The translations under genes and the position numbers were made by a program. A stretch of 64,000 nucleotides of DNA. Source: Faecalibacterium prausnitzii. Its GTDB lineage: Bacteria > Bacillota > Clostridia > Oscillospirales > Ruminococcaceae. Shown piece by piece: positions 1 to 64,000 of this stretch. The notes below the pieces were generated by a model. The model searched no databases, was not told the DNA's origin, and saw nothing but the letters and a program-made list of their open reading frames with translations. The stretch lies in the NCBI RefSeq assembly GCF_003287405.1, contig NZ_PRLD01000001.1, positions 124,001 to 188,000 of the forward strand. Reading direction: 5' to 3'. Position 1 is the first letter of the stretch, and the number at the start of each line of letters is the position of its first letter.

Positions 1-87
1 GTAACAAATTCAGCAAAAAATCATATCAGAAACGATCCTCCTCCCGGCACGCCCGGCGGGGAGGGTTTGTATTGCGAAAGGAACATT

Positions 88-534
88 ATGGAAAATATTC
101 TGCCCCGTAGAGAAGCCCGTGAAAACGCCTTTTTGCTGGCGTTTTCGCAGACCTTTGGTGACATTCCTCTTGCCGAGGCACTGTCCAACCATGCCGAGAA
201 CGATGAAGAACATCCTGTGGATGCATTCAGCCGTCTGCTGCTGAATGCCTACTATGATCATTCCGCAGAGGTGGATGACGAGATCCGTGCCCATCTGCGT
301 AACTGGACCATGGAGCGTCTGCCCCGCGTCAGCCTGACCGTGCTGCGTCTGGCTGTGGCCGAGATGCTGTTCGGCGGCGAGAACAAGCCCGGCGTTGCCA
401 TCAATGAGGCTGTGGAGCTGACCAAGAAGTACGGCGCGGGCGAGGACTACCAGTTTGTGAATGGCCTGCTGGGTACTGTGGCACGCGACCATGGTCTGAG
501 TGATGAAGCCGTCGCGGAGTCGGCTGAACAGTGA
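88..534 (+). CDS. nusB: Transcription antitermination factor NusB
   Basis: NusB is a small all-helical RNA-binding protein that, with NusE (ribosomal protein S10), binds boxA of rRNA leaders and helps RNA polymerase resist termination. The 148-residue product has the family hallmarks: RREARE at 7-12, VAINEAVELTKKYG at 103-116 and FVNGLLG at 123-129. An in-frame TTG lies 21 nt upstream, but the ATG at 88 follows GAAAGGA (76-82) at a normal distance and gives the usual NusB N-terminus, so it is preferred. The last codons overlap the next gene as GTGA (531-534), so the two are probably translationally coupled. It is the first gene of a long plus-strand housekeeping operon. Confidence 0.95.
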   Translation: MENILPRREARENAFLLAFSQTFGDIPLAEALSNHAENDEEHPVDAFSRLLLNAYYDHSAEVDDEIRAHLRNWTMERLPRVSLTVLRLAVAEMLFGGENKPGVAINEAVELTKKYGAGEDYQFVNGLLGTVARDHGLSDEAVAESAEQ

Positions 535-1472
535 GCCGTTATACGCTCGGGGTCGATACAAGCAACTATGCAACCTCTCTGGCAGTTTTTGATACAGCCG
601 GGGAGGTTGTTTGCGCAAAAAAGCGCTTTTTGCCGGTAAAAGCCGGACAGCTTGGCCTGCGGCAGAGCGATGCACTGTTCCATCATACGGCGGCTCTGCC
701 GGAGATGCTGCAGGAATTGGCGCAGGAATTCGACCTGACAAAAATAGATGCCGTAGGCGTTTCGCAAAAGCCACGCCCGGTGGAGGGCAGCTATATGCCC
801 TGTTTTCTGGCTGGTGTCAGCGCCGCAACTGCCTTTGCGGCGGCGCGGGACATTCCGCTGATCTACACCACCCATCAGCAGGGACACGCTGCGGCGGCGC
901 TGTATGCCGCAAAGGGCGAGGCGCTGTTCTCCCAGAAGGTGCTGTTGTTCCATATCTCCGGCGGCACCACGGATCTTTTGCTGTGCGATCAGGTGCGTAC
1001 CATCACCACCCTTGGCACCAGTACCGATCTGTACGCCGGTCAGGCGGTGGACCGCGTAGGCGTACGACTGGGCTTTGGCTTCCCCGCAGGTGCCGAGGTC
1101 TCGCGCCTTGCTGCGCAGTGCACCGAGGAGATCCGCCCAAAATCCAGCGTAAAGGGGCTGCAATGCAGCCTTTCCGGGCTGGAAAACCAATGCAACGCCC
1201 TGCTTGCGGCCGGAAAAGCACCGGAATACGTCTGCAAGTACTGCCTGCTCTGCGTAGCGGATACTGTTGCCCGCATGACGAAGGCTGCGCAGAAGGAATA
1301 CCCCGGCTTGCCGGTGGTCTGTGCCGGCGGCGTGATGAGCAGCGATATCATCCGCACATGGGTGCAGCAGCGTCTGCCGCAGGTCTATTTTGTGCCGGGG
1401 CAGTATTCCAGCGATAACGCCATCGGCGTATCCATTCTTGCTGCGCGGGAGGCCGGGCTATGGCTGATGTGA
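531..1472 (+). CDS. TsaD/Kae1-like (peptidase M22 family) protein
   Basis: This 313-residue protein belongs to the ASKHA-fold family of TsaD/Kae1, whose main member makes the tRNA modification t6A. It keeps the metal-binding HxxxH pattern (H115 and H119 in THQQGH), an SGGTTDLL phosphate loop (143-150), a DRVGVRLGFGFPAG segment, and a C-terminal SSDNA whose D295 matches the third metal ligand. It is shorter than typical TsaD (about 335-340 residues) and diverged in several motifs. It therefore looks like the Clostridia paralogue often found beside nusB/xseA rather than the t6A enzyme itself. It starts with GTG inside the nusB stop and overlaps xseA by 13 nt. Its exact role is not known to me. 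Confidence 0.8.
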   Translation: MSRYTLGVDTSNYATSLAVFDTAGEVVCAKKRFLPVKAGQLGLRQSDALFHHTAALPEMLQELAQEFDLTKIDAVGVSQKPRPVEGSYMPCFLAGVSAATAFAAARDIPLIYTTHQQGHAAAALYAAKGEALFSQKVLLFHISGGTTDLLLCDQVRTITTLGTSTDLYAGQAVDRVGVRLGFGFPAGAEVSRLAAQCTEEIRPKSSVKGLQCSLSGLENQCNALLAAGKAPEYVCKYCLLCVADTVARMTKAAQKEYPGLPVVCAGGVMSSDIIRTWVQQRLPQVYFVPGQYSSDNAIGVSILAAREAGLWLM

Positions 1473-2683
1473 TCTCGGTATCAGAGCTGAACCATTATGT
1501 CAAAACGCTTCTGGACGTCAACGACGGTCTGTTTGATCTTGCCCTGCGCGGCGAGATCGCAAACTTTGTGCAGAACGCCCGCAGCGGACACTGTTATTTT
1601 TCTCTGCGGGACGAAGCCTGCAGCGTAAAAGCAGTGATGTTTCGCACCGATGCCCGCCGTATGGCGTTTCGCCCAGAGGAAGGGATGCGGGTGGTGGTGC
1701 GCTGCCGTGCTACCCTTTACGAGAGGGACGGCGCGTTTCAGGTCTATGTGAACGAAATGTTCCCGGACGGTCTGGGCGCGGCACAGCTTGCGCTGGAACA
1801 GCTGAAGGCTCGGTTGGAAAAGGAAGGTCTGTTCGACCCCGCACATAAAAAGCCGCTGCCTGCGTACCCCAAATGTATTGGTGTCGTCACCAGTAAAACC
1901 GGGGCGGCGCTGCAGGATATCCGCAACGTGATCAGCCGCCGCTGGCCGTCTGTCCGGCTGCTGCTGTGCCCGGTAACGGTGCAGGGCTTTGAAGCCGCCC
2001 GGCAGATCGCTGCCGCCATCCACACACTGGATCAGAGCGGGCGGGTGGACGAGATCATTGTGGCACGGGGCGGCGGCAGCAGGGAGGACCTGTGGGTGTT
2101 CAACGCTGAGGAGATCGCCCGGGCGGCGTTTCGCTGCAAAACGCCGCTGATCAGCGCTGTCGGACACGAGATCGACTACACTCTTCTGGACTTCGTGGCC
2201 GACCAGCGTGCACCCACACCGTCCGCTGCCGCAGAGCTTGCAGTGCCGGATCGGGAAGAGCAACAGCGCATTTTAAAAAATATTGAAGAAAATATTCACA
2301 AAAATATACAAAAACGGCTCGCGTTGTGTTATAATGGTCTGGAACAATACAACTTTTTGTTGGAGCAGAACGCGCCGGATAAAATCTTACAGCAGTATTC
2401 AAGCCGTCTACAGCAGATGCAACAGGCCATTCAGACGCGGCAAAAAGTGCGTATGAATGATAAAAACGTGCAGCTGCAGCACGCGGCTGCACTGGCGTCA
2501 TCACTGGATCCGTACCGTGTGCTGGCTCGCGGCTATGCTCTGGTGACCGATGCAAAAGGCAAGGTCTGCACCATGGAGCAGCTGCAGCCGGAGCAGACCA
2601 TCTGCGTGCGCAGCCGGCAATATCAGGCACGATGCCGTGTAGAAACGGTGGAGGAGATCAATGAGAGCACCCAAAAGCTTTGA
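1460..2683 (+). CDS. xseA: Exodeoxyribonuclease VII large subunit
   Basis: XseA is the catalytic subunit of exonuclease VII, which degrades single-stranded DNA to short oligonucleotides during repair and recombination. The 407-residue product has the N-terminal OB-fold (ISVSELNHYVK near the start, then LRGEIANF). The catalytic domain shows GVVTSKTGAALQDI, ARGGGSREDLW and SAVGHEIDYTLLDFVAD followed by RAPTPSAAAE. A long helical region rich in Q, K and E precedes the C-terminus. It overlaps the upstream TsaD-like gene by 13 nt and xseB by 23 nt, the usual close coupling of the two subunits. Length matches the family. Confidence 0.96.
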   Translation: MADVISVSELNHYVKTLLDVNDGLFDLALRGEIANFVQNARSGHCYFSLRDEACSVKAVMFRTDARRMAFRPEEGMRVVVRCRATLYERDGAFQVYVNEMFPDGLGAAQLALEQLKARLEKEGLFDPAHKKPLPAYPKCIGVVTSKTGAALQDIRNVISRRWPSVRLLLCPVTVQGFEAARQIAAAIHTLDQSGRVDEIIVARGGGSREDLWVFNAEEIARAAFRCKTPLISAVGHEIDYTLLDFVADQRAPTPSAAAELAVPDREEQQRILKNIEENIHKNIQKRLALCYNGLEQYNFLLEQNAPDKILQQYSSRLQQMQQAIQTRQKVRMNDKNVQLQHAAALASSLDPYRVLARGYALVTDAKGKVCTMEQLQPEQTICVRSRQYQARCRVETVEEINESTQKL

Positions 2684-2891
2684 AGAAGGAATGGATCGGC
2701 TGAACGCGATCCTTGCGCAGATGCAGCAGGAGGATACCTCGCTGGCAGATTCCGTCAAGCTGTATGCGGAAGCTGCCACCCTGATGCAGTACTGCCACGC
2801 GACACTGGAAAAAACGTCGCTGCAGATCGAGGAGATCAATGCAAGGCTCGCACAGACCGTAGAAGCACCACAGGAGCAGGAGGAAGAATAA
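2661..2891 (+). CDS. xseB: Exodeoxyribonuclease VII small subunit
   Basis: XseB binds the long helical arm of XseA and is needed for exonuclease VII activity. The 76-residue product shows the family core SFEEGMDRLNAIL near residues 6-18 and a second helix (SLADSVKLYAEAATLM), ending in an acidic EQEEE tail. It overlaps xseA at the 5' end, and its stop shares one base with the ispA start (TAATG at 2889-2893), so all three are probably translated in a coupled way. Confidence 0.93.
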   Translation: MRAPKSFEEGMDRLNAILAQMQQEDTSLADSVKLYAEAATLMQYCHATLEKTSLQIEEINARLAQTVEAPQEQEEE

Positions 2892-3772
2892 TGGAATACA
2901 AGGCGCAATATCAGGAATATCTGCTGCAGGCTACGGCTGCACTGGATGCTGCCAGTGCCCGTTTTCTGCCCGAGGAATCGGAGGTGTGCAGAGCAGCCCG
3001 CTATAGTCTGCTGGGCGGCGGAAAGCGCATCCGCGCAATTCTGACGCTCAGCGTCTGCGATATGCTGGGCGGCGAGATGCAGGCAGCTGCACAGTTTGCA
3101 GCAGCCGTGGAGATGCTGCATTGCTACTCGCTGATCCACGACGATCTGCCCTGCATGGACAATGATGATCTGCGCAGGGGACGCCCTTCCTGCCACAAAG
3201 CCTTCAGCGAGTCAACGGCAATGCTTGCCGGTGATGTGCTGCTGACCGAGGCCTTTGAGGTGATCGCCAATGCGCCCGCTGCACCGCAGATCTGCGTAGC
3301 AGCCGCCCGTGCGCTGGGCGCAGGTGCCGGCAGCCGCGGCATGGTCTACGGACAGGAGCTGGATCTGAAATATGAAGCGCTGGCAGCCACCGAGGAACAG
3401 CTGCGCCTTATCCATCGCAACAAGACCGGTGCGCTGATCAACGCCGCCGTCCAGATGGGCGCTGCTGCGGCCGGTGCAGCACCGCAGCAGTGTGAGATAC
3501 TGGCATCCTACGCATACGGGCTGGGACTGGTGTTCCAGATCGTGGACGATGTGCTGGATGTTACCAGCACTCCAGAGCAGCTGGGCAAGCCCATTGGCAG
3601 CGACAGTGAAAACGGTAAGACCACCTTTGTCACTCTGTACGGAGTGGACGGTGCAATGGCGCTGGCGCAAAAGCTGAACGAGCAGATCTGTAGTGATCTG
3701 CAGCAGCATTTTGGTGCAAAGGCGGCTTTCCTGCAGCAGCTGGCACAGCAGCTTCTGGTGCGCAAAAACTAA
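2891..3772 (+). CDS. ispA: Polyprenyl (farnesyl/geranyl) diphosphate synthase
   Basis: This enzyme condenses isopentenyl diphosphate with allylic diphosphates to make farnesyl (or geranylgeranyl) diphosphate, the precursor of undecaprenyl phosphate and other isoprenoids. The 293-residue product has both aspartate-rich motifs: DDLPCMDNDD at 84-93 (the two-residue insertion of the bacterial type) and DDVLD at 219-223. It also has the GGGKRIRAI substrate segment (42-50) and GDVLLTEAF. It sits between xseB and, two genes on, dxs, which feeds the same pathway. Exact chain length cannot be set from sequence alone. Confidence 0.95.
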   Translation: MEYKAQYQEYLLQATAALDAASARFLPEESEVCRAARYSLLGGGKRIRAILTLSVCDMLGGEMQAAAQFAAAVEMLHCYSLIHDDLPCMDNDDLRRGRPSCHKAFSESTAMLAGDVLLTEAFEVIANAPAAPQICVAAARALGAGAGSRGMVYGQELDLKYEALAATEEQLRLIHRNKTGALINAAVQMGAAAAGAAPQQCEILASYAYGLGLVFQIVDDVLDVTSTPEQLGKPIGSDSENGKTTFVTLYGVDGAMALAQKLNEQICSDLQQHFGAKAAFLQQLAQQLLVRKN

Positions 3773-3790
3773 AGAAAAAGGAATACGGAT

Positions 3791-4258
3791 ATGCAGCTTA
3801 TTCAAAACATCTTATTGGTCAATCAGATCTTGACCGCATCGCTTCTCAGTTGGTTCGTTGCACAGGTATTAAAGACGATCATCAACTTTATTCTGCTGGG
3901 CAAGTTTCAGCTGGAGCGGATGTGGGGCGATGGCGGTATGCCCAGCGCACACAGTGCGACCGTCTGTGCTATGGCCATTGTTACCGGGCGCAGCGCCGGG
4001 GTCTCCTCGCCCATTTTTGCGGTGGCCTGCGTGGTGGCTATTATCACCATGCACGATGCTATGGGCGTCCGGCACGAGACTGGCGAGCAGGCAAAGGTGC
4101 TGAACCAGATGATCGCCCAGTGGATCGATGTGAGCGAGAAAAACGCTCCCTTTTTGCAGAATATGCATCTGAAGGAAATGGTCGGCCACACGCCGCTGCA
4201 GGTCGTGGCAGGCGTGCTGCTCGGCTCGCTGGTGGGCTTTTTGTTCCCAGTTGTGTGA
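3791..4258 (+). CDS. Divergent PAP2 family (DUF212) membrane protein
   Basis: This is a 155-residue integral membrane protein of the DUF212 or divergent PAP2 family (YuiD-like). The signature GDGGMPSAHSA at 46-56 resembles the SGH-type phosphatase motif of acid phosphatases and haloperoxidases. HDAMGVRHETGEQAKVLN and GHTPLQVVAG follow, both typical of this family, and hydrophobic helices flank them. Its substrate is unknown; a lipid or isoprenyl phosphate would fit its place between ispA and dxs, but that is inference. It starts 18 nt after the ispA stop, behind a GAAAAAGGA site. Confidence 0.85.
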   Translation: MQLIQNILLVNQILTASLLSWFVAQVLKTIINFILLGKFQLERMWGDGGMPSAHSATVCAMAIVTGRSAGVSSPIFAVACVVAIITMHDAMGVRHETGEQAKVLNQMIAQWIDVSEKNAPFLQNMHLKEMVGHTPLQVVAGVLLGSLVGFLFPVV

Positions 4259-4363
4259 TGAAATGCGGCCTTCTGCAGAAGCTGCTTTGTATTTGAGACA
4301 GAGCAGCGCAGAATGGCTGCGGTAGAAAAAGCGAAAGAACAAACGCATAAAGGACGTGTGAAT

Positions 4364-6244
4364 ATGGAATCGTTGCTGGACAAGATCGATCAGCCCAGCG
4401 ATCTTAAAAAGCTGAATGCACAGCAGGTGGAGAAGCTTTGCGCGGAGATACGGCATTTTATGCTGGAGAATATCTCCAAGACCGGTGGACATCTGGCCTC
4501 TAATCTTGGCACTGTAGAGCTGACCGTGGCACTGCACCGAGTGCTGGAAACGCCGAAGGATAAGATCGTATTTGATGTGGGACATCAGTGCTACACCCAC
4601 AAGCTGCTTACCGGACGCCGGAAGCAGTTTGACCATTTGCGGCAGCTGGATGGCATTTCCGGCTTCCCAAACCCCAACGAAAGTGTGCACGATGCCTTTA
4701 TTGCCGGACATGGCAATACAGCACTTTCGCTGGCCATTGGCATGGCATGGGCAAAAAAGATCAAGCATGAGCCCGGACTTGTGGTGGCACTGATTGGTGA
4801 TGGCGCCTTTACCGGCGGCATGGTGTACGAGGGCATGAACAACATCGGCGGGCTGGACAATCTGCTTGTGATCCTGAATGATAACAAGATGTCCATCTCC
4901 AAAAATGTAGGTGCGCTGGCGCGGTATTTGACCCATCTGCGCACGACTACGGCATATTACGATGCCAAGGACAATGTGCGCAGCTTTCTGGACGGTGTGC
5001 CATTGATCGGCCCGCCGATGAAAAAATCGCTGATGGGCGCAAAAACACTGGTGCGCCGCGCTATGTACCACTCCACCATGTTTGAGGATATGGGCTTTGA
5101 GTACATCGGCCCGGTAGACGGCCATAATGTGGAAGAGCTGGAGCGCACTCTGCGCTCGATCTACCAGCGGCCGGGTCCGCACTTTTTGCACGTTGTGACC
5201 AAAAAGGGCAAGGGCTATCAGCCGGCAGAGATGAATCCGGGCAACTATCACGGTGTATCTGCCTTTGACCCGGATGGAATGCCGGACCCGGAGGTTGCGC
5301 CGAAGGAGTCCTTCTCCACAGTTTTCGGTAAGCTGCTGGTGCAGGAGGGAACACAAAACCCGAAGCTCTGTGCGATCACTGCTGCCATGAAGTACGGCAC
5401 CGGACTGCAGTTCTTTGCCCACCGCCACCCGCAGCGCTTTTTTGATGTAGGTATGGCAGAGCAGCACGCTGTTACTTTTGCGGCGGGCCTTGCCAGTCAG
5501 GGAATGCTGCCGGTGGTGTGCATCTACTCCACCTTCCTGCAGCGCTCCTATGACCAGATCATCCATGATGTCAATCTGCTAAAGGAAAATGTGCTCTTTG
5601 CCATTGACCGTGCGGGCTTTGTTCCCGCAGACGGCGAGACCCATCAGGGCATCTACGATGCAGCCTTCCTCAGCCAGCTTAACATCCCGGTCTATGCGCC
5701 TTCCAACTACGAAGAACTGCAATACTGGCTGCACTATCTGCTGCAGGATACGATCTCCGGCCCTCGTGCCATCCGCTACCCCCGCGGCGGCGAGAACACA
5801 AAGCTGGCGCAGTATCCCTGCACAAAGCAGGAGTACGACTTTTTGCAGCAGCTACCCGGGGCAGAGATCCTTCTGGTCAGCTATGCAGACGAGCTGGAGG
5901 ATCTGTTGGATGCTGCCGACCAATTGAACGCTGCATCGCAAAATGCGGATGTTCTAAAACTTGTAAAGTTATATCCCTTTACAGGTAAACTTATCGATGC
6001 TGTGTCGAAATATAAAATCGTGCTGTTTGCAGAGGAGTGCGTTGCTGCCGGCGGGATCGGTGAGCATCTGGCTTACGCTTTGCAGCAAAACGGCTGGAAT
6101 GGCCGCTTTTTGCACTGTGCTGTCCGCACAGCCTGCCTGCCCCATGCAACCGTCCCGCAGATCAAGCAATGCACCGGTCTGGATGCTGCGGATATTGTGC
6201 AGGCAGTCCGGGCTGCCCTCACGAAAGGAGAAAACGAGCTGTGA
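4364..6244 (+). CDS. dxs: 1-deoxy-D-xylulose-5-phosphate synthase
   Basis: DXS joins pyruvate and glyceraldehyde 3-phosphate, using thiamine diphosphate and Mg2+, in the first step of the MEP isoprenoid pathway. The 626-residue product has the thiamine-diphosphate motif GDGAFTGG (145-152) followed by EGMNNIGG, FDVGHQCYTHKLLTGR near residue 70, and the transketolase-like DVGMAEQHAVTFAAGLA and STFLQRSYDQ. An earlier in-frame ATG (4313) has no ribosome site; the ATG at 4364 follows AAAGGA (4349-4354) and gives the usual length. Its stop overlaps the tlyA GTG start (6241-6244). Confidence 0.96.
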   Translation: MESLLDKIDQPSDLKKLNAQQVEKLCAEIRHFMLENISKTGGHLASNLGTVELTVALHRVLETPKDKIVFDVGHQCYTHKLLTGRRKQFDHLRQLDGISGFPNPNESVHDAFIAGHGNTALSLAIGMAWAKKIKHEPGLVVALIGDGAFTGGMVYEGMNNIGGLDNLLVILNDNKMSISKNVGALARYLTHLRTTTAYYDAKDNVRSFLDGVPLIGPPMKKSLMGAKTLVRRAMYHSTMFEDMGFEYIGPVDGHNVEELERTLRSIYQRPGPHFLHVVTKKGKGYQPAEMNPGNYHGVSAFDPDGMPDPEVAPKESFSTVFGKLLVQEGTQNPKLCAITAAMKYGTGLQFFAHRHPQRFFDVGMAEQHAVTFAAGLASQGMLPVVCIYSTFLQRSYDQIIHDVNLLKENVLFAIDRAGFVPADGETHQGIYDAAFLSQLNIPVYAPSNYEELQYWLHYLLQDTISGPRAIRYPRGGENTKLAQYPCTKQEYDFLQQLPGAEILLVSYADELEDLLDAADQLNAASQNADVLKLVKLYPFTGKLIDAVSKYKIVLFAEECVAAGGIGEHLAYALQQNGWNGRFLHCAVRTACLPHATVPQIKQCTGLDAADIVQAVRAALTKGENEL

Positions 6245-7044
6245 AAATTCGGTTGGATCAATATCTTGTGCAGAACGGACTTGTGCAGAGCCGGGAGCGC
6301 GCCAAAGCTTTGATCATGGCCGGTGTGGTTTTTGTCAACCAGCAAAAAGTGGACAAGGCCGGCGAGATGATCAAGGAGGACGCAGTTGTCGAGGTGCGCG
6401 GCCACGATATCGGCTATGTCAGCCGCGGCGGCCTGAAGCTGGAAAAGGCTATGAAGTGCTTCCCGCTTACCCCTGACGGCAAAGTGTGCATGGACATCGG
6501 TGCGTCCACCGGCGGCTTTACCGACTGTATGCTGCAAAATGGCGCAGTGAAGGTGTATGCCGTGGATGTTGGCTACGGTCAGCTGGCATGGAGCCTGCGG
6601 ACGGATGAACGCGTGGTAAACATGGAACGCACGAACATCCGCTATGTCACGCCGGAGGATCTGGCAGAGCCCATTGAGTTTTTCAGTGTGGATGTTTCCT
6701 TTATTTCTCTGCATCACATCTTCCCGGTGGCGCAGCGCATCACCACCCCGGACGCTATGGGCGTCTGTCTGGTGAAGCCGCAGTTTGAGGCAGGCCGCGA
6801 GAAGGTGGGCAAAAATGGTGTGGTACGCGACCCCGCGGTGCATCGTGAGGTACTGCACAATGCCATGTCTTATGCTGCAGAAAACGGCTTTGTGGTGCGC
6901 GGGCTGGATTACAGCCCGGTCAAGGGGCCGGAGGGGAATATCGAGTACCTGATGTTTGTGCAGAAGAGCGATCAGCCCGCAGTGCTGGATGATGAAGCTG
7001 CCGCACAGGTGGTGGCGGCAAGCCATACCACACTGGATCGCTGA
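6241..7044 (+). CDS. tlyA: TlyA family rRNA 2'-O-methyltransferase
   Basis: TlyA proteins methylate ribose 2'-OH groups of rRNA (16S and/or 23S in studied members), and some are also called hemolysins. The 267-residue product has an N-terminal S4 RNA-binding domain (about 3-60; IRLDQYLVQNGLVQSRERA). An FtsJ-like SAM-binding fold follows, with DIGASTGG at 85-92, VDVGYGQLAW, and the catalytic KPQFEAGREKVGKNG segment. The GTG start overlaps the dxs stop and lies behind AAAGGAG. The next gene, nadK, follows after 30 nt. Confidence 0.93.
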   Translation: MKIRLDQYLVQNGLVQSRERAKALIMAGVVFVNQQKVDKAGEMIKEDAVVEVRGHDIGYVSRGGLKLEKAMKCFPLTPDGKVCMDIGASTGGFTDCMLQNGAVKVYAVDVGYGQLAWSLRTDERVVNMERTNIRYVTPEDLAEPIEFFSVDVSFISLHHIFPVAQRITTPDAMGVCLVKPQFEAGREKVGKNGVVRDPAVHREVLHNAMSYAAENGFVVRGLDYSPVKGPEGNIEYLMFVQKSDQPAVLDDEAAAQVVAASHTTLDR

Positions 7045-7074
7045 GGCTCAGCCATCAGCAAAGGAGAAGCCGGT

Positions 7075-7926
7075 ATGACGATCTACATTTCGCCCAATCC
7101 GGGCAAGACCTCCGCAAGCGAGATCGCGCTGCGTGCGGCGCAGATCCTGCTGACCCACGGTGCCGCTGTGCTGATGAGCGATGCTCTGCGGGAAAGCTGC
7201 AGCACGGCAGGGGTCGTTTATCTGCCGCTGGAGCAGTGTCTGGAACGCACGGATGTGATCCTGACCATCGGCGGGGATGGCACCATCCTGCACGAAGCAA
7301 ATCTTTCGCTCCGGTACGCAAAGCCCATCCTCGGCATCAATCTGGGACGCTGCGGTTTTTTGGCCACCTGCGAGATCGGCGAAATGGAAACAAAGCTGGC
7401 CGCCGTGGCACGTGGCGCGTTTCAGCTGGACAACCGGATGCTTTTATATGCCCGGGTGCTTGGTCAGGATGGCTGGGAAGGTCATGCCCTCAACGATGTA
7501 GTTGTGACCAAGGGGCGCTTGCAGCAGGCCATCGACTTCAGCATTTACTGCGATGATATTCTGGTAGAGCACTACCGGGGCGATGGTGTCATTGTGGCGA
7601 CCCCCACCGGCTCTACGGCCTACTCGCTGGCAGCCGGCGGCCCGATTCTGGACTCGCAGACCAAGGGCGTTGTAGTGACCCCTATCTGCCCTCACAGTCT
7701 GGCCAGTCCGGCCATGGTGTTTGCGCAGGAGCGCAAGCTGAATGTCTGTGTGGGACAGGTGGCAGATGATGAAGTGTTTATCAGCTGTGACGGTGGTGTG
7801 GGCTATCCCCTCAAGGCGGGTGCCACCGCAGAGATCCGCCTGTCTGATCAGAACGTCAAGCTTATCACTTTTGGGCGGGCAGACCAGTTTCAGGCCATTG
7901 ACCAGAAACTGCGTAAAAGACAATAA
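7075..7926 (+). CDS. nadK: NAD kinase
   Basis: NAD kinase phosphorylates NAD+ to NADP+. The 283-residue product has the defining GGDG loop (66-69, in TIGGDGTIL), GINLGRCGFLA, and TPTGSTAYSLAAGGPI, which binds the nucleotide. It starts at ATG 7075 behind AAAGGAGAAG. It lies between tlyA and argR, an order common in Firmicutes (dxs-tlyA-nadK-argR-recN). The length is normal. Confidence 0.96.
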   Translation: MTIYISPNPGKTSASEIALRAAQILLTHGAAVLMSDALRESCSTAGVVYLPLEQCLERTDVILTIGGDGTILHEANLSLRYAKPILGINLGRCGFLATCEIGEMETKLAAVARGAFQLDNRMLLYARVLGQDGWEGHALNDVVVTKGRLQQAIDFSIYCDDILVEHYRGDGVIVATPTGSTAYSLAAGGPILDSQTKGVVVTPICPHSLASPAMVFAQERKLNVCVGQVADDEVFISCDGGVGYPLKAGATAEIRLSDQNVKLITFGRADQFQAIDQKLRKRQ

Positions 7927-7947
7927 CACGGGAGGCGATTTTTTAAG

Positions 7948-8436
7948 ATGGCACGCAACCGCAAAGAAGATACAAAAACAAAAGCGGAACGCTTGCAGAC
8001 GATCCTGCGTCTGGTGCAGGAGCATCCCATCAGCCGACAGGAGGTGCTGCTGGAGCACCTGCGGAACGAGGGCTTTGAGGTGACGCAGGCCACCGTTTCC
8101 CGCGATATCCGGGAGCTGTGCCTTGTAAAGGCAGCTACTACTGAGGGCTATCGCTATGTTTCCAGCCGGAACGAAAGCTTCAACCCCAAGACCCAAGGGC
8201 GCTTTGAGACCATCTTCCACGAGTCTGTTCTGGAGGTGGATTATGCCGGGCACGTTGTGCTGGTAAAATGCTATTCCGGCATGGCCAATGCCGCCTGCGA
8301 GGTTTTTGACGCTTTGCAGTGGAAAAACGTTGTTGGCACCCTTTCCGGTGATGACACCTTTTTAATCGTTGCGCGCTCTGAGCGCGATGCCAAGACCATT
8401 TGTTCGGAGCTGACCCGTTATGTGGGACAGAGATGA
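7948..8436 (+). CDS. argR: Arginine repressor
   Basis: ArgR is an arginine-sensing hexameric repressor of arginine synthesis genes and can activate catabolic ones. The 162-residue product has the winged helix-turn-helix domain (about 10-70), with VTQATVSRDIRELCLVK as the recognition region. The C-terminal oligomerisation and arginine-binding domain follows, with GTLSGDDTFLIVARSE. It starts behind GGGAGGCG and ends 18 nt before recN. No ARG box was identified in this window. Confidence 0.94.
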   Translation: MARNRKEDTKTKAERLQTILRLVQEHPISRQEVLLEHLRNEGFEVTQATVSRDIRELCLVKAATTEGYRYVSSRNESFNPKTQGRFETIFHESVLEVDYAGHVVLVKCYSGMANAACEVFDALQWKNVVGTLSGDDTFLIVARSERDAKTICSELTRYVGQR

Positions 8437-8454
8437 CGGTAGGAGAACGAAGCC

Positions 8455-10125
8455 ATGCTGAGCAGCCTGCAAATTGAAAATGTTGCCGTGATCCAGAAGG
8501 CAGAGGTGCACTTTGAACCGGGGCTGAACGTACTGACCGGCGAGACCGGTGCGGGCAAATCCATCCTGATCGATTCCATCAATGCGATCCTTGGCAACCG
8601 CACCTCTAAAGACTTGGTGCGTACCGGGGCTTCAAAGGCGGTGATCCGCGCCGCCTTTGAACAGGTGCCGTCTGCTGTGCTGGATAAGCTGGAGCAGTCC
8701 GGCTACGAGCGCTCCGAAGCACTGCTGCTCAGCCGCGAGATCACCGCTGAGGGTAAAAGCAGCTGCCGCATCAACGGAATGCCGGCTACGGCAGCTGTTC
8801 TGCGGGATCTGTGCGGCGGTCTGATCAACATCAACGGTCAGCACGATTCCGTAGGTCTGCTCAATCCGGCGCACCATCTGGGGATTCTGGATGATTATGC
8901 GCAGAATCGCACTGTTTTTCAGGAGTACTATACCTTGTACCGGAAACTGGTGCAGGTCAAGCGGGAGCTGGATGCTCTGATCACCGACGAAGCTGAAAAG
9001 CAGCGCAAGATCGATCTGCTGCAATATCAGGTGCAGGAAATTGAGGATGCCGGACTGACTGCCGGTGAGGAGCAGACGCTGGAAAACCGCCGGAAGGTGC
9101 TGTCCAATGCATCTGCCATCCGGGATCGTCTGGCACAAAGCTATGCGCTGCTATCCGGTAGTGATGACGCTGCAGGTGCGGTGGATCTGCTGGGGGAAAC
9201 CTCTAACGCAATGGATGCCGCTGCGCAGTTGGACCCTGCGCTTACAGCCGCCGCTGGGCAGCTGCTGGACTTATATTATAATACCAAGGACGTGGCCGCA
9301 GATCTGATCGGGCGGCTGGATGCCTACGACACCAACGATGCAGAGCTGGACGAGGTGGAGCAGCGGCTGGATCTTTTGTACCGGCTGAAGCGCAAGTACG
9401 GCAGCACGGTGGAGGACGTGATCGCTTTCGGGCAGAAGGCCCGGGAGGATCTGGATAGCATCCAGCATTCCCAGCAGCGCTATGATGCCTTGCAGGCAGA
9501 AAAATTGCGTCTTTACGCAAAAGCGCGGGAAAAAGCAGAGGTGCTGACCCAGACCCGGCTGAAAGCCTTTGAGGAATTGAACACCCGCATTTCCGGCACG
9601 CTGGACTTTTTGAATATGCCGGGCGTGCGCATGACCTTGCGGCACACCCGCGGTCCGCTGGCCAGCCACGGGCAGGACAGCGTTGAATTCTACATCTCAA
9701 CAAACCCCGGGGAAGCGCCTAAGCCGCTGGCTAAAATCGCGTCCGGCGGCGAGCTGAGCCGTATCACCCTTGCCATCAAGAACGCAATGGCCGATAAGGA
9801 CGCTGTGCCAACCGTGATCTATGATGAGATCGACAGCGGCGTGTCCGGCAAGGCGGCGGGACGCATCGGTGAGGTGCTGCGCCAGAGCGCACAGGGACAT
9901 CAGATCCTGTGCATCACCCATACGGCGCAAATCGCAGCACTGGCCGATTGTCATCTGCTCATCCAGAAAAACGTGTCCAACGAGCGCACCTATACCGAAA
10001 TCCATCCGCTGGACGAAAATGGCCGCGTAGAAGCCTTGGCGCGTCTCATCTCTGGCGACCATGTCACCGAACTTTCCCGCGCCAATGCACGGGAAATGCT
10101 GCAGGAGCGCAAGCACAGCGGTTGA
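8455..10125 (+). CDS. recN: DNA repair protein RecN
   Basis: RecN is an SMC-like ATPase that acts early in double-strand break repair. The 556-residue product has an N-terminal Walker A motif (GETGAGKS at 29-36) and a LININGQHDSVGLL segment. A long coiled-coil middle (about 160-370) precedes the C-terminal ABC signature (ASGGELSRITLAIKN) and the Walker B/D-loop region (VIYDEIDSGVSGKAAGRIG). It is the last gene of the plus-strand operon starting at nusB. The next unit has its own promoter at 10162. Confidence 0.96.
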   Translation: MLSSLQIENVAVIQKAEVHFEPGLNVLTGETGAGKSILIDSINAILGNRTSKDLVRTGASKAVIRAAFEQVPSAVLDKLEQSGYERSEALLLSREITAEGKSSCRINGMPATAAVLRDLCGGLININGQHDSVGLLNPAHHLGILDDYAQNRTVFQEYYTLYRKLVQVKRELDALITDEAEKQRKIDLLQYQVQEIEDAGLTAGEEQTLENRRKVLSNASAIRDRLAQSYALLSGSDDAAGAVDLLGETSNAMDAAAQLDPALTAAAGQLLDLYYNTKDVAADLIGRLDAYDTNDAELDEVEQRLDLLYRLKRKYGSTVEDVIAFGQKAREDLDSIQHSQQRYDALQAEKLRLYAKAREKAEVLTQTRLKAFEELNTRISGTLDFLNMPGVRMTLRHTRGPLASHGQDSVEFYISTNPGEAPKPLAKIASGGELSRITLAIKNAMADKDAVPTVIYDEIDSGVSGKAAGRIGEVLRQSAQGHQILCITHTAQIAALADCHLLIQKNVSNERTYTEIHPLDENGRVEALARLISGDHVTELSRANAREMLQERKHSG

Positions 10126-10161
10126 TTCATAGGAATGCATTTATGCAGAAAAAGACAGCTC

Positions 10162-10190
10162 TTGACAAGGCGGCGGTCTTGTGATAGAGT
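10162..10190 (+). promoter_or_regulatory. Sigma-A-type promoter of the tyrS T-box unit
   Basis: TTGACA (10162-10167) and TAGAGT (10185-10190) are separated by 17 nt, a near-consensus vegetative promoter. It lies just upstream of the T-box leader, so transcription should start near 10197. Confidence 0.85.
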
Positions 10191-10195
10191 AGACA

Positions 10196-10487
10196 CTGTT
10201 AATGGCGATGAAGGGAACAAGTACCCTGAAGCGTTCTGTCCAGAGAAGTCCCGGTTGGTGCAAGGGATCACAGAACAGCAGGGGAAATACCTCCCGGAGC
10301 TGCAGGCTGAATGCGTAAGGCTAGTAGGCTGTGCCGCGTGCGAGCGTTAAAGACGCAGGAGTGTCACTCTACTCTGGGGTGTGCACTCGTAAGGCCGTTT
10401 CTGTGAGGAAACGGCAAACAGAGGTGGTACCGCGAAGTTATCTCGCCCTCTGCCAAATTTATTTTTGGCAGAGGGCGTTTTTGTTTC
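10196..10487 (+). ncRNA. Tyrosine T-box leader of tyrS
   Basis: T-box leaders bind uncharged tRNA and let transcription continue into an aminoacyl-tRNA synthetase gene when charging is low. The sequence shows the Stem I features AGAGA (about 10241) and GGTG (about 10256), and a specifier region with TAC (Tyr codon) at 10288-10290 followed by CTCCCGGAGCTG. The conserved T-box AGAGGTGGTACCGCG (10420-10434) follows, then a terminator hairpin. The UAC specifier agrees with the downstream tyrS. The antiterminator would form between the T-box and upstream bases, competing with the terminator. Confidence 0.93.
10445..10487 (+). terminator. Intrinsic terminator of the tyrS T-box
   Basis: GCCCTCTGCC (10445-10454) pairs with GGCAGAGGGC (10467-10476) and is followed by a T-rich run. 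It is the conditional terminator of the T-box leader, about 30 nt before the tyrS start. Confidence 0.92.
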
Positions 10488-10516
10488 CTCTGCCCCAAAA
10501 ACAGGAGGTTTTTCCC

Positions 10517-11737
10517 ATGACGCTGTACGAAGAACTGAAAGCTCGTGGTCTGGTAGCGCAGATCACCGATGAGGAGATCATCGACCTGATTAACAATGGC
10601 AAGGCTACCTTTTACATCGGCTTTGACTGCACTGCCGACAGTCTGACCGCCGGCCATTTTCTGGCACTGACCCTGATGAAGCGTCTGCAGCTGGCAGGCA
10701 ACAAGCCCATCGCCCTGATTGGCGGCGGCACTACCATGATCGGTGACCCCTCCGGCCGCACCGATATGCGCAAGATGCTGACCAAGGACGATATCGCCCA
10801 CAATGCCGCCTGCTTTAAAAAGCAGATGGAGAAGTTCATTGATTTCTCCGAAGGCAAGGCGCTGATGCTGAACAACGCCGACTGGCTGCTGGATCTGAAC
10901 TACGTTGAGCTGCTGCGCGAGGTGGGTGCCTGCTTCTCCGTGAACAATATGCTGCGCGCCGAATGCTACAAGCAGCGCATGGAGAAGGGTCTGTCCTTCT
11001 TAGAGTTCAACTACATGATCATGCAGAGCTACGACTTCTACTATATGTTCCAGCACTACGGCTGCAATATGCAGTTCGGCGGCGATGACCAGTGGAGTAA
11101 TATGCTGGGCGGCACTGAGCTGATCCGCCGCAAGCTGGGCAAGGATGCCTACGCCATGACTGTGACCCTGCTGACCGACTCTCAGGGCAAGAAGATGGGC
11201 AAGACCGCCGGCAACGCTGTCTGGCTGGATCCCAACAAGACCAGTCCCTTCGAGTTCTACCAGTACTGGCGCAACGTGGGCGATGCCGATGTGATGAAGT
11301 GCATTCGGATGCTCACCTTCCTGCCGCTGGAGCAGATCGAAGAGATGAGCACTTGGCAGGATCAGCGCCTGAACGAAGCCAAGGAGATCCTTGCTTACGA
11401 GATGACCAGCATGGTGCATGGCAAGGAGGAGGCCGAAAAGGCTCAGAATGCTGCCCGTGCACTGTTCAGCGGCAACGCGATGGATACCGAGCATATGCCC
11501 AGCACCCAGCTGACCGAGACTGACCTGACGGACGGCGCTATCGGCATCCTGACCCTGATGGTCAAGGCCGGTCTGGCTACTTCCAACGGCGAAGCACGCC
11601 GTCTGGTGGTGCAGGGCGGTGTGCTGGCAGACGGCGAAAAGGTCGCTGCTCCCACTGTCAGCTTTACCGCAGAGCAGCTGGCCAAGGGTATCGTGATCAA
11701 GAAGGGTAAAAAGATCTACCACAAGGTAACGCTGTAA
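10517..11737 (+). CDS. tyrS: Tyrosyl-tRNA synthetase
   Basis: TyrRS charges tRNA-Tyr with tyrosine. The 406-residue product has a class I synthetase core with an AGHFLAL segment (the HIGH equivalent, about 45-51), IGGGTTMIGDPSGR, QFGGDDQWSNM and the KMSKS-like KKMGKT near residue 230. A C-terminal S4 domain follows (ARRLVVQGGVLADG). The ATG at 10517 follows ACAGGAGG and is the only start that lies after the T-box terminator; the open frame extends upstream only by chance. Expression is predicted to respond to uncharged tRNA-Tyr. Confidence 0.97.
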   Translation: MTLYEELKARGLVAQITDEEIIDLINNGKATFYIGFDCTADSLTAGHFLALTLMKRLQLAGNKPIALIGGGTTMIGDPSGRTDMRKMLTKDDIAHNAACFKKQMEKFIDFSEGKALMLNNADWLLDLNYVELLREVGACFSVNNMLRAECYKQRMEKGLSFLEFNYMIMQSYDFYYMFQHYGCNMQFGGDDQWSNMLGGTELIRRKLGKDAYAMTVTLLTDSQGKKMGKTAGNAVWLDPNKTSPFEFYQYWRNVGDADVMKCIRMLTFLPLEQIEEMSTWQDQRLNEAKEILAYEMTSMVHGKEEAEKAQNAARALFSGNAMDTEHMPSTQLTETDLTDGAIGILTLMVKAGLATSNGEARRLVVQGGVLADGEKVAAPTVSFTAEQLAKGIVIKKGKKIYHKVTL

Positions 11738-11754
11738 AAAAGCATTATTAAAAA

Positions 11755-11794
11755 TGGTCCAGAAACGTCTGTAGGCGTTTCTGGACCATTTTTT
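11755..11794 (+). terminator. Intrinsic terminator after tyrS
   Basis: TGGTCCAGAAACG (11755-11767) and CGTTTCTGGACCA (11776-11788) form a perfect 13-bp stem with an 8-nt loop, followed by TTTTTT. It lies 18 nt after the tyrS stop. The opposite side carries a shorter T run, so it may also stop the minus-strand operon ending at 11872. Confidence 0.95.
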
Positions 11795-11871
11795 ACATTT
11801 TAGCGCGTAACAGCCGCTGATGGCCTGCAAATCGAACCGGAAACGCAACTGCCCCCTCCGGCCTATTGCTG

Positions 11872-12339
11872 TTACAGCTCGTACGCCTTTTTCAGTGCTT
11901 CATAGGCAGCATCTTCGTTTTCAGCGTGGACGAGCAGAGAGATATCCAGATCGCTGGTGGTGATCAGCAATACCTCGATACCAGCCATAGCCAGTGCGTT
12001 CAGCGCCCGCGCAGCCACGCCGCAGCTGGTGACCATATCCTCGCCGAACAGATTCAGCTTGGAGTAGCCCACGCTGATCAGAGGAGAAGCCTTGGCGTCC
12101 TTATCCAGATTTGCCGCCGAGATCGCCTTCATCACCAGCGGCAGATCGCTGCTGGATGCGGTAAAGCTGAAATCAATGGTAGTGCCATGTGGGGCGCTTT
12201 GGCTGATCATGTCCACCACCACGCCGGTCTCTGCAAAGATATCCAGATAGCGGGACAGACTGTTGCCACGGAACGCTACGTCCTGCACGCTGATCATCAT
12301 CAGGTCAGTCTCGATATTGATCTTCGATACTCCGTACAT
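11872..12339 (-). CDS. Tandem ACT-domain protein (aspartokinase C-terminus-like)
   Basis: This 155-residue protein consists of two ACT domains. The first has SKINIETDLMMISVQDV and a GNSLSRYLDIFAETGV helix; the second has SKLNLFGEDM, followed by MAGIEVLLITTSDLDISLLV. It matches the regulatory tail of aspartate kinase but has no kinase domain. ACT domains usually bind amino acids. The gene is last in an asd-dapA-dapB-capA operon, so sensing lysine or threonine is a fair guess. The ATG at 12339 follows GGAGGA at good spacing; an in-frame codon 42 nt further out has no site. Confidence 0.8.
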   Translation of the reverse strand: MYGVSKINIETDLMMISVQDVAFRGNSLSRYLDIFAETGVVVDMISQSAPHGTTIDFSFTASSSDLPLVMKAISAANLDKDAKASPLISVGYSKLNLFGEDMVTSCGVAARALNALAMAGIEVLLITTSDLDISLLVHAENEDAAYEALKKAYEL

Positions 12340-12394
12340 AAAAAGTCCTCCGTTCTGCCCGAGTTGCCGGACAACGCTCAATCATTTCACATTT

Positions 12395-13687
12395 TTATGT
12401 AAGTGCTAAAAAGGATGCGCTGATATTATTTTGCGCGATTTTTTGTATCCTGTCAAGGCTGAAATCAGAATAATTTGCCCGCACACCATGCGCTGCCGCC
12501 AATTCCTGCGTGTAATCGCGCAAAAGATAGGTGCGCACATTGGCTTTTCCTGCATCGTAATGTGTCACGGTGGGGTGCAGCTGCGGCGCAAGCACTTCAC
12601 ATTGCACTGAGTCGTTCGGCTGTGTGGTCTTTTGCAGCTGCAAGGTCAGGATAGCGCCCACCAGCTGATCCGGGCGGCTCTGAGTGCTGAGAAAATTGCC
12701 CAGCGAGTAGGCCACAAAACTCCGCCGCCCATCTGCTGCGGTAAGCCACTGGGCATCCTGCAGCACATGAGGGTGAGTGCCCACAATGACATCCGCACCC
12801 CAGTCTGCCAGCTGTTGCGCCAGTGTGCGCTGGCTGTCCACGATGGCGTGGCTATCCTCTACACCCCAGTGAACCCCAACCACTACAAAATCCGCCTGCT
12901 GGCGTGCCAAACGCACCTGCCGCTCGATCACATCGGTCTGGCTGGTGTAGATGATATTGGCCGTCATATTCTTGTTCTGGCGGATGCCGTTGGTGTGCTC
13001 GGTATAGGAGAGATACGCGATGGTGACGCCGTTGACGGTTTGCAGCGGGATGCGGTCATAGTCCTCTTCGCCGCGCCACAGACCGGTGGTGACAACATCC
13101 TCCGGCATGGACTCCCAGAACTGTAGAGTGGCGGCAATACCGGACGCGCCCTTGTCGTAGGTGTGGTTATTGGAAAGGCTGAACACCCGCACCCCGGCGC
13201 GGTACAGCGCCCGCGCACAGTCGCCGGGGGTGGAAAAGCTGGGGTAGGTGGAGGGTGCAAGGGTGTCGCTGCAAAGGGTCTCCTGATTGATCCAGTTCAC
13301 ATCCTGCTCAGCATAGAAAGGAGCGATATGCTCATAACAGTAATCAAAGCTGTACGTTCCATCTTCGCCTGCCCGGCGGGCGGCCTGATTATAAATGGGA
13401 GAGTGGATCAGGTTATCTCCTGCTGCGGAAAAGCGGATGGTCTCCACCACAGGCTGTGGTTCAGGTTCCGGCTCCGGTGCCGCAACAGATGAAGCAGGGG
13501 ATAGCGTATCCTCCGGCGGCGCAATGCCGCCCACCGGTACATCTTCTCCCGGCAGTCTTGTCCAGATTCCCAGACACAGCGCTATCACGCTCACCGTAAG
13601 AACCGACAGCACCACCGCCCGGAGCGTTTGCTTTCGGCCGCGCTTACGGGCAGCCGGACGCCGCCGCTTTAAAGGCTCCTGCTTCAT
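12395..13687 (-). CDS. CapA family protein (poly-gamma-glutamate-type metallophosphatase), membrane-anchored
   Basis: This 430-residue protein has a basic N-terminus, one membrane segment at about 23-43, then a low-complexity P/E-rich linker and an extracytoplasmic CapA domain. Metallophosphatase-like motifs include SAAGDNLIHSPIY, SLSNNHTYDKG, VGVHWGVED, VGTHPHVLQ and SLGNFLS. CapA/PgsA proteins take part in poly-gamma-glutamate capsule synthesis, but many homologues lie far from capsule genes. Here it sits downstream of dapB with 42 nt between them. A role in envelope chemistry is plausible but unproven. Confidence 0.85.
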   Translation of the reverse strand: MKQEPLKRRRPAARKRGRKQTLRAVVLSVLTVSVIALCLGIWTRLPGEDVPVGGIAPPEDTLSPASSVAAPEPEPEPQPVVETIRFSAAGDNLIHSPIYNQAARRAGEDGTYSFDYCYEHIAPFYAEQDVNWINQETLCSDTLAPSTYPSFSTPGDCARALYRAGVRVFSLSNNHTYDKGASGIAATLQFWESMPEDVVTTGLWRGEEDYDRIPLQTVNGVTIAYLSYTEHTNGIRQNKNMTANIIYTSQTDVIERQVRLARQQADFVVVGVHWGVEDSHAIVDSQRTLAQQLADWGADVIVGTHPHVLQDAQWLTAADGRRSFVAYSLGNFLSTQSRPDQLVGAILTLQLQKTTQPNDSVQCEVLAPQLHPTVTHYDAGKANVRTYLLRDYTQELAAAHGVRANYSDFSLDRIQKIAQNNISASFLALT

Positions 13688-13729
13688 CGTTCACCTCTTC
13701 TCCCGGCGTATGCCGGGGCAGCTTATTTT

Positions 13730-14488
13730 TCAGAGGGCGGCGATCAGGTCGCCCATATCGTACAGCCCCGGCTCTTTTTTTGCCAGATAGACCGCAGCAT
13801 TCACGGCACCGTTGGCAAAGATGCTGCGGGAGTAGGCGGTGTGCCGCAGGGTGATCACCTCGTCCGGGCCACAGAACAGAACCTCGTGGTCGCCTACGAT
13901 GCTGCCGCCGCGCACAGCGCTGATGCCGATTTCCTTCGGGTCGCGCTTCTGGCGCACGGAAGAGCGGTCGTACACATAATGGTACGCGCCGTCATTCTGC
14001 TCGTTGATAGCGTCTGCCAGCATCAGCGCCGTTCCGCTGGGTGCATCCAGCTTGTTGTGGTGATGCTGCTCCACGATCTCAATATCATAATTGATGCCCA
14101 GCACGGCAGAGGCGCGCTTGCACAGCTCGGCCAGCACGTTGATGCCCATGGACATATTAGCGCTCTTGAACACCGGAACGCTGCGGGACAGCTGCACTAC
14201 CTTCAGCTGCAACTCCTCTGAAAGGCCGGTGGTGCACACCACGATGGGCAGCTTGTGGGTCTGGCAGTAGGGCAGTGCCTTTTCCACTGCGGCAGGGGAG
14301 CTGAAGTCGATGATCACATCGCCCTTGCCGTTCAGCTTTTCCAGACTGTCGTAGACCGGGATGCCGTTCTGTTCGCCGTCCTTCATATCGATACCGGCCA
14401 CCACACGGCAGTCCTCCCGCTGTGCGATCATATCGCACAGCACATGGCCCATGCGGCCACCAATGCCCTGAATCACGATCTCTGTCAT
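13730..14488 (-). CDS. dapB: 4-hydroxy-tetrahydrodipicolinate reductase
   Basis: DapB reduces 4-hydroxy-tetrahydrodipicolinate with NAD(P)H in the diaminopimelate/lysine pathway. The 252-residue product starts IVIQGIGGRMG (nucleotide-binding GxGGxMG) and has the HHHNKLDAPSGTAL substrate motif in the middle. The chosen ATG (14488) follows CGAGGAAA; an in-frame extension of 20 codons upstream lies in the hairpin between dapA and dapB and is not credible. It is the third gene of the asd-dapA-dapB operon. Confidence 0.95.
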   Translation of the reverse strand: MTEIVIQGIGGRMGHVLCDMIAQREDCRVVAGIDMKDGEQNGIPVYDSLEKLNGKGDVIIDFSSPAAVEKALPYCQTHKLPIVVCTTGLSEELQLKVVQLSRSVPVFKSANMSMGINVLAELCKRASAVLGINYDIEIVEQHHHNKLDAPSGTALMLADAINEQNDGAYHYVYDRSSVRQKRDPKEIGISAVRGGSIVGDHEVLFCGPDEVITLRHTAYSRSIFANGAVNAAVYLAKKEPGLYDMGDLIAAL

Positions 14489-14515
14489 TGTTGTTTCCTC
14501 GTTTCTATAATATGG

Positions 14516-14552
14516 CAGAATGCCCGGAAGCTGAAAATTCCCGGGCATTCTG
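14516..14552 (-). other. Intercistronic hairpin between dapA and dapB
   Basis: CAGAATGCCCGG (14516-14527) and CCGGGCATTCTG (14541-14552) form a perfect 12-bp inverted repeat between the dapA stop and the dapB start. On the coding strand no U run follows, so it is more likely an RNA processing or stability element than a terminator. Confidence 0.5.
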
Positions 14553-14560
14553 TAAGCTTT

Positions 14561-15454
14561 TTATTCCTTAATAAGACCTGCAGCCTGCAGAGCCTGCTCG
14601 ATCTTTGCCTTGTGGGCATCGCTGGGCTCTACCAGCGGCAGACGGCACTCACCCGCGTTCCAGCCCAGCACGTTCATGGCGTACTTGACCGGAATGGGGT
14701 TCACCTCGCAGAACAGAGCCTCCTCCAACGGCAGCATTTCCAGCTGCAAAGCGCAGGCCTTGGCGGTGTCACCGTCAAAGAAAGCCTGACAGCAGTTATG
14801 CACCAGCTCCGGCGCAACATTGGACACCACGCTGATGACGCCCTTGCCGCCCAGTGCCAGCAGGGGAACTACCTGATCGTCGTTGCCGGAGTAGATGTTC
14901 AGCGCATCACCGCACAGTGCAGCAACCTTGGCTACCTGAGAGATGTTGCCGGAGGCCTCCTTAATGCCGTTGATGAGCGGGTGCTTGCTCAGCTCCAGAG
15001 CGGTCTCAGGCGCAATGTTCAGACCCGTGCGGGAGGGCACATTGTACAGGATGACCGGGATGCCGCCAGCCTCAGCCATGGCGGTAAAGTGTGCCACCAG
15101 ACCGGCCTGCGAGGTCTTGTTGTAGTAGGGGGTGACCATCAGCAGGGCATCAGCACCGCAGGCAGCAGACTTTGCTGCCAGTGCGCAGCCGTGGTCGGTA
15201 TCGTTCGAACCGGCACCGGCAATGACCGGTACGCGGTGATTGACCGTATCCACGGCGAACTTGATGGCGGCCAGCTGCTCCTCATCAGTCATGGTAGAGC
15301 ACTCGCCGGTGGTGCCGCAGATGATGATGGCATCGGTGTGGCGGGCGATCTGATCCTCGATAATGCGGCCCAGCTCGTCAAAGTTGATGCTTCCGTCCTC
15401 GTACATCGGGGTGATGATGGCCACACCCGCGCCGGTAAAGACAGGCTTCTTCAT
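14561..15454 (-). CDS. dapA: 4-hydroxy-tetrahydrodipicolinate synthase
   Basis: DapA condenses pyruvate with aspartate semialdehyde, the committed step toward diaminopimelate and lysine. The 297-residue TIM barrel shows GTTGECSTMTDEE, TPYYNKTSQAG, YNVPSRTG (catalytic tyrosine) and GIKEASGN with the Schiff-base lysine near residue 166. It starts behind AAAGGAG. It lies 45 nt downstream of asd, which makes its substrate. Confidence 0.96.
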   Translation of the reverse strand: MKKPVFTGAGVAIITPMYEDGSINFDELGRIIEDQIARHTDAIIICGTTGECSTMTDEEQLAAIKFAVDTVNHRVPVIAGAGSNDTDHGCALAAKSAACGADALLMVTPYYNKTSQAGLVAHFTAMAEAGGIPVILYNVPSRTGLNIAPETALELSKHPLINGIKEASGNISQVAKVAALCGDALNIYSGNDDQVVPLLALGGKGVISVVSNVAPELVHNCCQAFFDGDTAKACALQLEMLPLEEALFCEVNPIPVKYAMNVLGWNAGECRLPLVEPSDAHKAKIEQALQAAGLIKE

Positions 15455-15499
15455 AGTAAAAAACTCCTTTGCTGCGTGTATCGCGCAAAAATTCAGGCA

Positions 15500-16582
15500 T
15501 TAGTCCATATAGCCCTTTGCTGCCAGCAGCTCAGCCAGCAGCACAGCACCGCCGGCAGCACCGCGCAGGGTGTTGTGGCTCATGCAGGCAAACTTGTAGT
15601 CAAACAGGGTGTCCTCCCGCAGACGGCCGATGCACACAGCCATGCCGTTCTCGGTGTTGCGGTCCAGCTTGGGCTGCGGACGATCGGGCTCGGTAAAGTA
15701 GTGCAGGAACTGCTTGGGTGCGCTGGGCAGGTTCAGTTCCTGTGCAGGGCCGCGGAAGTTCGCCCAAGCTTTCAGCATCTGCTCCTTGGTGGGCTTTTTA
15801 TCAAAGCTTACGAACACGGCTGCGGTGTGACCGTCCGAGACAGGCACACGGAAGCACTGTGCAGTGATGACCGGCTTCTCGGCATTGACGATCTGGTCGC
15901 CCTCGATATGGCCCCACAGCTTCAGCGGCTCGCGCTCACTCTTTTCCTCCTCGCCGCCGATGTAGGGGATCACATTGTCCACGATCTCAGGCATCCGGTC
16001 AAAGGTCTTGCCTGCACCGGAAATAGCCTGATAGGTGCACACCAGTGCCTTGCTCACGCCAAAGTCCTTCATCAGGGGATGCAGGGCGGGCACATAGCTC
16101 TGCAGGCTGCAATTGGACTTGACAGCGATGAAGCCGCGCTTGGTGCCCAGACGCTTGCGCTGGGCGGGAATGATCTCGATATGGTCGGCATTGATCTCGG
16201 GAACCACCATGGGAACGTCCGGGGTGAAACGATGGGCACTGTTATTGGAGACCACCGGGCACTCTGCCTTGGCGTATGCTTCCTCCAGTGCTTTGATCTC
16301 GTCCTTGGGCATATTGACAGCGCAGAAAACAAAATCCACCTGCGAAGCAACTTCCTCTACCTTGGAAGCGTCCAGAACGGTCATCTTCTTCACGCTCTCC
16401 GGCATGGGAGTGGTCATGGCCCAGCGGGATCCTACTGCATCCTCATAGCTCTTGCCCGCACTGCGGCCGGATGCGGCCAGTACGGTCAGCTTGAACCAGG
16501 GATGATTCTCCAGCAGAGTCACAAAACGCTGACCCACCATGCCAGTTGCGCCTACAATACCCACTTTATACTGTCTTTCCAT
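15500..16582 (-). CDS. asd: Aspartate-semialdehyde dehydrogenase
   Basis: Asd reduces aspartyl phosphate to aspartate semialdehyde, the branch point for lysine/diaminopimelate, threonine and methionine. The 360-residue product has the NADP-binding GIVGATGMVGQRF at the N-terminus, the catalytic cysteine in VKSNCSLQSYV, and TYQAISGAGKTFDRMPEI. These motifs and the length resemble the archaeal/fungal-type enzyme rather than the shorter classical bacterial type. The ATG at 16582 follows AAAGGAAAGG; a longer start 12 codons upstream lacks a site. It is the first gene of the minus-strand dap operon. Confidence 0.93.
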   Translation of the reverse strand: MERQYKVGIVGATGMVGQRFVTLLENHPWFKLTVLAASGRSAGKSYEDAVGSRWAMTTPMPESVKKMTVLDASKVEEVASQVDFVFCAVNMPKDEIKALEEAYAKAECPVVSNNSAHRFTPDVPMVVPEINADHIEIIPAQRKRLGTKRGFIAVKSNCSLQSYVPALHPLMKDFGVSKALVCTYQAISGAGKTFDRMPEIVDNVIPYIGGEEEKSEREPLKLWGHIEGDQIVNAEKPVITAQCFRVPVSDGHTAAVFVSFDKKPTKEQMLKAWANFRGPAQELNLPSAPKQFLHYFTEPDRPQPKLDRNTENGMAVCIGRLREDTLFDYKFACMSHNTLRGAAGGAVLLAELLAAKGYMD

Positions 16583-16621
16583 TTCCAGCACCTTTCCTTT
16601 CAAAAAAACAAACAGCAAATC

Positions 16622-16649
16622 TTAGTATTGCGAAGAACACGGCTTGCAA
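16622..16649 (-). promoter_or_regulatory. Candidate promoter of the asd-dap operon
   Basis: On the minus strand TTGCAA (16644-16649) is followed after 16 nt by TACTAA (16622-16627). The -35 hexamer is its own reverse complement and also serves the queA promoter on the other strand. The -10 match is weak. Confidence 0.4.
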
Positions 16650-16672
16650 ACCGGACAGCGATGCAATATAAT
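16644..16672 (+). promoter_or_regulatory. Promoter of queA-tgt
   Basis: TTGCAA (16644-16649), a 17-nt spacer and a perfect TATAAT (16667-16672). It lies about 75 nt before the queA start, and the next gene (tgt) follows in the same direction. Confidence 0.8.
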
Positions 16673-16748
16673 AGATACTGTTTATACAGATTCTATGATA
16701 TCATTGATACGTTGTCCGTGTCAATCATCGGAAAGGCAAATGCACACT

Positions 16749-17777
16749 ATGTTAAAAAAAGATTTTTGGTATGATTTACCCAAAGAGCTCATTGCACAGG
16801 AGCCTGCAGCCCCGCGGGATGCGGCGCGGCTGATGGTTCTGAGCCAAAAGGACGACAGCATCCGGCACAAGGTGTTCCGTGATCTGCCGGAATTTCTGGA
16901 GCCGGGGGATCTTTTGGTGGTAAACAATTCCAAGGTGCTGCCCGCCCGCATCGTGGGCGTCAAGCAGCCCACCGGTGCCGTGTGCGAGCTGCTGCTGCTG
17001 CGGCAGGTGAAGGGCGACCAGTGGGAGTGTCTGGCAAAGCCCGGCAAGCGGATGCAGCCCGGTACGAAGGTAAGCTTTGGTGACGGCAGTCTGACCGCTG
17101 TGGTAGACGAGACCATGGAGGACGGCAACAAGTACGTTACATTCTATTATGATACCGAAACGCTTTATGAAAAGCTGGATGAATTTGGCAAGATGCCGCT
17201 GCCACCCTACATCACAAAGCAGCTGGAGGATCAGAGCCAGTATCAGACCGTCTACGCCAAGGAGCTGGGCAGCGCGGCTGCTCCCACCGCCGGGCTGCAC
17301 TTTACCCCGGAGCTGATGGACACCCTCCGCGCTATGGGCGTCGGCATTGCCGAGGTCACACTGCACGTTGGTCTGGGCACCTTCCGCCCTGTACAGGAGG
17401 ACGAGATCAGCGACCACAAGATGCACAGCGAGTGGTACTCCATCAGCGAGGAGACCGCCCGCCGCATCCGCGAGACCAAGGCCGCGGGCCACCGGGTCAT
17501 CGCAGTGGGTACTACCAGCTGCCGCACGCTGGAGGCTGCTGCTGCCAAGTATGGCGAGATCAAAGCCTGCAGCGGCAACACCTCCATCTTCTTGTATCCG
17601 GGTGTGAAGTTCAACTGCATCGACGGCCTGATCACCAACTTCCATCTGCCGGAGAGCACCCTGATCATGCTGGTGTCCGCTCTGTACGGCTACGAAAAGA
17701 CCATGCACGCCTATGAAGTAGCCGTGGCAGAGAAGTACCGCTTCTTCTCCTTTGGCGATGCTATGCTCATTTTGTGA
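16749..17777 (+). CDS. queA: S-adenosylmethionine:tRNA ribosyltransferase-isomerase QueA
   Basis: QueA moves the ribosyl part of SAM onto preQ1 in tRNA to form epoxyqueuosine. The 342-residue product begins FWYDLPKELIAQEP and contains RDAARLMVL, TAGLHFTPELM, VTLHVGLGTFRPV and the conserved C-terminal KYRFFSFGDAMLI. The ATG at 16749 gives the family start; another ATG three codons earlier is too close to the GGAAAGG site. It pairs with tgt downstream, which inserts preQ1 first. A decayed copy of its last codons occurs at about 24017. Confidence 0.95.
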   Translation: MLKKDFWYDLPKELIAQEPAAPRDAARLMVLSQKDDSIRHKVFRDLPEFLEPGDLLVVNNSKVLPARIVGVKQPTGAVCELLLLRQVKGDQWECLAKPGKRMQPGTKVSFGDGSLTAVVDETMEDGNKYVTFYYDTETLYEKLDEFGKMPLPPYITKQLEDQSQYQTVYAKELGSAAAPTAGLHFTPELMDTLRAMGVGIAEVTLHVGLGTFRPVQEDEISDHKMHSEWYSISEETARRIRETKAAGHRVIAVGTTSCRTLEAAAAKYGEIKACSGNTSIFLYPGVKFNCIDGLITNFHLPESTLIMLVSALYGYEKTMHAYEVAVAEKYRFFSFGDAMLIL

Positions 17778-17788
17778 TTTTTTTGTAA

Positions 17789-19033
<1,245 letters not shown>

Positions 19034-19042
19034 ACTTTAGCC

Positions 19043-19071
19043 TTGCAACAAGGCCGATAAGAGGGTATAAT
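19043..19071 (+). promoter_or_regulatory. Promoter of yajC
   Basis: TTGCAA (19043-19048), 17-nt spacer, TATAAT (19066-19071). It lies immediately after the tgt stop and about 37 nt before the yajC start. Confidence 0.8.
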
Positions 19072-19107
19072 AGCATTATCTGAATTTTTGAGAGGAGATT
19101 TTGCCCC

Positions 19108-19425
19108 ATGCAATTTCTGACTACCACGTCCGAAGGCTATATCAGCCTGTTCTTCACGCTGGCACTGATGCTGGTCCTGCTGTACTTCATGATCTACCGT
19201 CCTCAGAAGAAGCAGGAAAAGAAGGATGCCGCTATGCGCAGCAGTCTGGAGATCGGCGATCAGGTCACTACCATCGGCGGTGTCATTGGCCGCGTTGTCG
19301 CCATCAAGGACGACACCTTTGTTCTGGAGACCGGCGCTGACCGCGTGAAGATCCGCTTCACCAAGTCTGCTATCTCTTCGGTCGAAAAGCTGAACATGGA
19401 CAAGGCTCCTGCCGACAAGAAGTAA
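19108..19425 (+). CDS. yajC: Preprotein translocase accessory protein YajC
   Basis: YajC is a small membrane protein that associates with SecDF and the Sec translocon. The 105-residue product has one membrane helix (about 10-28), the conserved YRPQKKQEKK turn, then a cytoplasmic domain with LEIGDQVTTIGGVIGRV. It starts behind AGAGGAG. It is followed by a hairpin that looks like an intrinsic terminator (19449-19490). No secDF is seen in the window. Confidence 0.93.
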   Translation: MQFLTTTSEGYISLFFTLALMLVLLYFMIYRPQKKQEKKDAAMRSSLEIGDQVTTIGGVIGRVVAIKDDTFVLETGADRVKIRFTKSAISSVEKLNMDKAPADKK

Positions 19426-19448
19426 GCGTTAACACCGTGCATACATGA

Positions 19449-19490
19449 ACCGCCTCCCTGCATAGACTATGTGCAGGGAGGCGGTTTTGT
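19449..19490 (+). terminator. Terminator-like hairpin after yajC that contains the next gene's ribosome site
   Basis: CGCCTCCCTGCA (19451-19462) pairs with TGCAGGGAGGCG (19472-19483), followed by GTTTTGTT. The GGGAGG of the right arm is also the only plausible Shine-Dalgarno of the gene starting at 19492, so folding would both stop transcription and hide that ribosome site. Confidence 0.75.
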
Positions 19491-19491
19491 T

Positions 19492-19890
19492 ATGTCTGAA
19501 TCTCGAGGTTTCCCGGCGGAACTTCTTTCGTTTGCGCTTTTCGGGGCGCTGGGGGTGGCCGTAACAGCGGCGGCGCTGGCTGGTTTTGCGCATCTGATGG
19601 CCGGGCACGGCTGCTCCGGCAGTGTCGTGCCGGTACTTGCCACAGCAGCCGTGTGCATGGGTAGTTCGCTGTGTGCACTGGCGGCAGCGTTCCGTAAAAA
19701 GGTGCGCGGTCTGCTGACCGGACTGCTCCAAAGTACATTTCTGGCAGTGCCGCTGGCGCTTTCCGCTGTGTGGAACGGCACCGCTGCCGCGCCGGCTGTA
19801 GTGTGCCGTATTCTGGCGGTGCTGCTCTGCGGCTGTATCGGAGGGCTGTTTGGGGTCACCCTGCGCAGCCGCAAGCACACGCTTCGTTGA
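19492..19890 (+). CDS. TIGR04086-like small membrane protein
   Basis: This 132-residue protein has four hydrophobic segments (about 12-35, 45-68, 75-95 and 100-122) and short charged loops (RKKVRG). It ends in a basic tail. It resembles the TIGR04086 membrane proteins found next to yajC in Clostridia; that assignment comes from context and topology more than from a catalytic motif. The ATG at 19492 uses GGAGG located in the preceding hairpin. Function is unknown. Confidence 0.65.
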   Translation: MSESRGFPAELLSFALFGALGVAVTAAALAGFAHLMAGHGCSGSVVPVLATAAVCMGSSLCALAAAFRKKVRGLLTGLLQSTFLAVPLALSAVWNGTAAAPAVVCRILAVLLCGCIGGLFGVTLRSRKHTLR

Positions 19891-19931
19891 TCAATCCGGC
19901 AAATCGAATCCATCAGAGGAGAAAACAGCGT

Positions 19932-20678
19932 ATGTGGATCTACGAACAAGAAAAAACGGAAGAAAACCTGTCCTTGCTGCCACAGACGGTCAGCCTGCCG
20001 GTGCAGAAAGCAGAGCCTGCTCTGCCGACTGTACCGGAAACTGCACCGGAACCCGTAGAGCAATTGCCATCAAAAGAGCCCTGCATCCCGGCAAAGCGGC
20101 ACGCCACCCGGGATTGCTGGCTGCTGGCTGCGGCCTTTCTGCTGGGGAGTTCGGCAGCCGGTGTATTGCAGGCCGTATGCGATGCCCAGCAGGCAGAACT
20201 GCTGCGGTATTATCTGGAAGCGTGGCAAGGGCTGTTTGCACCGGGCAGTATGCAAGGGACGGTACAGCTTTTTAGCATGGAATATCTGGCTCTCGGCCTT
20301 GTGGTCAGCCTGTTTCTGGTATTAGGGCTGTCTGCCCTTGGGCCTATAATGATCTTTGGCAGCATGATGTTGTACGGTTTGGGCAGCGGTCTGCTCATGG
20401 TACAGCTTTGCACGGCAGGCGGATGGAAAACGGTACTTCTGGCACTGCTGTGGACAGGCTTACCGGCGGCAGCAGCAAGTGGCTGTCTGTGCTTTTTCGG
20501 GGCCTGCGCTTTGCAGGTCAGCAGCCGGATCCACGCCTATTCCTTCCGCAAGCATTCCGGTGGACAAGCCCGCCCCGGGGTGCAGGCACTGCTGGGGCAG
20601 TATCTGCTGACCATGGTGGTACTGCTGCCGCTGTGCGGTGCGGCGGCAGGGCTTTCGTATCTGGGCAGCCGCCTGTGA
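19932..20678 (+). CDS. SpoIIM-like multi-pass membrane protein
   Basis: This 248-residue protein has a cytoplasmic N-terminal region of about 60 residues rich in P, E and Q. Hydrophobic helices follow at about 63-85, 118-145, 150-170, 175-200 and 220-245. The layout LLAAAFLLGSSAAGVL, then a helical hairpin, LGLSALGPIMIFGS and a glycine-rich helix resembles the SpoIIM/DUF95 family, which in Bacillus is needed for engulfment. Relatives also occur in non-sporulating Firmicutes, so a sporulation role is not implied. It starts behind AGAGGAG, 41 nt after the TIGR04086-like gene. Confidence 0.5.
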   Translation: MWIYEQEKTEENLSLLPQTVSLPVQKAEPALPTVPETAPEPVEQLPSKEPCIPAKRHATRDCWLLAAAFLLGSSAAGVLQAVCDAQQAELLRYYLEAWQGLFAPGSMQGTVQLFSMEYLALGLVVSLFLVLGLSALGPIMIFGSMMLYGLGSGLLMVQLCTAGGWKTVLLALLWTGLPAAAASGCLCFFGACALQVSSRIHAYSFRKHSGGQARPGVQALLGQYLLTMVVLLPLCGAAAGLSYLGSRL

Positions 20679-20692
20679 ACAGCATCCTTTTC

Positions 20693-20721
20693 TTGCGGGT
20701 TTTGGTACAGTGTGTTACAAT
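20693..20721 (+). promoter_or_regulatory. Promoter of radA
   Basis: TTGCGG (20693-20698), 17-nt spacer, TACAAT (20716-20721), located 33 nt before the radA start. Confidence 0.65.
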
Positions 20722-20753
20722 AACAAAAGACCATAAATAAATGAGGGACAGAC

Positions 20754-22157
20754 ATGAAACTGAAATCCGTCTATGTATGCTCCAATTGCGGAGAGACAAG
20801 CCCCCGCTGGATGGGGCGCTGCCCCAGCTGCGGCAGCTGGAATACCATGAACGAGGACGTTGTTGCCGAAGCTCCAAAGGCAGGGACTCCTGCTGCCCGG
20901 CAGGCTGCTGCGGCTCGTCAGGAGGGCGTGACCACCCTGACCGCCCGGCGGCTGTCAGAGATCAGCACGACTGAGGAAAAAAGCCGTATCCTGACCGGTA
21001 TCTCGGAGCTGGACCGTGTATTGGGCGGCGGTATCGTGCTGGGCGGCGTGGTGCTTTTGAGCGGTGAGCCGGGCGTTGGTAAATCTACTATGCTGCTACA
21101 GCTGTGCGGTGCCATCTCTAACCAGCACAGCGTGCTGTATATCACCGGAGAGGAATCTGTCCGGCAGGTCAAACTGCGCGCCGCACGGCTGAAGGTACCG
21201 CAGGACAACATCTTTCTGGCGGCAGAAAACGACGTGGATGAGATCTGCGGCCTGATTGAAAAGGAAAAGCCGGATCTTGTGGTCATTGACTCCATCCAGA
21301 CCATGCGTTGCATGGATATCTCGTCCTCGTCCGGTACAGTCAGTCAGGTGAAGGAGAGCGCCGCGCGGCTGCTGGCAGTTGCCAAAAAACAGGAGATTCC
21401 CATGTTCATCGTGGGTCATGTGAACAAGGATGGCGCGATCGCAGGTCCCAAGGTCATGGAGCATATCGTGGATACAGTGCTCTACTTTGAGGGCGACAAG
21501 ATGCTGCCGTACCGCATTCTGCGGGCAGCCAAAAACCGCTACGGCTCCACCAATGAGCTTGGCATGTTCGATATGACCGGCACAGGACTTGCCGAGATTG
21601 AAAACCCCTCCCAGATGCTTCTGGAAGGACGTCCGCTGGGCGTTTCCGGCAACTGTGTAGCCTGCACCATGGAGGGCAGCCGTCCCATCCTGAGCGAGAT
21701 TCAGGCGCTTGCCACCAAGACAAATTTCCCGGCACCCCGCCGCGCCTGCAGCGGATACGACTATAACCGCATGAACCTTTTGATCGCTGTGCTGGAAAAG
21801 CGGGCAGGGTACTTCTTTGGCAATCTGGATGTCTACGTTAACATCGTAGGCGGCATTGCGTTGCGGGATACCGCCTGCGACCTTGCAGTCTGCCTGAGCA
21901 TGGTCTCCTCGCTGCTGGACCGCCCGGTCAGCGATAAGCTTATCGCCATCGGAGAGGTAGGTCTGGGCGGGGAAGTGCGCAGTGTGCCCAATCTGGAACA
22001 GCGCCTGCACGAGGCAGAGCGTATCGGCTTTGAGCGGGCAGTTATCCCTAAGCACAGTCTTGCGCATCTGAATGCCGCAGATTATCCCGGCATGAAGCTG
22101 GTTGGCGCAGCTTATATTGCAGATGCCATCAATGCGCTGAAAAACGACCGCCTGTGA
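20754..22157 (+). CDS. radA: DNA repair protein RadA (Sms)
   Basis: RadA is a RecA-like helicase that helps branch migration of recombination intermediates. The 467-residue product has an N-terminal zinc finger (CSNCGETSPRWMGRCPSC), a RecA-type Walker A (GEPGVGKST), the family-specific KNRYGST motif, and a C-terminal Lon-protease-like domain (about 290-465) including IGEVGLGGEVR. It starts behind GAGGGAC. The recombinase gene downstream begins 16 nt later and is likely co-transcribed. Confidence 0.96.
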   Translation: MKLKSVYVCSNCGETSPRWMGRCPSCGSWNTMNEDVVAEAPKAGTPAARQAAAARQEGVTTLTARRLSEISTTEEKSRILTGISELDRVLGGGIVLGGVVLLSGEPGVGKSTMLLQLCGAISNQHSVLYITGEESVRQVKLRAARLKVPQDNIFLAAENDVDEICGLIEKEKPDLVVIDSIQTMRCMDISSSSGTVSQVKESAARLLAVAKKQEIPMFIVGHVNKDGAIAGPKVMEHIVDTVLYFEGDKMLPYRILRAAKNRYGSTNELGMFDMTGTGLAEIENPSQMLLEGRPLGVSGNCVACTMEGSRPILSEIQALATKTNFPAPRRACSGYDYNRMNLLIAVLEKRAGYFFGNLDVYVNIVGGIALRDTACDLAVCLSMVSSLLDRPVSDKLIAIGEVGLGGEVRSVPNLEQRLHEAERIGFERAVIPKHSLAHLNAADYPGMKLVGAAYIADAINALKNDRL

Positions 22158-22172
22158 TGAAACGAGGAACCT

Positions 22173-23381
22173 ATGTCGATCTATCTGGACGAAAGAAATC
22201 CCGGTAAGCACGCGCCCTTTGAGGATGCCGCCCCGGATATTGTAGAATATGTGCGGTATCTTGAGGTGATCGCCGGTAAAAGTGCCAACACGGCTTTCAA
22301 TTATTACTGTGACCTGCGCTCTTTCAGCCGCTTTATGAAGCGCCGCCGCGGTCTTGTGCCAACAGATGCAGAATTTAAAGAAATTGACCCCAAGGGGCTG
22401 GACACAGCCTTCTGGGGCAGCATAACAAAAGAGGACATCTACGAGTATCTTTATTTTCTGAACCGGGAATGCGGCAACAAAAAATCCTCTACCGCCCGGC
22501 GGCTGGCCAGCCTGCACGGCTTTTATGATTATCTGGTCAATCAGGTCAACAGCTTAACCGAGGACCCTACGGCGGCTATCCGCCCGCCCAAGCAGGATAA
22601 AGTATTGCCCAAATATCTGACAGCAGAGCAGTCCATCTCGCTTTTGGAGAGCACCCAGACCCAGAGCGATTTCCCGGAGCGGGACTACTGCATGGTGGTG
22701 CTGTTCCTCAACTGCGGTATGCGTCTTGCGGAGCTGGTAGGCATGGATCTTGGAGACATCGATTTGGAGCAGCGGCAGATACGCCTGTTTGGCAAAGGCC
22801 ATAAGGAACGCATGGTCTATCTGAATGATGCCTGTGTGGAGGCAATACAGCTGTATCTGCATAAACGCAACACCATGGAAGGGCTTTCACCCAAGGAAAA
22901 AGCCGTGTTCATTACGCGGATGCGCAAGGAGCGTATCTCAAACCGCAGGGTAGAACAGCTGATCTCCGGCGCAATGAAGGCCGCCGGACTGAAGGGCTTT
23001 TCCACCCATAAGCTGCGCCATACTGCCGCTACGTTGATGTATCAAACCGGCAATGTGGATATCCTCACCCTCAAGCAGCTTCTGGGTCACAGCAGCGTTG
23101 GGACAACGCAAATTTATACGCACCTGCAAGAATTTCAGGTGCGCTCTGCCATTGAAGAAAACCCGTTGGGCAAGGTACTGCCCATAAAAGCCGCAAAAGC
23201 AAGCTTGGATACAACAGAAGCAGCAGGGGAGACATCTGCCGAAAATGCCCCGGCGGGAGAGGACGATTCTGAGCCGTCCGGCCCTATGGCGGCCTTTGAG
23301 GGCGCTGCACAGGATGGCTTTCGGGCAGATATTTCGGCAATGTCTGCCGAAGAAACCGACGAATCATCGAACGATACTTAA
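22173..23381 (+). CDS. XerC/XerD-like tyrosine recombinase
   Basis: This 402-residue protein has an N-terminal SAM-like core-binding domain (about 20-130) and a C-terminal catalytic domain with all expected residues: R in CGMRLAELVG, K in GKGHKER, HxxR in HKLRHTAA, H in LLGHSSVG and nucleophile Y in TTQIYTHL. It most resembles chromosomal XerC/D recombinases that resolve dimers. The catalytic domain ends near residue 335; about 60 extra residues follow, acidic and low in complexity (ETDESSND near the end), which is unusual. Its place after radA, and no att sites nearby, argue for a housekeeping role. Confidence 0.85.
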   Translation: MSIYLDERNPGKHAPFEDAAPDIVEYVRYLEVIAGKSANTAFNYYCDLRSFSRFMKRRRGLVPTDAEFKEIDPKGLDTAFWGSITKEDIYEYLYFLNRECGNKKSSTARRLASLHGFYDYLVNQVNSLTEDPTAAIRPPKQDKVLPKYLTAEQSISLLESTQTQSDFPERDYCMVVLFLNCGMRLAELVGMDLGDIDLEQRQIRLFGKGHKERMVYLNDACVEAIQLYLHKRNTMEGLSPKEKAVFITRMRKERISNRRVEQLISGAMKAAGLKGFSTHKLRHTAATLMYQTGNVDILTLKQLLGHSSVGTTQIYTHLQEFQVRSAIEENPLGKVLPIKAAKASLDTTEAAGETSAENAPAGEDDSEPSGPMAAFEGAAQDGFRADISAMSAEETDESSNDT

Positions 23382-23424
23382 ACCACTAAGATCTTATAAC
23401 CTGAATAGCGCTTGAAACGATGCA

Positions 23425-23478
23425 AAGGCCTATGACACGATCCGGCTTGACCGGATTAAAGTCATAGGCCTTTATAAT
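23425..23478 (+). terminator. Terminator after the recombinase gene
   Basis: AAAGGCCTATGAC (23425-23437) pairs with GTCATAGGCCTTT (23461-23473). A smaller inner hairpin (ATCCGGC/CCGGAT) sits in the loop. The T run after it is short (TTTATAATTT). It lies about 45 nt after the stop codon. Confidence 0.7.
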
Positions 23479-24052
23479 TTACATTACATAAGAAACGATC
23501 TGGTCGAAACACGCAAAGTAATGTCTACACAAAAGCAACTGAACAACCACAGCCGTAACATGAAATGTTATAAAGCAAGCGCATAGAGATGCTTGCCGGA
23601 ATAAAATTGCTGGAGCAAAATGAATTACTAACGAACCAATGAAGCAGCGCATAACACGGAAAGTATCTGAAAGTGCGAGACAAATAAAACAATAAAACAT
23701 GGTAAAAAGTGCAGAATGTGCAAAGCGGTTGAATCAAGCCTAAAAATGATCCAGCCGGGGCTGAAACGCCCAAAATCCGGGAAATGGGTATTTTTCACTT
23801 CCCTAAGTTTCGCATAACGTGCATTATACGAAATAACTATAATCAAAAAACAGAAGCTGCCCTTCTCTCTTTCTGTCAGATTTCCGGCAGCTTCTGTGGA
23901 TGCGTTTCAGTTTGCATACGCCTGCATCTACACCGCTGGACGTATTACCAGTACGTTCAAGTGTTTGACTTCTGCCTGCGATGGCTGTTCTGGTGCGTTA
24001 CCAGTCATGTTATATAAGCAGTATCGCTTCTTCTGCTTTGGTGATGCGATGC
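23479..24052. other. Long gene-free spacer
   Basis: This stretch of about 570 bp between convergent units holds no convincing gene. It is A+T-richer than its surroundings. It contains the minus-strand terminator at 23844-23897 and, at its right end, a short decayed copy of the queA 3' end (about 24017-24057). The open frames in it are short, lack ribosome sites and have no recognisable motifs. Confidence 0.6.
23844..23897 (-). terminator. Terminator of the phoH-to-amidase operon
   Basis: ACAGAAGCTGCC (23850-23861) pairs with GGCAGCTTCTGT (23886-23897). On the minus strand the stem is followed by TTTTTTG, a good U run. It lies about 155 nt beyond the amidase stop. Confidence 0.8.
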
Positions 24053-24057
24053 TCATT
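24017..24057 (+). pseudogene. Decayed fragment of the queA 3' end
   Basis: Translated on the plus strand, this stretch reads QYRFFCFGDAMLI, nearly identical to the QueA C-terminus KYRFFSFGDAMLI at 17734-17772. At DNA level about 35 of 41 bases match. No other part of queA is visible upstream. It reaches into the amidase stop codon on the opposite strand, so it looks like a rearrangement scar. Confidence 0.6.
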
Positions 24058-24916
24058 TCACTGGCAGTGGTTCTGTGCCAAAGTACGCACAGATGGCTTC
24101 GTAATAAATACGCGCCACAGTCTTGCAGCCCTCCTCGCTGCCAAATCGCTCTACATCCTCGGCGTTTGTCACAAAGCACTGTTCTGACAATACTGCCGGA
24201 CAATCCACATCTTCCAGCAGCGTAAAGCTGCGCTCGTTCCGCACCTGTGTGTAGGTGTTTTCCACCAGCTGTTTCTGGTCGTTTTCCAGATAATAAATGT
24301 ACCGCACTCCCCCACGTCCGCGCAGCTTTGCGCCGATGCTTTGCATTCCTCCGGCCAGCAGCCGGGCAAAATAAAAGCTTTCCTGATGCCATGTGCGCCC
24401 GGGCACTGCCGGATAGCATTCAAAGCCGGATGCCGTAGAGCCGTTGGCTGCGGAGTTGCCGTGGATGGACAGCAGCAGCTGCGGGCTTTGGGCACTGGCG
24501 GCGGCTGCACGTTGGGCAGGTGTCGCGGTTTCATCAAAGCTTTCCCGGGTCTGCAACGGAATGTAATTCGGATCCTGCTCTAACCATTGAAGCAGCGCAG
24601 CAGCCGTTGCTGCTGTGACCTGTTTTTCTTCAACTACTCCCCTTGCGCCCGGGTCGCTGCCGCCATGTCCGGCGTCTATTGCCACCCGGTACGGCGGGTC
24701 GCCCACCACAGGACGAAAATCATCCTCTGATGCTGAGACTGCGGGTTCTGCGGGTGCATTCAGTTCCAGCGCCGCCTTCCATAAAAATAGGCCAAAGCCG
24801 AGCATCAGCACCGCAAAAACAAACAGCATACCGCGTAAAAGCTGGTGCTGTGTTTTGCGGCGGCGTGTTTTATGTTTGCTATGTTTATTTGCAGGTCTGC
24901 GATGACTGGTTGGCAT
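24053..24916 (-). CDS. N-acetylmuramoyl-L-alanine amidase (Amidase_3), membrane-anchored
   Basis: This zinc amidase cuts the bond between N-acetylmuramic acid and the peptide stem of peptidoglycan. The 287-residue product has a very basic N-terminus, one membrane helix (about 29-47), and an extracellular Amidase_3 domain. That domain has DAGHGGSDPGARG (zinc His), EEKQ (zinc Glu), LLSIHGNSA (zinc His) and the catalytic Glu in AVLSEQCFVTN. It is the last gene of the minus-strand operon, about 110 nt after mutS2. Its stop overlaps the queA-like remnant. Confidence 0.92.
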   Translation of the reverse strand: MPTSHRRPANKHSKHKTRRRKTQHQLLRGMLFVFAVLMLGFGLFLWKAALELNAPAEPAVSASEDDFRPVVGDPPYRVAIDAGHGGSDPGARGVVEEKQVTAATAAALLQWLEQDPNYIPLQTRESFDETATPAQRAAAASAQSPQLLLSIHGNSAANGSTASGFECYPAVPGRTWHQESFYFARLLAGGMQSIGAKLRGRGGVRYIYYLENDQKQLVENTYTQVRNERSFTLLEDVDCPAVLSEQCFVTNAEDVERFGSEEGCKTVARIYYEAICAYFGTEPLPVK

Positions 24917-25026
24917 AAAGTTTTACTTCCTGTTCGTTTTACATTTATAATACGAGTATACTCGCCTTTTCCCTGCGCTGCAACAAAAAAAGACTGCCAA
25001 TTTTTCAAAAGGCAGTCCTTACTGGG

Positions 25027-27441
25027 TTATTTCAGTTCTACAACCGTCACGCCGCTCTCACCTTCGCCGTAACGACCAAGACGGAAGCTTTTTACCATGC
25101 GGTTACCGCGCAAATGCTTATGGATGGCGGTGCGCAGTGCACCGGTGCCGTTGCCATGGATCAGATAGACCACCGTCTGCCCGTTCAGGATGGCGCGGTC
25201 AATAAAGGAATCCACCTCCGACAGCGCCTCGTCCACCGTAAGCCCCAGCAGGTTGCACTCCATTTTGGCGGTGCGCTGTACGCGCTCTACCCTGCCGTTG
25301 GGGCGGTTTGTATCACCGGTCAGGCGGGAGTACCGCTGCTGCGCTTTGGTCTTGGGCGCAGTTGGTTCTTTTACCAGCTTTTCCGGCTGCTTCAAGCCCT
25401 TGAGGGGTACCTTGGTCTTAATGATACCGGCGCGCACCAGCACATCGCCGTTTTTATCAGGCAGCGCCAGAACGGTGGCCAGCTGGTTCAGTTCTGCAAT
25501 GCAGACCTCCTGCCCCACCTTTACCTCCTTCAGCGGCACAAACTCCTTAACGGGGTTATGCACCACCTCTGTACCGGCAAACAGCTTTTCGGTCTCCTTT
25601 TTGGCAATCTCGCGGGCACGCTGCGCTTTCTGCTGGGCGCTCATGCGCTCATCTTTTTGCAGCTGGCGCAGCTCGTCGGTCAGCGCGTAGGCCTGTGTTT
25701 CCACCTGTTGTGCCAGTGTACGTGCCTTGGCACGGGCGGCTTCCAATTCGTTTTCGCCCTGCTGGATCAGTTCATCCCGCTTTTTGCGGGCTGCTTCCAG
25801 CTGATGGGAAGCTTCGTTGCGCAGCTGCTCCACTTCGTTCTGACTTTCCTTCAGCTGCAGCTTCAGATCGTCCAGCTGACCCAGAACCGCATCCAGACGC
25901 TTGTCCTCGGCAGACAGATGCTGCTGGGCAGCCTCGATAACACGGCTGGGTATCCCCAGCTTTTCGCTGATCAGGAATGCGTTGGACTTGCCCGGTACGC
26001 CCACACTCAGCTTATAGGTGGGGCGCAGGGTCTCCAGATCAAACTCGCAGCTGGCATTGACCACGCCCTTTGTTTCCAATGCAAAGACCTTCAGCTCTGC
26101 ATAGTGGGTGGTCGCCATCAGCAGAACGCCACGGCGGCGCAGCTCCTCAATGATGGCAACAGCCAGTGCGGCACCCTCGGCAGGGTCGGTACCGGCACCC
26201 AGCTCGTCCAGCAGCACAAGGGTGTGCGGCATGGCAAGCTTCAGAATGCCGGTGATCTTTTTCATGTGGCCGGAGAAGGTGGATAGGCTCTGCTCAATGC
26301 TCTGTTCATCGCCGATATCTACCAGAAATTCGTCAAACACACAGATCTCACTGCGCTCGTCTGCCGGGATCAAAAAGCCGCACTGTGCCATAGCGCACAG
26401 CAGACCGGCGGTTTTCAGGGTGACCGTTTTACCGCCGGTGTTCGGACCTGTGATGATAAGGGAATCGTATTCCCCGCCCAGTGCAATATCCACAGGAACG
26501 CACTTTTGCGGGTCGATCAGCGGGTGGCGGGCGCGGATCAGATTAAAGGAAGAATCCGTCCGCACAGCGGGCTTAAAGGCCTTCAACTCCAGCGCAAGCC
26601 GCGCCTTTGCCAGCAGGATGTCGATCTCCAGCATGGCCTTGTAGCTGTACTGAAACTGCGGCTCAATGGCAGCCACCTGTGCGGTAAAGGCCACCAGAAT
26701 GCGCTCAATCTCCTGCGCTTCCTGTGCGCGGTACTGCAGGATGCGGGCATTGGCCTCCACCACAGCCTGCGGCTCCACGAACACCGTAGCGCCCGTAGAG
26801 GATACATCGTGGATGATACCGCTCACTTCGCCGCGGTATTCGCTCTTGACCGGCACAACATACCGACCGTTGCGCATGGAAACCACGCTCTCCTGCAGGT
26901 ATTTGGAGGTATCCATGTTGCGCACCATGCTTTCCAGCCGGTCGCGGATGCTGTTTTCGGTGGCTCGGATCTTCTTGCGCAGTTCTGCCAGCGTGCGGGA
27001 GGCGGTATCCGCCATGGCGTCCGGTGCCAGAATGGCACTTGAGATCTGCTGCTCAAGGCCCGGCTCCGGTGCCAGCGCGTAAAACAGATCATCGGTCGGC
27101 AGCGCGTCGTGCTCAGAGGAGCCGTACCAGCTGGTCAGGTGCTGAAAATTGCGCAGTGCACCAGCCACCATCAGCAGCTCGCCCATGGAAAGCACACCGC
27201 CCTTTACGGCACGGGCGGCAAGCTGGCTGACCCCCTCCACTCCGCCAAAGCGCGGTGAGCCGTTTTTGATCAGCAGAGTGTTGATGGCATCTGTCTGCTC
27301 CAGTGCATAGCGCACCTCGTCCGGGTCGCACTGCGGCTCAATGGCCAGCAGCATAGCACGGGCTTCCTTGCACACGCAGCCCTCCGCTGCTCGGGCAATG
27401 ATCTTATCCAATTCTAATGTTTTTAAGTAGCTTGTTTCCAT
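25027..27441 (-). CDS. mutS2: Endonuclease MutS2
   Basis: MutS2 is a MutS-like ATPase without mismatch-binding domain I. It acts on branched DNA and, in Bacillus, in rescue of collided ribosomes. The 804-residue product has the Walker A motif GPNTGGKTVTL, Walker B/signature DELGAGTDPAEG and TTHYAELK. A long coiled coil follows (about 515-620), then a C-terminal Smr nuclease domain (about 725-804) with LTVDEALSEVDSFID and HGNGTGALR. It starts behind AAAAAGGAA and follows recO by 15 nt. Confidence 0.96.
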   Translation of the reverse strand: METSYLKTLELDKIIARAAEGCVCKEARAMLLAIEPQCDPDEVRYALEQTDAINTLLIKNGSPRFGGVEGVSQLAARAVKGGVLSMGELLMVAGALRNFQHLTSWYGSSEHDALPTDDLFYALAPEPGLEQQISSAILAPDAMADTASRTLAELRKKIRATENSIRDRLESMVRNMDTSKYLQESVVSMRNGRYVVPVKSEYRGEVSGIIHDVSSTGATVFVEPQAVVEANARILQYRAQEAQEIERILVAFTAQVAAIEPQFQYSYKAMLEIDILLAKARLALELKAFKPAVRTDSSFNLIRARHPLIDPQKCVPVDIALGGEYDSLIITGPNTGGKTVTLKTAGLLCAMAQCGFLIPADERSEICVFDEFLVDIGDEQSIEQSLSTFSGHMKKITGILKLAMPHTLVLLDELGAGTDPAEGAALAVAIIEELRRRGVLLMATTHYAELKVFALETKGVVNASCEFDLETLRPTYKLSVGVPGKSNAFLISEKLGIPSRVIEAAQQHLSAEDKRLDAVLGQLDDLKLQLKESQNEVEQLRNEASHQLEAARKKRDELIQQGENELEAARAKARTLAQQVETQAYALTDELRQLQKDERMSAQQKAQRAREIAKKETEKLFAGTEVVHNPVKEFVPLKEVKVGQEVCIAELNQLATVLALPDKNGDVLVRAGIIKTKVPLKGLKQPEKLVKEPTAPKTKAQQRYSRLTGDTNRPNGRVERVQRTAKMECNLLGLTVDEALSEVDSFIDRAILNGQTVVYLIHGNGTGALRTAIHKHLRGNRMVKSFRLGRYGEGESGVTVVELK

Positions 27442-27456
27442 ACTGTTCCTTTTTGG

Positions 27457-28209
27457 TCAGGGCAGCACGCTTTTCAAAAAGGCATAACTCTTCAGCGGCT
27501 TATCCAGATGCGTCAGGGCATAGTTTTCAGCCACTGCGGAAAGCTTTGCCAGACTGCCCACAGAGATCTTGAATGCAAATATTTTTTTGTCCTCTACCAA
27601 GCAGATGTGGCGCAGTGCAAACAGCGCAGCCTTGTCCAGATTGCAGTTCTTGCCCGCCTTTGCCGCACAGGATGCACAGAGCAGATGCCCTTCCTGTGCG
27701 TCCAGATAAAAGGCATCTCCTTCATCGTAGGTGCCACAGTCCCGGCAGCAGACAATCTGCGGCATAAAGCCGCACTCGCTCATGGTGCGCAGCTCAAATA
27801 CTGCCTTGATCACCCGCAGGTCGGTGCGGTGCTCGCTGATCATATACAGGCTGTTCAGCACAAGCCGCAGCTCCCGGGCTGCTTCCTCTCCAGTAGGCGA
27901 AAGCGCAGCAGCCATCTCGGTAAGATACATAGCAAGGCTTACCCCTTCAATGGAGGAAGAAACGCCATGGAAGATGTTCTGCACCTCGGCTTCCCGCACG
28001 GTATACATATTGCGTCCGGGCACCAGTGTAAACTCTGAATAGCAGAACAGCCCGCAGGCGCTGAACAGCTTGCTTTTCAGCCGCAGACTGTTTGCAGCCA
28101 TTGCCGTGATAACGCCCAGCTTCGGGGTTAGGATCGTCAGAATACGGTCTGCTTCTCTATAACGGGTCTCCTTCAGTACCAGACCCATGGTCACAAATGG
28201 TTCCATCAT
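27457..28209 (-). CDS. recO: DNA repair protein RecO
   Basis: RecO anneals single strands and loads RecA with RecR. The 250-residue product has the N-terminal OB-fold (TMGLVLKETRYREADRIL), a helical middle, and a zinc site made of CCRDCG and LLCASC. The ATG at 28209 follows AGGAG at 7 nt and gives the usual start. It overlaps the end of the small yqzL gene by 53 nt, so translation is likely linked. Confidence 0.94.
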   Translation of the reverse strand: MMEPFVTMGLVLKETRYREADRILTILTPKLGVITAMAANSLRLKSKLFSACGLFCYSEFTLVPGRNMYTVREAEVQNIFHGVSSSIEGVSLAMYLTEMAAALSPTGEEAARELRLVLNSLYMISEHRTDLRVIKAVFELRTMSECGFMPQIVCCRDCGTYDEGDAFYLDAQEGHLLCASCAAKAGKNCNLDKAALFALRHICLVEDKKIFAFKISVGSLAKLSAVAENYALTHLDKPLKSYAFLKSVLP

Positions 28210-28321
28210 CCGTTTCTCCTGCCGGATGCTCGGCGGGCAGCTGCACCAGTTGTTTGTAATCGAGATAACGGAGAATATTCCCCGTGCAGGCAAAGGCCTG
28301 CCAGCTTGCAGCAGCATCCAT
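28157..28321 (-). CDS. yqzL: YqzL family small protein
   Basis: This 54-codon gene reads MDAAASWQAFACTGNI at the start and continues LRYLDYKQL, matching the YqzL pattern (W..F..TGN...YL.YK) of a tiny Firmicutes protein encoded just before recO. The ATG (28321) follows GGGAAGGAG at good spacing. The 3' end overlaps recO by 53 nt in another frame. The conserved part covers the first 25 residues; the tail after it is not recognisable. Function is unknown; location between era and recO fits the family. Confidence 0.8.
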   Translation of the reverse strand: MDAAASWQAFACTGNILRYLDYKQLVQLPAEHPAGETDDGTICDHGSGTEGDPL

Positions 28322-28424
28322 TTTCAGCACTCCTTCCCTTTCCTGTGCACAGGCTGCTTTTGTTATAGTGTCAGCCTGATTCTAGCACAGCATACAAGGG
28401 AAAACTGTCCTGCTTTGGCAGCGC

Positions 28425-29360
28425 TCAGCGGTTGGAGGGATTCTGCTTAAAGCCGAAATTGTTCAGCAAAAACTCGTTGTCCCGCCAGTCGGATTTTACC
28501 TTGACCCAGCACTGCAGGTTGACCCGGCAGCCCAGAAATTCTTCGCAGTCGGCGCGGGCAGCACTGGCGATCTTTTTGAGCATCGCACCGCCCTTGCCGA
28601 TGACCATGCCCTTATGGCTCTCCCGCTCGCAGTAGATGTTCACATCAATGTCGATCAGGTCTGTGCCCGGGCGCTCCTTGAAGCGCTCCACCACCACTGC
28701 AATGCCGTGCGGGATCTCGTCCCGCATGAAGAGCAATGCTTTTTCGCGGATGACCTCAGCCACCAGCTCTTTTTCCGGCATATCGGTGTAGGCGTCATCA
28801 TCAAAGTAATGGGGACCTTCCACGGCGTAACGGCTCAGAGCATCAAACAGCTCCTCGCTGCCTTCTTTGTTGCGCACGCTGATGGTGTAGATTGCATCAA
28901 ACACACCCAATGCCTTCAGCTCTGCCTTGCGGGCTTCCAAATCGGCAGGGTCTTTCACAAGGTCAGTCTTGTTGATGACCGCAATGGCTGGGCCGCTGCG
29001 GTGCAGCGCTTCCACCAGCGCCATCTCAGATTCGTTCAGCGCACCGTAGGGCTCGAACAGCATCATGGAAACATCCACATCCGCAATGGAATCGCTGGCG
29101 GTCTTATCCATGCGCTTGCCCAGCTTGTTGTGCGCCTTGTGCACACCGGGAGTATCCAGCAGCACATACTGCAGCGGCCCACGGGTGATCACGCCGGTAA
29201 TGCGGGTGCGGGTGGTCTGGGGCTTAGAGGTGACGATGGCCACCTTCTCGCCGACCAAGAGGTTCGTCAGGCTGGATTTGCCCACGTTCGGCCGTCCGAT
29301 GACAGCAACGAATACAGAGGAGGTGTCGTAATGCTCCTGAACGGGTATTGTAGTACTCAA
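28425..29360 (-). CDS. era: GTPase Era
   Basis: Era is a GTPase that binds the 3' end of 16S rRNA and aids 30S maturation. The 311-residue product has G1 GRPNVGKSS, G2/G3 with LDTPGVH, G4 NKTD, and a C-terminal KH domain with YCERESHKGMVIGKGG. The best start is a TTG at 29360 placed 6 nt after AGGAG; a TTG 12 codons earlier also keeps the frame but lacks a site. The gene lies 43 nt after ybeY. Confidence 0.95.
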   Translation of the reverse strand: MSTTIPVQEHYDTSSVFVAVIGRPNVGKSSLTNLLVGEKVAIVTSKPQTTRTRITGVITRGPLQYVLLDTPGVHKAHNKLGKRMDKTASDSIADVDVSMMLFEPYGALNESEMALVEALHRSGPAIAVINKTDLVKDPADLEARKAELKALGVFDAIYTISVRNKEGSEELFDALSRYAVEGPHYFDDDAYTDMPEKELVAEVIREKALLFMRDEIPHGIAVVVERFKERPGTDLIDIDVNIYCERESHKGMVIGKGGAMLKKIASAARADCEEFLGCRVNLQCWVKVKSDWRDNEFLLNNFGFKQNPSNR

Positions 29361-29403
29361 AGCGAACTCCTGTCTTGTTTTTATGTTCTGTTGCAAAGGG
29401 ATA

Positions 29404-29895
29404 TCATTCCGTGTAGCTGACCGTGCGGGGCAGACCCAGCTGCAGCAGCACAGCCTCTTCTTTTTCGCGCATACGCATAGCTTCCAGACCGCCGTTTTCG
29501 TGGTCGTAACCCAGCAGATGCAGCATGGAGTGAACAGTCAGAAAAGCCACCTCCCGCTGCAGCGGATGCCCATACAGATTCGCCTGCTCCATGGCGCGCT
29601 CCATGCTGATGACGATATCGCCCAGCATCATGCAGCCGTTGTTCTCGTCGATATCATACTTGCCGTCCTCACCCAGAGGAAAGCTCAGCACATCGGTGGG
29701 CATGGGCTTGTTGCGATACTGATTGTTCAGCTCGGCAATGGCAGCGTTGTCCACAAAGGTAACGCTGATCTCTGCGGGACGGTCAAAATGCTCATACTCC
29801 AACACAGCGTTGCAGGCGCGGCGGATGAGGATGCGAAGCCCGGAGGGCACCTTGACAGCTTTCTGGGAGTTGGTGATCAAAACTTTGTTGGACAT
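29404..29895 (-). CDS. ybeY: Endoribonuclease YbeY
   Basis: YbeY is a metal-dependent RNase needed for 16S rRNA 3' maturation and ribosome quality control. The 163-residue product contains the metal-binding motif HSMLHLLGYDH and the family segment TDVLSFPLGED. It lies between phoH and era, the standard Firmicutes order, behind AAAGGAG. Confidence 0.95.
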   Translation of the reverse strand: MSNKVLITNSQKAVKVPSGLRILIRRACNAVLEYEHFDRPAEISVTFVDNAAIAELNNQYRNKPMPTDVLSFPLGEDGKYDIDENNGCMMLGDIVISMERAMEQANLYGHPLQREVAFLTVHSMLHLLGYDHENGGLEAMRMREKEEAVLLQLGLPRTVSYTE

Positions 29896-29918
29896 ATCGG
29901 TCCACTCCTTTCAAAGGG

Positions 29919-30914
29919 TTATTTAAAATTCTTTTTGTTTTCTTTATTTTCCGCTTCGGCAGCCGGATGGGCGGCACGCTCGTAAGCCTTAACGATCTCC
30001 TGCACCAGCCGGTGACGCACAACGTCCTTATCGGTAAAGTAGCACTGTGCAATGCCGTTCACATCCTTCAGCACCTTTAGCGCGTCCACCAGACCGCTGC
30101 GGGTGCTGCCCGGCAGATCGATCTGGGTCACATCGCCGGTAACGACCACCTTAGAGCCTACGCCCATACGGGTAAGGAACATTTTCATCTGCTCCGGGGT
30201 GGTGTTCTGCGCCTCGTCCAGAATGATAAAGGAATCATCCAGTGTGCGCCCGCGCATATAGGCTAGCGGAGCAACCTCGATGATCTGCTTTTCCACCAGA
30301 CGCTCGTAGGTTTCTGCGCCCAGCATATCAAACAGACCGTCGTACAGCGGCCGCAGATAGGGGTCTACCTTCTGCTGCAGGTCACCGGGCAAAAAACCCA
30401 GCTTCTCACCCGCTTCCACCGCCGGGCGGGTCAGGATAATGCGGGAGACCTCCTTAGCCTTGAAGGCTTTTACCGCCATGGCTACGGCCAGATAGGTCTT
30501 GCCGGTACCCGCCGGGCCGACACCGAAGGTAATGGCATTGGAACGGATGGCGCTCAGGTATTCCTTCTGTCCCAGCGTTTTGGGGCGGATCGGGCGTCCC
30601 TTGACCGTGACAGTAACAAAATCCTCGGTCAGCTCCTTTACCCGCTTCTCCGCGCCATCGTGCGCCAAACTGATGCAGTAGTGCACAGTCTGATCCTCCA
30701 GCGGGGTGCGGTTCTCGATCAGAAGAAGCATTCCCTCCACGGCTCGGTTCGCTGCCGCCACGTTGGCAGGCTCACCGGAAATGCGCAGCTGTGTGCCACG
30801 GCAGACGGCGGTGACAGAAAACTCTTTTTCCAATAAGCGAATATTCCGGTCGCAGTTGCCAAAAACAGCCGCTGCGATCTCTACACTATCCAGTTCAATA
30901 CACTTTTCCGCCAT
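29919..30914 (-). CDS. phoH: PhoH family ATPase
   Basis: PhoH-like proteins are ATPases with a helicase-like fold, often linked with ybeY and thought to act in RNA metabolism. The 331-residue product has an N-terminal KH-like region (about 1-90) and a P-loop domain with GPAGTGKTYLAVAMA, GFLPGDLQQKVDPYLRP, and Walker B ILDEAQNTTPEQM. The ATG at 30914 follows GGGAGGAG. A TATAAT on the minus strand (30945-30950) about 30 nt upstream may be its -10, but the -35 (TTCTGA) is weak. Confidence 0.93.
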   Translation of the reverse strand: MAEKCIELDSVEIAAAVFGNCDRNIRLLEKEFSVTAVCRGTQLRISGEPANVAAANRAVEGMLLLIENRTPLEDQTVHYCISLAHDGAEKRVKELTEDFVTVTVKGRPIRPKTLGQKEYLSAIRSNAITFGVGPAGTGKTYLAVAMAVKAFKAKEVSRIILTRPAVEAGEKLGFLPGDLQQKVDPYLRPLYDGLFDMLGAETYERLVEKQIIEVAPLAYMRGRTLDDSFIILDEAQNTTPEQMKMFLTRMGVGSKVVVTGDVTQIDLPGSTRSGLVDALKVLKDVNGIAQCYFTDKDVVRHRLVQEIVKAYERAAHPAAEAENKENKKNFK

Positions 30915-31073
30915 GGAGCTCCTCCCGAATTGCAGAATTTGATGATTATATTGTACCACCAAAATCTTCAGAAGAAAACTATGAAAAGTGCACAAAATAT
31001 TTTCCTACATTCCATCGGTTTTTCCATACGAACTGTGTCTTAAAGCTTTTTGATGACTTTTTTCTGAAAACAC

Positions 31074-31103
31074 TTGACAACGTATATCGTGAGACGATAT
31101 ACT
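31074..31103 (+). promoter_or_regulatory. Promoter of the padR-DUF2812 unit
   Basis: TTGACA (31074-31079), 18-nt spacer, TATACT (31098-31103). The -10 region is overlapped by a palindrome (31083-31101), so a bound repressor would cover the promoter. Confidence 0.8.
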
Positions 31104-31132
31104 TTAAGTACGATATATCGGTTGACGATATA
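31083..31132 (+). promoter_or_regulatory. Two palindromic operators, probably PadR autoregulation
   Basis: TATATCGT (31083-31090) and ACGATATA (31094-31101) form a perfect inverted repeat with a 3-nt centre. A second, TATATCG (31114-31120) and CGATATA (31126-31132), lies just downstream. A third CGATATA half-site is at 31111. They cover the -10 and early transcribed region of padR, typical of self-repression by a dimeric regulator. Confidence 0.75.
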
Positions 31133-31166
31133 AAGACGTCCGATAGAATCCATGGAGTATTTCAGT

Positions 31167-31484
31167 ATGGAAAACCTTGCATTGACAGAATCGACCTATT
31201 ATATCCTGTTGTCTCTTTACCATCCGCAGCACGGCTATGGCATCATGCAGCAGACAGAGCAGCTTTCCGGCGGCAGAGTCCATCTTGCCGCCGGGACACT
31301 GTATGGTGCCTTGACCTCTCTGTGCGATAAAGGCTGGATCCGTCCCCTGCCTGCCGAGAGCGGCAGCCGCAAAAAGGAATACCAGCTTACCGCAGAAGGT
31401 GTACAGGTTTTAAAGCATGAGCTTGCCCGCTTGCAGCAGCTTGTGGCCAATGGTGAGAGCATCCTGAAGGAGGAAGCCTTATGA
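31167..31484 (+). CDS. PadR family transcriptional regulator
   Basis: PadR proteins are winged-helix repressors that sense small molecules or stress. The 105-residue product has the usual N-terminal domain (TESTYYILLSLYHPQHGYGIMQ), a wing with AAGTLYGALTSLCDKGWI, and a short C-terminal dimer helix, so it is of the short PadR_s2-like class. The ATG at 31167 follows GGAG; an ATG five codons earlier has no site. Its stop overlaps the next start (ATGA at 31481), forming a PadR/DUF2812 cassette. The palindromes upstream suggest autoregulation. Confidence 0.9.
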   Translation: MENLALTESTYYILLSLYHPQHGYGIMQQTEQLSGGRVHLAAGTLYGALTSLCDKGWIRPLPAESGSRKKEYQLTAEGVQVLKHELARLQQLVANGESILKEEAL

Positions 31485-31984
31485 AGGAAAAGAAAACCGT
31501 TTTCAAGCTTTTCTTTGTGTGGGATTTTGAAAAAGAAGAGCGCTGGCTGAACGAGATGGCACAGGAGGGCTGGGTACTGGATAACACCGGGTTTTCCTTT
31601 TATACCTTTGTACGCTGCGAACCGGGCGAGTATATCATCCGCTTGGAGATGAACCCCAGCATTGATTACCGCGCCTTTGTAAAGGAGCTGGGTGCAGAGT
31701 ATATCGGCGGCTGTGTCAACTGGGTGTACTTCCGGCGGAAAGCGGAGCTTGGCAGCTTTGAGCTGCTCTCGGATATCGACTCCCGCCTGACGCACCTGAG
31801 CCGCATCGACAGGATGCTTTCCCTGATTTGTCTGGCAAACCTGATCATGGGCGTAACAAACTCTCTGAATCAGGCTCGCTGCGGCTGGCTGAACCTGTTG
31901 TGCGCAGCAATGCTCTCCTATGCACTGGGGCGTATCCACGGCATGAAAGCAGCGCTGGAAAAGGAACGCAGTTTGCACGAATGA
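31481..31984 (+). CDS. DUF2812 domain protein
   Basis: This 167-residue protein begins with the DUF2812 signature KLFFVWDFEKEERWLNEMA and then GWVLDNTGFSFYTF. Two short hydrophobic stretches lie near the C-terminus (about 110-128 and 135-150). Such proteins are typically coupled to a PadR gene, as here with a 4-nt overlap. Their role is unknown; membrane-associated partner or target of the PadR response is the usual guess. Confidence 0.85.
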   Translation: MKEKKTVFKLFFVWDFEKEERWLNEMAQEGWVLDNTGFSFYTFVRCEPGEYIIRLEMNPSIDYRAFVKELGAEYIGGCVNWVYFRRKAELGSFELLSDIDSRLTHLSRIDRMLSLICLANLIMGVTNSLNQARCGWLNLLCAAMLSYALGRIHGMKAALEKERSLHE

Positions 31985-32049
31985 TTTGTCAAGCCCTTCT
32001 TTGACACAACCGCAGAGAAAAAGCTGGCGTATCTTTGGATAAAAAGACA

Positions 32050-32078
32050 ATGGCAAACCGATCTCCATCGTGATACAA
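32050..32078 (+). promoter_or_regulatory. Candidate promoter of the 64-residue protein gene
   Basis: TACAAT (32073-32078) with TGGCAA (32050-32055) 17 nt upstream. The -10 is good and the -35 weak. Confidence 0.45.
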
Positions 32079-32144
32079 TAGCAAGCGTTGTGTGCCGCCG
32101 CCCGGCGGCCGTTTATACTGCTTGAAAACAAAGGAGAAGGAACC

Positions 32145-32339
32145 ATGGAACAGCTTTTTCTGATGCCCGGTGAAGAACGATACGAGCGCTTCAAGGATGG
32201 CAACGGTGTTCCTAAGGTGCACTACTCCTACTGCTCTATGCGCGGTGCATTCTTTGACTGCGAGAGCCGCAGTCTTGAGGAAGCCCAGCGCCTGTGCGAA
32301 AACTGGCTTGTGGGGCAGGATCGCTGCTACCGCAACTAA
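32145..32339 (+). CDS. Small hypothetical protein
   Basis: This 64-residue soluble protein begins MEQLFLMPGEERYERFKDG and contains three cysteines (two in the CSMRGAFFDCES segment and a third near residue 51), aromatic residues and a C-terminal helix. It has an excellent ribosome site (AAAGGAG), a likely promoter, and its own strong terminator, which support a real gene. I do not recognise the family. It stands alone between the PadR cassette and the molybdenum hydroxylase locus. Confidence 0.7.
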   Translation: MEQLFLMPGEERYERFKDGNGVPKVHYSYCSMRGAFFDCESRSLEEAQRLCENWLVGQDRCYRN

Positions 32340-32352
32340 CATAGAACCTTAA

Positions 32353-32404
32353 AACCCCTGCCGTATTTGCAGACCTTTCCGCAAAACGGCAGGGGTTATT
32401 TTTA
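32353..32404 (+). terminator. Terminator after the small protein gene
   Basis: AACCCCTGCCGT (32353-32364) pairs with ACGGCAGGGGTT (32386-32397), followed by ATTTTTA. It faces the end of the converging yqeB operon at 32413 and may serve both. Confidence 0.9.
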
Positions 32405-32412
32405 TATAGGTT

Positions 32413-33228
32413 TTACTGCCACACCTGCGCACAGACAAGCTCCAGTACACTGCCGGCAATACAGCGGGATTTATCCGAGATCAGGAAGCAGTTGGAAAGC
32501 TCTTCCCGCCGGGGGTCGATATCCGCGATTTTAAAACCCGGTGTGACCGGATAGCCGCTGCGCAGCAGTCCGCGCAGGATACCGGAAATTTGTGCGGTGA
32601 CCGGGATATCTGTCCCCTCCTGAGTTCGGATAGTGGCAATGGTCTCACACTTCTCCACAAGATCACCGATTTTACGCACATTCATAAAAACGCCGTTGGC
32701 CTGTGCATGGATCACCCGCTCTGCACCATACCCGCCAATAACGCCGGGGATGCCGGTATTGGGGATAGCGCTCCCCTCCCGAATGATCCGTCCAAGCCGG
32801 TGGCCGCGTTTGGTCTCCACCACGACGTCTACGTCTTGCCCGGCCACAAAGCCGGGACCAAGGGCAATGGTCAGCGGTGCCATATCCCGATGGGTGCCAA
32901 GGTTGCGCTTGGCCAGAATGGCGTCCACTACGACCTCCGGCTTTGCCCGGGCAATGCAGGCTCCCTCAGGGTCAACGAGCACCGGAACAGCGCCCTGCGC
33001 CCAGACGGACTGTGCCTGCTCTAAAGCTTCAATGCGGACGGCACGCAGTTCTTCGACCGTGGCTTCGCCTTCATACACTGCTTCACACAGGGCAACCTGA
33101 CGGCGAATGGCTGCGGGTTTTGTAGTTTCCAATACCAGCACCCGCAGCCCGGCGCTCCACAACCGGTGGATGGTACCGGTGGCAAGGTCGCCGCCGCCGC
33201 GCACGATGATCAAAGCGTCCTTTTTCAT
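32413..33228 (-). CDS. yqeB: Selenium-dependent molybdenum hydroxylase system protein YqeB
   Basis: YqeB (EF2563-type) occurs only with selenium-dependent molybdenum hydroxylases and is thought to help mature their cofactor. The 271-residue product has an N-terminal Rossmann-like GGGDLATGTIHRLWSAG, TTKPAAIRRQVA, and later ETKRGHRLGRII and NTGIPGVIGGYGAERVIH. The ATG at 33228 follows GGGAGGAAA and overlaps the xdhC-like stop (33225-33228). It is the last gene of the ten-gene minus-strand operon. Confidence 0.88.
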   Translation of the reverse strand: MKKDALIIVRGGGDLATGTIHRLWSAGLRVLVLETTKPAAIRRQVALCEAVYEGEATVEELRAVRIEALEQAQSVWAQGAVPVLVDPEGACIARAKPEVVVDAILAKRNLGTHRDMAPLTIALGPGFVAGQDVDVVVETKRGHRLGRIIREGSAIPNTGIPGVIGGYGAERVIHAQANGVFMNVRKIGDLVEKCETIATIRTQEGTDIPVTAQISGILRGLLRSGYPVTPGFKIADIDPRREELSNCFLISDKSRCIAGSVLELVCAQVWQ

Positions 33229-34280
33229 TTCGTTTCCTCCCCGGGGCAAAGTGTCTGCAACAGTACCTCCATGGAGCCGCCACAGGCAGCAATGGCCGCG
33301 TCCTCGTTTTTGCCGTCAGCCGAAAGCTGTAAGCATTGCAGGGCGGGCGCAGCCTGTGCCAACATCTTCCGGGCAGCCTGCACCGTGTAATGCTCCATAA
33401 TGCCGCCGCCCACACTGCCCACGGTACTGCCATCAGGCAGAACAAGCATTTTTGCGCCCACATCCCGCGGGGTGGAACCATGCCGTGCAACAATGGTCGC
33501 CAGCACCGCCGGAGTGCGGGCATTTTCTGCCTGCACCATTGCATCCAGCAATGCGATAGGATAACCCTCGGTCTGAGGGCGGGCATTCTTGACCTGCACG
33601 ATCTGCGCCAGAATGGAAAGTGCGATCTCCGCAGCCGTCTGCGCCCCGATGGCAAGGCCGATGGGTGCGCAGAGCGACTCCACTCGCTGGCTGTCCAACC
33701 CGGTCTCCAACAGCTGACGGCGCACCAATGCGGCACGGCCACGACTGCCCATCATGCCCACATAGGCCGCGGGCTTTTGCAGGATCAGGGTAAGGCAGTC
33801 CAGATCAAAGGCGTGGGAGCGGGTCAGCACCGCAAAATAGGTCTCTGCTCCGCCGGACACATTCTGGAGTGCCTGTGCAAAGGGGGCGCAAAGCACGGTA
33901 TCCGCTCCAGCGGCGCGCAGCTGCTGGGCAAATTCTTCCCGGTCATCTATGGCAAGCACCGGCAGGCCGAGAAGCTTTGCCTGTTTTACAAGGGCAGCAG
34001 CCACATGTCCGCCGCCGCAAACCACCAGCTGCGGCACTGCACCAAAACGCTCGGCAAATACCCGCTGCCCGTCCAGTGTAAGAAAGCCCGTAGCGGTACA
34101 GTCTTGCAAAGCGGCAAGCTGACGCTGCAAAATCCCGGCGCTCTGGGTCTGCCACAGGGCATCTCCGTCCCGCAGCAGCAGCTGACTGCCAGCCTCTGCG
34201 CCTTCCAGCACGGTAGCCAGCGTATAGCTGCCGGTCTGGTTTGTATCTTGCAGAACGTCTGCAAGCGTTTGTCTGTTCAT
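33225..34280 (-). CDS. xdhC: XdhC-like molybdenum hydroxylase maturation protein with two XdhC/CoxI-type domains
   Basis: XdhC proteins bind molybdenum cofactor and help insert the terminal sulfur into xanthine dehydrogenase. This 351-residue version has a diverged XdhC/CoxI-like segment at the N-terminus (about 1-75) and a Rossmann domain with VVCGGGHVAAALVKQA and YVGMMGSRGRAALVR (about 80-240). A second, better-conserved XdhC/CoxI domain lies at the C-terminus (ATIVARHGSTPRDVGAKM, VGSVGGGIMEH, about 260-350). Ordinary XdhC has a single N-terminal copy. It is followed by yqeB with overlapping start and stop. Confidence 0.85.
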   Translation of the reverse strand: MNRQTLADVLQDTNQTGSYTLATVLEGAEAGSQLLLRDGDALWQTQSAGILQRQLAALQDCTATGFLTLDGQRVFAERFGAVPQLVVCGGGHVAAALVKQAKLLGLPVLAIDDREEFAQQLRAAGADTVLCAPFAQALQNVSGGAETYFAVLTRSHAFDLDCLTLILQKPAAYVGMMGSRGRAALVRRQLLETGLDSQRVESLCAPIGLAIGAQTAAEIALSILAQIVQVKNARPQTEGYPIALLDAMVQAENARTPAVLATIVARHGSTPRDVGAKMLVLPDGSTVGSVGGGIMEHYTVQAARKMLAQAAPALQCLQLSADGKNEDAAIAACGGSMEVLLQTLCPGEETK

Positions 34281-34299
34281 TGGTGTTTCTCTCCCTCTG

Positions 34300-34530
34300 T
34301 TATTGCTCCACAGGCGTTACCTTATCAAACCGTGTTTCGTCCAGTTCTGCCTGCCAGCTTTGCCAGTCCTCCGGCAGCATACGCCATGCAAGCCCGCACC
34401 CTGCCGAGATCTCACGCGGCAGCGGAATCAGCCGCCCGGGCACCTGTCGGACATGGCATTGCTTTTCCCACTCCATAGCTTCTAAGGTGGTACGGAAGGA
34501 AAGCACGATATAGCTTCGTTTTATTCGCAT
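34300..34530 (-). CDS. DUF3343 protein, putative Se/S carrier-like
   Basis: This 76-residue protein matches the DUF3343 type: YIVLSFRTTLEAMEWEKQC at the N-terminus, then RLIPLPREISAGCGLAWRM, including a conserved cysteine in SAGCG. Members are usually next to selenium or sulfur metabolism genes and have been suggested to carry Se or S. It overlaps the 3' end of the cysteine desulfurase gene by 10 nt. Direct function has not been shown to my knowledge. Confidence 0.85.
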   Translation of the reverse strand: MRIKRSYIVLSFRTTLEAMEWEKQCHVRQVPGRLIPLPREISAGCGLAWRMLPEDWQSWQAELDETRFDKVTPVEQ

Positions 34531-35669
34531 AAAAGCTCCCGGGTAAGTGCGCAGACTGCCTGCGCCGCCTGCTGCACCTCCTGCTCCGTATTAAAATGAG
34601 AAAAGCTGAACCGTACCACGCCCTGCTCGGCCGTGCCAAGGGCCTTGTGCATCAGCGGAGCGCAGTGTGCCCCGGCGCGCACGCAGATGCCGTAGTCCTC
34701 CCACAAGATATCTGCCACCCGGGCAGAATCCTCCTGTCCGATGTTCAGCGCCACAATGGGCGCACGGTGCTGCATGGTCATATCACCATACACTGTTACG
34801 CCCGGCGCAGTGCGCACCTGCTCATAAAACAGGCGGGCAAGGGCGGCTTCCCGGGCAGCAAGGTTTTCTACACCCTGTTCCAGCAGCCATTGTACACCGG
34901 CGCAAAGCCCTGCAAGGCCGTGCACGTTCAGCGTGCCAGCCTCCAGTACGGTGGGCATCTGCAATGGGTGCGTTTCGTCAAAGCTGTGCACACCGCTGCC
35001 GCCCACAAGGAGCGGCGCGATCTGTAACCCAGGGCGCACATAAGCGCCGCCGGTGCCTTGCGGCCCCAAAAGCGCCTTGTGACCGGTAAAGCAGAGGGCA
35101 TCGATGCCAAGCTGCTGCACATCAATGGGCTGTGCACCGGCAGTTTGGGCAGCATCCACGATCAGCAGCAGACCATGCCGGTGAGCAAAGTCCGCTGCGC
35201 GGACAAGGTTAGTGCCGTTGCCGGTCACGTTGGAAGCTCCCGTCACCACCAGTGCCCGGGTGGTTGGTCGCAGCAGCGTTTCCCACTGGTCGTAGCAAAG
35301 CCGTGCAGCGTCATCCACCCCGGTAAAGGAGACCTCTACTCCCTGCGCCCGCAGCCGGTACAGCGGTCGCAGAACGGAGTTATGCTCGTATACCGTTGTG
35401 ATGACATGGTCGCCCGGATGCAGCACGCCGTTCAGTACTGTGTTCAGTGCCATGGTCGCGTTGGCGGCAAAAACAATGCAGGAGGGGTCTGGCGCATGGA
35501 AAAGCTCTGCCAGCGCCAGACGGGTGTCTAGCACGATCCGTGCGGCGTGAAGGGTAGGCTCGTGTGCGCCGCGCCCGGGGTTGCCTGCCGTGTGCAGCGC
35601 CTCCAGAATAGCCTGTTCCACCTGCGGTGGTTTATGCAGAGTTGTGGCTGCGTTGTCCAGATAGATCAC
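34521..35669 (-). CDS. Cysteine desulfurase family protein of the selenium-hydroxylase cluster
   Basis: This 382-residue PLP enzyme of the NifS/Csd fold begins YLDNAATTLHKPP. It has the PLP lysine in FTGHKALLGPQGTGG and the active cysteine in RAGAHCAPLMHKALG. It resembles the EF2568-type class V aminotransferases found with selenium-dependent hydroxylases. Here it probably delivers selenium or sulfur from (seleno)cysteine to SelD, YedF or the cofactor. It overlaps yedF by 4 nt (35666-35669). No Fe-S scaffold gene is nearby, which supports a dedicated role. Confidence 0.9.
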   Translation of the reverse strand: MIYLDNAATTLHKPPQVEQAILEALHTAGNPGRGAHEPTLHAARIVLDTRLALAELFHAPDPSCIVFAANATMALNTVLNGVLHPGDHVITTVYEHNSVLRPLYRLRAQGVEVSFTGVDDAARLCYDQWETLLRPTTRALVVTGASNVTGNGTNLVRAADFAHRHGLLLIVDAAQTAGAQPIDVQQLGIDALCFTGHKALLGPQGTGGAYVRPGLQIAPLLVGGSGVHSFDETHPLQMPTVLEAGTLNVHGLAGLCAGVQWLLEQGVENLAAREAALARLFYEQVRTAPGVTVYGDMTMQHRAPIVALNIGQEDSARVADILWEDYGICVRAGAHCAPLMHKALGTAEQGVVRFSFSHFNTEQEVQQAAQAVCALTRELLCE

Positions 35670-36280
35670 GGCTTTACCACGTTCCCTGCCTGCGTCAGCT
35701 TTTCGGCAATTGTATACATATTGGTCACGCTGCCCACAGCCAGCTTCTCGGTAAGGCCGTAAAAGTTCAGGCAGGTGCCGCAGGTCAGGATCTCCACGCC
35801 CTGTGCTTCCAGTGCCTTGAGATCTTCCAGCATGGCAGAGCCTTCACAGGTCAGCGCCGCACCGCCGTTATAGAACAGGATGGTCTTGGGCAGCTTGTCC
35901 TGCTGGGTCAGTGCGAACACAAAGGCCTTGAGCAGGGTCTTGCCCAGCTCCTCGCTGCCATCGCCCATAACGGCAGCGGAAATAGCCACCACCGTATCGG
36001 TGCGGGCATCCGGTGCGCATACAGGGGCTTGCTCTGCCGGGGCGTCTGCCGCTTCTCCCAGCGTGAACAGCACACGGTATTTGCGCTCTTCCAGCTTTTC
36101 AGCACTATACTGATAGCACTTCTGCTGTGCCATTTTGGTCAGGTTCTGTACGGCGATCTCGTTGTCCACCAGTACCTCCACCTGTCCCGCGCCCTGCAGT
36201 TCGGAAATCGCCTTTTTTGCCTTGACAACAGGCAGCGGGCAGGCATCGCCCAGTGCATCTACTTTAATAAACTCAGCCAT
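35666..36280 (-). CDS. yedF: Selenium metabolism protein YedF (TusA-like domain plus DsrE-like domain)
   Basis: The 204-residue product has an N-terminal TusA/SirA-like domain (about 1-75) with GDACPLPVVKAKKAI, whose cysteine can carry a persulfide or perselenide. A DsrE-like C-terminal domain (about 100-200) has GSEELGKTLLKAF and LTCGTCLNFYGL. This two-domain form is the YedF type that co-occurs with SelD. The ATG at 36280 follows GAGAGGAG and lies 14 nt after the selD stop. Confidence 0.9.
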   Translation of the reverse strand: MAEFIKVDALGDACPLPVVKAKKAISELQGAGQVEVLVDNEIAVQNLTKMAQQKCYQYSAEKLEERKYRVLFTLGEAADAPAEQAPVCAPDARTDTVVAISAAVMGDGSEELGKTLLKAFVFALTQQDKLPKTILFYNGGAALTCEGSAMLEDLKALEAQGVEILTCGTCLNFYGLTEKLAVGSVTNMYTIAEKLTQAGNVVKP

Positions 36281-36294
36281 GCTGATTACTCCTC

Positions 36295-37332
36295 TCATTT
36301 GTCTATTACAGTGATCTCGATTTCCTGCTTCGGCAGGATTTCTCCCACAATGCTTGCAGGCAGACCTGCGGCACGCAATTCCTGCTCCAGTGCCGCTGCA
36401 TCCGCCGGGTCTACCGCCAGCAGCAGCCCGCCGGAGGTCTGCGGGTCGAACAAGACCTCCTCCATGGCAAAGCTTACGTTTTCAAACCGGACGAACGGCC
36501 CGGTATGGTTGCGGTTGCGCTGCCCGGCGGCAGTGTACAAAAACGCATTCGCTGCTTTTTCTGCGCCCGGCAGCACCGGCACGGCATTTGCGTGGATGAT
36601 GCAGGAAAGTTTGCCGCCCATCATCTCGTGCAGATGGCCGAGAAAGCTGAAGCCGGTCACATCCGTAGCAGCATGGACGTGATACTTGCGGCTGAGTTCT
36701 GCCGCCGTTTTGTTTAAGGTGGTCATGGAGCGGATAGCTGCTTCTATCTCCTCCGGGGCGGCCTCACCTACGCGGTTTGCCGTGCAGAGCAGACCCACGC
36801 CTAAAGCCTTAGTCAATACCAGCTTGTCGCCGGGCATACCGGTGTCGTTCGTATACATCCGGTGCGGGTCTACAAGGCCGGTCACGGAAAGGCCGTACTT
36901 TACCCCGCTGTCCGCGATGGAATGCCCGCCCGCAAGGCTGCCGCCGGCTTCTGCCACCTTTTCAGCGCCGCCGCGCAAAATTTCGCCCAGTACGTTCAGA
37001 TCCATATCCTCCGGGAAACAGACCAGATTCAGTGCAGTCTTTACCTCGCCGCCCATGGCGTAGACATCGCTCAGGGCGTTCGTGGCAGCAATCTGCCCAA
37101 AGGTGTAGGGGTCGTCCACCATCGGTGGAAAAAAGTCCACGGTCTGCACCAGTGCAATGTCGTCCGTAATGCGGTAGACTGCGGCATCATCCCGGCTGTC
37201 GTAGCCGACCAGAAGATCCGGGTCTTTTTCGCCCCGGGGCAGCTTTTCCAGAATACGGCTCAGTGCCCCGGCACCCAGCTTTGCGGTGCAGCCACCCCCG
37301 GTACAGAATATGATCTTATCTTCCTTGCTCAT
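36295..37332 (-). CDS. selD: Selenide, water dikinase SelD
   Basis: SelD makes selenophosphate from selenide and ATP, the selenium donor for selenocysteine, selenouridine and the selenium-dependent hydroxylase cofactor. The 345-residue product has the active-site loop [13 protein letters not shown] near residue 15, with Cys and Lys in the catalytic positions and so no selenocysteine. It also has [31 protein letters not shown] and [12 protein letters not shown]. The ATG at 37332 follows AGAGGAAG and overlaps the yqeC stop (37329-37332). The neighbours all point to use in the hydroxylase system. Confidence 0.95.
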
Positions 37333-38030
37333 GCGCGTTCTTCCTCTTTGAAATGCGTCAGCACGCACGGTATGCCCTGCTGACGCAAAAGCTGTTGTAT
37401 TTGTATGCCCTGCTGCTGCAGTTCCGGCGTATCAACCCGATTGAGCACAGCGTAAAACTCCCGGTCACCCACCGCCTTGCGGCCGCCCTGCGTGCTTGCA
37501 AGCAGCTGCGCCAACATGGCCGGCGTAAGGGGCGCATCCGGCGCAGCCGCTAAAAACTGCGGACGGATGGTTTCATAGCGGAAGCAGACCTCCCGCAAGG
37601 GCTTGCCCAGCGCCGAAAGCCCTGCTACCGCCAAAACGATATCGCTTTGGGGCAGCAGCACCGGCTCGTGCGCCGCCGGAACCTTGCAGGGGTGGTGCTT
37701 TGCGCCGTCCGCTTCTATAAATACCGCATCTGCCTGCGCCATCCGGCGCAAAAGCTGCTGCGGCGGCAAAGTCAGCTTCCCGTTTTCTGCCGGAGTGCCG
37801 ATCACTGCGTAGTGACCCGTTTGCCACAGAGTTGTAAGCGCTGCGTCATCCGGTGCATAGTAGGCTACCGATTGCCGGATGTGGGTGGTCGTCATCACAA
37901 CCACCCGCCAGCCCTTGCGGGCACAGTGGTCTGCCATGGCATACAACAGGGTGGTTTTGCCCCCGCCGCCTACCAGAGAAACGATATGCCCTTTCTCTGC
38001 CAGAAACGAAAGTTCTTTTTCGTTCAGCAT
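37329..38030 (-). CDS. yqeC: Selenium-dependent hydroxylase accessory protein YqeC
   Basis: YqeC is a P-loop protein found with selenium-dependent molybdenum hydroxylases. The 233-residue product has a Walker A-like [16 protein letters not shown] near residue 20, [10 protein letters not shown], and the signature [16 protein letters not shown] (about 104-119). FLNRVD-type text (VLNRVDT) lies near the C-terminus. It sits 6 nt after the molybdenum subunit and overlaps selD by 4 nt. Its molecular activity is not established. Confidence 0.9.
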
Positions 38031-38036
38031 CAGCCT

Positions 38037-40325
38037 TTACTGCTTGGCTGCAACTGCCATAGCGATCTGCTCCGGGGTGATGGGCAGCTCGTAGAAGCGG
38101 GTGCCGATGGCGTTGTAAATGGCGTCCGAGATGGCGGGCAGCGGCGTATTGATGACCACTTCGCCGATGGACTTTGCACCAAAGGGGCCGTTGGGCTCGT
38201 AGCTGTTCTCAAACTCCACATGGATGCGGCCGATATCGTTGCGGGCAGGGATCTTGTACTGGAACAGAGAATTCTCTTCCGGGTAGCCGTTTTTGTCGTA
38301 GGTGATGTTTTCGGTCAGGGTCATGCCGATACCCTGCAGGATGCCGCCTTCGGCCTGCACCCGGGTCAGGTTGGGGTTGATGGGAGTTCCGCAGTCCACG
38401 CAGGCATCAAATTCCAGCACCCTCACCTCGCCGGTCTCGGTATCCACCTCTACCTCGGCAGCGCCCACCATATACGGCGGAGGCGACAAGGGCGAGGTGT
38501 GGGTCTCGGTAAATTCCAGCGGGATCTTATGGCCGAACTGGGAAGCAAAGGCAATCTCGGACAGAGTCTTTTGCCGGGTGGGATCGGCGCTTTCAAACAC
38601 GACCTTGCCGTCAAACTCCACGGCATCCGCCGGGCATTCCAGCAGCTCTGCGCCCAGCTTGCAGATCTGTTCCCGCAGCTTCAGTGCACACTTTTCGGTG
38701 GCCTTGCCGGTGACATAGGTGGTGCTGGAAGCATAGGAGCCGGAATCATAGGGCGAGGAATCCGTATCCGCGCCAAAGACGGTAATGTTATCCAGCGGGC
38801 AATCCAGCACCTCGGCGGCGATCTGCGCCAGCGTGGTGTCGCAGCCGGTGCCCATATCGGCAGCGCCGATCATCAGGGTATAGAAACCGTCATCGTTCAG
38901 CTTGAGGGTAGCGCTGCCCACGTCCATGCCGGAGATGCCGGAGCCCTGCATTGCCATACCCATGCCCACGGCACGGATCTTACCGTTGCCCATATCCCGG
39001 GCAGGATACTTGTGCTCCCAGTCGATCATCTCGCGCACCTTGAGCACGCACCGGTCCAATGCGCAGCTGGTATTTACCGCGCCGTAATAGGCGGGCATCA
39101 CATCGCCCTCCTGCACGGTGTTCTTCAGGCGCAGTGCAATGGGGTCCATGTTCAGCTTGTGTGCCAACTCGTTCACCGCAGATTCCACCGCAAACAGACC
39201 CTGCGTAGCACCATAGCCGCGGTATGCACCAGCAGACATATGGTTAGTATATACCACATCGCTGACAAAGCGGAAGGCCTCGGCCTTGCCGTACAGCGGA
39301 ATGGACTTATGACCGGACAGGCCCACGGTAGTGGGGCCATGCTCACCGTAAGCGCCGGTGTTGGACAGGGTGTACAGGTCGATGCCCTTCACAATACCGT
39401 CCTTGGTAGCGCCCAGACGGACGTGCATTTCCATCTCATGGCGCGGCGAAGAAGCCGTCTGGCTTTCCACCCGGCTGAAGATGAGCTTGGAAGGTTTTTT
39501 GGTCATCCAAGTCACAAAGGCCGGGTACACCTCGCTGACGGCGGTCTGTTTTGCACCAAAGCCGCCGCCGATGCGGGGCTTGGAGACACGCACCATGGAT
39601 TTGGGAATGTGCAGTGCATTGGCGATGTTGCGGCGGGCATGGAACACGATCTGGGTAGAACTGAGCACATTCAACCGCCCGTAAGTATCAATGGAGCAAT
39701 AGGTGCGGAAGGTCTCCATCATAGCCTGCTGGCAGGCCTTGGTGTGGTACACATGGTCGATGACCACATCACATCCGGCCAACACAGCGTCAATATCGCC
39801 GCTGCCGCACGCATCGTGGGCGCAGAGGTTGCGCTTGTTGTCGGCACCCACGGGGGCAAGGCTTTCCCAGTTGTCCTCCGGGTGCACAAGGATGGGGTTA
39901 TCCTTTGCGGTGTGGAAATCCAGAACAGCTTCCAGCACCTCGTAGTCTACTTTGATAAGCTTGAGTGCCTTGTCCACGCACTTTTCGTCCTTACCGGCGA
40001 CGATGGCAACCACGTCTCCCACAAAGCGGACATGACGGTCGATGAGCAGTCGGTCGTATGGACTGGCCTCCGGGTAGGTCTGACCTGCCTGCGTGTAGCG
40101 GCGGGCATCCTGCGGCACATCCTCCCAAGTGAAGATAGCCTCGATGCCGGGCACTTTTTTGGCAACGGCGGTGTTGATGCTGCGGACGATGGCGTTTGCA
40201 TGGGGCGAGCGCAGCAGCTTGACGATCAGGCAGTCCTGCGGGATGATATCATCCATATAAACAGGCTGGCCGGTGACCAGCTGCATCGCGTCTTTTTTGC
40301 GGAACGGTTTGTTGACGGTTTTCAC
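38037..40325 (-). CDS. Xanthine dehydrogenase-type molybdenum-binding subunit (selenium-dependent hydroxylase)
   Basis: This 762-residue catalytic subunit has the aldehyde oxidase/xanthine dehydrogenase a/b hammerhead domain (about 10-115) and the molybdopterin-binding domains. Landmarks are PRIGGGFGAK, GAYRGYGATQG, GMGMAMQGSGI and the late AKSIGEVVINTPLPA, which includes the catalytic glutamate. Such enzymes hydroxylate purines or other N-heterocycles. The operon's selenium genes suggest a Mo-Se ligand. The GTG start (40325) follows AAGGAGGG and overlaps the Fe-S subunit stop as GTGA. Substrate is unproven; the purine permease beyond mocA favours xanthine or a related purine. Confidence 0.9.
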   Translation of the reverse strand: MKTVNKPFRKKDAMQLVTGQPVYMDDIIPQDCLIVKLLRSPHANAIVRSINTAVAKKVPGIEAIFTWEDVPQDARRYTQAGQTYPEASPYDRLLIDRHVRFVGDVVAIVAGKDEKCVDKALKLIKVDYEVLEAVLDFHTAKDNPILVHPEDNWESLAPVGADNKRNLCAHDACGSGDIDAVLAGCDVVIDHVYHTKACQQAMMETFRTYCSIDTYGRLNVLSSTQIVFHARRNIANALHIPKSMVRVSKPRIGGGFGAKQTAVSEVYPAFVTWMTKKPSKLIFSRVESQTASSPRHEMEMHVRLGATKDGIVKGIDLYTLSNTGAYGEHGPTTVGLSGHKSIPLYGKAEAFRFVSDVVYTNHMSAGAYRGYGATQGLFAVESAVNELAHKLNMDPIALRLKNTVQEGDVMPAYYGAVNTSCALDRCVLKVREMIDWEHKYPARDMGNGKIRAVGMGMAMQGSGISGMDVGSATLKLNDDGFYTLMIGAADMGTGCDTTLAQIAAEVLDCPLDNITVFGADTDSSPYDSGSYASSTTYVTGKATEKCALKLREQICKLGAELLECPADAVEFDGKVVFESADPTRQKTLSEIAFASQFGHKIPLEFTETHTSPLSPPPYMVGAAEVEVDTETGEVRVLEFDACVDCGTPINPNLTRVQAEGGILQGIGMTLTENITYDKNGYPEENSLFQYKIPARNDIGRIHVEFENSYEPNGPFGAKSIGEVVINTPLPAISDAIYNAIGTRFYELPITPEQIAMAVAAKQ

Positions 40326-40792
40326 TGTGCGCCCTCCTTCTGCTTTTTCCATGCCAGAAAGTTCATGATGCCGCGCAGCTGGCCTTCGTAGCCGGAGCAG
40401 CGGCACAGGTTTCCGGCAAGGTATTCCTTCACCTGCTCTTCAGTGGGGTACGGCTGCTCCCGGAACAGAGCCAGCGCGTTCATGATAAAGCCCGGGTTGC
40501 AGAAGCCGCACTGCTCTGCGCCCTGATCTGCGATAAAGGCACCAAACTCGGCGGCCTCCTGCTGCAAGCCCTCCAACGTGGTGATCTTATGTCCATCGGC
40601 GCGGGCTGCCAGCACGGAGCAGGACAGCACAGGCTTATCGTCCATAAACACGGTGCACAGACCGCAGTTGGAGGTCTCGCAGCCGCGCTTGACGCTCTTG
40701 CAGCCGTGTGCGCGGACAAAATCGATCAAAAGCATATCCGGGGCGATCTCCTCGGATACCCGGACACCGTTCAATGTAAGTGTGATCTGCAT
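40322..40792 (-). CDS. [2Fe-2S] subunit of the molybdenum hydroxylase
   Basis: This 156-residue electron-transfer subunit carries two [2Fe-2S] clusters. The N-terminal ferredoxin-like domain has CKSVKRGCETSNCGLC and a later C in VLSCSV. The C-terminal helical domain has EQCGFCNPGFIM and LCRCSGYEGQL. It passes electrons from the molybdenum centre to the FAD subunit. It lies directly after the FAD gene (stop to start adjacent) and overlaps the catalytic subunit start by 4 nt. Confidence 0.95.
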   Translation of the reverse strand: MQITLTLNGVRVSEEIAPDMLLIDFVRAHGCKSVKRGCETSNCGLCTVFMDDKPVLSCSVLAARADGHKITTLEGLQQEAAEFGAFIADQGAEQCGFCNPGFIMNALALFREQPYPTEEQVKEYLAGNLCRCSGYEGQLRGIMNFLAWKKQKEGAQ

Positions 40793-41596
40793 TTACTTTT
40801 CCTCCTGCATTTTACGCTGTTCCAGTTCCAGCACCGCGCGCTTTGTCAGCACGCCTGCCAGATGCCTGCGGTACTCGGCGCTGCCGCGCATATTGGAGCC
40901 GGTAACGATCTGCGCCTTTACGCTTTCCGCAAACTGTGCGGCAAGCTGTTCTGCCGCAAGGGCAGGCTCTGCCGGGAGCTCGAACCGCACAGCGCGCAGC
41001 GGACGTGCGCCGATGACGATGCGGTAATCTCCGGTCTCCAACCGGGCGGCGGCGCAGGTCAGCACCGGAATATCGGTCTGACTGTTGCGCACCGACTGGT
41101 AATAGAGCTGCATCGGTATCTTTTTTACGATCAGCCGCACCAGAACATCCCGGTCATAGGGGCGCTGGGCATATTCCTGCAAAGGCAGGATACCGCCTTT
41201 GTACAGCTCTACATCACAGTCCATGGCTAGGAACATGGTCAGCACATCCGAAAAACCGAACCGGCTGTAAATGCTGCCGCCCACCGTTGCCAGATTGCGC
41301 AGCTGTACGCCCACGATATGGCGCACAGTCTCCCGCATAGCACCATGAGTATAGGCGGCAAGCCCCGGATGCTGTTCCAGCTGGCGCAGGGTGACCATAG
41401 CGCCGATGGAAAAGCTGTCCTCGGTCTCCTCAATGGTATCCAGTCCCAGACCGGAAAGGTCGATGGCGGTGCCGACATTGATGGTTTCCATCTTTAGCCA
41501 GATCATGCCGCCCAAAATGCGGTTTGGCTTTTTCTGGTTCAGCTGCCACGCTTCCTCCAGACTTTCTGCCCGCTTATATTCTCGGATCGTCATCAT
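40793..41596 (-). CDS. FAD-binding subunit of the molybdenum hydroxylase
   Basis: This 267-residue CoxM/XdhB-type subunit begins IREYKRAESLEEAWQL. It has the FAD-binding RILGGMIWLK, IGAMVTLRQLEQHP and RNLATVGGSIYSRFGFSDV, and a C-terminal CO-dehydrogenase-flavoprotein-like domain (about 170-265). It is the first gene of the minus-strand operon running to yqeB. A divergent gene (mocA-like) begins 103 nt away, sharing the promoter region. Confidence 0.92.
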   Translation of the reverse strand: MMTIREYKRAESLEEAWQLNQKKPNRILGGMIWLKMETINVGTAIDLSGLGLDTIEETEDSFSIGAMVTLRQLEQHPGLAAYTHGAMRETVRHIVGVQLRNLATVGGSIYSRFGFSDVLTMFLAMDCDVELYKGGILPLQEYAQRPYDRDVLVRLIVKKIPMQLYYQSVRNSQTDIPVLTCAAARLETGDYRIVIGARPLRAVRFELPAEPALAAEQLAAQFAESVKAQIVTGSNMRGSAEYRRHLAGVLTKRAVLELEQRKMQEEK

Positions 41597-41658
41597 GTGC
41601 AGTACCTCTCTTTTCTATCGCTGCGATATCTCTTCTTTTATTTTAGCACAGCTTTCGG

Positions 41659-41673
41659 TATAATACTATTATA
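41659..41673. promoter_or_regulatory. Palindromic divergent promoter core between the hydroxylase operon and mocA
   Basis: TATAATA-C-TATTATA (41659-41673) is a perfect palindrome, so it offers a TATAAT -10 to both strands. No clear -35 was found on either side, which may mean an activator is needed. Confidence 0.45.
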
Positions 41674-41699
41674 AAATGCTGCTGAAGGAGTGTTTTTGT

Positions 41700-42359
41700 A
41701 TGAAGAAGTCGCTTACGGTCGGCTGTGTGATCATGGCTTCCGGGCTGAGCCGCCGGTTTGGCGCAAATAAACTGCTGGCAGATTTTTGCGGCCAGCCCAT
41801 GCTCTGCCGGGCTTTTGCCGCCACTGCCACACCCGGTATCGCTGCCCGCATCGTAGTGACCCGCTCGGAAGATGTACAGGCACTGTGCAGGACGCAGGGT
41901 GTCCCGGTGCTGCTGCACAGCTTGCCCGGCCGCAATGATACCGTTCGACTGGGGCTTTCGGCGCTGCTGGAGCAGCTGCCGGAACTGAGCGGCTGTATGT
42001 TTCTGCCCGGGGATCAGCCCCTGCTGCGCCGGGAGACGGTAGAAGCCATGACAGAGCGCTTTTGCCACGAACAGACATCCCCGGCAGAATGGCAAAAAGA
42101 AACAGAACGGGAGATCTTCCGTCTGGGTGCCGTGGCCGATAACGACCCGACACCTCTTGTCGGAAGTCCCGTTCTGTTTGGAAGCAGTTTTTTTTCGGAA
42201 CTGCTCACCCTGCCGGAAAACAAAGGCGGCAACGTACTGCTCAAAAAGTACCCTGCGCAGGTACGCACGGTCTGTATTGCAGCCCCTATGGAGCTGCTGG
42301 ATGCGGACACCCCGCAGGTGTTGCAACAGCTGGAAGTCCTTGCCCGGCTAAAAAACTAA
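41700..42359 (+). CDS. mocA: MocA/MobA-like molybdenum cofactor nucleotidyltransferase
   Basis: This 219-residue NTP-transferase has the MobA-like N-terminal motif MASGLSRRFGANKLL (about 12-26) and FLPGDQPLLR, as in MocA, which makes cytidylated molybdopterin for hydroxylases. RNDTVRLGLS and GNVLLKKYPAQVRTV further support it. The ATG at 41700 follows AAGGAG. It is divergent from the hydroxylase operon and converges on the permease with 3 nt between stops. The nucleotide (CTP or other) cannot be told from sequence alone. Confidence 0.85.
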   Translation: MKKSLTVGCVIMASGLSRRFGANKLLADFCGQPMLCRAFAATATPGIAARIVVTRSEDVQALCRTQGVPVLLHSLPGRNDTVRLGLSALLEQLPELSGCMFLPGDQPLLRRETVEAMTERFCHEQTSPAEWQKETEREIFRLGAVADNDPTPLVGSPVLFGSSFFSELLTLPENKGGNVLLKKYPAQVRTVCIAAPMELLDADTPQVLQQLEVLARLKN

Positions 42360-42362
42360 GTT

Positions 42363-43760
42363 TTACTCTGCCATATCGTTCTTGGGCAGCAGAACGTTCA
42401 GCAGAATCGCCACAAAGGCAGCCGGAACGATACCGGACTCGCCGCAGATCAGCTGGAGAGCCTGCGGTGCCTGTGCCAGAATGCCGCTGTTGGCACCCAT
42501 GCCGTAGCCCACGCCCAGTGCCACGGACACGATGGTCAGGTGGCGCGGGGTCATCTTTTCCTTGGTGATCAGCTGGATGCCGCTGACCACGATGGAAGAG
42601 AACATCATAACGGCAGCACCGCCCAGAACGGCCTGCGGCATGATGGAAATCAGCGCGCCCAGCTTGGGGATCAGGCCGCAGAGGATCAGGAACACAGCGC
42701 CGGAAGCCAGTGCCATGCGGTTGACCACCTTAGTCATGGCCACCAGACCCACGTTCTGGCTGAAAGAGGTGTTGGGCAGCACGCCGAACAGTGCGGCAAA
42801 GGTAGAGCCGAGACCATCACAGATGACGCCGCCGGACAGCTCCTTATCAGAGGGCTCACGGTTCATGCCGCCCTCCATCACGCCAGAGATATCGCCCACC
42901 GTCTCCACTGCGGTAACGATGAACATGATCAGCACCGGCAGGATCGCACGGGCATCAAATACCACCTTGACCGGCATCAGCTTGGGCACTGCGAACCAGG
43001 AAGCCTGTGCCACCTTACTCCAGTTGAGCACCCATGCCTTGGTGAACTCTACGCCATCAGCAGTCACGCCAGTGGTGGGCAGTACCAGCCCCATGATGAA
43101 AGCAACCACATAACCGGCCAGAATGCCGATAAGGATGGCGGAGGAGCTGAGGAAACCGGTGGTCCAGTGCTTGAAGAACAAGATGACCACCAGCACGAAC
43201 AGTGCCAGCAGCAGGTTCTCCACAGAGCCGAAGTCCTTGGCCTTGTTGCCACCGCCGAAGGAGTTGATACCTACCGAAATCAGCGAAAGACCGATGGAAA
43301 GCACCACCGTGCCGGTGACCACCGGCGGGAAGAACCTGCGCAGCGGCTTCAGGAAGAAGCCCAGCACGCTTTCAAAAATACCGCCGATGATAGATGCGCC
43401 CATAATCGCGCCATAGGCCAGCACACCGCCGCCCATCGTGCCAACAACGCTGTTGAACACGCCGATAAAACCGGAACTGGTACCCATAATAATAGGTACT
43501 GCGCCGCCCACGGGTCCGATGGTGAACAGCTGCACCAGCGTGACGATACCTGCCACGAACATGGCGCTCTGCAGCAGGGTGACCTGCAGGTCTGCAAACT
43601 CGCCGCCTGCAATGCCGCAGGCGCTGGTGATGATCAGCAGCGGGGTCAGGTTGCCCACGAACATGGCGCAGACGTGCTGCAAGCCCAGCGGAATGGCCTG
43701 CCGCAGGGACATTTTGGCTTCAAACTGATAAGCCGCTTCTTCAAGCTTGACTTCCTTCAA
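42363..43760 (-). CDS. NCS2 family purine (xanthine/uracil) permease
   Basis: This integral membrane protein of about 465 residues has 12-14 hydrophobic helices and NCS2 landmarks: GLQHVCAMFVGNLTPLL, ETVGDISGV, and GVLPNTSFSQNVGL. These resemble xanthine/urate permeases more than uracil ones. The start is uncertain: no ATG sits behind a good site. A TTG at 43760, 10 nt after GAGGAG, is the best choice; an in-frame TTG six codons earlier is also possible. A location beside a molybdenum hydroxylase suggests it supplies a purine substrate. Confidence 0.9.
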   Translation of the reverse strand: MKEVKLEEAAYQFEAKMSLRQAIPLGLQHVCAMFVGNLTPLLIITSACGIAGGEFADLQVTLLQSAMFVAGIVTLVQLFTIGPVGGAVPIIMGTSSGFIGVFNSVVGTMGGGVLAYGAIMGASIIGGIFESVLGFFLKPLRRFFPPVVTGTVVLSIGLSLISVGINSFGGGNKAKDFGSVENLLLALFVLVVILFFKHWTTGFLSSSAILIGILAGYVVAFIMGLVLPTTGVTADGVEFTKAWVLNWSKVAQASWFAVPKLMPVKVVFDARAILPVLIMFIVTAVETVGDISGVMEGGMNREPSDKELSGGVICDGLGSTFAALFGVLPNTSFSQNVGLVAMTKVVNRMALASGAVFLILCGLIPKLGALISIMPQAVLGGAAVMMFSSIVVSGIQLITKEKMTPRHLTIVSVALGVGYGMGANSGILAQAPQALQLICGESGIVPAAFVAILLNVLLPKNDMAE

Positions 43761-43826
43761 AAATTCCACTCTCCTCAAGGTTTTAAAGGTTTATGCGGTT
43801 CGGATGCTTTGCAAAAAAGCGAAAAT

Positions 43827-43855
43827 ATTATAGCAAAATGCAGATAAGATGTAAA
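43827..43855 (-). promoter_or_regulatory. Promoter of the purine permease
   Basis: On the minus strand TTTACA (43850-43855), 17-nt spacer, TATAAT (43827-43832). The leader to the start codon is about 60 nt, too short for a purine riboswitch. Confidence 0.75.
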
Positions 43856-43922
43856 ATAAGTATGACTTTTTACATGAAGAAATGCTGCATCCTATAAGCG
43901 AACTTTTCTCCGGCAGATAAGC

Positions 43923-43994
43923 AAAAAAGCAGGGTTTCTGCATGATTTATCCAGCCTGATGTTGCTGGCAGCATACAGAATCCCCTGCTTTTTT
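43923..43994 (-). terminator. Bidirectional-looking terminator after the SDR gene
   Basis: AAAAAAGCAGGG (43923-43934) pairs with CCCTGCTTTTTT (43983-43994), with a second short pairing inside. On the minus strand it follows the SDR gene end (44046) by about 50 nt and has a U run from the A tract. Confidence 0.8.
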
Positions 43995-44045
43995 CGTGCT
44001 TTTCTCTGTTTTTTGTGCGATACGGAAAAATTTGATTCTCTGAGG

Positions 44046-44882
44046 TCAGCGTAATCCATAATCCCGCAGACAGCGCGTAAGACCGGTCTGTGTGGTATCA
44101 AATACGATGCCCTGCGCCCGCAGCTTGCTGCAATCCATTGCAAGGTTCCGTGCCCAGTCGGCTTCCTGAATATCGACCGTGATCCCCAGTGTCTTAGCAA
44201 ACTGCCGGGCGGTCAACACCATATTTTCAGCGTTCTCACTGCCGAAGTTATAGACCCCGCCGGGCAGGGTCAGGGCAGGCTCCAGCAGCGCCACCGCCTG
44301 ACGGACATAGGTGATGCCCCGGAAATCCTGGACAGAAAAGCGGAGAGATTCTCCCCGCTGTGCCGCACGCAAAAGGTTCAGCAGCAGGTTGCCCCGGATG
44401 GGCAGCCAGTAGCCCGGCAGGTCGTACATCCATGTGGCGCGCAGCAACACGGCGCTCGGGCAGAGCGCCTGCACCTGCTGCTCCATTTCCAGCTTGCCCT
44501 GCCCATACACATTGGCAGGCTGCAGCGGAATGGTTTCCGGCAGTGGACCGGACTGCTCTACACCGGCATAGACCTGATCCGAGCTGAAAGCCACCAGCTT
44601 TGCGTCTGTTTCCGCTGCGGCACGGGCAAGCCAGACCGGCAGCTCCACATTGGCGCGGTAAGCCTGCTCCGGGTGGTCGGCGCAGTAACCGGTATCCGAA
44701 ATAGCTGCGGTATGCAGAATGACATCCGGGCGCTGCTGAAAAATAGCCTGCCGCACGGCATCCTCCCCTGCTGCTGCCAAAAAGCCTTTGGGAACGGCGC
44801 ACAGCTCGTAACGCCCCGCCCATTGCTGCATCACGCGGGATCCTACAAAGCCGCCGGCACCGGTTACAAGGATCTTTTTCAT
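44046..44882 (-). CDS. RmlD-like SDR / NAD-dependent epimerase-reductase
   Basis: This 278-residue extended short-chain dehydrogenase has the Rossmann motif LVTGAGGFVGSRV at the N-terminus, VILHTAAISDTGYCADHP, FSSDQVYAG, and the catalytic YxxxK in VYGQGKLEME. It resembles the dTDP-4-dehydrorhamnose reductase subgroup, but no rhamnose or polysaccharide genes lie nearby, so the substrate is unknown. It starts behind AGGAGAAC and has its own terminator. Confidence 0.85.
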   Translation of the reverse strand: MKKILVTGAGGFVGSRVMQQWAGRYELCAVPKGFLAAAGEDAVRQAIFQQRPDVILHTAAISDTGYCADHPEQAYRANVELPVWLARAAAETDAKLVAFSSDQVYAGVEQSGPLPETIPLQPANVYGQGKLEMEQQVQALCPSAVLLRATWMYDLPGYWLPIRGNLLLNLLRAAQRGESLRFSVQDFRGITYVRQAVALLEPALTLPGGVYNFGSENAENMVLTARQFAKTLGITVDIQEADWARNLAMDCSKLRAQGIVFDTTQTGLTRCLRDYGLR

Positions 44883-44904
44883 TTTGTTCTCCTGTTATAA
44901 GATT

Positions 44905-45210
44905 TCAGATGAAAAATTCCAGCACGAACACCACGGCACAGCAGCCCGCAGCCACCTGAAACAGACTTGCGCCAAACCATGCGGCGGCAATGCCGACTAC
45001 CAATGCAACAGCACCTGCTGCCGGGCTCTGCGTTGCCTGAATGATGGCCGGGAAGGTCATCACAGCCAGCGTCACATAGGGCACATAGTACAAAAACGAC
45101 TGGATAAAGCGATTTTTGATAGGCTTGCGGATCAGCGTCAGCGGCAGAATGCGGATGGCATAAGATACCAGCGCCATGACCGCAATATAGATATAATTGT
45201 TATGCGTCAT
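44905..45210 (-). CDS. azlD: AzlD family branched-chain amino acid exporter subunit
   Basis: This 101-residue membrane protein has three to four helices and the AzlD-type pattern YAIRILPLTLIRKPI, then FLYYVPYVTLAVMTFPAI. AzlD is the small partner of AzlC in export of branched-chain amino acids and analogues. It overlaps the azlC end by 11 nt, as usual for this pair. Confidence 0.9.
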   Translation of the reverse strand: MTHNNYIYIAVMALVSYAIRILPLTLIRKPIKNRFIQSFLYYVPYVTLAVMTFPAIIQATQSPAAGAVALVVGIAAAWFGASLFQVAAGCCAVVFVLEFFI

Positions 45211-45976
45211 CTTCGTTTTCCTCCTGCCTGACCGGGAACAGCACCGCTGCTGCGCCGGAGATTGCCACCGTTAAAAGAATGGTGCGGGTACCCTCGGAGA
45301 GCGCCGAGATGCCCGGCAGATAGCTGCACAGAAAGCTCAGCGCAAAGCTGATGATAACCAGTACGGCAACGACCCGGTCTTTGCGAGCCGGCGGGATAAT
45401 GATGGCTAAAAACATTCCGTACAGCGCCACACTCAGGGCACTGACCACCCGCAGCGGCAGCAGGTTGCCCGCTATAATGCCCAGCGCCGTACCGGAAGCC
45501 CAAGCCGGTGCCGCCAGCAGGATGGCTCCATAGGTATAGTACGGGTTCAGGCTGCCCGGGCGGGCGATGGTAATGCCAAACAACTCGTCCGTGACATCGT
45601 AGCCGATGAGCAGCCGATGCCAGAAGGGCGTTTCCGGTGCAAAGCGCTGTGCCAGTGCACAGCTCATCAACAGATACCGCGCATTGGCGATCAGGGTGAT
45701 GACTGCCACCTCAAAATAGGTGGCGTTTGCCATGATCAGCGCAAATGCGGCATATTCTCCTGCAGAGGCGTTGTTCAGCAGGCTGACAAGAAACCCCTGA
45801 AACGGCGTAAAGCCCGCCTTGCGCGCCGCAATACCCAGCGAAAACGATACCGCAAAGTAGCCCAGCGCAATGGGCACGCCATCCCGCATTCCATCGCAGA
45901 ACACCTTGCGGCTGAACTGATCTGCCCTTCCCGTTTGGACGAGCTGCGGCTCCAAAAGCCTCTGCTTCGATTCCAT
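45200..45976 (-). CDS. azlC: AzlC family branched-chain amino acid exporter
   Basis: This 258-residue membrane protein has the AzlC landmarks GVPIALGYFAVSFSLGI, NASAGEYAAF, NARYLLMSCALA and GYDVTDELFGI, with about seven helices. It exports branched-chain amino acids together with AzlD. The ATG at 45976 follows AAAGGGG; a longer frame of 10 codons lacks support. A minus-strand TATAAT lies at 46019-46024. Confidence 0.92.
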   Translation of the reverse strand: MESKQRLLEPQLVQTGRADQFSRKVFCDGMRDGVPIALGYFAVSFSLGIAARKAGFTPFQGFLVSLLNNASAGEYAAFALIMANATYFEVAVITLIANARYLLMSCALAQRFAPETPFWHRLLIGYDVTDELFGITIARPGSLNPYYTYGAILLAAPAWASGTALGIIAGNLLPLRVVSALSVALYGMFLAIIIPPARKDRVVAVLVIISFALSFLCSYLPGISALSEGTRTILLTVAISGAAAVLFPVRQEENEDDA

Positions 45977-46006
45977 AGTTGATACTTCCCCTTTCCTATT
46001 TTGCAA

Positions 46007-46306
46007 ACAACGGATCCTATTATACTCCCCTGCGGGCGGAGAAGGAAGGGGTTTAGGGCTTTTTTGTGTAAAATACTGCGTTTATCGCAATTTTCAAAAA
46101 AGTGCCTATCAAAACGGCATATTTGCGATATGCAGTTTGCGGATGTTGCTTGGGCATTAAAAATGCAAACTGCTATAAAAGGGCTAGCGTTTGCTCTGAT
46201 ACAGGAGATACTTTGAACGTTACAGTCTATTTGACCGTACCAGAAGAAAAAACACCCCGGGAGGTTTCGTTTTAACGGAACCCTCCGGGGTAATGGTGCT
46301 ATTGGG
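46007..46306. other. Gene-free region upstream of azlC
   Basis: About 300 bp with no gene. It contains a minus-strand TATAAT (46019-46024), a 9-bp inverted repeat GCAGTTTGC (46132-46140) / GCAAACTGC (46163-46171), and a terminator hairpin (46244-46291). The left att repeat begins at 46307. Confidence 0.5.
46244..46291 (-). terminator. Minus-strand terminator next to the element's left att site
   Basis: The 46254-46271 arm (ACCCCGGGAGG...) pairs imperfectly with 46274-46291 (...CCTCCGGGGT). On the minus strand a GTTTTTTCTTC run follows. With no gene now in front of it, it probably belonged to a gene whose 3' end lies across the inserted element. Confidence 0.65.
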
Positions 46307-46321
46307 GATTACTCGAGCTCG
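46307..46321 (+). repeat. Left att repeat (attL core) of the integrative element
   Basis: GATTACTCGAGCTCG occurs here and again, identical, at 62915-62929. The two copies enclose a set of integrase, excisionase, mobilization and restriction genes, as expected for site-specific integration. Confidence 0.85.
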
Positions 46322-46506
46322 GTAAGTTCGGATTCTTGCTAAACAAATTTGCTTAGTAAGGCTATTCTTGAATGTTCACTTTTTCATGAGATTGCTGTGC
46401 TAGATGTGGCTTGCTGATTTTTTAGTATCAGGATAGTATCACGCAACCAGTGGAATCTCTGTGAGTATTATAGCCGATGATTCATTCAAAATCAAGGATG
46501 ATTCCA
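46322..46506. other. Left end of the element, no gene
   Basis: This holds the arm-type repeats (46423-46442) and an imperfect inverted repeat near the junction (TTGCTAAACAAA / TTTGCTTAGTAA, about 46336-46359). No gene is seen. Confidence 0.5.
46423..46442 (+). repeat. Left arm-type integrase repeat
   Basis: TAGTATCA-ggat-AGTATCAC; the same pattern in the same orientation lies at 62840-62859 near the right end. Paired direct repeats inside both ends are typical binding sites of the integrase N-terminal domain. Confidence 0.7.
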
Positions 46507-47505
46507 TTATTCATCCTGAAGGCTTAAAATATCGCCCAAGCAAATATAGGTTTGGATAATGCACCGTGTCGCATCTTGTCTTGTCACCTCATGATGAACG
46601 CCCTTACATTGCAAGTCCGTAAGATTATCCATCCAATCCAGTAGATAAATCACATTGCTTCCAACCATACTTTTAGATGGACTCTTATCTTCTAACCTTT
46701 CAATCACCGCTGAAAGTTTGTTTTTATAGTGTTCTCCACTAACGTCAATTTCCTTTCCAGACTTCGTTGTATATTTTTTATCCTTATAGTCTGGGAAGTA
46801 TTTGTCAAAAAGTTCTTTTGCCGTGCCTTCAAAGAGTCTCCGACATGTTGTTAACGCCTGCGAATACAACTCTGGATTATCCGAATTAATTTTATCTTCT
46901 ATAGCTTGAAGCTTCAGAAGATTCTCCTTTGAAATTTTTGAGAATTCATTTTCTACTCTTGCACGATACTCAGAAAAAACTGTTGTTGCTACATTTCCAA
47001 AGGAAATCTCAATCTGTTTTTCGAGTGCGAAATCATAATACTTTGATTTCAGAATAGATAAACGCTTTTCTGACAATGCTATTTGTCTAACCAGTGCTCC
47101 CGTTGAATTTGATACAGTCATTGTCAATTTGTCCATTGCAATTGCTGCCCATTCTCCTGAAACAGAAGTTCCCTGAGTAGTAAAATTATTTACCGCGCTA
47201 CGCTGTGCCACAATCTTCTCTTCAAGCTCTGAGGCTATCTCTGAAAACACAAGCTCTTTTCCGTCCTCAACGTATCCCCTTCCTTTTTTCCACGCTATCC
47301 GCCATGCATCTTGCTGAATATGGCCATCTTGATTTCTAGGGTACCCACCATATTCATATTGAAGCCAGATTATCGCATCTGTATCATTCAACAATCTCGC
47401 AATTTTCAAACATAGCAACAGTGCTGATGTTACCGTTATGGCATTATCCTCTATACCATTCAAGACTTTCTCACATGCTTCTAATGCCTTTTCTGTTTTA
47501 GTCAC
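46507..47505 (-). CDS. AbiTii-like N-terminal domain protein of the restriction operon
   Basis: This 332-residue protein has an N-terminal region resembling the AbiTii domain of abortive-infection-type proteins (ALLLCLKIARLLNDTDAI, then IWLQYEYGGYP, about 28-56). A mixed middle follows, and then a C-terminal helical region (about 200-330) with RRLFEGTAKELFDKYFPD and TDLQCKGVHHEVTRQDA. It is clearly A+T-richer than the core genome. Its GTG start overlaps the hsdR stop (GTGA, 47502-47505), so it is made together with the restriction subunit. Activity is unknown; a defence accessory role is inference. Confidence 0.6.
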   Translation of the reverse strand: MTKTEKALEACEKVLNGIEDNAITVTSALLLCLKIARLLNDTDAIIWLQYEYGGYPRNQDGHIQQDAWRIAWKKGRGYVEDGKELVFSEIASELEEKIVAQRSAVNNFTTQGTSVSGEWAAIAMDKLTMTVSNSTGALVRQIALSEKRLSILKSKYYDFALEKQIEISFGNVATTVFSEYRARVENEFSKISKENLLKLQAIEDKINSDNPELYSQALTTCRRLFEGTAKELFDKYFPDYKDKKYTTKSGKEIDVSGEHYKNKLSAVIERLEDKSPSKSMVGSNVIYLLDWMDNLTDLQCKGVHHEVTRQDATRCIIQTYICLGDILSLQDE

Positions 47506-50500
47506 GTTTTTTCCTCCTCAAATGAGCTTCCACCAATCCCAAAGAACTTGTCAAAGAAGCTCTTCAACTTATCGATTACACCCTGCTTCTTCTGCGCACG
47601 GCCACCGCCGCCAAAGCGGGAAACAGGTGGCATCAGCTTGTCAATATCCGTGCCAACAGTCTTGATTTCGCCATCACGGAACGCATTGGCCAGATATTTG
47701 CGCGTTTCCGGCTCCTTCAGTTTTTCCTCTTGGATGATCTTTGCAAGCTCTTTCTCCCGCTGTTCTGACACAAAGGTGTTCCACTCTGCCACCACGTCAT
47801 CCACATCGTTGACCCCTGCAATAAAGGTTTCAATCAGCTGCTTTTTGCTGCGCAGTTCTGGGCTGGCATCAATTGCCTTGCGAATCGTGATGAGCACTTC
47901 TTTATCATCGCAATGGGTATCATGGTACTTTTTGACCAGCATCAGGATGTAGTCAATGTTAATTTCGACCTGCCGAATCAGTTCCACCTCGAACACCACA
48001 TCATCCGTGATGTCCTCTTTGGTTTCATCGTGCTTCTTATTGCGCCATTCATCTCGCAAGTCCTGATAGCGGCCTAAGTAGTCCTGTAAATCCCGCTCCG
48101 AGATCAGCTCGTTGCCCTTGAAATCATCAAAGGAGGACAGCAGGTTCCGCATCCGCAGCAGTGCGCCAAACAGCACGATAAAGTCTTTCTGGTTCTGCTC
48201 CCCGATGATTTGCGGCTCTGTCAGCGGGAACTTCTGCGTCAGGTCATCGATCATGTCCATATAGCCCTGATGGTATTTTCCCTGCTCATCCATATAACCG
48301 TGGTAGTAGTCCGCATATTTGCGCAGCAGAACGATGCCGCCCGCATTTTTATCTCCAAACAGCGAAATTGCCGCATCCACCCGCTTTTGCAGATTGCGGA
48401 AACAGACGATATTGCCAAAGGTCTTGATGCTGTTCAAGATACGGTTCGTCCGGCTGAACGCCTGAATCAGACCGTGCATCTTCAGGTTTTTGTCCACCCA
48501 AAGGGTGTTCAGCGTGGTGGCATCGAAGCCTGTCAGGAACATATTGACGACGATCAGCAGGTCAAGTTCCTTGTTCTTCATGCGGAGCGATACATCTTTG
48601 TAGTAATTCTGGAACCGTTCACCATCCGTCGAGTAGTTCGTATGGAACATCTCGTTGTAGTCCTGAATGGCGGCATCCAGAAAATCCCGGCTGCTCTGGT
48701 CAAGGTTGGAGGTATCTTCCGGGTTTTCCTCGTCCAGAATCCCGTCTGTTTCTGCTTCATTGGCTCCATAGCTGTAAATGGTAGCAATGCGCAGCCGCTT
48801 GGTTGGGTCTGCCGCCATCTGTTTTTTGAACTCCTGATAATACAGCTTTGCCATCGGCACAGAAGCCACGCAAAAAATCGAATTAAAACCGCTGACGCGC
48901 TGTTTTTGCTTGATTTCCTCCACCGTACCACGCTGGGCAGAGGCTACCTCTGCCACATTCGTCAGCAGATTAAACTCATACGATTTGTCTCCCCGATAGG
49001 TTTTCTGGTCGAAGTGGTCGAGGATGTACTTTGTCACCAGAGAAATACGCTTGGGTGCCATGAACGCCTTTTCCCGGTCAATGTCCCAAACCTGCTTGTC
49101 ATCCATATCTGGCTCTGCATCCATCGTCTTGATGTAATCCACACGGAATGGCAGCACATTCTTGTCGTTGATAGCATCCACGATGGTGTAGGTATGCAGT
49201 GGTAGAACCTTTTCGCCTTTTTCATTTGGTTCACCGCCAAACAACTGAGGCGTTGTCCTCATACCGGGTTTTCCGCTCGTACCTGCATTTGCTGCGTAAA
49301 TCGGTGTTCCGGTAAAACCGAACAGGTAGTACTTTTTGAAGTTGTGAACGATAGCACCGTGCATATCACCGAACTGGCTGCGGTGGCACTCGTCAAAGAT
49401 GATCACAACATGCTTCTGGTAGACCTCATGCCCCGGATTTTTCTTGATGAAGGTCGCCAGCTTCTGGATGGTGGTAATGATGATATGTGCTTCCGGGTTT
49501 TCCAACTGGCGTTTCAGAATCGTGGTGCTGGTGTTGGAGTTTGCCGCGCCCTTCTCGAAGCGGTCATACTCTTTCATAGTCTGGTAGTCCAAATCCTTGC
49601 GGTCTACCACAAACAGCACCTTGTCGATGCAGGGCAGCTGCGATGCCAGCCGTGCCGTTTTGAAGGAGGTCAGCGTCTTGCCGGAGCCAGTGGTGTGCCA
49701 GATGTAGCCGCCGCCCTCGATGCTGCCATACTTTTTGTAGTTGTTGGCGATCTCGATGCGGTTCAATATCCTCTCGGTTGCCGTGATCTGATATGGGCGC
49801 ATCACCATCAGCATCTTTTCTGAGGTAAAGATGCAGTACCGGGTCAGCACGCTCAGAATCGTGTGCTTTGCAAAGAATGTCCGGGTAAAGTCGATCAGAT
49901 CCGTCAGCACGCGGTTGTTCGCATCGGCCCAGTAGGAGGTAAATTCAAAGCTATTGCTGGTCTTTTCCTTTTTCGTCTTGCCGTGTTTGGCATCCTTGAT
50001 GGCATTGTAGCGGGTGCTGTTGGAGTAGTACTTGGTATTTGTGCCGTTGGAGATTACAAAAATCTGCACATACTCATATAAGCCGCAGCCCGCCCAGAAC
50101 GAATCCCGCTGATAGCGGTTGATTTGGTTGAACGCCTCCCGGATGGCCACCCCGCGCCGCTTCAGTTCCACATGAACCAGCGGAAAGCCGTTGACCAGAA
50201 TCGTCACATCGTAGCGATTATCATGCCGCGCACCGTCCGCCTGCTTCACCTCGTACTGGTTGATGACCTGCAGGCGGTTGTTGTGGATGTTCTTCTTGTC
50301 GATCAGCGTGATATTTTTGGAACTGCCATCATCCCGGTGCAATACCTGCACATTATCTTCCTGAATCTTCCGGGTCTTTTCGGGAATGTGCTCGTTGGGG
50401 TTGGCAATTACATCACTGAAAAACTGCTGCCACTCCGTATCGGAAAACTGGTAGTGGTTCAGTTCTTCCAGTTGGCTGCGGAGGTTAGCAATCAGTTCAT

Positions 50501-50669
50501 CCTCGGTATGCAGCGGCAGATAGGTGTAGCCCTGCTCGCACAACAGCCGGATAAATTCTTTCTCCAGTTCTGCCTCACTCTGGTAGCTGTCAGAGCGCAC
50601 CTTGGAGGGTTCATAGGCAGCAACAACGGTATCTTCATTGGTAGCCGCAACGATATTGAAAAAGGACAT
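47502..50669 (-). CDS. hsdR: Type I restriction enzyme, R (endonuclease/translocase) subunit
   Basis: HsdR translocates DNA with ATP and cuts unmethylated DNA at a distance. The 1055-residue product has the PD-(D/E)XK nuclease (RYDVTILVNG, HVELKRRG, about 155-180). The SF2 helicase motifs are WHTTGSGKTLTSF (Walker A), IIFDECHRSQFGD (DEAD-like), and FTGTPI, then VNMFLTGFDATTLNTLWVDK. The C-terminal helical part is long. The ATG at 50669 is preferred; a GTG two codons earlier is also near the site. It lies 15 nt after the GIY-YIG gene, and its stop overlaps the AbiTii-like gene. Confidence 0.95.
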   Translation of the reverse strand: MSFFNIVAATNEDTVVAAYEPSKVRSDSYQSEAELEKEFIRLLCEQGYTYLPLHTEDELIANLRSQLEELNHYQFSDTEWQQFFSDVIANPNEHIPEKTRKIQEDNVQVLHRDDGSSKNITLIDKKNIHNNRLQVINQYEVKQADGARHDNRYDVTILVNGFPLVHVELKRRGVAIREAFNQINRYQRDSFWAGCGLYEYVQIFVISNGTNTKYYSNSTRYNAIKDAKHGKTKKEKTSNSFEFTSYWADANNRVLTDLIDFTRTFFAKHTILSVLTRYCIFTSEKMLMVMRPYQITATERILNRIEIANNYKKYGSIEGGGYIWHTTGSGKTLTSFKTARLASQLPCIDKVLFVVDRKDLDYQTMKEYDRFEKGAANSNTSTTILKRQLENPEAHIIITTIQKLATFIKKNPGHEVYQKHVVIIFDECHRSQFGDMHGAIVHNFKKYYLFGFTGTPIYAANAGTSGKPGMRTTPQLFGGEPNEKGEKVLPLHTYTIVDAINDKNVLPFRVDYIKTMDAEPDMDDKQVWDIDREKAFMAPKRISLVTKYILDHFDQKTYRGDKSYEFNLLTNVAEVASAQRGTVEEIKQKQRVSGFNSIFCVASVPMAKLYYQEFKKQMAADPTKRLRIATIYSYGANEAETDGILDEENPEDTSNLDQSSRDFLDAAIQDYNEMFHTNYSTDGERFQNYYKDVSLRMKNKELDLLIVVNMFLTGFDATTLNTLWVDKNLKMHGLIQAFSRTNRILNSIKTFGNIVCFRNLQKRVDAAISLFGDKNAGGIVLLRKYADYYHGYMDEQGKYHQGYMDMIDDLTQKFPLTEPQIIGEQNQKDFIVLFGALLRMRNLLSSFDDFKGNELISERDLQDYLGRYQDLRDEWRNKKHDETKEDITDDVVFEVELIRQVEINIDYILMLVKKYHDTHCDDKEVLITIRKAIDASPELRSKKQLIETFIAGVNDVDDVVAEWNTFVSEQREKELAKIIQEEKLKEPETRKYLANAFRDGEIKTVGTDIDKLMPPVSRFGGGGRAQKKQGVIDKLKSFFDKFFGIGGSSFEEEKT

Positions 50670-50684
50670 TTTCACACCCGCCTT

Positions 50685-51365
50685 TTACTCATACAAACCT
50701 GCTTCTTCTCGTTCCACTCGAATATCTCGCAGTTTTCTTCCCTGATAAAGCCAATGCACCGGCCCTTGTAGCGGATAGGTCGTCTGCATGATTTTTTGAG
50801 CTAACGCAGAAAGCGAATAGGTTTTACCCTGATACTCAATTTGCCTATCATCTTTTACAACGGCTACAACCTCAGGATGATTTTGCAGCACAACCTCTGC
50901 CCCCATCGGAATACCACATTTAATAAATGAGAACGGGGCTTTGCGTTCTTTTGCTTCTTCCTGAATTTCAGCCGCAACTTCTTCGTCTGCAATCTCATGG
51001 CCTTCCGGGGTAAGGCGCTGCAGTTTGTCCATTGTGCCGCTTAATTTTGCAATGCTCTCCAAAAGCGCATAAGCATCCTCTTTTGTCATTGCATAAAACT
51101 CTTTTGTTCTTGTCTTGCCATCGAACGTATCAATAGCGCGCAAATCAGGATTCAAACGGTCGATCAGGCTATGCAGTTCTTTATCTTGTAGCGGAGCCGA
51201 AACATCGTAAGTAGCATATACCCGAAACGCAAATGGGATGCACTCGCTTCGATTTAACTGTTTCAGTCGATTTTCGATATTGGTCGCATAGCCAATTTTT
51301 ACATAATCCGGGAAAGAGGGATTTGTCAGGATATAAATTACACCAGCCTTTTTTGCTGCACTCAC
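50685..51365 (-). CDS. GIY-YIG (T5orf172-type) protein with a C-terminal DUF4357-like domain
   Basis: The 226-residue product has an N-terminal GIY-YIG-like domain (VIYILTNPSFPDYVKIGYAT, about 9-28, then NRLKQLN). The C-terminal domain (about 145-220) has FSFIKCGIPMGAEVVL, YQGKTYSLSALAQKIM and a final WLYQGRKLRDIRVE. This pattern fits DUF4357 and the related modified-DNA reader domain RAMA. It is embedded between hsdS and hsdR with a GTGA overlap to the second hsdS. It may be a nuclease that senses modified DNA, but this is inference. Confidence 0.75.
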   Translation of the reverse strand: MSAAKKAGVIYILTNPSFPDYVKIGYATNIENRLKQLNRSECIPFAFRVYATYDVSAPLQDKELHSLIDRLNPDLRAIDTFDGKTRTKEFYAMTKEDAYALLESIAKLSGTMDKLQRLTPEGHEIADEEVAAEIQEEAKERKAPFSFIKCGIPMGAEVVLQNHPEVVAVVKDDRQIEYQGKTYSLSALAQKIMQTTYPLQGPVHWLYQGRKLRDIRVEREEAGLYE

Positions 51366-51931
51366 GTTGCAGCCACCTCCTTAAATGTCAACAATTTATC
51401 TCTGTAATATTCATACTGTTTTTGGCGTGCTTCAATTTCAGCGGGCAGGCCGCTGGTCAAATCATTGCAGATAGCATCAAAACGGTCAAGAATATCCACA
51501 ATATATTTTTGCCGTTCCTGACTCGGAAGCGGAATTTCGATTCGGTTCAAATTCTTCTGGTTCAATTTAGGCTGTGCGCCGCCCGAAATATATAGAGCCA
51601 AATCAATCGAGTTCAAATAAAACTCTACAAACCGTCTGGTTTCGTAGCAATCAAACTTCAAAACGTGCGCATGATTATTGACCCAGTTTTTCCCCGAAAT
51701 TGAAAACGCAATCGGCGTACTTCTTGCCAAAAGATTTGCGCCATCTTCTGACACAAGCAGGTAATCGCCGTCAAAAATATAATCCTTTACATAATCCACG
51801 ATGCCAGAAGCCCCATAATACGGGTACTCTCCCGCTTCACGTTTACCACTTGTGACAGGCTTACGCATACTGTCGCAATTTTCAGCAATATCTTCAAGTG
51901 TAACAACTGCGTAGCCAAACACATACTGCAA
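51362..51931 (-). CDS. hsdS: Half-size type I specificity subunit (one TRD)
   Basis: This 189-residue HsdS-type polypeptide has a single target recognition domain (about 10-140; KREAGEYPYYGASGIVDYV, ISGGAQPKLNQKNL). A coiled-coil conserved region follows (about 140-189; RQKYIVDILDRFDAICNDL, EARQKQYEYYRDKLLTF). Its start is a TTG at 51931, five bases after the stop of the upstream two-TRD hsdS. Upstream of the TTG the same frame is open through the pentanucleotide repeat, so it may be the fourth quarter of a fused specificity gene. Alone it could dimerise or exchange TRDs. Confidence 0.85.
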   Translation of the reverse strand: MQYVFGYAVVTLEDIAENCDSMRKPVTSGKREAGEYPYYGASGIVDYVKDYIFDGDYLLVSEDGANLLARSTPIAFSISGKNWVNNHAHVLKFDCYETRRFVEFYLNSIDLALYISGGAQPKLNQKNLNRIEIPLPSQERQKYIVDILDRFDAICNDLTSGLPAEIEARQKQYEYYRDKLLTFKEVAAT

Positions 51932-51935
51932 GAGT

Positions 51936-53300
51936 TTAATCAGTGCTCTGCTCTGCTCTGCTCTGCTCTGCTCTGCTCTGCTCTGCTCTGCTCAAAATTG
52001 TGTTGCCGGTTTCTACAAATGTCAAGAGTTTATCTCGGTAATACTCGTACTGCTTCTGCCGTGCTTCAATTTCAGCAGGCAAACCAATATTTAGGTCGGA
52101 GCATATCTTCTCAAAGTTGTCTAGAACCTCGACAATTCGGTTTTGCACATCGAGGGGCGGAACATCCACTTCAAATTGCTCTAACTCTCTCATACCAAGA
52201 TTCGGTTGTGACCCATGACTGGCTTTTGCTTTCACCTGTTTTTGAACTTTTTCAGTCTGAAGTAGGTAGAAAAGGAACCTTGCCGAATTTTGCTCATTCA
52301 CTCTCATCGCCGCTAATGGTGACCATATATTAAATCTAATATCTGTATCAACAAACGCCACCTTCCCAGTTGTTGAACCCGATTTCACCATATAAACATC
52401 ATTTTTCTGTGGCTTATATTTTTTACAACATTCTTCGTCAAACGCTTCAGTAATGTATCCTCTCATTTTTTCAAAATGTATCTTTCCATCCCAAATTGAA
52501 TCGACCGAGATAAATGGCACTCCATTTTGAACAAATTGCGGCGTTGTATGTGGGCCATCTGTTATTGGCTGCGAAAGCATATCAATTATTTTAACGTGAT
52601 ACCATTGAGACTTCATTGATAAAAGACTATCTCTATAATACGCATATTGTGTCTTTCTGGCTGTAAGCTCCGCTGTAAGTTGCCTCTGCAATTCTACAAC
52701 ACTTTCAGTATAGCTATCCAACATACGGACAATTTCACGCTGAATCTCAATAGGAAGTCGTGGAAACTGGAATTTTGCAAATTTCTTCATATCAACTGAT
52801 GCAAAATTTCCCTGATTTAAGCACTCTTTACAGTACTCGTCCAACTTAAAGCAGTAGTAATAAAGAAATTTAGGGTCATAATCATCCTTATATTGTTCCT
52901 TTACCATCAAATATGTAAATCTCTGATTTGCAATTGATGGCACTGTAATTAACGCATGCTCACCAATTGTTGCTGACGTAGCAACAATAATAGAGTTTTC
53001 CGGGAAAGGGTCACCCTTTATCGCATTTATGGAAACGTACTGCATAGCATGGTCGAGAATACCGCCATTCTCCCGAATGTCTTCCATACGAAACCATGGT
53101 ACTGTTCCATTTTCCCAAAAGTTCTTTTCTTTTTTTGATGGCGTATACCCATTACGTGTATTGAATATCTCCGACAATGGCTTGTACTCTACACCATCCG
53201 GGCAAAGTTTTTGAATCAAATCGTCCAGCTTACAGTTCGCTAAACAGCCTATATCCCTTTTCTGAGAATTCTTTTGGAATGATATGACACTTTTTATCAA
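51936..53300 (-). CDS. hsdS: Type I specificity subunit (two TRDs) ending in a pentanucleotide repeat
   Basis: HsdS sets the target sequence of the HsdM/HsdR complex. This 454-residue version has TRD1 (about 35-180), coiled coil (about 185-228, MLDSYTESVVELQRQL), TRD2 (about 232-392) and a second coiled coil (about 395-440). The tail repeats SRAEQ three times and ends STD. That tail is read from ten copies of a 5-bp unit, so copy changes shift the frame. The canonical N-terminus KLDDLIQKLCPDGVEY begins at about residue 24. The 5' end overlaps the previous gene by 71 nt and the start (TTG, 53300, just after GGAGGA) is uncertain. Confidence 0.88.
   Translation of the reverse strand: MIKSVISFQKNSQKRDIGCLANCKLDDLIQKLCPDGVEYKPLSEIFNTRNGYTPSKKEKNFWENGTVPWFRMEDIRENGGILDHAMQYVSINAIKGDPFPENSIIVATSATIGEHALITVPSIANQRFTYLMVKEQYKDDYDPKFLYYYCFKLDEYCKECLNQGNFASVDMKKFAKFQFPRLPIEIQREIVRMLDSYTESVVELQRQLTAELTARKTQYAYYRDSLLSMKSQWYHVKIIDMLSQPITDGPHTTPQFVQNGVPFISVDSIWDGKIHFEKMRGYITEAFDEECCKKYKPQKNDVYMVKSGSTTGKVAFVDTDIRFNIWSPLAAMRVNEQNSARFLFYLLQTEKVQKQVKAKASHGSQPNLGMRELEQFEVDVPPLDVQNRIVEVLDNFEKICSDLNIGLPAEIEARQKQYEYYRDKLLTFVETGNTILSRAEQSRAEQSRAEQSTD
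51944..51993 (-). repeat. Pentanucleotide tandem repeat (10 x CTCTG on the plus strand) in hsdS
   Basis: The plus strand carries nine full CTCTG units (51946-51990) plus partial units on both sides, 50 bp in all. In the coding direction the unit is CAGAG. None of its codons in any of the three frames is a stop, and each frame encodes the same five-residue cycle of S, R, A, E and Q. Tracts of this kind expand and contract by slippage at replication. Confidence 0.97.
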
Positions 53301-53862
53301 CTTCCTCCAGCGACTGTTTGAATGGGCGCCTTTTTCCTTTTTGCCCTATCAAGTTTATATTTTCATTTTGCGCCACTTGATATGTAATGCCTTCCATGAT
53401 TTCTCTTAAGTAGACAATTGCTCCTGCTCCAAGCCCATCACTAAAGGCCCTATCCGCCTTATCCAAATACTCCGTATATTTTCCGTATGCACCATGTGAA
53501 ATTGAAACATTCTCTGGAAGTTTTTCTGTCCTTTTCAAGATTCTTACCCAAACCGTAGTATCTGTAACTTCATTCCTACTTTCCACCAGATACCAAATAG
53601 GAACAGTTGTTGCACATCGGGGGCATTTCAACACACAATCGATACTTACCAAATAATTTGTGACACCGATACATGCTATTTTAGCTCTATCTCCCATTGA
53701 AAAGGTTAAATCGCTTCCACAGTTTTTACAGTAAAAGGCCCTGCAAACAACGCCTACGTCTAATCTTTGCTGTCCACCACACGGGAGTTTCTTTTTCAGA
53801 AATCCATCGACTTGTTGGAATTCCAAGTTAGGTTCCTTTGATAATACATCTGACAGGCGCAT
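53230..53862 (-). CDS. Zinc-ribbon hypothetical protein, probably truncated at its C-terminus
   Basis: This 210-residue protein has a cysteine-rich N-terminal half with FYCKNCGSDL and LKCPRCATTVP, which could bind zinc. A helical second half follows (AFSDGLGAGAIVYLREIMEG, then KGKRRPFKQSLEEVDKKC and FSEKGYRLFSEL at the end). It stops abruptly at what looks like the middle of a conserved helix, just where the canonical hsdS N-terminus begins in another frame. It may be a joined or shortened gene. It is A+T-rich, lies 16 nt after the rhuM stop, and starts behind AGAGGAA. Function is unknown. Confidence 0.6.
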   Translation of the reverse strand: MRLSDVLSKEPNLEFQQVDGFLKKKLPCGGQQRLDVGVVCRAFYCKNCGSDLTFSMGDRAKIACIGVTNYLVSIDCVLKCPRCATTVPIWYLVESRNEVTDTTVWVRILKRTEKLPENVSISHGAYGKYTEYLDKADRAFSDGLGAGAIVYLREIMEGITYQVAQNENINLIGQKGKRRPFKQSLEEVDKKCHIIPKEFSEKGYRLFSEL

Positions 53863-53878
53863 TTTTTATTCCTCTATG

Positions 53879-54919
53879 TCAAGTTTCACTATTTTCCACC
53901 AAATATCTGTCAAAATCGCTCTGGTAAAGTCTGTCCTGCACCACACGGTACTTTTCAAACTCCGTTTCGGCGTGCATTTTTGCAAGCTGTGCCGAGATTT
54001 TGCCCGCGTCCTTCAGCACTTCCAGATCATCTGCCTGCAAATAGATGTCCAGCCGCTTAGCCCAGTCCTCCATGGTCATGGGAATATGACGGCGGGCACG
54101 GTTCTCGGCAAGGTCGAGGTATGCCGAAACGATCAGCTCCATGGACTTCATTTCATCTTCGGTCAGGTAGTTTTTCGCTACCGAAACATCGCTCTTTTTG
54201 ATTTTGCCGTTGGGAGCATCCTTCCATGTGTGAAGCCCCATGTGCGGTTTTTCGGCATCGGCACGCTCATAGATCAGCTCTGCCGCCGTATGGCGATGCA
54301 CGGCATAGTGCATCTTATTCTGCACCTTCGCAAAGAACTCTTTTGTGGTCAGCGCATTGCGGTCATAATCCAGCGAAGTAGCGTAAATGTCAGTAAGTTT
54401 CTGGTAGAAGTTGCGCTCCGAAATGCGGATCTCCCGGATACGCTCCAACTGCTCTTCAAAGTATTTCTTGGTCAGGACTGTGCCACCGTTTTTCAGGCGT
54501 TCTTCGTCCATTGCCCAGCCCTTGATAGTATACTGCTCCACGATCTGATTTGCCCAGACACGGAACCGCACCGCCCGCTGGTTGTTCACCTTGAAGCCGA
54601 CCGCAATAATCATTTGCAGATTATAGTGGTTCACGCTGCGAGTAACCTGTCGGCCACCCTCATTTTGAACTATTCGGAATTTCCGAATCGTTGCCGCCTC
54701 GTCCTGCTCATGGTCAGCATAAATCTTTTTGATATGCTCATTGATGGTCGGAAGCCCCACATCGTAAAGGGTCGCCATCATCTTTTGCGTCAACCAGATA
54801 TTTTCATCCTCGTAGCGCATCTCAATGCTGTCCTTGTCCTCGCCCGTAGAGGCAACAAAGGTCAGGTATTCCGCCGCAGAAGAACGTATCAATGCAGAAT
54901 CCTTCTTTTCGTTTTCCAT
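53879..54919 (-). CDS. rhuM: RhuM family protein
   Basis: RhuM (virulence protein) family members are common inside type I restriction operons and other islands, without a settled function. The 346-residue product has an N-terminal winged-helix-like part with NIWLTQKMMATLYDVGLP and INEHIKKIY. The RhuM core has GRQVTRSVNHYNLQMIIAVG, RFRVWANQ and TVLTKKYFEEQLERIREIR. The ATG at 54919 lies one base after the hsdM stop, so the two are strongly coupled. Confidence 0.88.
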   Translation of the reverse strand: MENEKKDSALIRSSAAEYLTFVASTGEDKDSIEMRYEDENIWLTQKMMATLYDVGLPTINEHIKKIYADHEQDEAATIRKFRIVQNEGGRQVTRSVNHYNLQMIIAVGFKVNNQRAVRFRVWANQIVEQYTIKGWAMDEERLKNGGTVLTKKYFEEQLERIREIRISERNFYQKLTDIYATSLDYDRNALTTKEFFAKVQNKMHYAVHRHTAAELIYERADAEKPHMGLHTWKDAPNGKIKKSDVSVAKNYLTEDEMKSMELIVSAYLDLAENRARRHIPMTMEDWAKRLDIYLQADDLEVLKDAGKISAQLAKMHAETEFEKYRVVQDRLYQSDFDRYLVENSET

Positions 54920-54920
54920 T

Positions 54921-56483
54921 TCAGCCCTCGATTTCTGCCACGATCTGGTCAATGGCGGCCCGCAGTTCGTTTTCTCGTGCTACGATTTGCGCAATTTCAG
55001 CGTTCAGCTTTACAATGTCGATCTTCTCACGGGTGTCCTTAGCCTCCACATAAGTAGAAACCGACAGGTTGTAGTCATTTTCCTGCACCTCGGAATACTC
55101 TGCCAGATGGGAGAAGTGTGATTCTTCTGCCCGCTGTGCAAAAGTGTCCACGATTTTATTGATGTTCTCCGGCGTGAGCTTGTTGTTATTGGTCACCTTG
55201 ACGCACTCGGAAGAAGCATCAATGAACAGCACCTTGTTGTCCGTTTTACCCTTTTTCAGCACCATGATGCAGGTGGCAATACTGGTACCAAAGAACAGGT
55301 TGCTCGGCAACTGGATGATGCAGTCAATAAAGTTGTTGTCCACCAGATACTTGCGAATTTTCTGCTCTGCGCCGCCACGGTACATGATGCCGGGGAAACA
55401 AACGATTGCCGCCGTGCCGTTGGAAGCCAACCATGCCAGCGAGTGCATAATAAAGGCCAAGTCTGCCTTGCTCTTCGGAGCCAGCACACCAGCTGGAGCA
55501 AAACGCGGGTCATTGATGAGCAGCGGATTCTCGTCACCGGCCCACTTGATGGAGTACGGCGGATTCGATACGATCAGCTCAAAGGGTTCATCATCCCAGT
55601 GCTGCGGATTGGTCAGCGTGTCCTCACAGGCAATGTCGAATTTGTCAAATTCAATGTCGTGCAGAAACATATTGATGCGGCACAGGTTATACGTTGTGAT
55701 GTTGATTTCTTGTCCAAAGAAGCCATTGCGCACGGCATCCCGTCCCAGCACCTTTTCTGCCTTCAGCAGCAGCGAACCGGAACCGCAGGCCGGGTCATAG
55801 ACCTTGTTGATTTCCTTCTTTCCTACCGTACCCAGCCGGGTCAGCAGCTCCGAAACATCGGCAGGCGTAAAGAACTCGCCGCCGGACTTGCCCGCATTGC
55901 TGGCGTACATGGTCATCAGGTATTCATAGGCATCGCCAAAGGCATCAATGTCATGCTCTTTCACATCGCCAAGGTTCATATCTGCCACGCCGTTCAGCAG
56001 TTTCACGAGCTTCTCATTGCGCTTGGCAACAGTCGCACCCAGCTTATTGCTGTTGACATCGTAATCATCGAACAACCCTGCAAACTGCCCCTCGGAGGAG
56101 CTGCCCTTTGCGGATTCCTCAATGTGCCGGAAGACTGTTTCCAGCGTTTCGTTGAGGTTTTCATCGCTGGCCGCTTTTGCCCGCACATTGCAGAACAACT
56201 CACTGGGCAGGATGAAGAACCCTTTTTCCTGTACCAGCCCTTCCCGTGCCTGCTTTGCCTCTGCATCAGACATATCTTCATAGCGGAAGTCCGGGTTACC
56301 TGCATCAATTTCGCCCTGATTGATATAGCTGGCAATGTTCTCCGAAATATAACGGTAGAACATCGTACCGAGAACGTAGCTCTTGAAATCCCATCCGTCC
56401 ACTGCGCCGCGCAGATCATCCGCAATCGCCCAGATTGCACGGTGCAGTTCTTCGCGTTCCTGCTCTTTTTTGGTGTCTACCAT
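54921..56483 (-). CDS. hsdM: Type I restriction enzyme, M (methyltransferase) subunit
   Basis: HsdM is the SAM-dependent N6-adenine methyltransferase that, with HsdS, protects host DNA. The 520-residue product has an N-terminal helical HsdM_N domain (about 1-150) and the Rossmann domain with [15 protein letters not shown] (motif I) and [11 protein letters not shown] (catalytic NPPY). [15 protein letters not shown] follows, with a coiled-coil C-terminus. The ATG at 56483 follows GGAGGA at 7 nt. It is first in the operon hsdM-rhuM-ZnR-hsdS-hsdS'-GIY-hsdR-AbiTii. Confidence 0.96.
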
Positions 56484-56500
56484 TTTTATTTCCTCCATCA

Positions 56501-56518
56501 AATGCGGATTTCCGCATT
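56501..56518. repeat. Inverted repeat in the hsdM leader
   Basis: AATGCGGA-TT-TCCGCATT is an 18-bp palindrome about 20 nt upstream of the hsdM start, next to its ribosome site. It could fold in the mRNA or bind a dimeric regulator. Confidence 0.55.
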
Positions 56519-56544
56519 GTTTTCTTTCATTTTAACATAGTAAA

Positions 56545-56570
56545 TGTACCACTATTGGTACACCATGGTG
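56545..56570. promoter_or_regulatory. Palindromes upstream of hsdM, candidate operator
   Basis: TGTACCA-CTAT-TGGTACA (56545-56562) is a perfect 7+7 inverted repeat. CACCATGGTG (56561-56570) is a second palindrome touching it. They lie in the A+T-rich region between hsdM and the divergent gene at 56769. A minus-strand TATGTT (-10-like) is next to them. Confidence 0.45.
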
Positions 56571-56661
56571 TTTTTCCCAAAAAGGATATACTTTTCCTTT
56601 ATACTATCCTAGTAAAGCGTACCACAGCTTTTCCGTGATTGCAAGCCGATAAAAATTTCTA

Positions 56662-56690
56662 TTGCATTTTTCAGCGAGATAGTGTACACT
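56662..56690 (+). promoter_or_regulatory. Candidate promoter of the gene at 56769
   Basis: TTGCAT (56662-56667), 17-nt spacer, TACACT (56685-56690), about 80 nt before the start codon. Confidence 0.5.
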
Positions 56691-56768
56691 TTTTTCAATC
56701 TTGTCCACTGTCTGTATCTCGGACGGAGTTTCGTATCGTCAAACACCTGTGAACTGAGAGGAAAGCCA

Positions 56769-57311
56769 ATGAAAGCGAAAAAGACCAAACTGCCCGAAAA
56801 TCTGTATCATTACACCAGCCTCATCAAGTATCGGATGATTCTTGCAACTGGGAAACTGCTTCTGACACCTTCCAATCTGAAATATGACAACGCCACGCTC
56901 CATGACGAACCACTCTTTTTTAATGGGCAGAAAATTGGTTATAAATCCGTTGACAAATATGAAAACTATCACCCTGTCGTCTGGCTGACTGCCAATGACC
57001 ATGCTGGTGCCAAAAATACCGGCCTGTCCAACGACAAAATCATGTGCCGCATTACCATCAGGACCAATGGTAAAATCTGGCGGTATCTGCCTTGGCGCAC
57101 TTTCTGCGACAAGTACAACGCTGACCGCAGCGTTGCCTCAACCCTCAAACAAACCGCTAATGACTACCTGAACTGGTATGTCTGTGAATCTGAGATTCCA
57201 GTTGCGGACTTTGCAAAGGTCGAGTTTCTGGCTGAAGATGGCACCTACAAAGACGAGAAAGACATTCCCGGATTTGCTCTGACGGATATTGCCCCGGAGC
57301 TTTTTGAGTAA
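56769..57311 (+). CDS. Hypothetical protein, possibly of an ADP-ribosyltransferase-like fold
   Basis: This 180-residue protein begins LPENLYHYTSLIKYRMIL, then GKLLLTPSNL, and later HPVVWLTAND and WYVCESEIPVADFAKVEF. A YHYTS-type start, a short G-x-L turn, a VWLT strand and a late glutamate segment recall small ART-like toxins and RNA 2'-phosphotransferases. The match is by eye only. It is the only plus-strand gene in the middle of the element, divergent from hsdM and convergent with mobV. It starts behind GAGAGGAAA. Function is unknown. Confidence 0.6.
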   Translation: MKAKKTKLPENLYHYTSLIKYRMILATGKLLLTPSNLKYDNATLHDEPLFFNGQKIGYKSVDKYENYHPVVWLTANDHAGAKNTGLSNDKIMCRITIRTNGKIWRYLPWRTFCDKYNADRSVASTLKQTANDYLNWYVCESEIPVADFAKVEFLAEDGTYKDEKDIPGFALTDIAPELFE

Positions 57312-57330
57312 AATATCACTTATATGTACA

Positions 57331-57360
57331 GACCCCCGCCAACATTCGCTGGCGGGGGCT
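57331..57360. terminator. Hairpin between converging genes
   Basis: CCCCCGCCA (57333-57341) pairs with TGGCGGGGG (57350-57358). It lies between the stop of the gene ending at 57311 and the stop of mobV at 57368. The T run is poor on both sides. Confidence 0.55.
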
Positions 57361-57367
57361 GCTATAC

Positions 57368-58636
57368 TTATAGCTCTACGTTGTTCTGCCTGTTCTTCTT
57401 CTGGCTTCTATCCGCAGTCTGCTCCCGCTCCCTCATAAGTCCAATGACCTGCTGCATCTTTTCGGCACCGAAATAGTTCCATACTCGCCTGAAATCACGT
57501 TTCATCGCATAGAACTGCGAATTCTCAGCTTTTACCTGTTCCAGCTGCTGGCTCAAATGGCGAGTAGCTTTCTTCTCGTCCTGATAGAAATACTGGTACT
57601 TATCCCTCTCGTTCTTAACCTCCCAGTACTTCCGATGGAGGGCAAAGAGTACCTTCACCAACTTCTGGATCAGCGGCATGGCCTTCTTCTCCCGATAGCT
57701 CTTGGCGGTCTCAAATGTGGCTGCTTCTGGCACCCATTCTTCTGGCCGCTGGGAGTATTGCGCTGACAGGTTTTCCAGCCCCTCCATGATGGGAGCCAGC
57801 TTGTTCAGCTTCTGGCTTTGCTTCTGGTAGGTCAGCTCTGCTTTCTGTACCCGCTGTTCAGCGGCTTCTACGGCTGTCTGCGCTGTTTCCAGCTGTTCCT
57901 GCATCTCGGTCAGGTCGGTCTGGCACTCCTGCTTGGTAGCTTCCAGAGCCGCTACCTCTTTACTACGCTCCTGCTTTTTGAAGTCCAGCACAGACAGGTG
58001 CTCTTCGTGGGTGCCTTTCTGTTCCCACTCGATGCCGTGCCGCTCCATCACGGCAGCAAGCTGCTCTTTCTCGGCGTTGATCCACTGGTTCAGTTCGGAT
58101 TCTCGCTTGGAGCCGCCTGCAAAACCCAAGGCCTTCAGAGCCTGCTTCAGGGAGACCTTGGTGTCCAGTCCTTTGCCCTTCCAGCCGGACACATACGGCA
58201 CGAAGTCGATGTGCAGATGGGGCGTAGCTTCATCCATGTGGAGGAAAGCCCCGAACACCCGCAGTGTCGGGTTCCGCTCTTGGAAGCCCTGCATATACTC
58301 GTCCAGCAGTTCCTTTGCCAGTGCGCCATTCTCGGTCAGGACACCCATATCATCTTTGTTGCCGATCTGGACGATCAGCTCATGGAAAAGCTTTTCCTGC
58401 TTGCCTGTCCGCAGGTGCTCATAGTAGTCGGTGATACAGCGGTCCTTGCGCTTCTGCTTGGCATTGTAACGCTTCACTGCCTCGTCAAACAGTTCGTGGT
58501 ACACCTTCTGAATCGGCTCATCACGGTACACGACATTCAGACTGCTGCGCTTCGGGTCTACGTTTTCAGCGGTGAAACTTCTCCTGTTATGGTTGAGGGA
58601 GCCGGGACCCCGCATTGCGGAAATAGTTCTTTTCAA
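57368..58636 (-). CDS. mobV: MobV family relaxase (plasmid recombination/mobilization protein)
   Basis: MobV relaxases nick oriT and lead the strand into the recipient during mobilization. The 422-residue product begins KRTISAMRGPGSLNHNRR and has the catalytic/metal signature HMDEATPHLHIDFVPY (about 133-148). A long coiled-coil C-terminal half (about 225-400) follows. The start is probably a TTG at 58636, 7 nt after AAAGGA; a GTG two codons earlier is too near the site. Upstream lie palindromes that could be oriT. With no type IV secretion genes, a helper is needed. Confidence 0.92.
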   Translation of the reverse strand: MKRTISAMRGPGSLNHNRRSFTAENVDPKRSSLNVVYRDEPIQKVYHELFDEAVKRYNAKQKRKDRCITDYYEHLRTGKQEKLFHELIVQIGNKDDMGVLTENGALAKELLDEYMQGFQERNPTLRVFGAFLHMDEATPHLHIDFVPYVSGWKGKGLDTKVSLKQALKALGFAGGSKRESELNQWINAEKEQLAAVMERHGIEWEQKGTHEEHLSVLDFKKQERSKEVAALEATKQECQTDLTEMQEQLETAQTAVEAAEQRVQKAELTYQKQSQKLNKLAPIMEGLENLSAQYSQRPEEWVPEAATFETAKSYREKKAMPLIQKLVKVLFALHRKYWEVKNERDKYQYFYQDEKKATRHLSQQLEQVKAENSQFYAMKRDFRRVWNYFGAEKMQQVIGLMREREQTADRSQKKNRQNNVEL

Positions 58637-58889
58637 TCGCACGTCCTTTCTCTGTAGAAGTAACTGGTACCGGACACGACAAAGGCTTTGTTACTTTCGT
58701 CGAAAGTAACGCAAAAGCACTTTTGACAGACGTTCCGTCCATCAAAAGATGCCTTTGCGCCCTGCCGGGGGCTTCCGTCTGCGGACGGGGTTTCGCTGTA
58801 CCTCGCCGCTGCCCGGTCCAACACCACCTTCCTGCGTGATTGCATTCACAGGAGCGTGTCACGCTCCTGTCCTCTGCCAATAGAGGGAC
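58637..58889. other. Candidate oriT region upstream of mobV
   Basis: About 250 bp without a gene, rich in palindromes. GTTACTTTCG-T-CGAAAGTAAC lies at 58690-58710, CTTTTGA...TCAAAAG at about 58720-58748, and ACAGGAGCGTG-T-CACGCTCCTGT at 58848-58870. MobV origins usually lie just upstream of the relaxase gene and contain such repeats. Confidence 0.55.
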
Positions 58890-59123
58890 TCACCAGCGGA
58901 AGCTTTCTGGCACGCCTCGTCTGTCCAGATACTCCTGCCGAGCCTGCTCCCGCTGTTCCTCGGTGGGTGCTATCTTGTACTGGGCATACAGCTCATGCCG
59001 CAGCATCGCATCCAGTTTTTGCTCCAAGCCCTGTTCAATAACTTCTTCGTACTCATTTTCGCCGCTCAAATGATAATGCAGCAAGGCGACGAAAAGTTCC
59101 TGCGAAATTTGCACATTTTTCAT
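58890..59123 (-). CDS. Small mobilization-associated protein
   Basis: This 77-residue helical protein reads NVQISQELFVALLHYHL near the start and ends EEQREQARQEYLDRRGVPESFRW. I recognise this type from mobilizable elements of Clostridia, where it sits by relaxase or replication genes, but its role has not been defined. It might be a relaxosome or copy-control protein. The start is uncertain (ATG at 59123 or 59126); the ribosome site is weak. Confidence 0.65.
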   Translation of the reverse strand: MKNVQISQELFVALLHYHLSGENEYEEVIEQGLEQKLDAMLRHELYAQYKIAPTEEQREQARQEYLDRRGVPESFRW

Positions 59124-59155
59124 CATTATCACCATCCCGTGTCGGTTGTGTCGAT

Positions 59156-59213
59156 TGTGACGGTATTTTACATAGTAGCAAAAATACCGTCACAACCGTC
59201 ACGAATCGTCACG
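59156..59213. repeat. Inverted repeat and GTGACG iteron-like repeats next to repA
   Basis: TGTGACGGTATTTT (59156-59169) and AAAATACCGTCACA (59181-59194) form a perfect 14-bp inverted repeat. CGTCAC recurs at about 59187, 59197 and 59207, close to one helical turn apart. They lie between the RepA-like gene and the next small gene and could be a replication origin or a strong terminator. Confidence 0.5.
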
Positions 59214-60333
59214 CCCCAGAATTTTCCAGCGTTAATTTGACTACCCTACCCTCATGGGTGCGCCTGCTTTCGTACCGAATTCCATAATCGTTGTAGAGCC
59301 TGTCGGCACTCACGTTCAGCTTCCGGGTCAGGATGTTTGCCTGTATGCTCACACCCGACAGCCGTTCCAGCAGTTCCGTGGGCGTACCACTCCACTCCGG
59401 CTGTTCCGGGGTGAGCACCTTTGCCACCGCTTCCAGAAGCGGGTCGGGCGGCAGTTTCCAGAGTTCCGTTTCGGCTCCTTGGAACTCCCACACGCAGCGT
59501 TCCCGGTCAAACTCCAACGTCAGCTCCTGATCCGGCTGGTCGCGTCCTACGATGTCCAGCAGGGCGGTGTTGTCCGTGCGCCGCTTCTTCTGCATGATGA
59601 ATGCGCCATCCGCTGCCCCCAGCAGGCCATTGGTGCCGGAGATCATATCGAAGCTGTCTTCAGCTTCCATCTTCCGGGTGTGGTGGACCACCAGCAGGCA
59701 GATGCCGTACTTGTCGCTGAAGGTTTTCAGCTTGGTCACAATCTCGTAGTCGCTGGCGTAGCTGTATCGGTCACCGCCGATCTCCCGCACCTTCTGCAGG
59801 GTGTCGATGATGATGAGCCGCACATCCGGGTGCTCCCGGATGAAGCCTTCCAATTGCTGGTCAAGTCCCTCGCTCACGGACTTGGCTTGTGTTGCGAAGT
59901 AGAGATTGCTGGTCTCCTCTACCCCGAACATCCGGGAGAGCCGCCGCTGCAACCGGGCGTAATCGTCCTCCAACGCCAGATAGAGGACGGTGCCTTGATG
60001 CACCTCGTACTCCCACAGCGGAAGCCCCATCGCCACATGGTAGGCAAGCTGCCCCATGAAGAAGGACTTGCCCACCTTGGGCGCTCCTACAAAGAGGTAG
60101 GTGCCGCTGTACAGCAGGTCGTTCACGATGGGCTTCCGGGGTGGATACACCGTGTCGTACAGCTCGGTCATTGATACCGTGTTCAGCCCGAAATTGTTTG
60201 ACTTTTTCGCGGCTTGCAGATTGATTTGCTTGTCAGAATTTGTTATAATATTGGTGTTGATTTTTGAGGACGACTGTACCGCATCTGCGCCAACAGATGC
60301 ACTTGATACGGTCGTTTTTCTATTGTCCGTCAT
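59209..60333 (-). CDS. RepA-like AAA ATPase (AAA_25 family)
   Basis: This 374-residue RecA-type ATPase has Walker A in VGAPKVGKSFFMGQLAY (about 84-100), YLALEDDYARLQRR, Walker B LIIIDTLQKVRE, and VVHHTRKMEAEDSFDMISG. The C-terminal third looks like a DNA-binding region (ELLERLSGVSIQANILTRKL). Such proteins are hexameric helicases of small plasmids and mobile elements (RepA of RSF1010 type). The start ATG (60333) is 7 nt after AAGGAGG. It overlaps the MobC-like gene by 4 nt. Confidence 0.88.
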   Translation of the reverse strand: MTDNRKTTVSSASVGADAVQSSSKINTNIITNSDKQINLQAAKKSNNFGLNTVSMTELYDTVYPPRKPIVNDLLYSGTYLFVGAPKVGKSFFMGQLAYHVAMGLPLWEYEVHQGTVLYLALEDDYARLQRRLSRMFGVEETSNLYFATQAKSVSEGLDQQLEGFIREHPDVRLIIIDTLQKVREIGGDRYSYASDYEIVTKLKTFSDKYGICLLVVHHTRKMEAEDSFDMISGTNGLLGAADGAFIMQKKRRTDNTALLDIVGRDQPDQELTLEFDRERCVWEFQGAETELWKLPPDPLLEAVAKVLTPEQPEWSGTPTELLERLSGVSIQANILTRKLNVSADRLYNDYGIRYESRRTHEGRVVKLTLENSGA

Positions 60334-60653
60334 TCGCATTCCTCCTTAAGTCCGTTCAACGTCAGAGCCACCATTTGCAGGGTCTCCAGCAAGTCCGGCG
60401 GGACTTCTTCATCCACGGCCAGCCGCTGCAATTCCTGATAGATCAGCTTCATCTGGTCTCGCAGGGCTTTGTAGACCCTTGGGTTGCCTACCACGGTGAT
60501 TTCCCGGTCGGTCAAGCGGCGGATGATATACTCCTGTTTGGTCAGCCCGGAGAGCTTTACTTTGGCTTCCAGAACCTCGTCCTCTTCCGGGGACATTCGG
60601 AAGGCTACCACCTTGTTCCGCCAGCGGCCTTGCTGGTCGAGCACTCGTTCCAT
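60330..60653 (-). CDS. MobC-like mobilization relaxosome protein
   Basis: This 107-residue protein contains a ribbon-helix-helix-like N-terminal region (RNKVVAFRMSPEEDEVLEAK, then LSGLTKQEYIIRRL) and a helical C-terminus. It resembles MobC-type accessory proteins that help relaxases open oriT. The ATG at 60653 follows AAGGAG at 8 nt; another ATG two codons earlier overlaps the integrase stop but is too close to the site. It lies between integrase and repA. Confidence 0.75.
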   Translation of the reverse strand: MERVLDQQGRWRNKVVAFRMSPEEDEVLEAKVKLSGLTKQEYIIRRLTDREITVVGNPRVYKALRDQMKLIYQELQRLAVDEEVPPDLLETLQMVALTLNGLKEECE

Positions 60654-60655
60654 TT

Positions 60656-61732
60656 TCATCTCTCCTTTCGCTCCATGTTCAGCTTCTGCGCCATCTCCTG
60701 CTGCTTTGAGGGGAAGAGATGGGCGTACTTATAGGTGATGTCCACGCTCTCATGTCCTACCCGGTCTGCGATTGCCAGAGCCGAGAAGCCCATCTCGATC
60801 AGCAGCGATACATGAGAGTGCCGCAGGTCGTGGATTCGTATCCGCTTTACTCCGGCTGCCTTGGCTCCCCTATCCATCTCGTGGTGCAGGTAGCTCTTGG
60901 TCACCTCAAAGATCCGCTGGTCTGGCTGGACTTTGTAGAGGGATTTCAGATAGTCTCTGATCTCGTCCGTCAGAAACTGCGGCATCTGGATGACCCGGAC
61001 GCTCTTGGGTGTTTTCGGGTCGGTGATCACATCCCGGCCTTTCAGCCTTTGATAGGATTTGGTGATGGAGAGCAGCCCCTTGTCCAAGTCGAAATCTGCC
61101 GGAGTCAGAGCCAGCAGCTCGCCCTCCCGGATGCCACACCAGTAGAGGACCTCAAAAGCGTAATAGGATTGCGGCTTGTCCATCATGACCTCTGCGAATT
61201 TGAGGTACTCTTCCTTTGTCCAGAAAAGCATTTCCTTGTGCTTTTCCGACCCCATGCACCCGGCTGTGGCTGCTGCGTTTGATTTCAGCCCGTAGAACCG
61301 GACGGCGTGATTCAGAATGGCACTGAGTTGTCCATGCAGCGTCTTGAGGTAGGTCGGCGAGTAGGCCTTGCCGTTTTTGTCCCGGTAGTTCAGCATCTCG
61401 TTCTGCCATGCGATCACATCCCGCGGCTTGATCTCGCTGAGCCGCTTTTATTTGAAATACGGTAAGATTTTCGTTCGGATGATATGCCCCTTGACAGACC
61501 AGGTGTTTTCCCGGAGTCGCTTTTTCTTGTCCGTGATATAAATTTCCACGAAGGCTTCAAAGGTCATGGTCAGGTCTGCCGCCTGCTGAAGAAGGAACTC
61601 CCGCTCCCACGCCAGAGCATCCTTCTTGGTGGCAAACCCTCGTTTCAGCTTCTTCTGCTTCACACCTTGCCAGTTTTCGAAGTAAAAGGAAGCGTACCAT
61701 GTGCCCTGTTTGCTGTCCTTGTAGGCTGGCAT
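60656..61732 (-). pseudogene. int: Tyrosine integrase interrupted by an in-frame TAA
   Basis: Read through, this is a 358-codon phage-type integrase. An AP2-like arm domain comes first (MPAYKDSKQGTWYASFYFEN), then the core-binding domain and a catalytic domain with CGIREGELL, HDLRHSHVSLL, RVGHESVDI and the nucleophile in YKYAHLF. After KILPYFK an in-frame TAA (61448-61450) replaces one codon, and KRLSEIKPRDVIAWQNEM continues in the same frame. The downstream part could restart at GTG 61417 and keeps all catalytic residues, but it lacks the arm domain. The single stop may be recent, or a sequencing error. Confidence 0.85.
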
Positions 61733-61736
61733 CTTA

Positions 61737-61922
61737 TCACTCCTCTCCTGCCCCGTAGATCTTCTCCTGATAGTACCTCCTGCTTACACGGCCTCCCACG
61801 GTCGTGTAGCCCTTGGCCCTCAGTTCTTCGTTCCACTGGGCGATCATTTTGTACGCCAGACCCTGCGAGATGTCCAGCTCCTTTGCCAGCTCGTCTGCCT
61901 TGATAAAAATGCTATTTGCCAT
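61737..61922 (-). CDS. xis: Excisionase-type DNA-binding protein
   Basis: This 61-residue winged-helix protein (FIKADELAKELDISQGLAYK, then GYTTVGGRVSRRYY) looks like excisionases of mobile elements. It lies 4 nt before the integrase, the usual place. The start follows AAAGGACAAAAA. It would bend att DNA for excision. Confidence 0.8.
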   Translation of the reverse strand: MANSIFIKADELAKELDISQGLAYKMIAQWNEELRAKGYTTVGGRVSRRYYQEKIYGAGEE

Positions 61923-62090
61923 TTTTTGTCCTTTCTTTGTCGGTTTCGTTTCGGTGCCGCTTCATCCTCGCTGACTTCCGGCAGGCATATCCCCTTTGCG
62001 GTGCTGTGCCGTCCCCTTGTGGAGCGCTCGCTTCCTTTCGGAAGGTCTTGGCGGTTTGAATCAGTTTGGCGGTCATTCAATTTTACTAAG

Positions 62091-62104
62091 CATTTTTGCT
62101 TATC
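62091..62104. repeat. Small palindrome below the int operon promoter
   Basis: AAGCATTTTTGCTT (AAGCA...TGCTT) lies just downstream of the promoter at 62118-62146, in the expected early leader. It could be an operator for the XRE regulator. Confidence 0.4.
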
Positions 62105-62117
62105 TTTTTGTGTTCTC

Positions 62118-62146
62118 ATTATACTAAACACATTCCGTTAAGTCAA
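62118..62146 (-). promoter_or_regulatory. Promoter of the xis-int operon
   Basis: On the minus strand TTGACT (62141-62146), 17-nt spacer, perfect TATAAT (62118-62123). It faces xis, int, mobC-like and repA. It is back to back with the xre promoter at 62190. Confidence 0.85.
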
Positions 62147-62189
62147 GAGGTTTTCAGGTAAAATCTTAAACTTTTTTGTTTATTTTCTA

Positions 62190-62218
62190 TTGCACCTCCT
62201 ATTTTTCTGTGCTATACT
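62190..62218 (+). promoter_or_regulatory. Promoter of the XRE regulator gene
   Basis: TTGCAC (62190-62195), 17-nt spacer, TATACT (62213-62218), 38 nt before the start codon. Confidence 0.75.
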
Positions 62219-62255
62219 AGGTTCAACAAATATGTTTAAGTCAGGAGGCAATCGC

Positions 62256-62759
62256 ATGGCAGTCGGTGACCGCATCAAACGTGCCCGCAACTTCCGAGGC
62301 ATGACCCAGAAGGAACTGGGCATCGCCATCGGGTTTGAGGAGAAGAGCGCAGACATCCGCATCGCACAATACGAAAGCAACACCCGCACTCCTAAAGAAG
62401 AGTTGCTCCGCAAGATTGCGGAGGTGCTGGACGTGAACTACCGTTCCCTCTATGAGCCGACCCTGTACGCCGCAGAGGATGTGATGTACACTCTGTTCGA
62501 ACTGGATGAGCACTATCCCGGCACCCGGCTCTACGAGGTCACAGACACCACCGACCCGGATCTCCCTGAAAAGCACATGGCAGTCAGTTTCCGGTATCGT
62601 CTGCTGGATGAGTTCTTAAAAGAGTGGCAGCTCCGTAAGAAGCAGCTCCGGGAGGGCGAGATCACCAAGGAAGAGTATCTGGAATGGAAGCTCAACTGGC
62701 CTCAGACCGCCGACGGCTGCGGCCGGTACGAGCCGAAGAAAAAGTGGCGTAAAGAATAA
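62256..62759 (+). CDS. XRE family regulator of the element
   Basis: This 167-residue protein has an N-terminal HTH_XRE domain (about 5-62; DRIKRARNFRGMTQKELGIA, then RIAQYESNTRTPKEELLRKI). The C-terminal region is charged with no clear enzymatic motif (LLDEFLKEWQLRKKQLREGE). It is divergent from the xis-int operon, as repressors of such elements often are, and probably controls it. It starts behind AGGAGG. Its terminator is at 62770-62808. Confidence 0.85.
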   Translation: MAVGDRIKRARNFRGMTQKELGIAIGFEEKSADIRIAQYESNTRTPKEELLRKIAEVLDVNYRSLYEPTLYAAEDVMYTLFELDEHYPGTRLYEVTDTTDPDLPEKHMAVSFRYRLLDEFLKEWQLRKKQLREGEITKEEYLEWKLNWPQTADGCGRYEPKKKWRKE

Positions 62760-62769
62760 AAGACACAAA

Positions 62770-62808
62770 AATGCCCTCCGAAAAACTTACCGTTTCTCAG
62801 AGGGCATT
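62770..62808 (+). terminator. Terminator after the XRE gene
   Basis: AATGCCCTC (62770-62778) pairs with GAGGGCATT (62800-62808). The T run is interrupted (CTCATGTCTCTCTTT). Confidence 0.6.
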
Positions 62809-62839
62809 CTCATGTCTCTCTTTATGAATAATCGCCTGA

Positions 62840-62859
62840 TAGTATCAAAGCAGTATCAC
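62840..62859 (+). repeat. Right arm-type integrase repeat
   Basis: TAGTATCA-aagc-AGTATCAC, the same pattern and orientation as at 46423-46442 near the left end. Confidence 0.7.
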
Positions 62860-62914
62860 AGAGCCTTTTGACTCTCAAAATATTGCATTGCATCAATACT
62901 TTTCAGGGTTTGCA

Positions 62915-62929
62915 GATTACTCGAGCTCG
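62915..62929 (+). repeat. Right att repeat (attR core)
   Basis: GATTACTCGAGCTCG, identical to 46307-46321. The bases on each side of the two copies differ. Confidence 0.85.
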
Positions 62930-63029
62930 ATTCCGGAAAGTAGGTTTTTGGTTATACCAAGTCCATTTTTCCGGTTTTGGCGTGCATAAATTCCGTTGCT
63001 TCCATTGTGTGTTTTTGAGTGCACAATGG

Positions 63030-63051
63030 ATTGCTGTCAAATTGCTGTCAC
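63030..63051 (+). repeat. Second set of arm-type direct repeats
   Basis: ATTGCTGTCA-a-ATTGCTGTCA-c lies about 100 bp to the right of the right att copy. Its layout is like the arm sites of the first element but the sequence differs, suggesting binding by another integrase. Confidence 0.5.
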
Positions 63052-63172
63052 GGGTCTTTGGCTATCTATCAAGTGGTTCATTCAGGTGTTAGGTACATTA
63101 TTATAATACACCTGTTTGCAAGAAGCGTCAATGGGCATAGAAAAAGAGGGCAGCTTTACGCTGTCCCCTCTC

Positions 63173-63445
63173 TCACTCGCCATCTTTCCTTTGGTCTGCC
63201 ACAGGCTTCTCAAAGCCAGTCCGGTTTCGTACCCGCGGTTCAGGATTTGGTTCCCGGACCAATATCTCGGTCGGGCTACAGTCTAGCGCTTCGCAAATGA
63301 GGTCTAAGTGATTCAGATTCATTCGTTCGGCGATTTCGTTGTAGTAATCGCTGATCGTAGTGGGGCGAATACCCGTGGCGCGTGCCAGATCTGCTTGTGT
63401 CCATTTCAGCTCGCCTAGCCTCTTGGACAGTAAAATTCTAATCAT
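63173..63445 (-). CDS. XRE family regulator (short)
   Basis: This 90-residue protein has an HTH_XRE domain (about 1-62; LSKRLGELKWTQADLARATG, then RPTTISDYYNEIAERMN, and LDLICEALDCSPTEIL) and a short charged tail. This type is common in mobile elements of Clostridia. The start follows GGAGCGAGCGAG. It lies outside the 15-bp-repeat element and probably belongs to a neighbouring one. Confidence 0.85.
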   Translation of the reverse strand: MIRILLSKRLGELKWTQADLARATGIRPTTISDYYNEIAERMNLNHLDLICEALDCSPTEILVREPNPEPRVRNRTGFEKPVADQRKDGE

Positions 63446-63552
63446 ATTCTCGCTCGCTCCTTACAATAAAAGATAACTTTTTCCACTGGAAAAGTCAGGA
63501 AAATGTTAGATTATCACGAATCTTGTTATTTTTTATCGTAAAAAAGTAAAAA

Positions 63553-63602
63553 ACACCCCCGTTACCCATCAGACTATAAGTCGAAGTGGGTAACGGGGGT
63601 GT
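63553..63602 (-). terminator. Terminator of the gene at 63605
   Basis: ACACCCCCGTTACCCA (63553-63568) pairs perfectly with TGGGTAACGGGGGTGT (63587-63602). On the minus strand it is followed by a TTTTTTAC run. It lies directly after the stop at 63605. Confidence 0.92.
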
Positions 63603-63604
63603 AA

Positions 63605-63997
63605 TCATTTGCTCCGAGTATTCAGGTCGGCAAGCTGGCGTTGGTCGGATTCCCTATATCGCTCATCCACACCTTCCAGATGTGCAAGGCTTCTTTTCAG
63701 TTCTCCATTCCAATAAATCTGACCCGTTTCGGTCTCCATTCGCTCAATGCCGGCACAAATGCAGGATAGCAGGTCAAATGTAGCCTTTCGGCTGTCCATC
63801 TGCAAAATATACCGTTCTCGGCGCTGCTCATCGTCCTTTTCGCGTTTCTTTGCGGCACGATCAGCAGCTCCCTTGATAAGGATTTGATTCACAGCAAAAC
63901 TAATCGCTCCACCCAGAAGTGTTCCAAGAAAAGCAACTACCGCTAAAAGCCACGCCGGAACGGCGACAGTGACTGTTTCAGCTGTCTCTGCAAGCAC
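63605..63997 (-). CDS. Hypothetical protein with one N-terminal membrane helix
   Basis: This 130-residue protein has a hydrophobic helix at about 15-38 (AWLLAVVAFLGTLLGGAISF) and then a charged helical domain (AAKKREKDDEQRRERYIL, later FDLLSCICAGIERME). An in-frame stop lies directly before the GTG start at 63997, so this end is inside the window, but no ribosome site is visible in the 3 bases left. I do not recognise a family. It is probably mobile-element cargo. Confidence 0.6.
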   Translation of the reverse strand: MLAETAETVTVAVPAWLLAVVAFLGTLLGGAISFAVNQILIKGAADRAAKKREKDDEQRRERYILQMDSRKATFDLLSCICAGIERMETETGQIYWNGELKRSLAHLEGVDERYRESDQRQLADLNTRSK

Positions 63998-64000
63998 CTA

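Follow-up and report, generated by a model that had tools for sequence, protein, structure and literature searches.

A pentanucleotide array at an hsdS junction of Faecalibacterium prausnitzii as a probable switch between two- and three-TRD specificity subunits

Simple sequence repeats (SSRs) have been reported in 7.9% of hsdS genes (Atack et al., REBASE; PMC7394358). The arrangement closest to the one analyzed here is that of NgoAV in Neisseria gonorrhoeae, where a polyG tract separates hsdS1 from hsdS2 and, depending on its length, fuses the two frames and changes the methylated motif (PMC9577141, PMC6789123). A specificity (S) subunit with three target recognition domains (TRDs) is known from Helicobacter pylori J99, in which the single HsdS protein JHP1422 directs the methylation of two motifs, TRD1 together with TRD3, or TRD3 alone, being active (PMC3936762). 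TRD2 and TRD3 of JHP1422 are identical, an origin by duplication or recombination has been proposed, and the passages covered of that paper describe no repeat switch (PMC3936762). In the Type IIG enzymes JHP1272 / HP1353-HP1354, a second homopolymer tract determines by frame whether a TRD-like domain is added at the C-terminus, with a change of specificity (PMC3936762). Finally, TRDs move between positions in inverting hsdS loci of the SpnIII type and, by recombination (DOMO), in H. pylori (PMC3077401), a feature shared with the loci compared here.

The locus described here lies in a 64-kb stretch of F. prausnitzii DNA, the whole of which is called the window. Like NgoAV, as described in the parts of the sources covered, it carries a slippage tract between two hsdS reading frames; it differs in that NgoAV joins 1 + 1 TRD through a homopolymer, turning a half subunit into a normal one, whereas here a pentanucleotide lies between 2 + 1 TRDs, so that joining turns a normal subunit into an oversized one. 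Junctions of this type have repeat units of 2, 4 or 5 bp and are found mostly in the window's class. Joined homologues share with JHP1422 the presence of three TRDs in one S subunit, but the window differs from JHP1422, as far as its published description was covered, in that its three TRDs are all different and are governed by a frame switch. The window encodes a Type I S subunit, whereas JHP1272 / HP1353-HP1354 is a single-chain Type IIG enzyme with a homopolymer and a small domain. Unlike recombinase-driven inverting hsdS loci of the SpnIII type, window positions 50600-54000 contain no inverted-repeat pairs of at least 20 nt. The first-pass annotation held a slippage switch between two and three TRDs to be undescribed; none was found in the literature searched, which did not extend to a REBASE survey of Type I repeats, nor in the portions covered of PMC3936762, PMC3077401, PMC7394358, PMC6158711, PMC12707154, PMC9577141, PMC6789123, PMC10810217 and PMC3874165, and the claim needs to be qualified by the precedents of NgoAV, JHP1422 and JHP1272. 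We consider it highly probable (about 85%) that the array is a contingency (phase-variation) tract toggling HsdS(TRD1-TRD2) and HsdS(TRD1-TRD2-TRD3), most likely with a change of motif.

The hsd locus and its frame arithmetic

The features on which the argument rests are the following.

47502..50675, minus strand: hsdR, 1057 aa, open; TIGR00348 above cut-off
50685..51365, minus strand: T5orf172-domain gene between TRD3 and hsdR; PF10544
51362..51943, minus strand: TRD3 with the C-terminal conserved region, in a frame without stops back across the array; one Methylase_S stretch
51936..51943, minus strand: CTGATTAA, immediately behind the array; its TGA and TAA close two frames, the third reading L-I-K into TRD3
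51936..53300, minus strand: hsdS ORF with TRD1 and TRD2; 454 aa by first start; two Methylase_S stretches
51944..51993, minus strand: array of ten GAGCA units, the proposed slippage tract; E-Q-S-R-A in every frame
51994..52133, minus strand: middle conserved region, ..VLDNFEKICSDLNIGLPAEIEARQKQYEYYRDKLLTF..NTIL; precedes the array in related loci too
51997..52025, minus strand: promoter-like TTGACA-N17-CACAAT, with 3 nt between its second hexamer and the array
53230..53862, minus strand: accessory ORF between the RhuM-family gene and hsdS, without Pfam or NCBIfam match
53879..54952, minus strand: RhuM-family gene inside the hsd cluster; PF13310
54921..56501, minus strand: hsdM; TIGR00497 above cut-off

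The gene order is hsdM, RhuM-family gene, accessory ORF, hsdS, array, TRD3, T5orf172 gene, hsdR and AbiTii-domain gene; with hsdM and hsdR in one locus, this is a complete Type I restriction-modification system. The true start of the two-TRD hsdS is uncertain, and its ORF overlaps the upstream ORF. Beside the hsd locus lie genes with Mob_Pre (57368-58642) and AAA_25 (59209-60339) domains, which suggest a mobile-element location. When the window (positions 50685-51365, 53230-53862 and 53879-54952) was compared by eye with L040, L043, L176, L214 and L220, the accessory genes of the hsdM-hsdS and TRD3-hsdR intervals were seen to vary by locus, the junction being kept.

The array was detected by TRF as 10.0 copies of TGCTC on the plus strand with 100% match and is the only period-5 array listed in the window; in 20 first-order Markov windows, at most three tandem copies of any 4-6 bp unit occurred, versus ten here. 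TRF and the ORFs confirm that ten perfect 5-bp units at 51944-51993 join the two-TRD hsdS to a one-TRD frame, which is open back through the array, and the tract is indeed free of stops in all three frames and encodes the same E-Q-S-R-A cycle in each. With 10 units (and equally with 7 or 13) the hsdS frame ends, as had been proposed, just past the tract, one residue beyond the array being followed by a stop (..AEQSTD*), and with 11, 8, 5 or 14 units it continues for 193 further codons into the second ORF, in agreement with the gain of one unit or loss of two that had been predicted to join both parts. Loss of one unit had been expected to lead into a third, non-HsdS frame; instead, 9, 6 or 12 units bring a stop at the first codon, so that the 9-unit two-TRD protein is nearly identical to the 10-unit product.

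The window is in the split state at 10 units. Replication slippage that adds or removes GAGCA units would shift the frame: in one frame of three (11 or 8 units) HsdS would run through the E-Q-S-R-A linker into a third TRD, and in the other two (10 or 9 units) a stop within two codons would leave the ordinary two-TRD subunit. A lineage would in this way toggle between HsdS forms, and the methylated and restricted DNA motif(s) would most likely change with them.

Related junctions in the genus and beyond

Among the window, G008, G015 and G012, all of the window's genus, HsdM is 99-100% identical, and a comparison of repeat counts among relatives, proposed with the first annotation, revealed differing copy numbers: 10 units in the window, 16 in G008 and 11 in G015. 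The 11-unit junction is joined, forming one 620-aa ORF with three Methylase_S stretches, which supports the phase switch proposed between two- and three-TRD forms, and the 16-unit junction is split (432 + 198 aa), as frame arithmetic predicts. The flanks of G008 and G012 are near-identical (109/120 and 36/40 bases) but their units are GAGCA and GGAAC, respectively, two G012 contigs ending within the GGAAC array; the junction of G001 has 17 GACA units and is split. The linker-peptide query matched 5 of the 31 genomes of the genus and left 26 without match, and four of the 31 contain at least five consecutive GAGCA units, some of these arrays lying outside hsdS.

At wider range, 20 of 347 family genomes matched the linker query at 1e-10, with an array at the junction in the fetched loci of eight (the count covers fetched loci and leaves out two further G158 matches), and 28 of 391 class genomes matched at 1e-11, with an array in the fetched loci of eight, the window's genome included (again a count of fetched loci, several second matches being left out). 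In the phylum sample, at the stricter 1e-16, the window's own genome alone matched among 249. A DNA pattern search added G413 (396 family genomes) and G522 (394 order genomes). In IMG/VR an array was present in 7 of 52 HsdS relatives, and neither GAGCA nor AAGC junctions were found there; a fixed Q-Y-V-F-G-Y pattern gave 13 IMG/VR stretches, namely six known loci and seven without an HsdS frame by motif. The conserved region had matches in 28 records of the plasmid collection, and the one looked at, a 2.1-Mb record of Fusobacterium vincentii SB055, has 35 AAGC units at the junction. Phage records gave no match, and an hsdS-like motif next to the array was seen at none of 80 listed GAGCA loci (at least 117 stretches). 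As an array-independent denominator, a DNA pattern for I-K-L-L-Q-Y-V-F-G was too strict (4/396 and 4/394 genomes) and missed G054, G199 and G271.

In all, 27 loci have an array at an hsdS junction, the window included (20 genomes or records and seven IMG/VR contigs). Their units are GACA in any rotation (20 loci), GAGCA (three) and GGAAC, GAAC, AAGC and AG (one each), that is, six kinds of unit whose lengths (2, 4 or 5 bp) are never divisible by 3. Their occurrence at a single protein junction, chiefly within the window's class but also in one Fusobacterium record, suggests a selected switch. Twenty-one loci have the array and both flanks, G012, G184, G229, G820, G1096 and G911 being cut or unclear at the array. 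At all 21, exactly one frame in three joins the parts and the TRD3 frame is open over at least 193 codons. Seven are joined, with three TRDs in one frame and three Methylase_S stretches in each, unlike the 10-unit window (G015, G199, G271, G413, L226, L264 and G778), and 14 are split (window, G008, G001, G054, L221, L223, L224, L247, L266, G801, G1008, G963, G522, whose contig starts inside hsdS, and Fusobacterium). Joined junctions made up 7 of the first 20, against a random expectation of 1/3 (p = 1). In the same 20 junctions, stops within 8 codons of the array close both other frames in every case (all 40), versus 10 of 27 ordinary hsdS genes whose two other frames both meet a stop this early at a comparable position; as the loci are related and not independent, the corresponding p = 5e-6 is optimistic and serves as a guide only.

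The repeat thus shifts the frame and varies in length among homologues, as SSR phase-variable genes do, and it joins two hsdS frames in the manner of NgoAV, both by frame logic and by the two states found in relatives. Slippage within a strain is inferred. It is very unlikely that the junction is a decaying three-TRD hsdS whose neutral array drifts between the joined and split states: in G1032 the TRD2 core is gone and an array relic is kept, leaving a fixed, array-free TRD1 + TRD3 protein, and the L247 copy looks degenerate, its hsdS frame before the array being just 100 aa, but six repeat units at one site, the TRD3 frames open in the 21 junctions and the stops fixed in both other frames argue against decay. 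That the copy number is an assembly artefact is hardly credible, although the assembly is a draft of 70 contigs and contig ends fall inside the array in five or more relatives (G012, G184, G820, G1096 and G911), since 50 bp is shorter than a typical read and arrays are present as well in records that are complete or consist of one contig (G801, Fusobacterium vincentii SB055). The slippage-type junction is real and conserved, and most likely toggles the third TRD of a Type I specificity subunit.

We also would like to point out 12-bp in-frame repeats (GCTGTAAGCTCx type, encoding T-A-E-L) inside the hsdS loci L287, L291, L295-L303, L305, L306, L308 and L311. They presumably lie between TRD1 and TRD2 and keep the frame, whereas the units between TRD2 and TRD3 shift it.

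A promoter-like motif beside the arrays

The TTGACA-N17-CACAAT motif directly preceding the array in the window matches the consensus at 10 of 12 positions. TTGAC is present at 23 of the 24 hsdS junctions with upstream sequence, window included, the exception being G522, and the whole motif scores at least 9/12 at 18 of the 24, the second hexamer being weak in five IMG/VR loci. According to a regular expression applied to these loci, TTGAC lies within L-L-T codons in 23/23 middle conserved regions versus 5/20 first and 5/22 C-terminal ones; it is not simply a matter of protein conservation, and the pattern also speaks against neutral decay of the locus. In L264 and L216, a TTGACA/TATAAT-like motif faces the hsdS array from the downstream side on the opposite strand (12 and 11 of 12, respectively).

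GAGCA arrays of the window's genus occur also at the 5′ end of an Acyl_transf_3-type gene (assigned by Pfam runs for L009 and L042): TRF found 20 copies at L009:6865-6964 (same genome, C70), 10 at L041:6146-6195, 14 at L042:6516-6585 and 14 at L044:6452-6521. They probably represent a further contingency locus, the second in this genus. The promoter-like motif is also present at four GAGCA arrays beside acyltransferase genes of these bacteria, with identical upstream sequences in two of the four.

The association was quantified at arrays unrelated to hsdS. Arrays of three chosen units were sampled (GAGCA, L058-L174; GACA, L318-L433; AAGC, L434-L486 and five others), many of which share gene families; hsdS loci and near-identical upstream sequences were removed, and a motif was counted if it scored at least 9/12 and ended 0-7 nt from the array. 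Among the matches listed, the motif abuts 85 of 188 arrays and is missing at 103, the counts by unit being 37/58 for GAGCA (at least 8 copies), 36/85 for GACA and 12/45 for AAGC, as compared with 1.1-1.6% at random positions; the mean over 200 shuffled hexamer pairs was 5.0 (sd 7.0, maximum 66). Counts by spacer length have their peak at 16 (34) and 17 nt (39), lengths of 14, 18 and 19 nt giving 25, 18 and 17, each spacing being counted alone and among the matches listed. The association is one-sided: again among the matches listed, the motif is found on the array side versus the opposite side in 29/65 versus 1/68 GAGCA arrays (at least 5 copies), 26/61 versus 2/63 GACA arrays and 12/45 versus 0/42 AAGC arrays. 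For 187 arrays (among the matches listed), exact TTGACA begins 29-35 nt ahead of the array start in 76 cases, as against 11 at all other distances from 7 to 100 nt. By GAGCA length, the motif accompanies 3/23 arrays of 5-7 copies, 10/17 of 8-11 and 16/25 of at least 12, among the matches listed, and motif-bearing loci are less GC-rich (0.45 vs 0.58). A comparison of units by divisibility by 3 was set aside, as it turned up no multiple-of-3 arrays and its set included the array-fetched loci L138-L174. In several arrays (L058-L137, e.g. L081 and L076), the order seen by eye is a Shine-Dalgarno-like stretch, TTGACA, start codon, second hexamer and array, which places the start codon inside the promoter-like spacer.

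As a sequence pattern, the association between motif and array is solid, although a match to the consensus does not in itself indicate promoter activity. The association may reflect promoter-driven slippage, seeding of arrays at start points or an internal promoter serving genes downstream. An ordinary internal promoter for hsdR would possibly account for the motif in hsdS, but would leave the same motif at arrays in unrelated genes unexplained. We tentatively entertain, at somewhat less than even odds, a general promoter-coupled slippage cassette, TTGACA-N16-18-TATAAT, strand-specific and shared by unrelated genes in both bacterial genomes and IMG/VR contigs, in which arrays would begin at a predicted sigma70-type start and the open complex would raise slippage or would have seeded the array; in hsdS, such a cassette would drive the switch between two- and three-TRD specificity. 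A promoter-like element at the array was unexpected and deserves separate study: if the motif is functional, it becomes testable why hypermutable repeats sit where they are found and whether transcription start drives their instability.

The third TRD and the effect of joining

The downstream frame had been annotated as a half-size hsdS. The one-TRD frame is real, and the corresponding ORF (51362-51931, minus strand, 189 aa) is counted from a TTG at 51931, but it does not bear out an independent gene with its own start, for which a good start is missing: the nearest starts are TTG at +12 and GTG at +21 past the array. The 13 split loci tested share no conserved TRD3 start codon, and none has an in-frame ATG in the 40 nt next to the array; the first in-frame start lies at +49 or +51 in two split loci, and none is found within 90 nt in G801. 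No Shine-Dalgarno sequence was seen by eye before TRD3 in split loci, the window included. Without a conserved start or visible Shine-Dalgarno sequence, TRD3 is best read as silent when split, and the 'half hsdS' is probably a silent third TRD rather than an independent gene.

These observations bear on an alternative in which both products are made in the split state, a translationally coupled TRD3 dimerising by itself to give a palindromic second specificity that joining removes. Half S subunits do dimerise and work in NgoAV, EcoR124I and CC398-1, as described in the parts covered of PMC9577141, PMC3874165 and PMC6158711, and the window has its TTG 12 nt past the array; the 13 split loci without conserved start, the Shine-Dalgarno sequence not visible by eye and the report that NgoAV hsdS2 encodes no active protein (PMC9577141, as covered) nevertheless make this alternative unlikely. 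A silent TRD3 that is added by joining remains the preferred reading.

TRD3 itself resembles the other two. Among 67 TRD cores compared, two partial segments having been dropped, 91 pairs share at least 50% identity over 70% of the shorter core; 52 of them are cross-position pairs, 32 of which involve position 3, and TRD1 of the window resembles TRD2 of G963 (71%) and TRD3 of L221 (65%). Judged by these similarities, TRD3 is drawn from the same pool as TRD1 and TRD2. TRD3 is common to G008 and G012 (97%), and no TRD pair of at least 50% identity exists among the window, G008 and G015, nor between the window's own TRDs, which therefore lack the identical TRD2 and TRD3 of JHP1422. By eye, the region after TRD2 (..LDNFExICSDLNIGLP..) differs from the ordinary C-terminus (..LDRFDxLCNDLSSGLP..).

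It might be argued that joining simply turns the system off, the three-TRD protein misfolding or being incapable of forming M2S, since fusion adds about 193 residues to a subunit whose conserved regions are normally in circular arrangement (PMC6158711, as covered). An OFF state, though, would need no intact TRD3, and the pool of TRD3 is that of TRD1 and TRD2; three Methylase_S stretches are kept in 7/7 joined forms; and the natural three-TRD subunit JHP1422 is active on two motifs (PMC3936762, in the passages covered). A plain ON/OFF switch thus appears improbable. An AlphaFold2 model of the joined L226 protein, built from 13 aligned rows, was poor (mean pLDDT 50.9) and uninformative on assembly.

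We favor instead a three-TRD subunit of altered function. Given that JHP1422 serves two motifs and that fusion changes specificity in NgoAV, changed or widened specificity is, by analogy, the most likely outcome of joining, and the methylated motif would presumably change. In 11 of the 12 genomes searched (all but G1008), the junction adjoins an open frame of hsdR type with 1028 aa or more, so that changes in methylation would probably be accompanied by changes in restriction. Provided that the joined protein is active, a third recognition domain would be gained through the gain or loss of one or two short repeats, and lineages would come to differ in methylation, phage resistance and possibly gene expression, without a recombinase.
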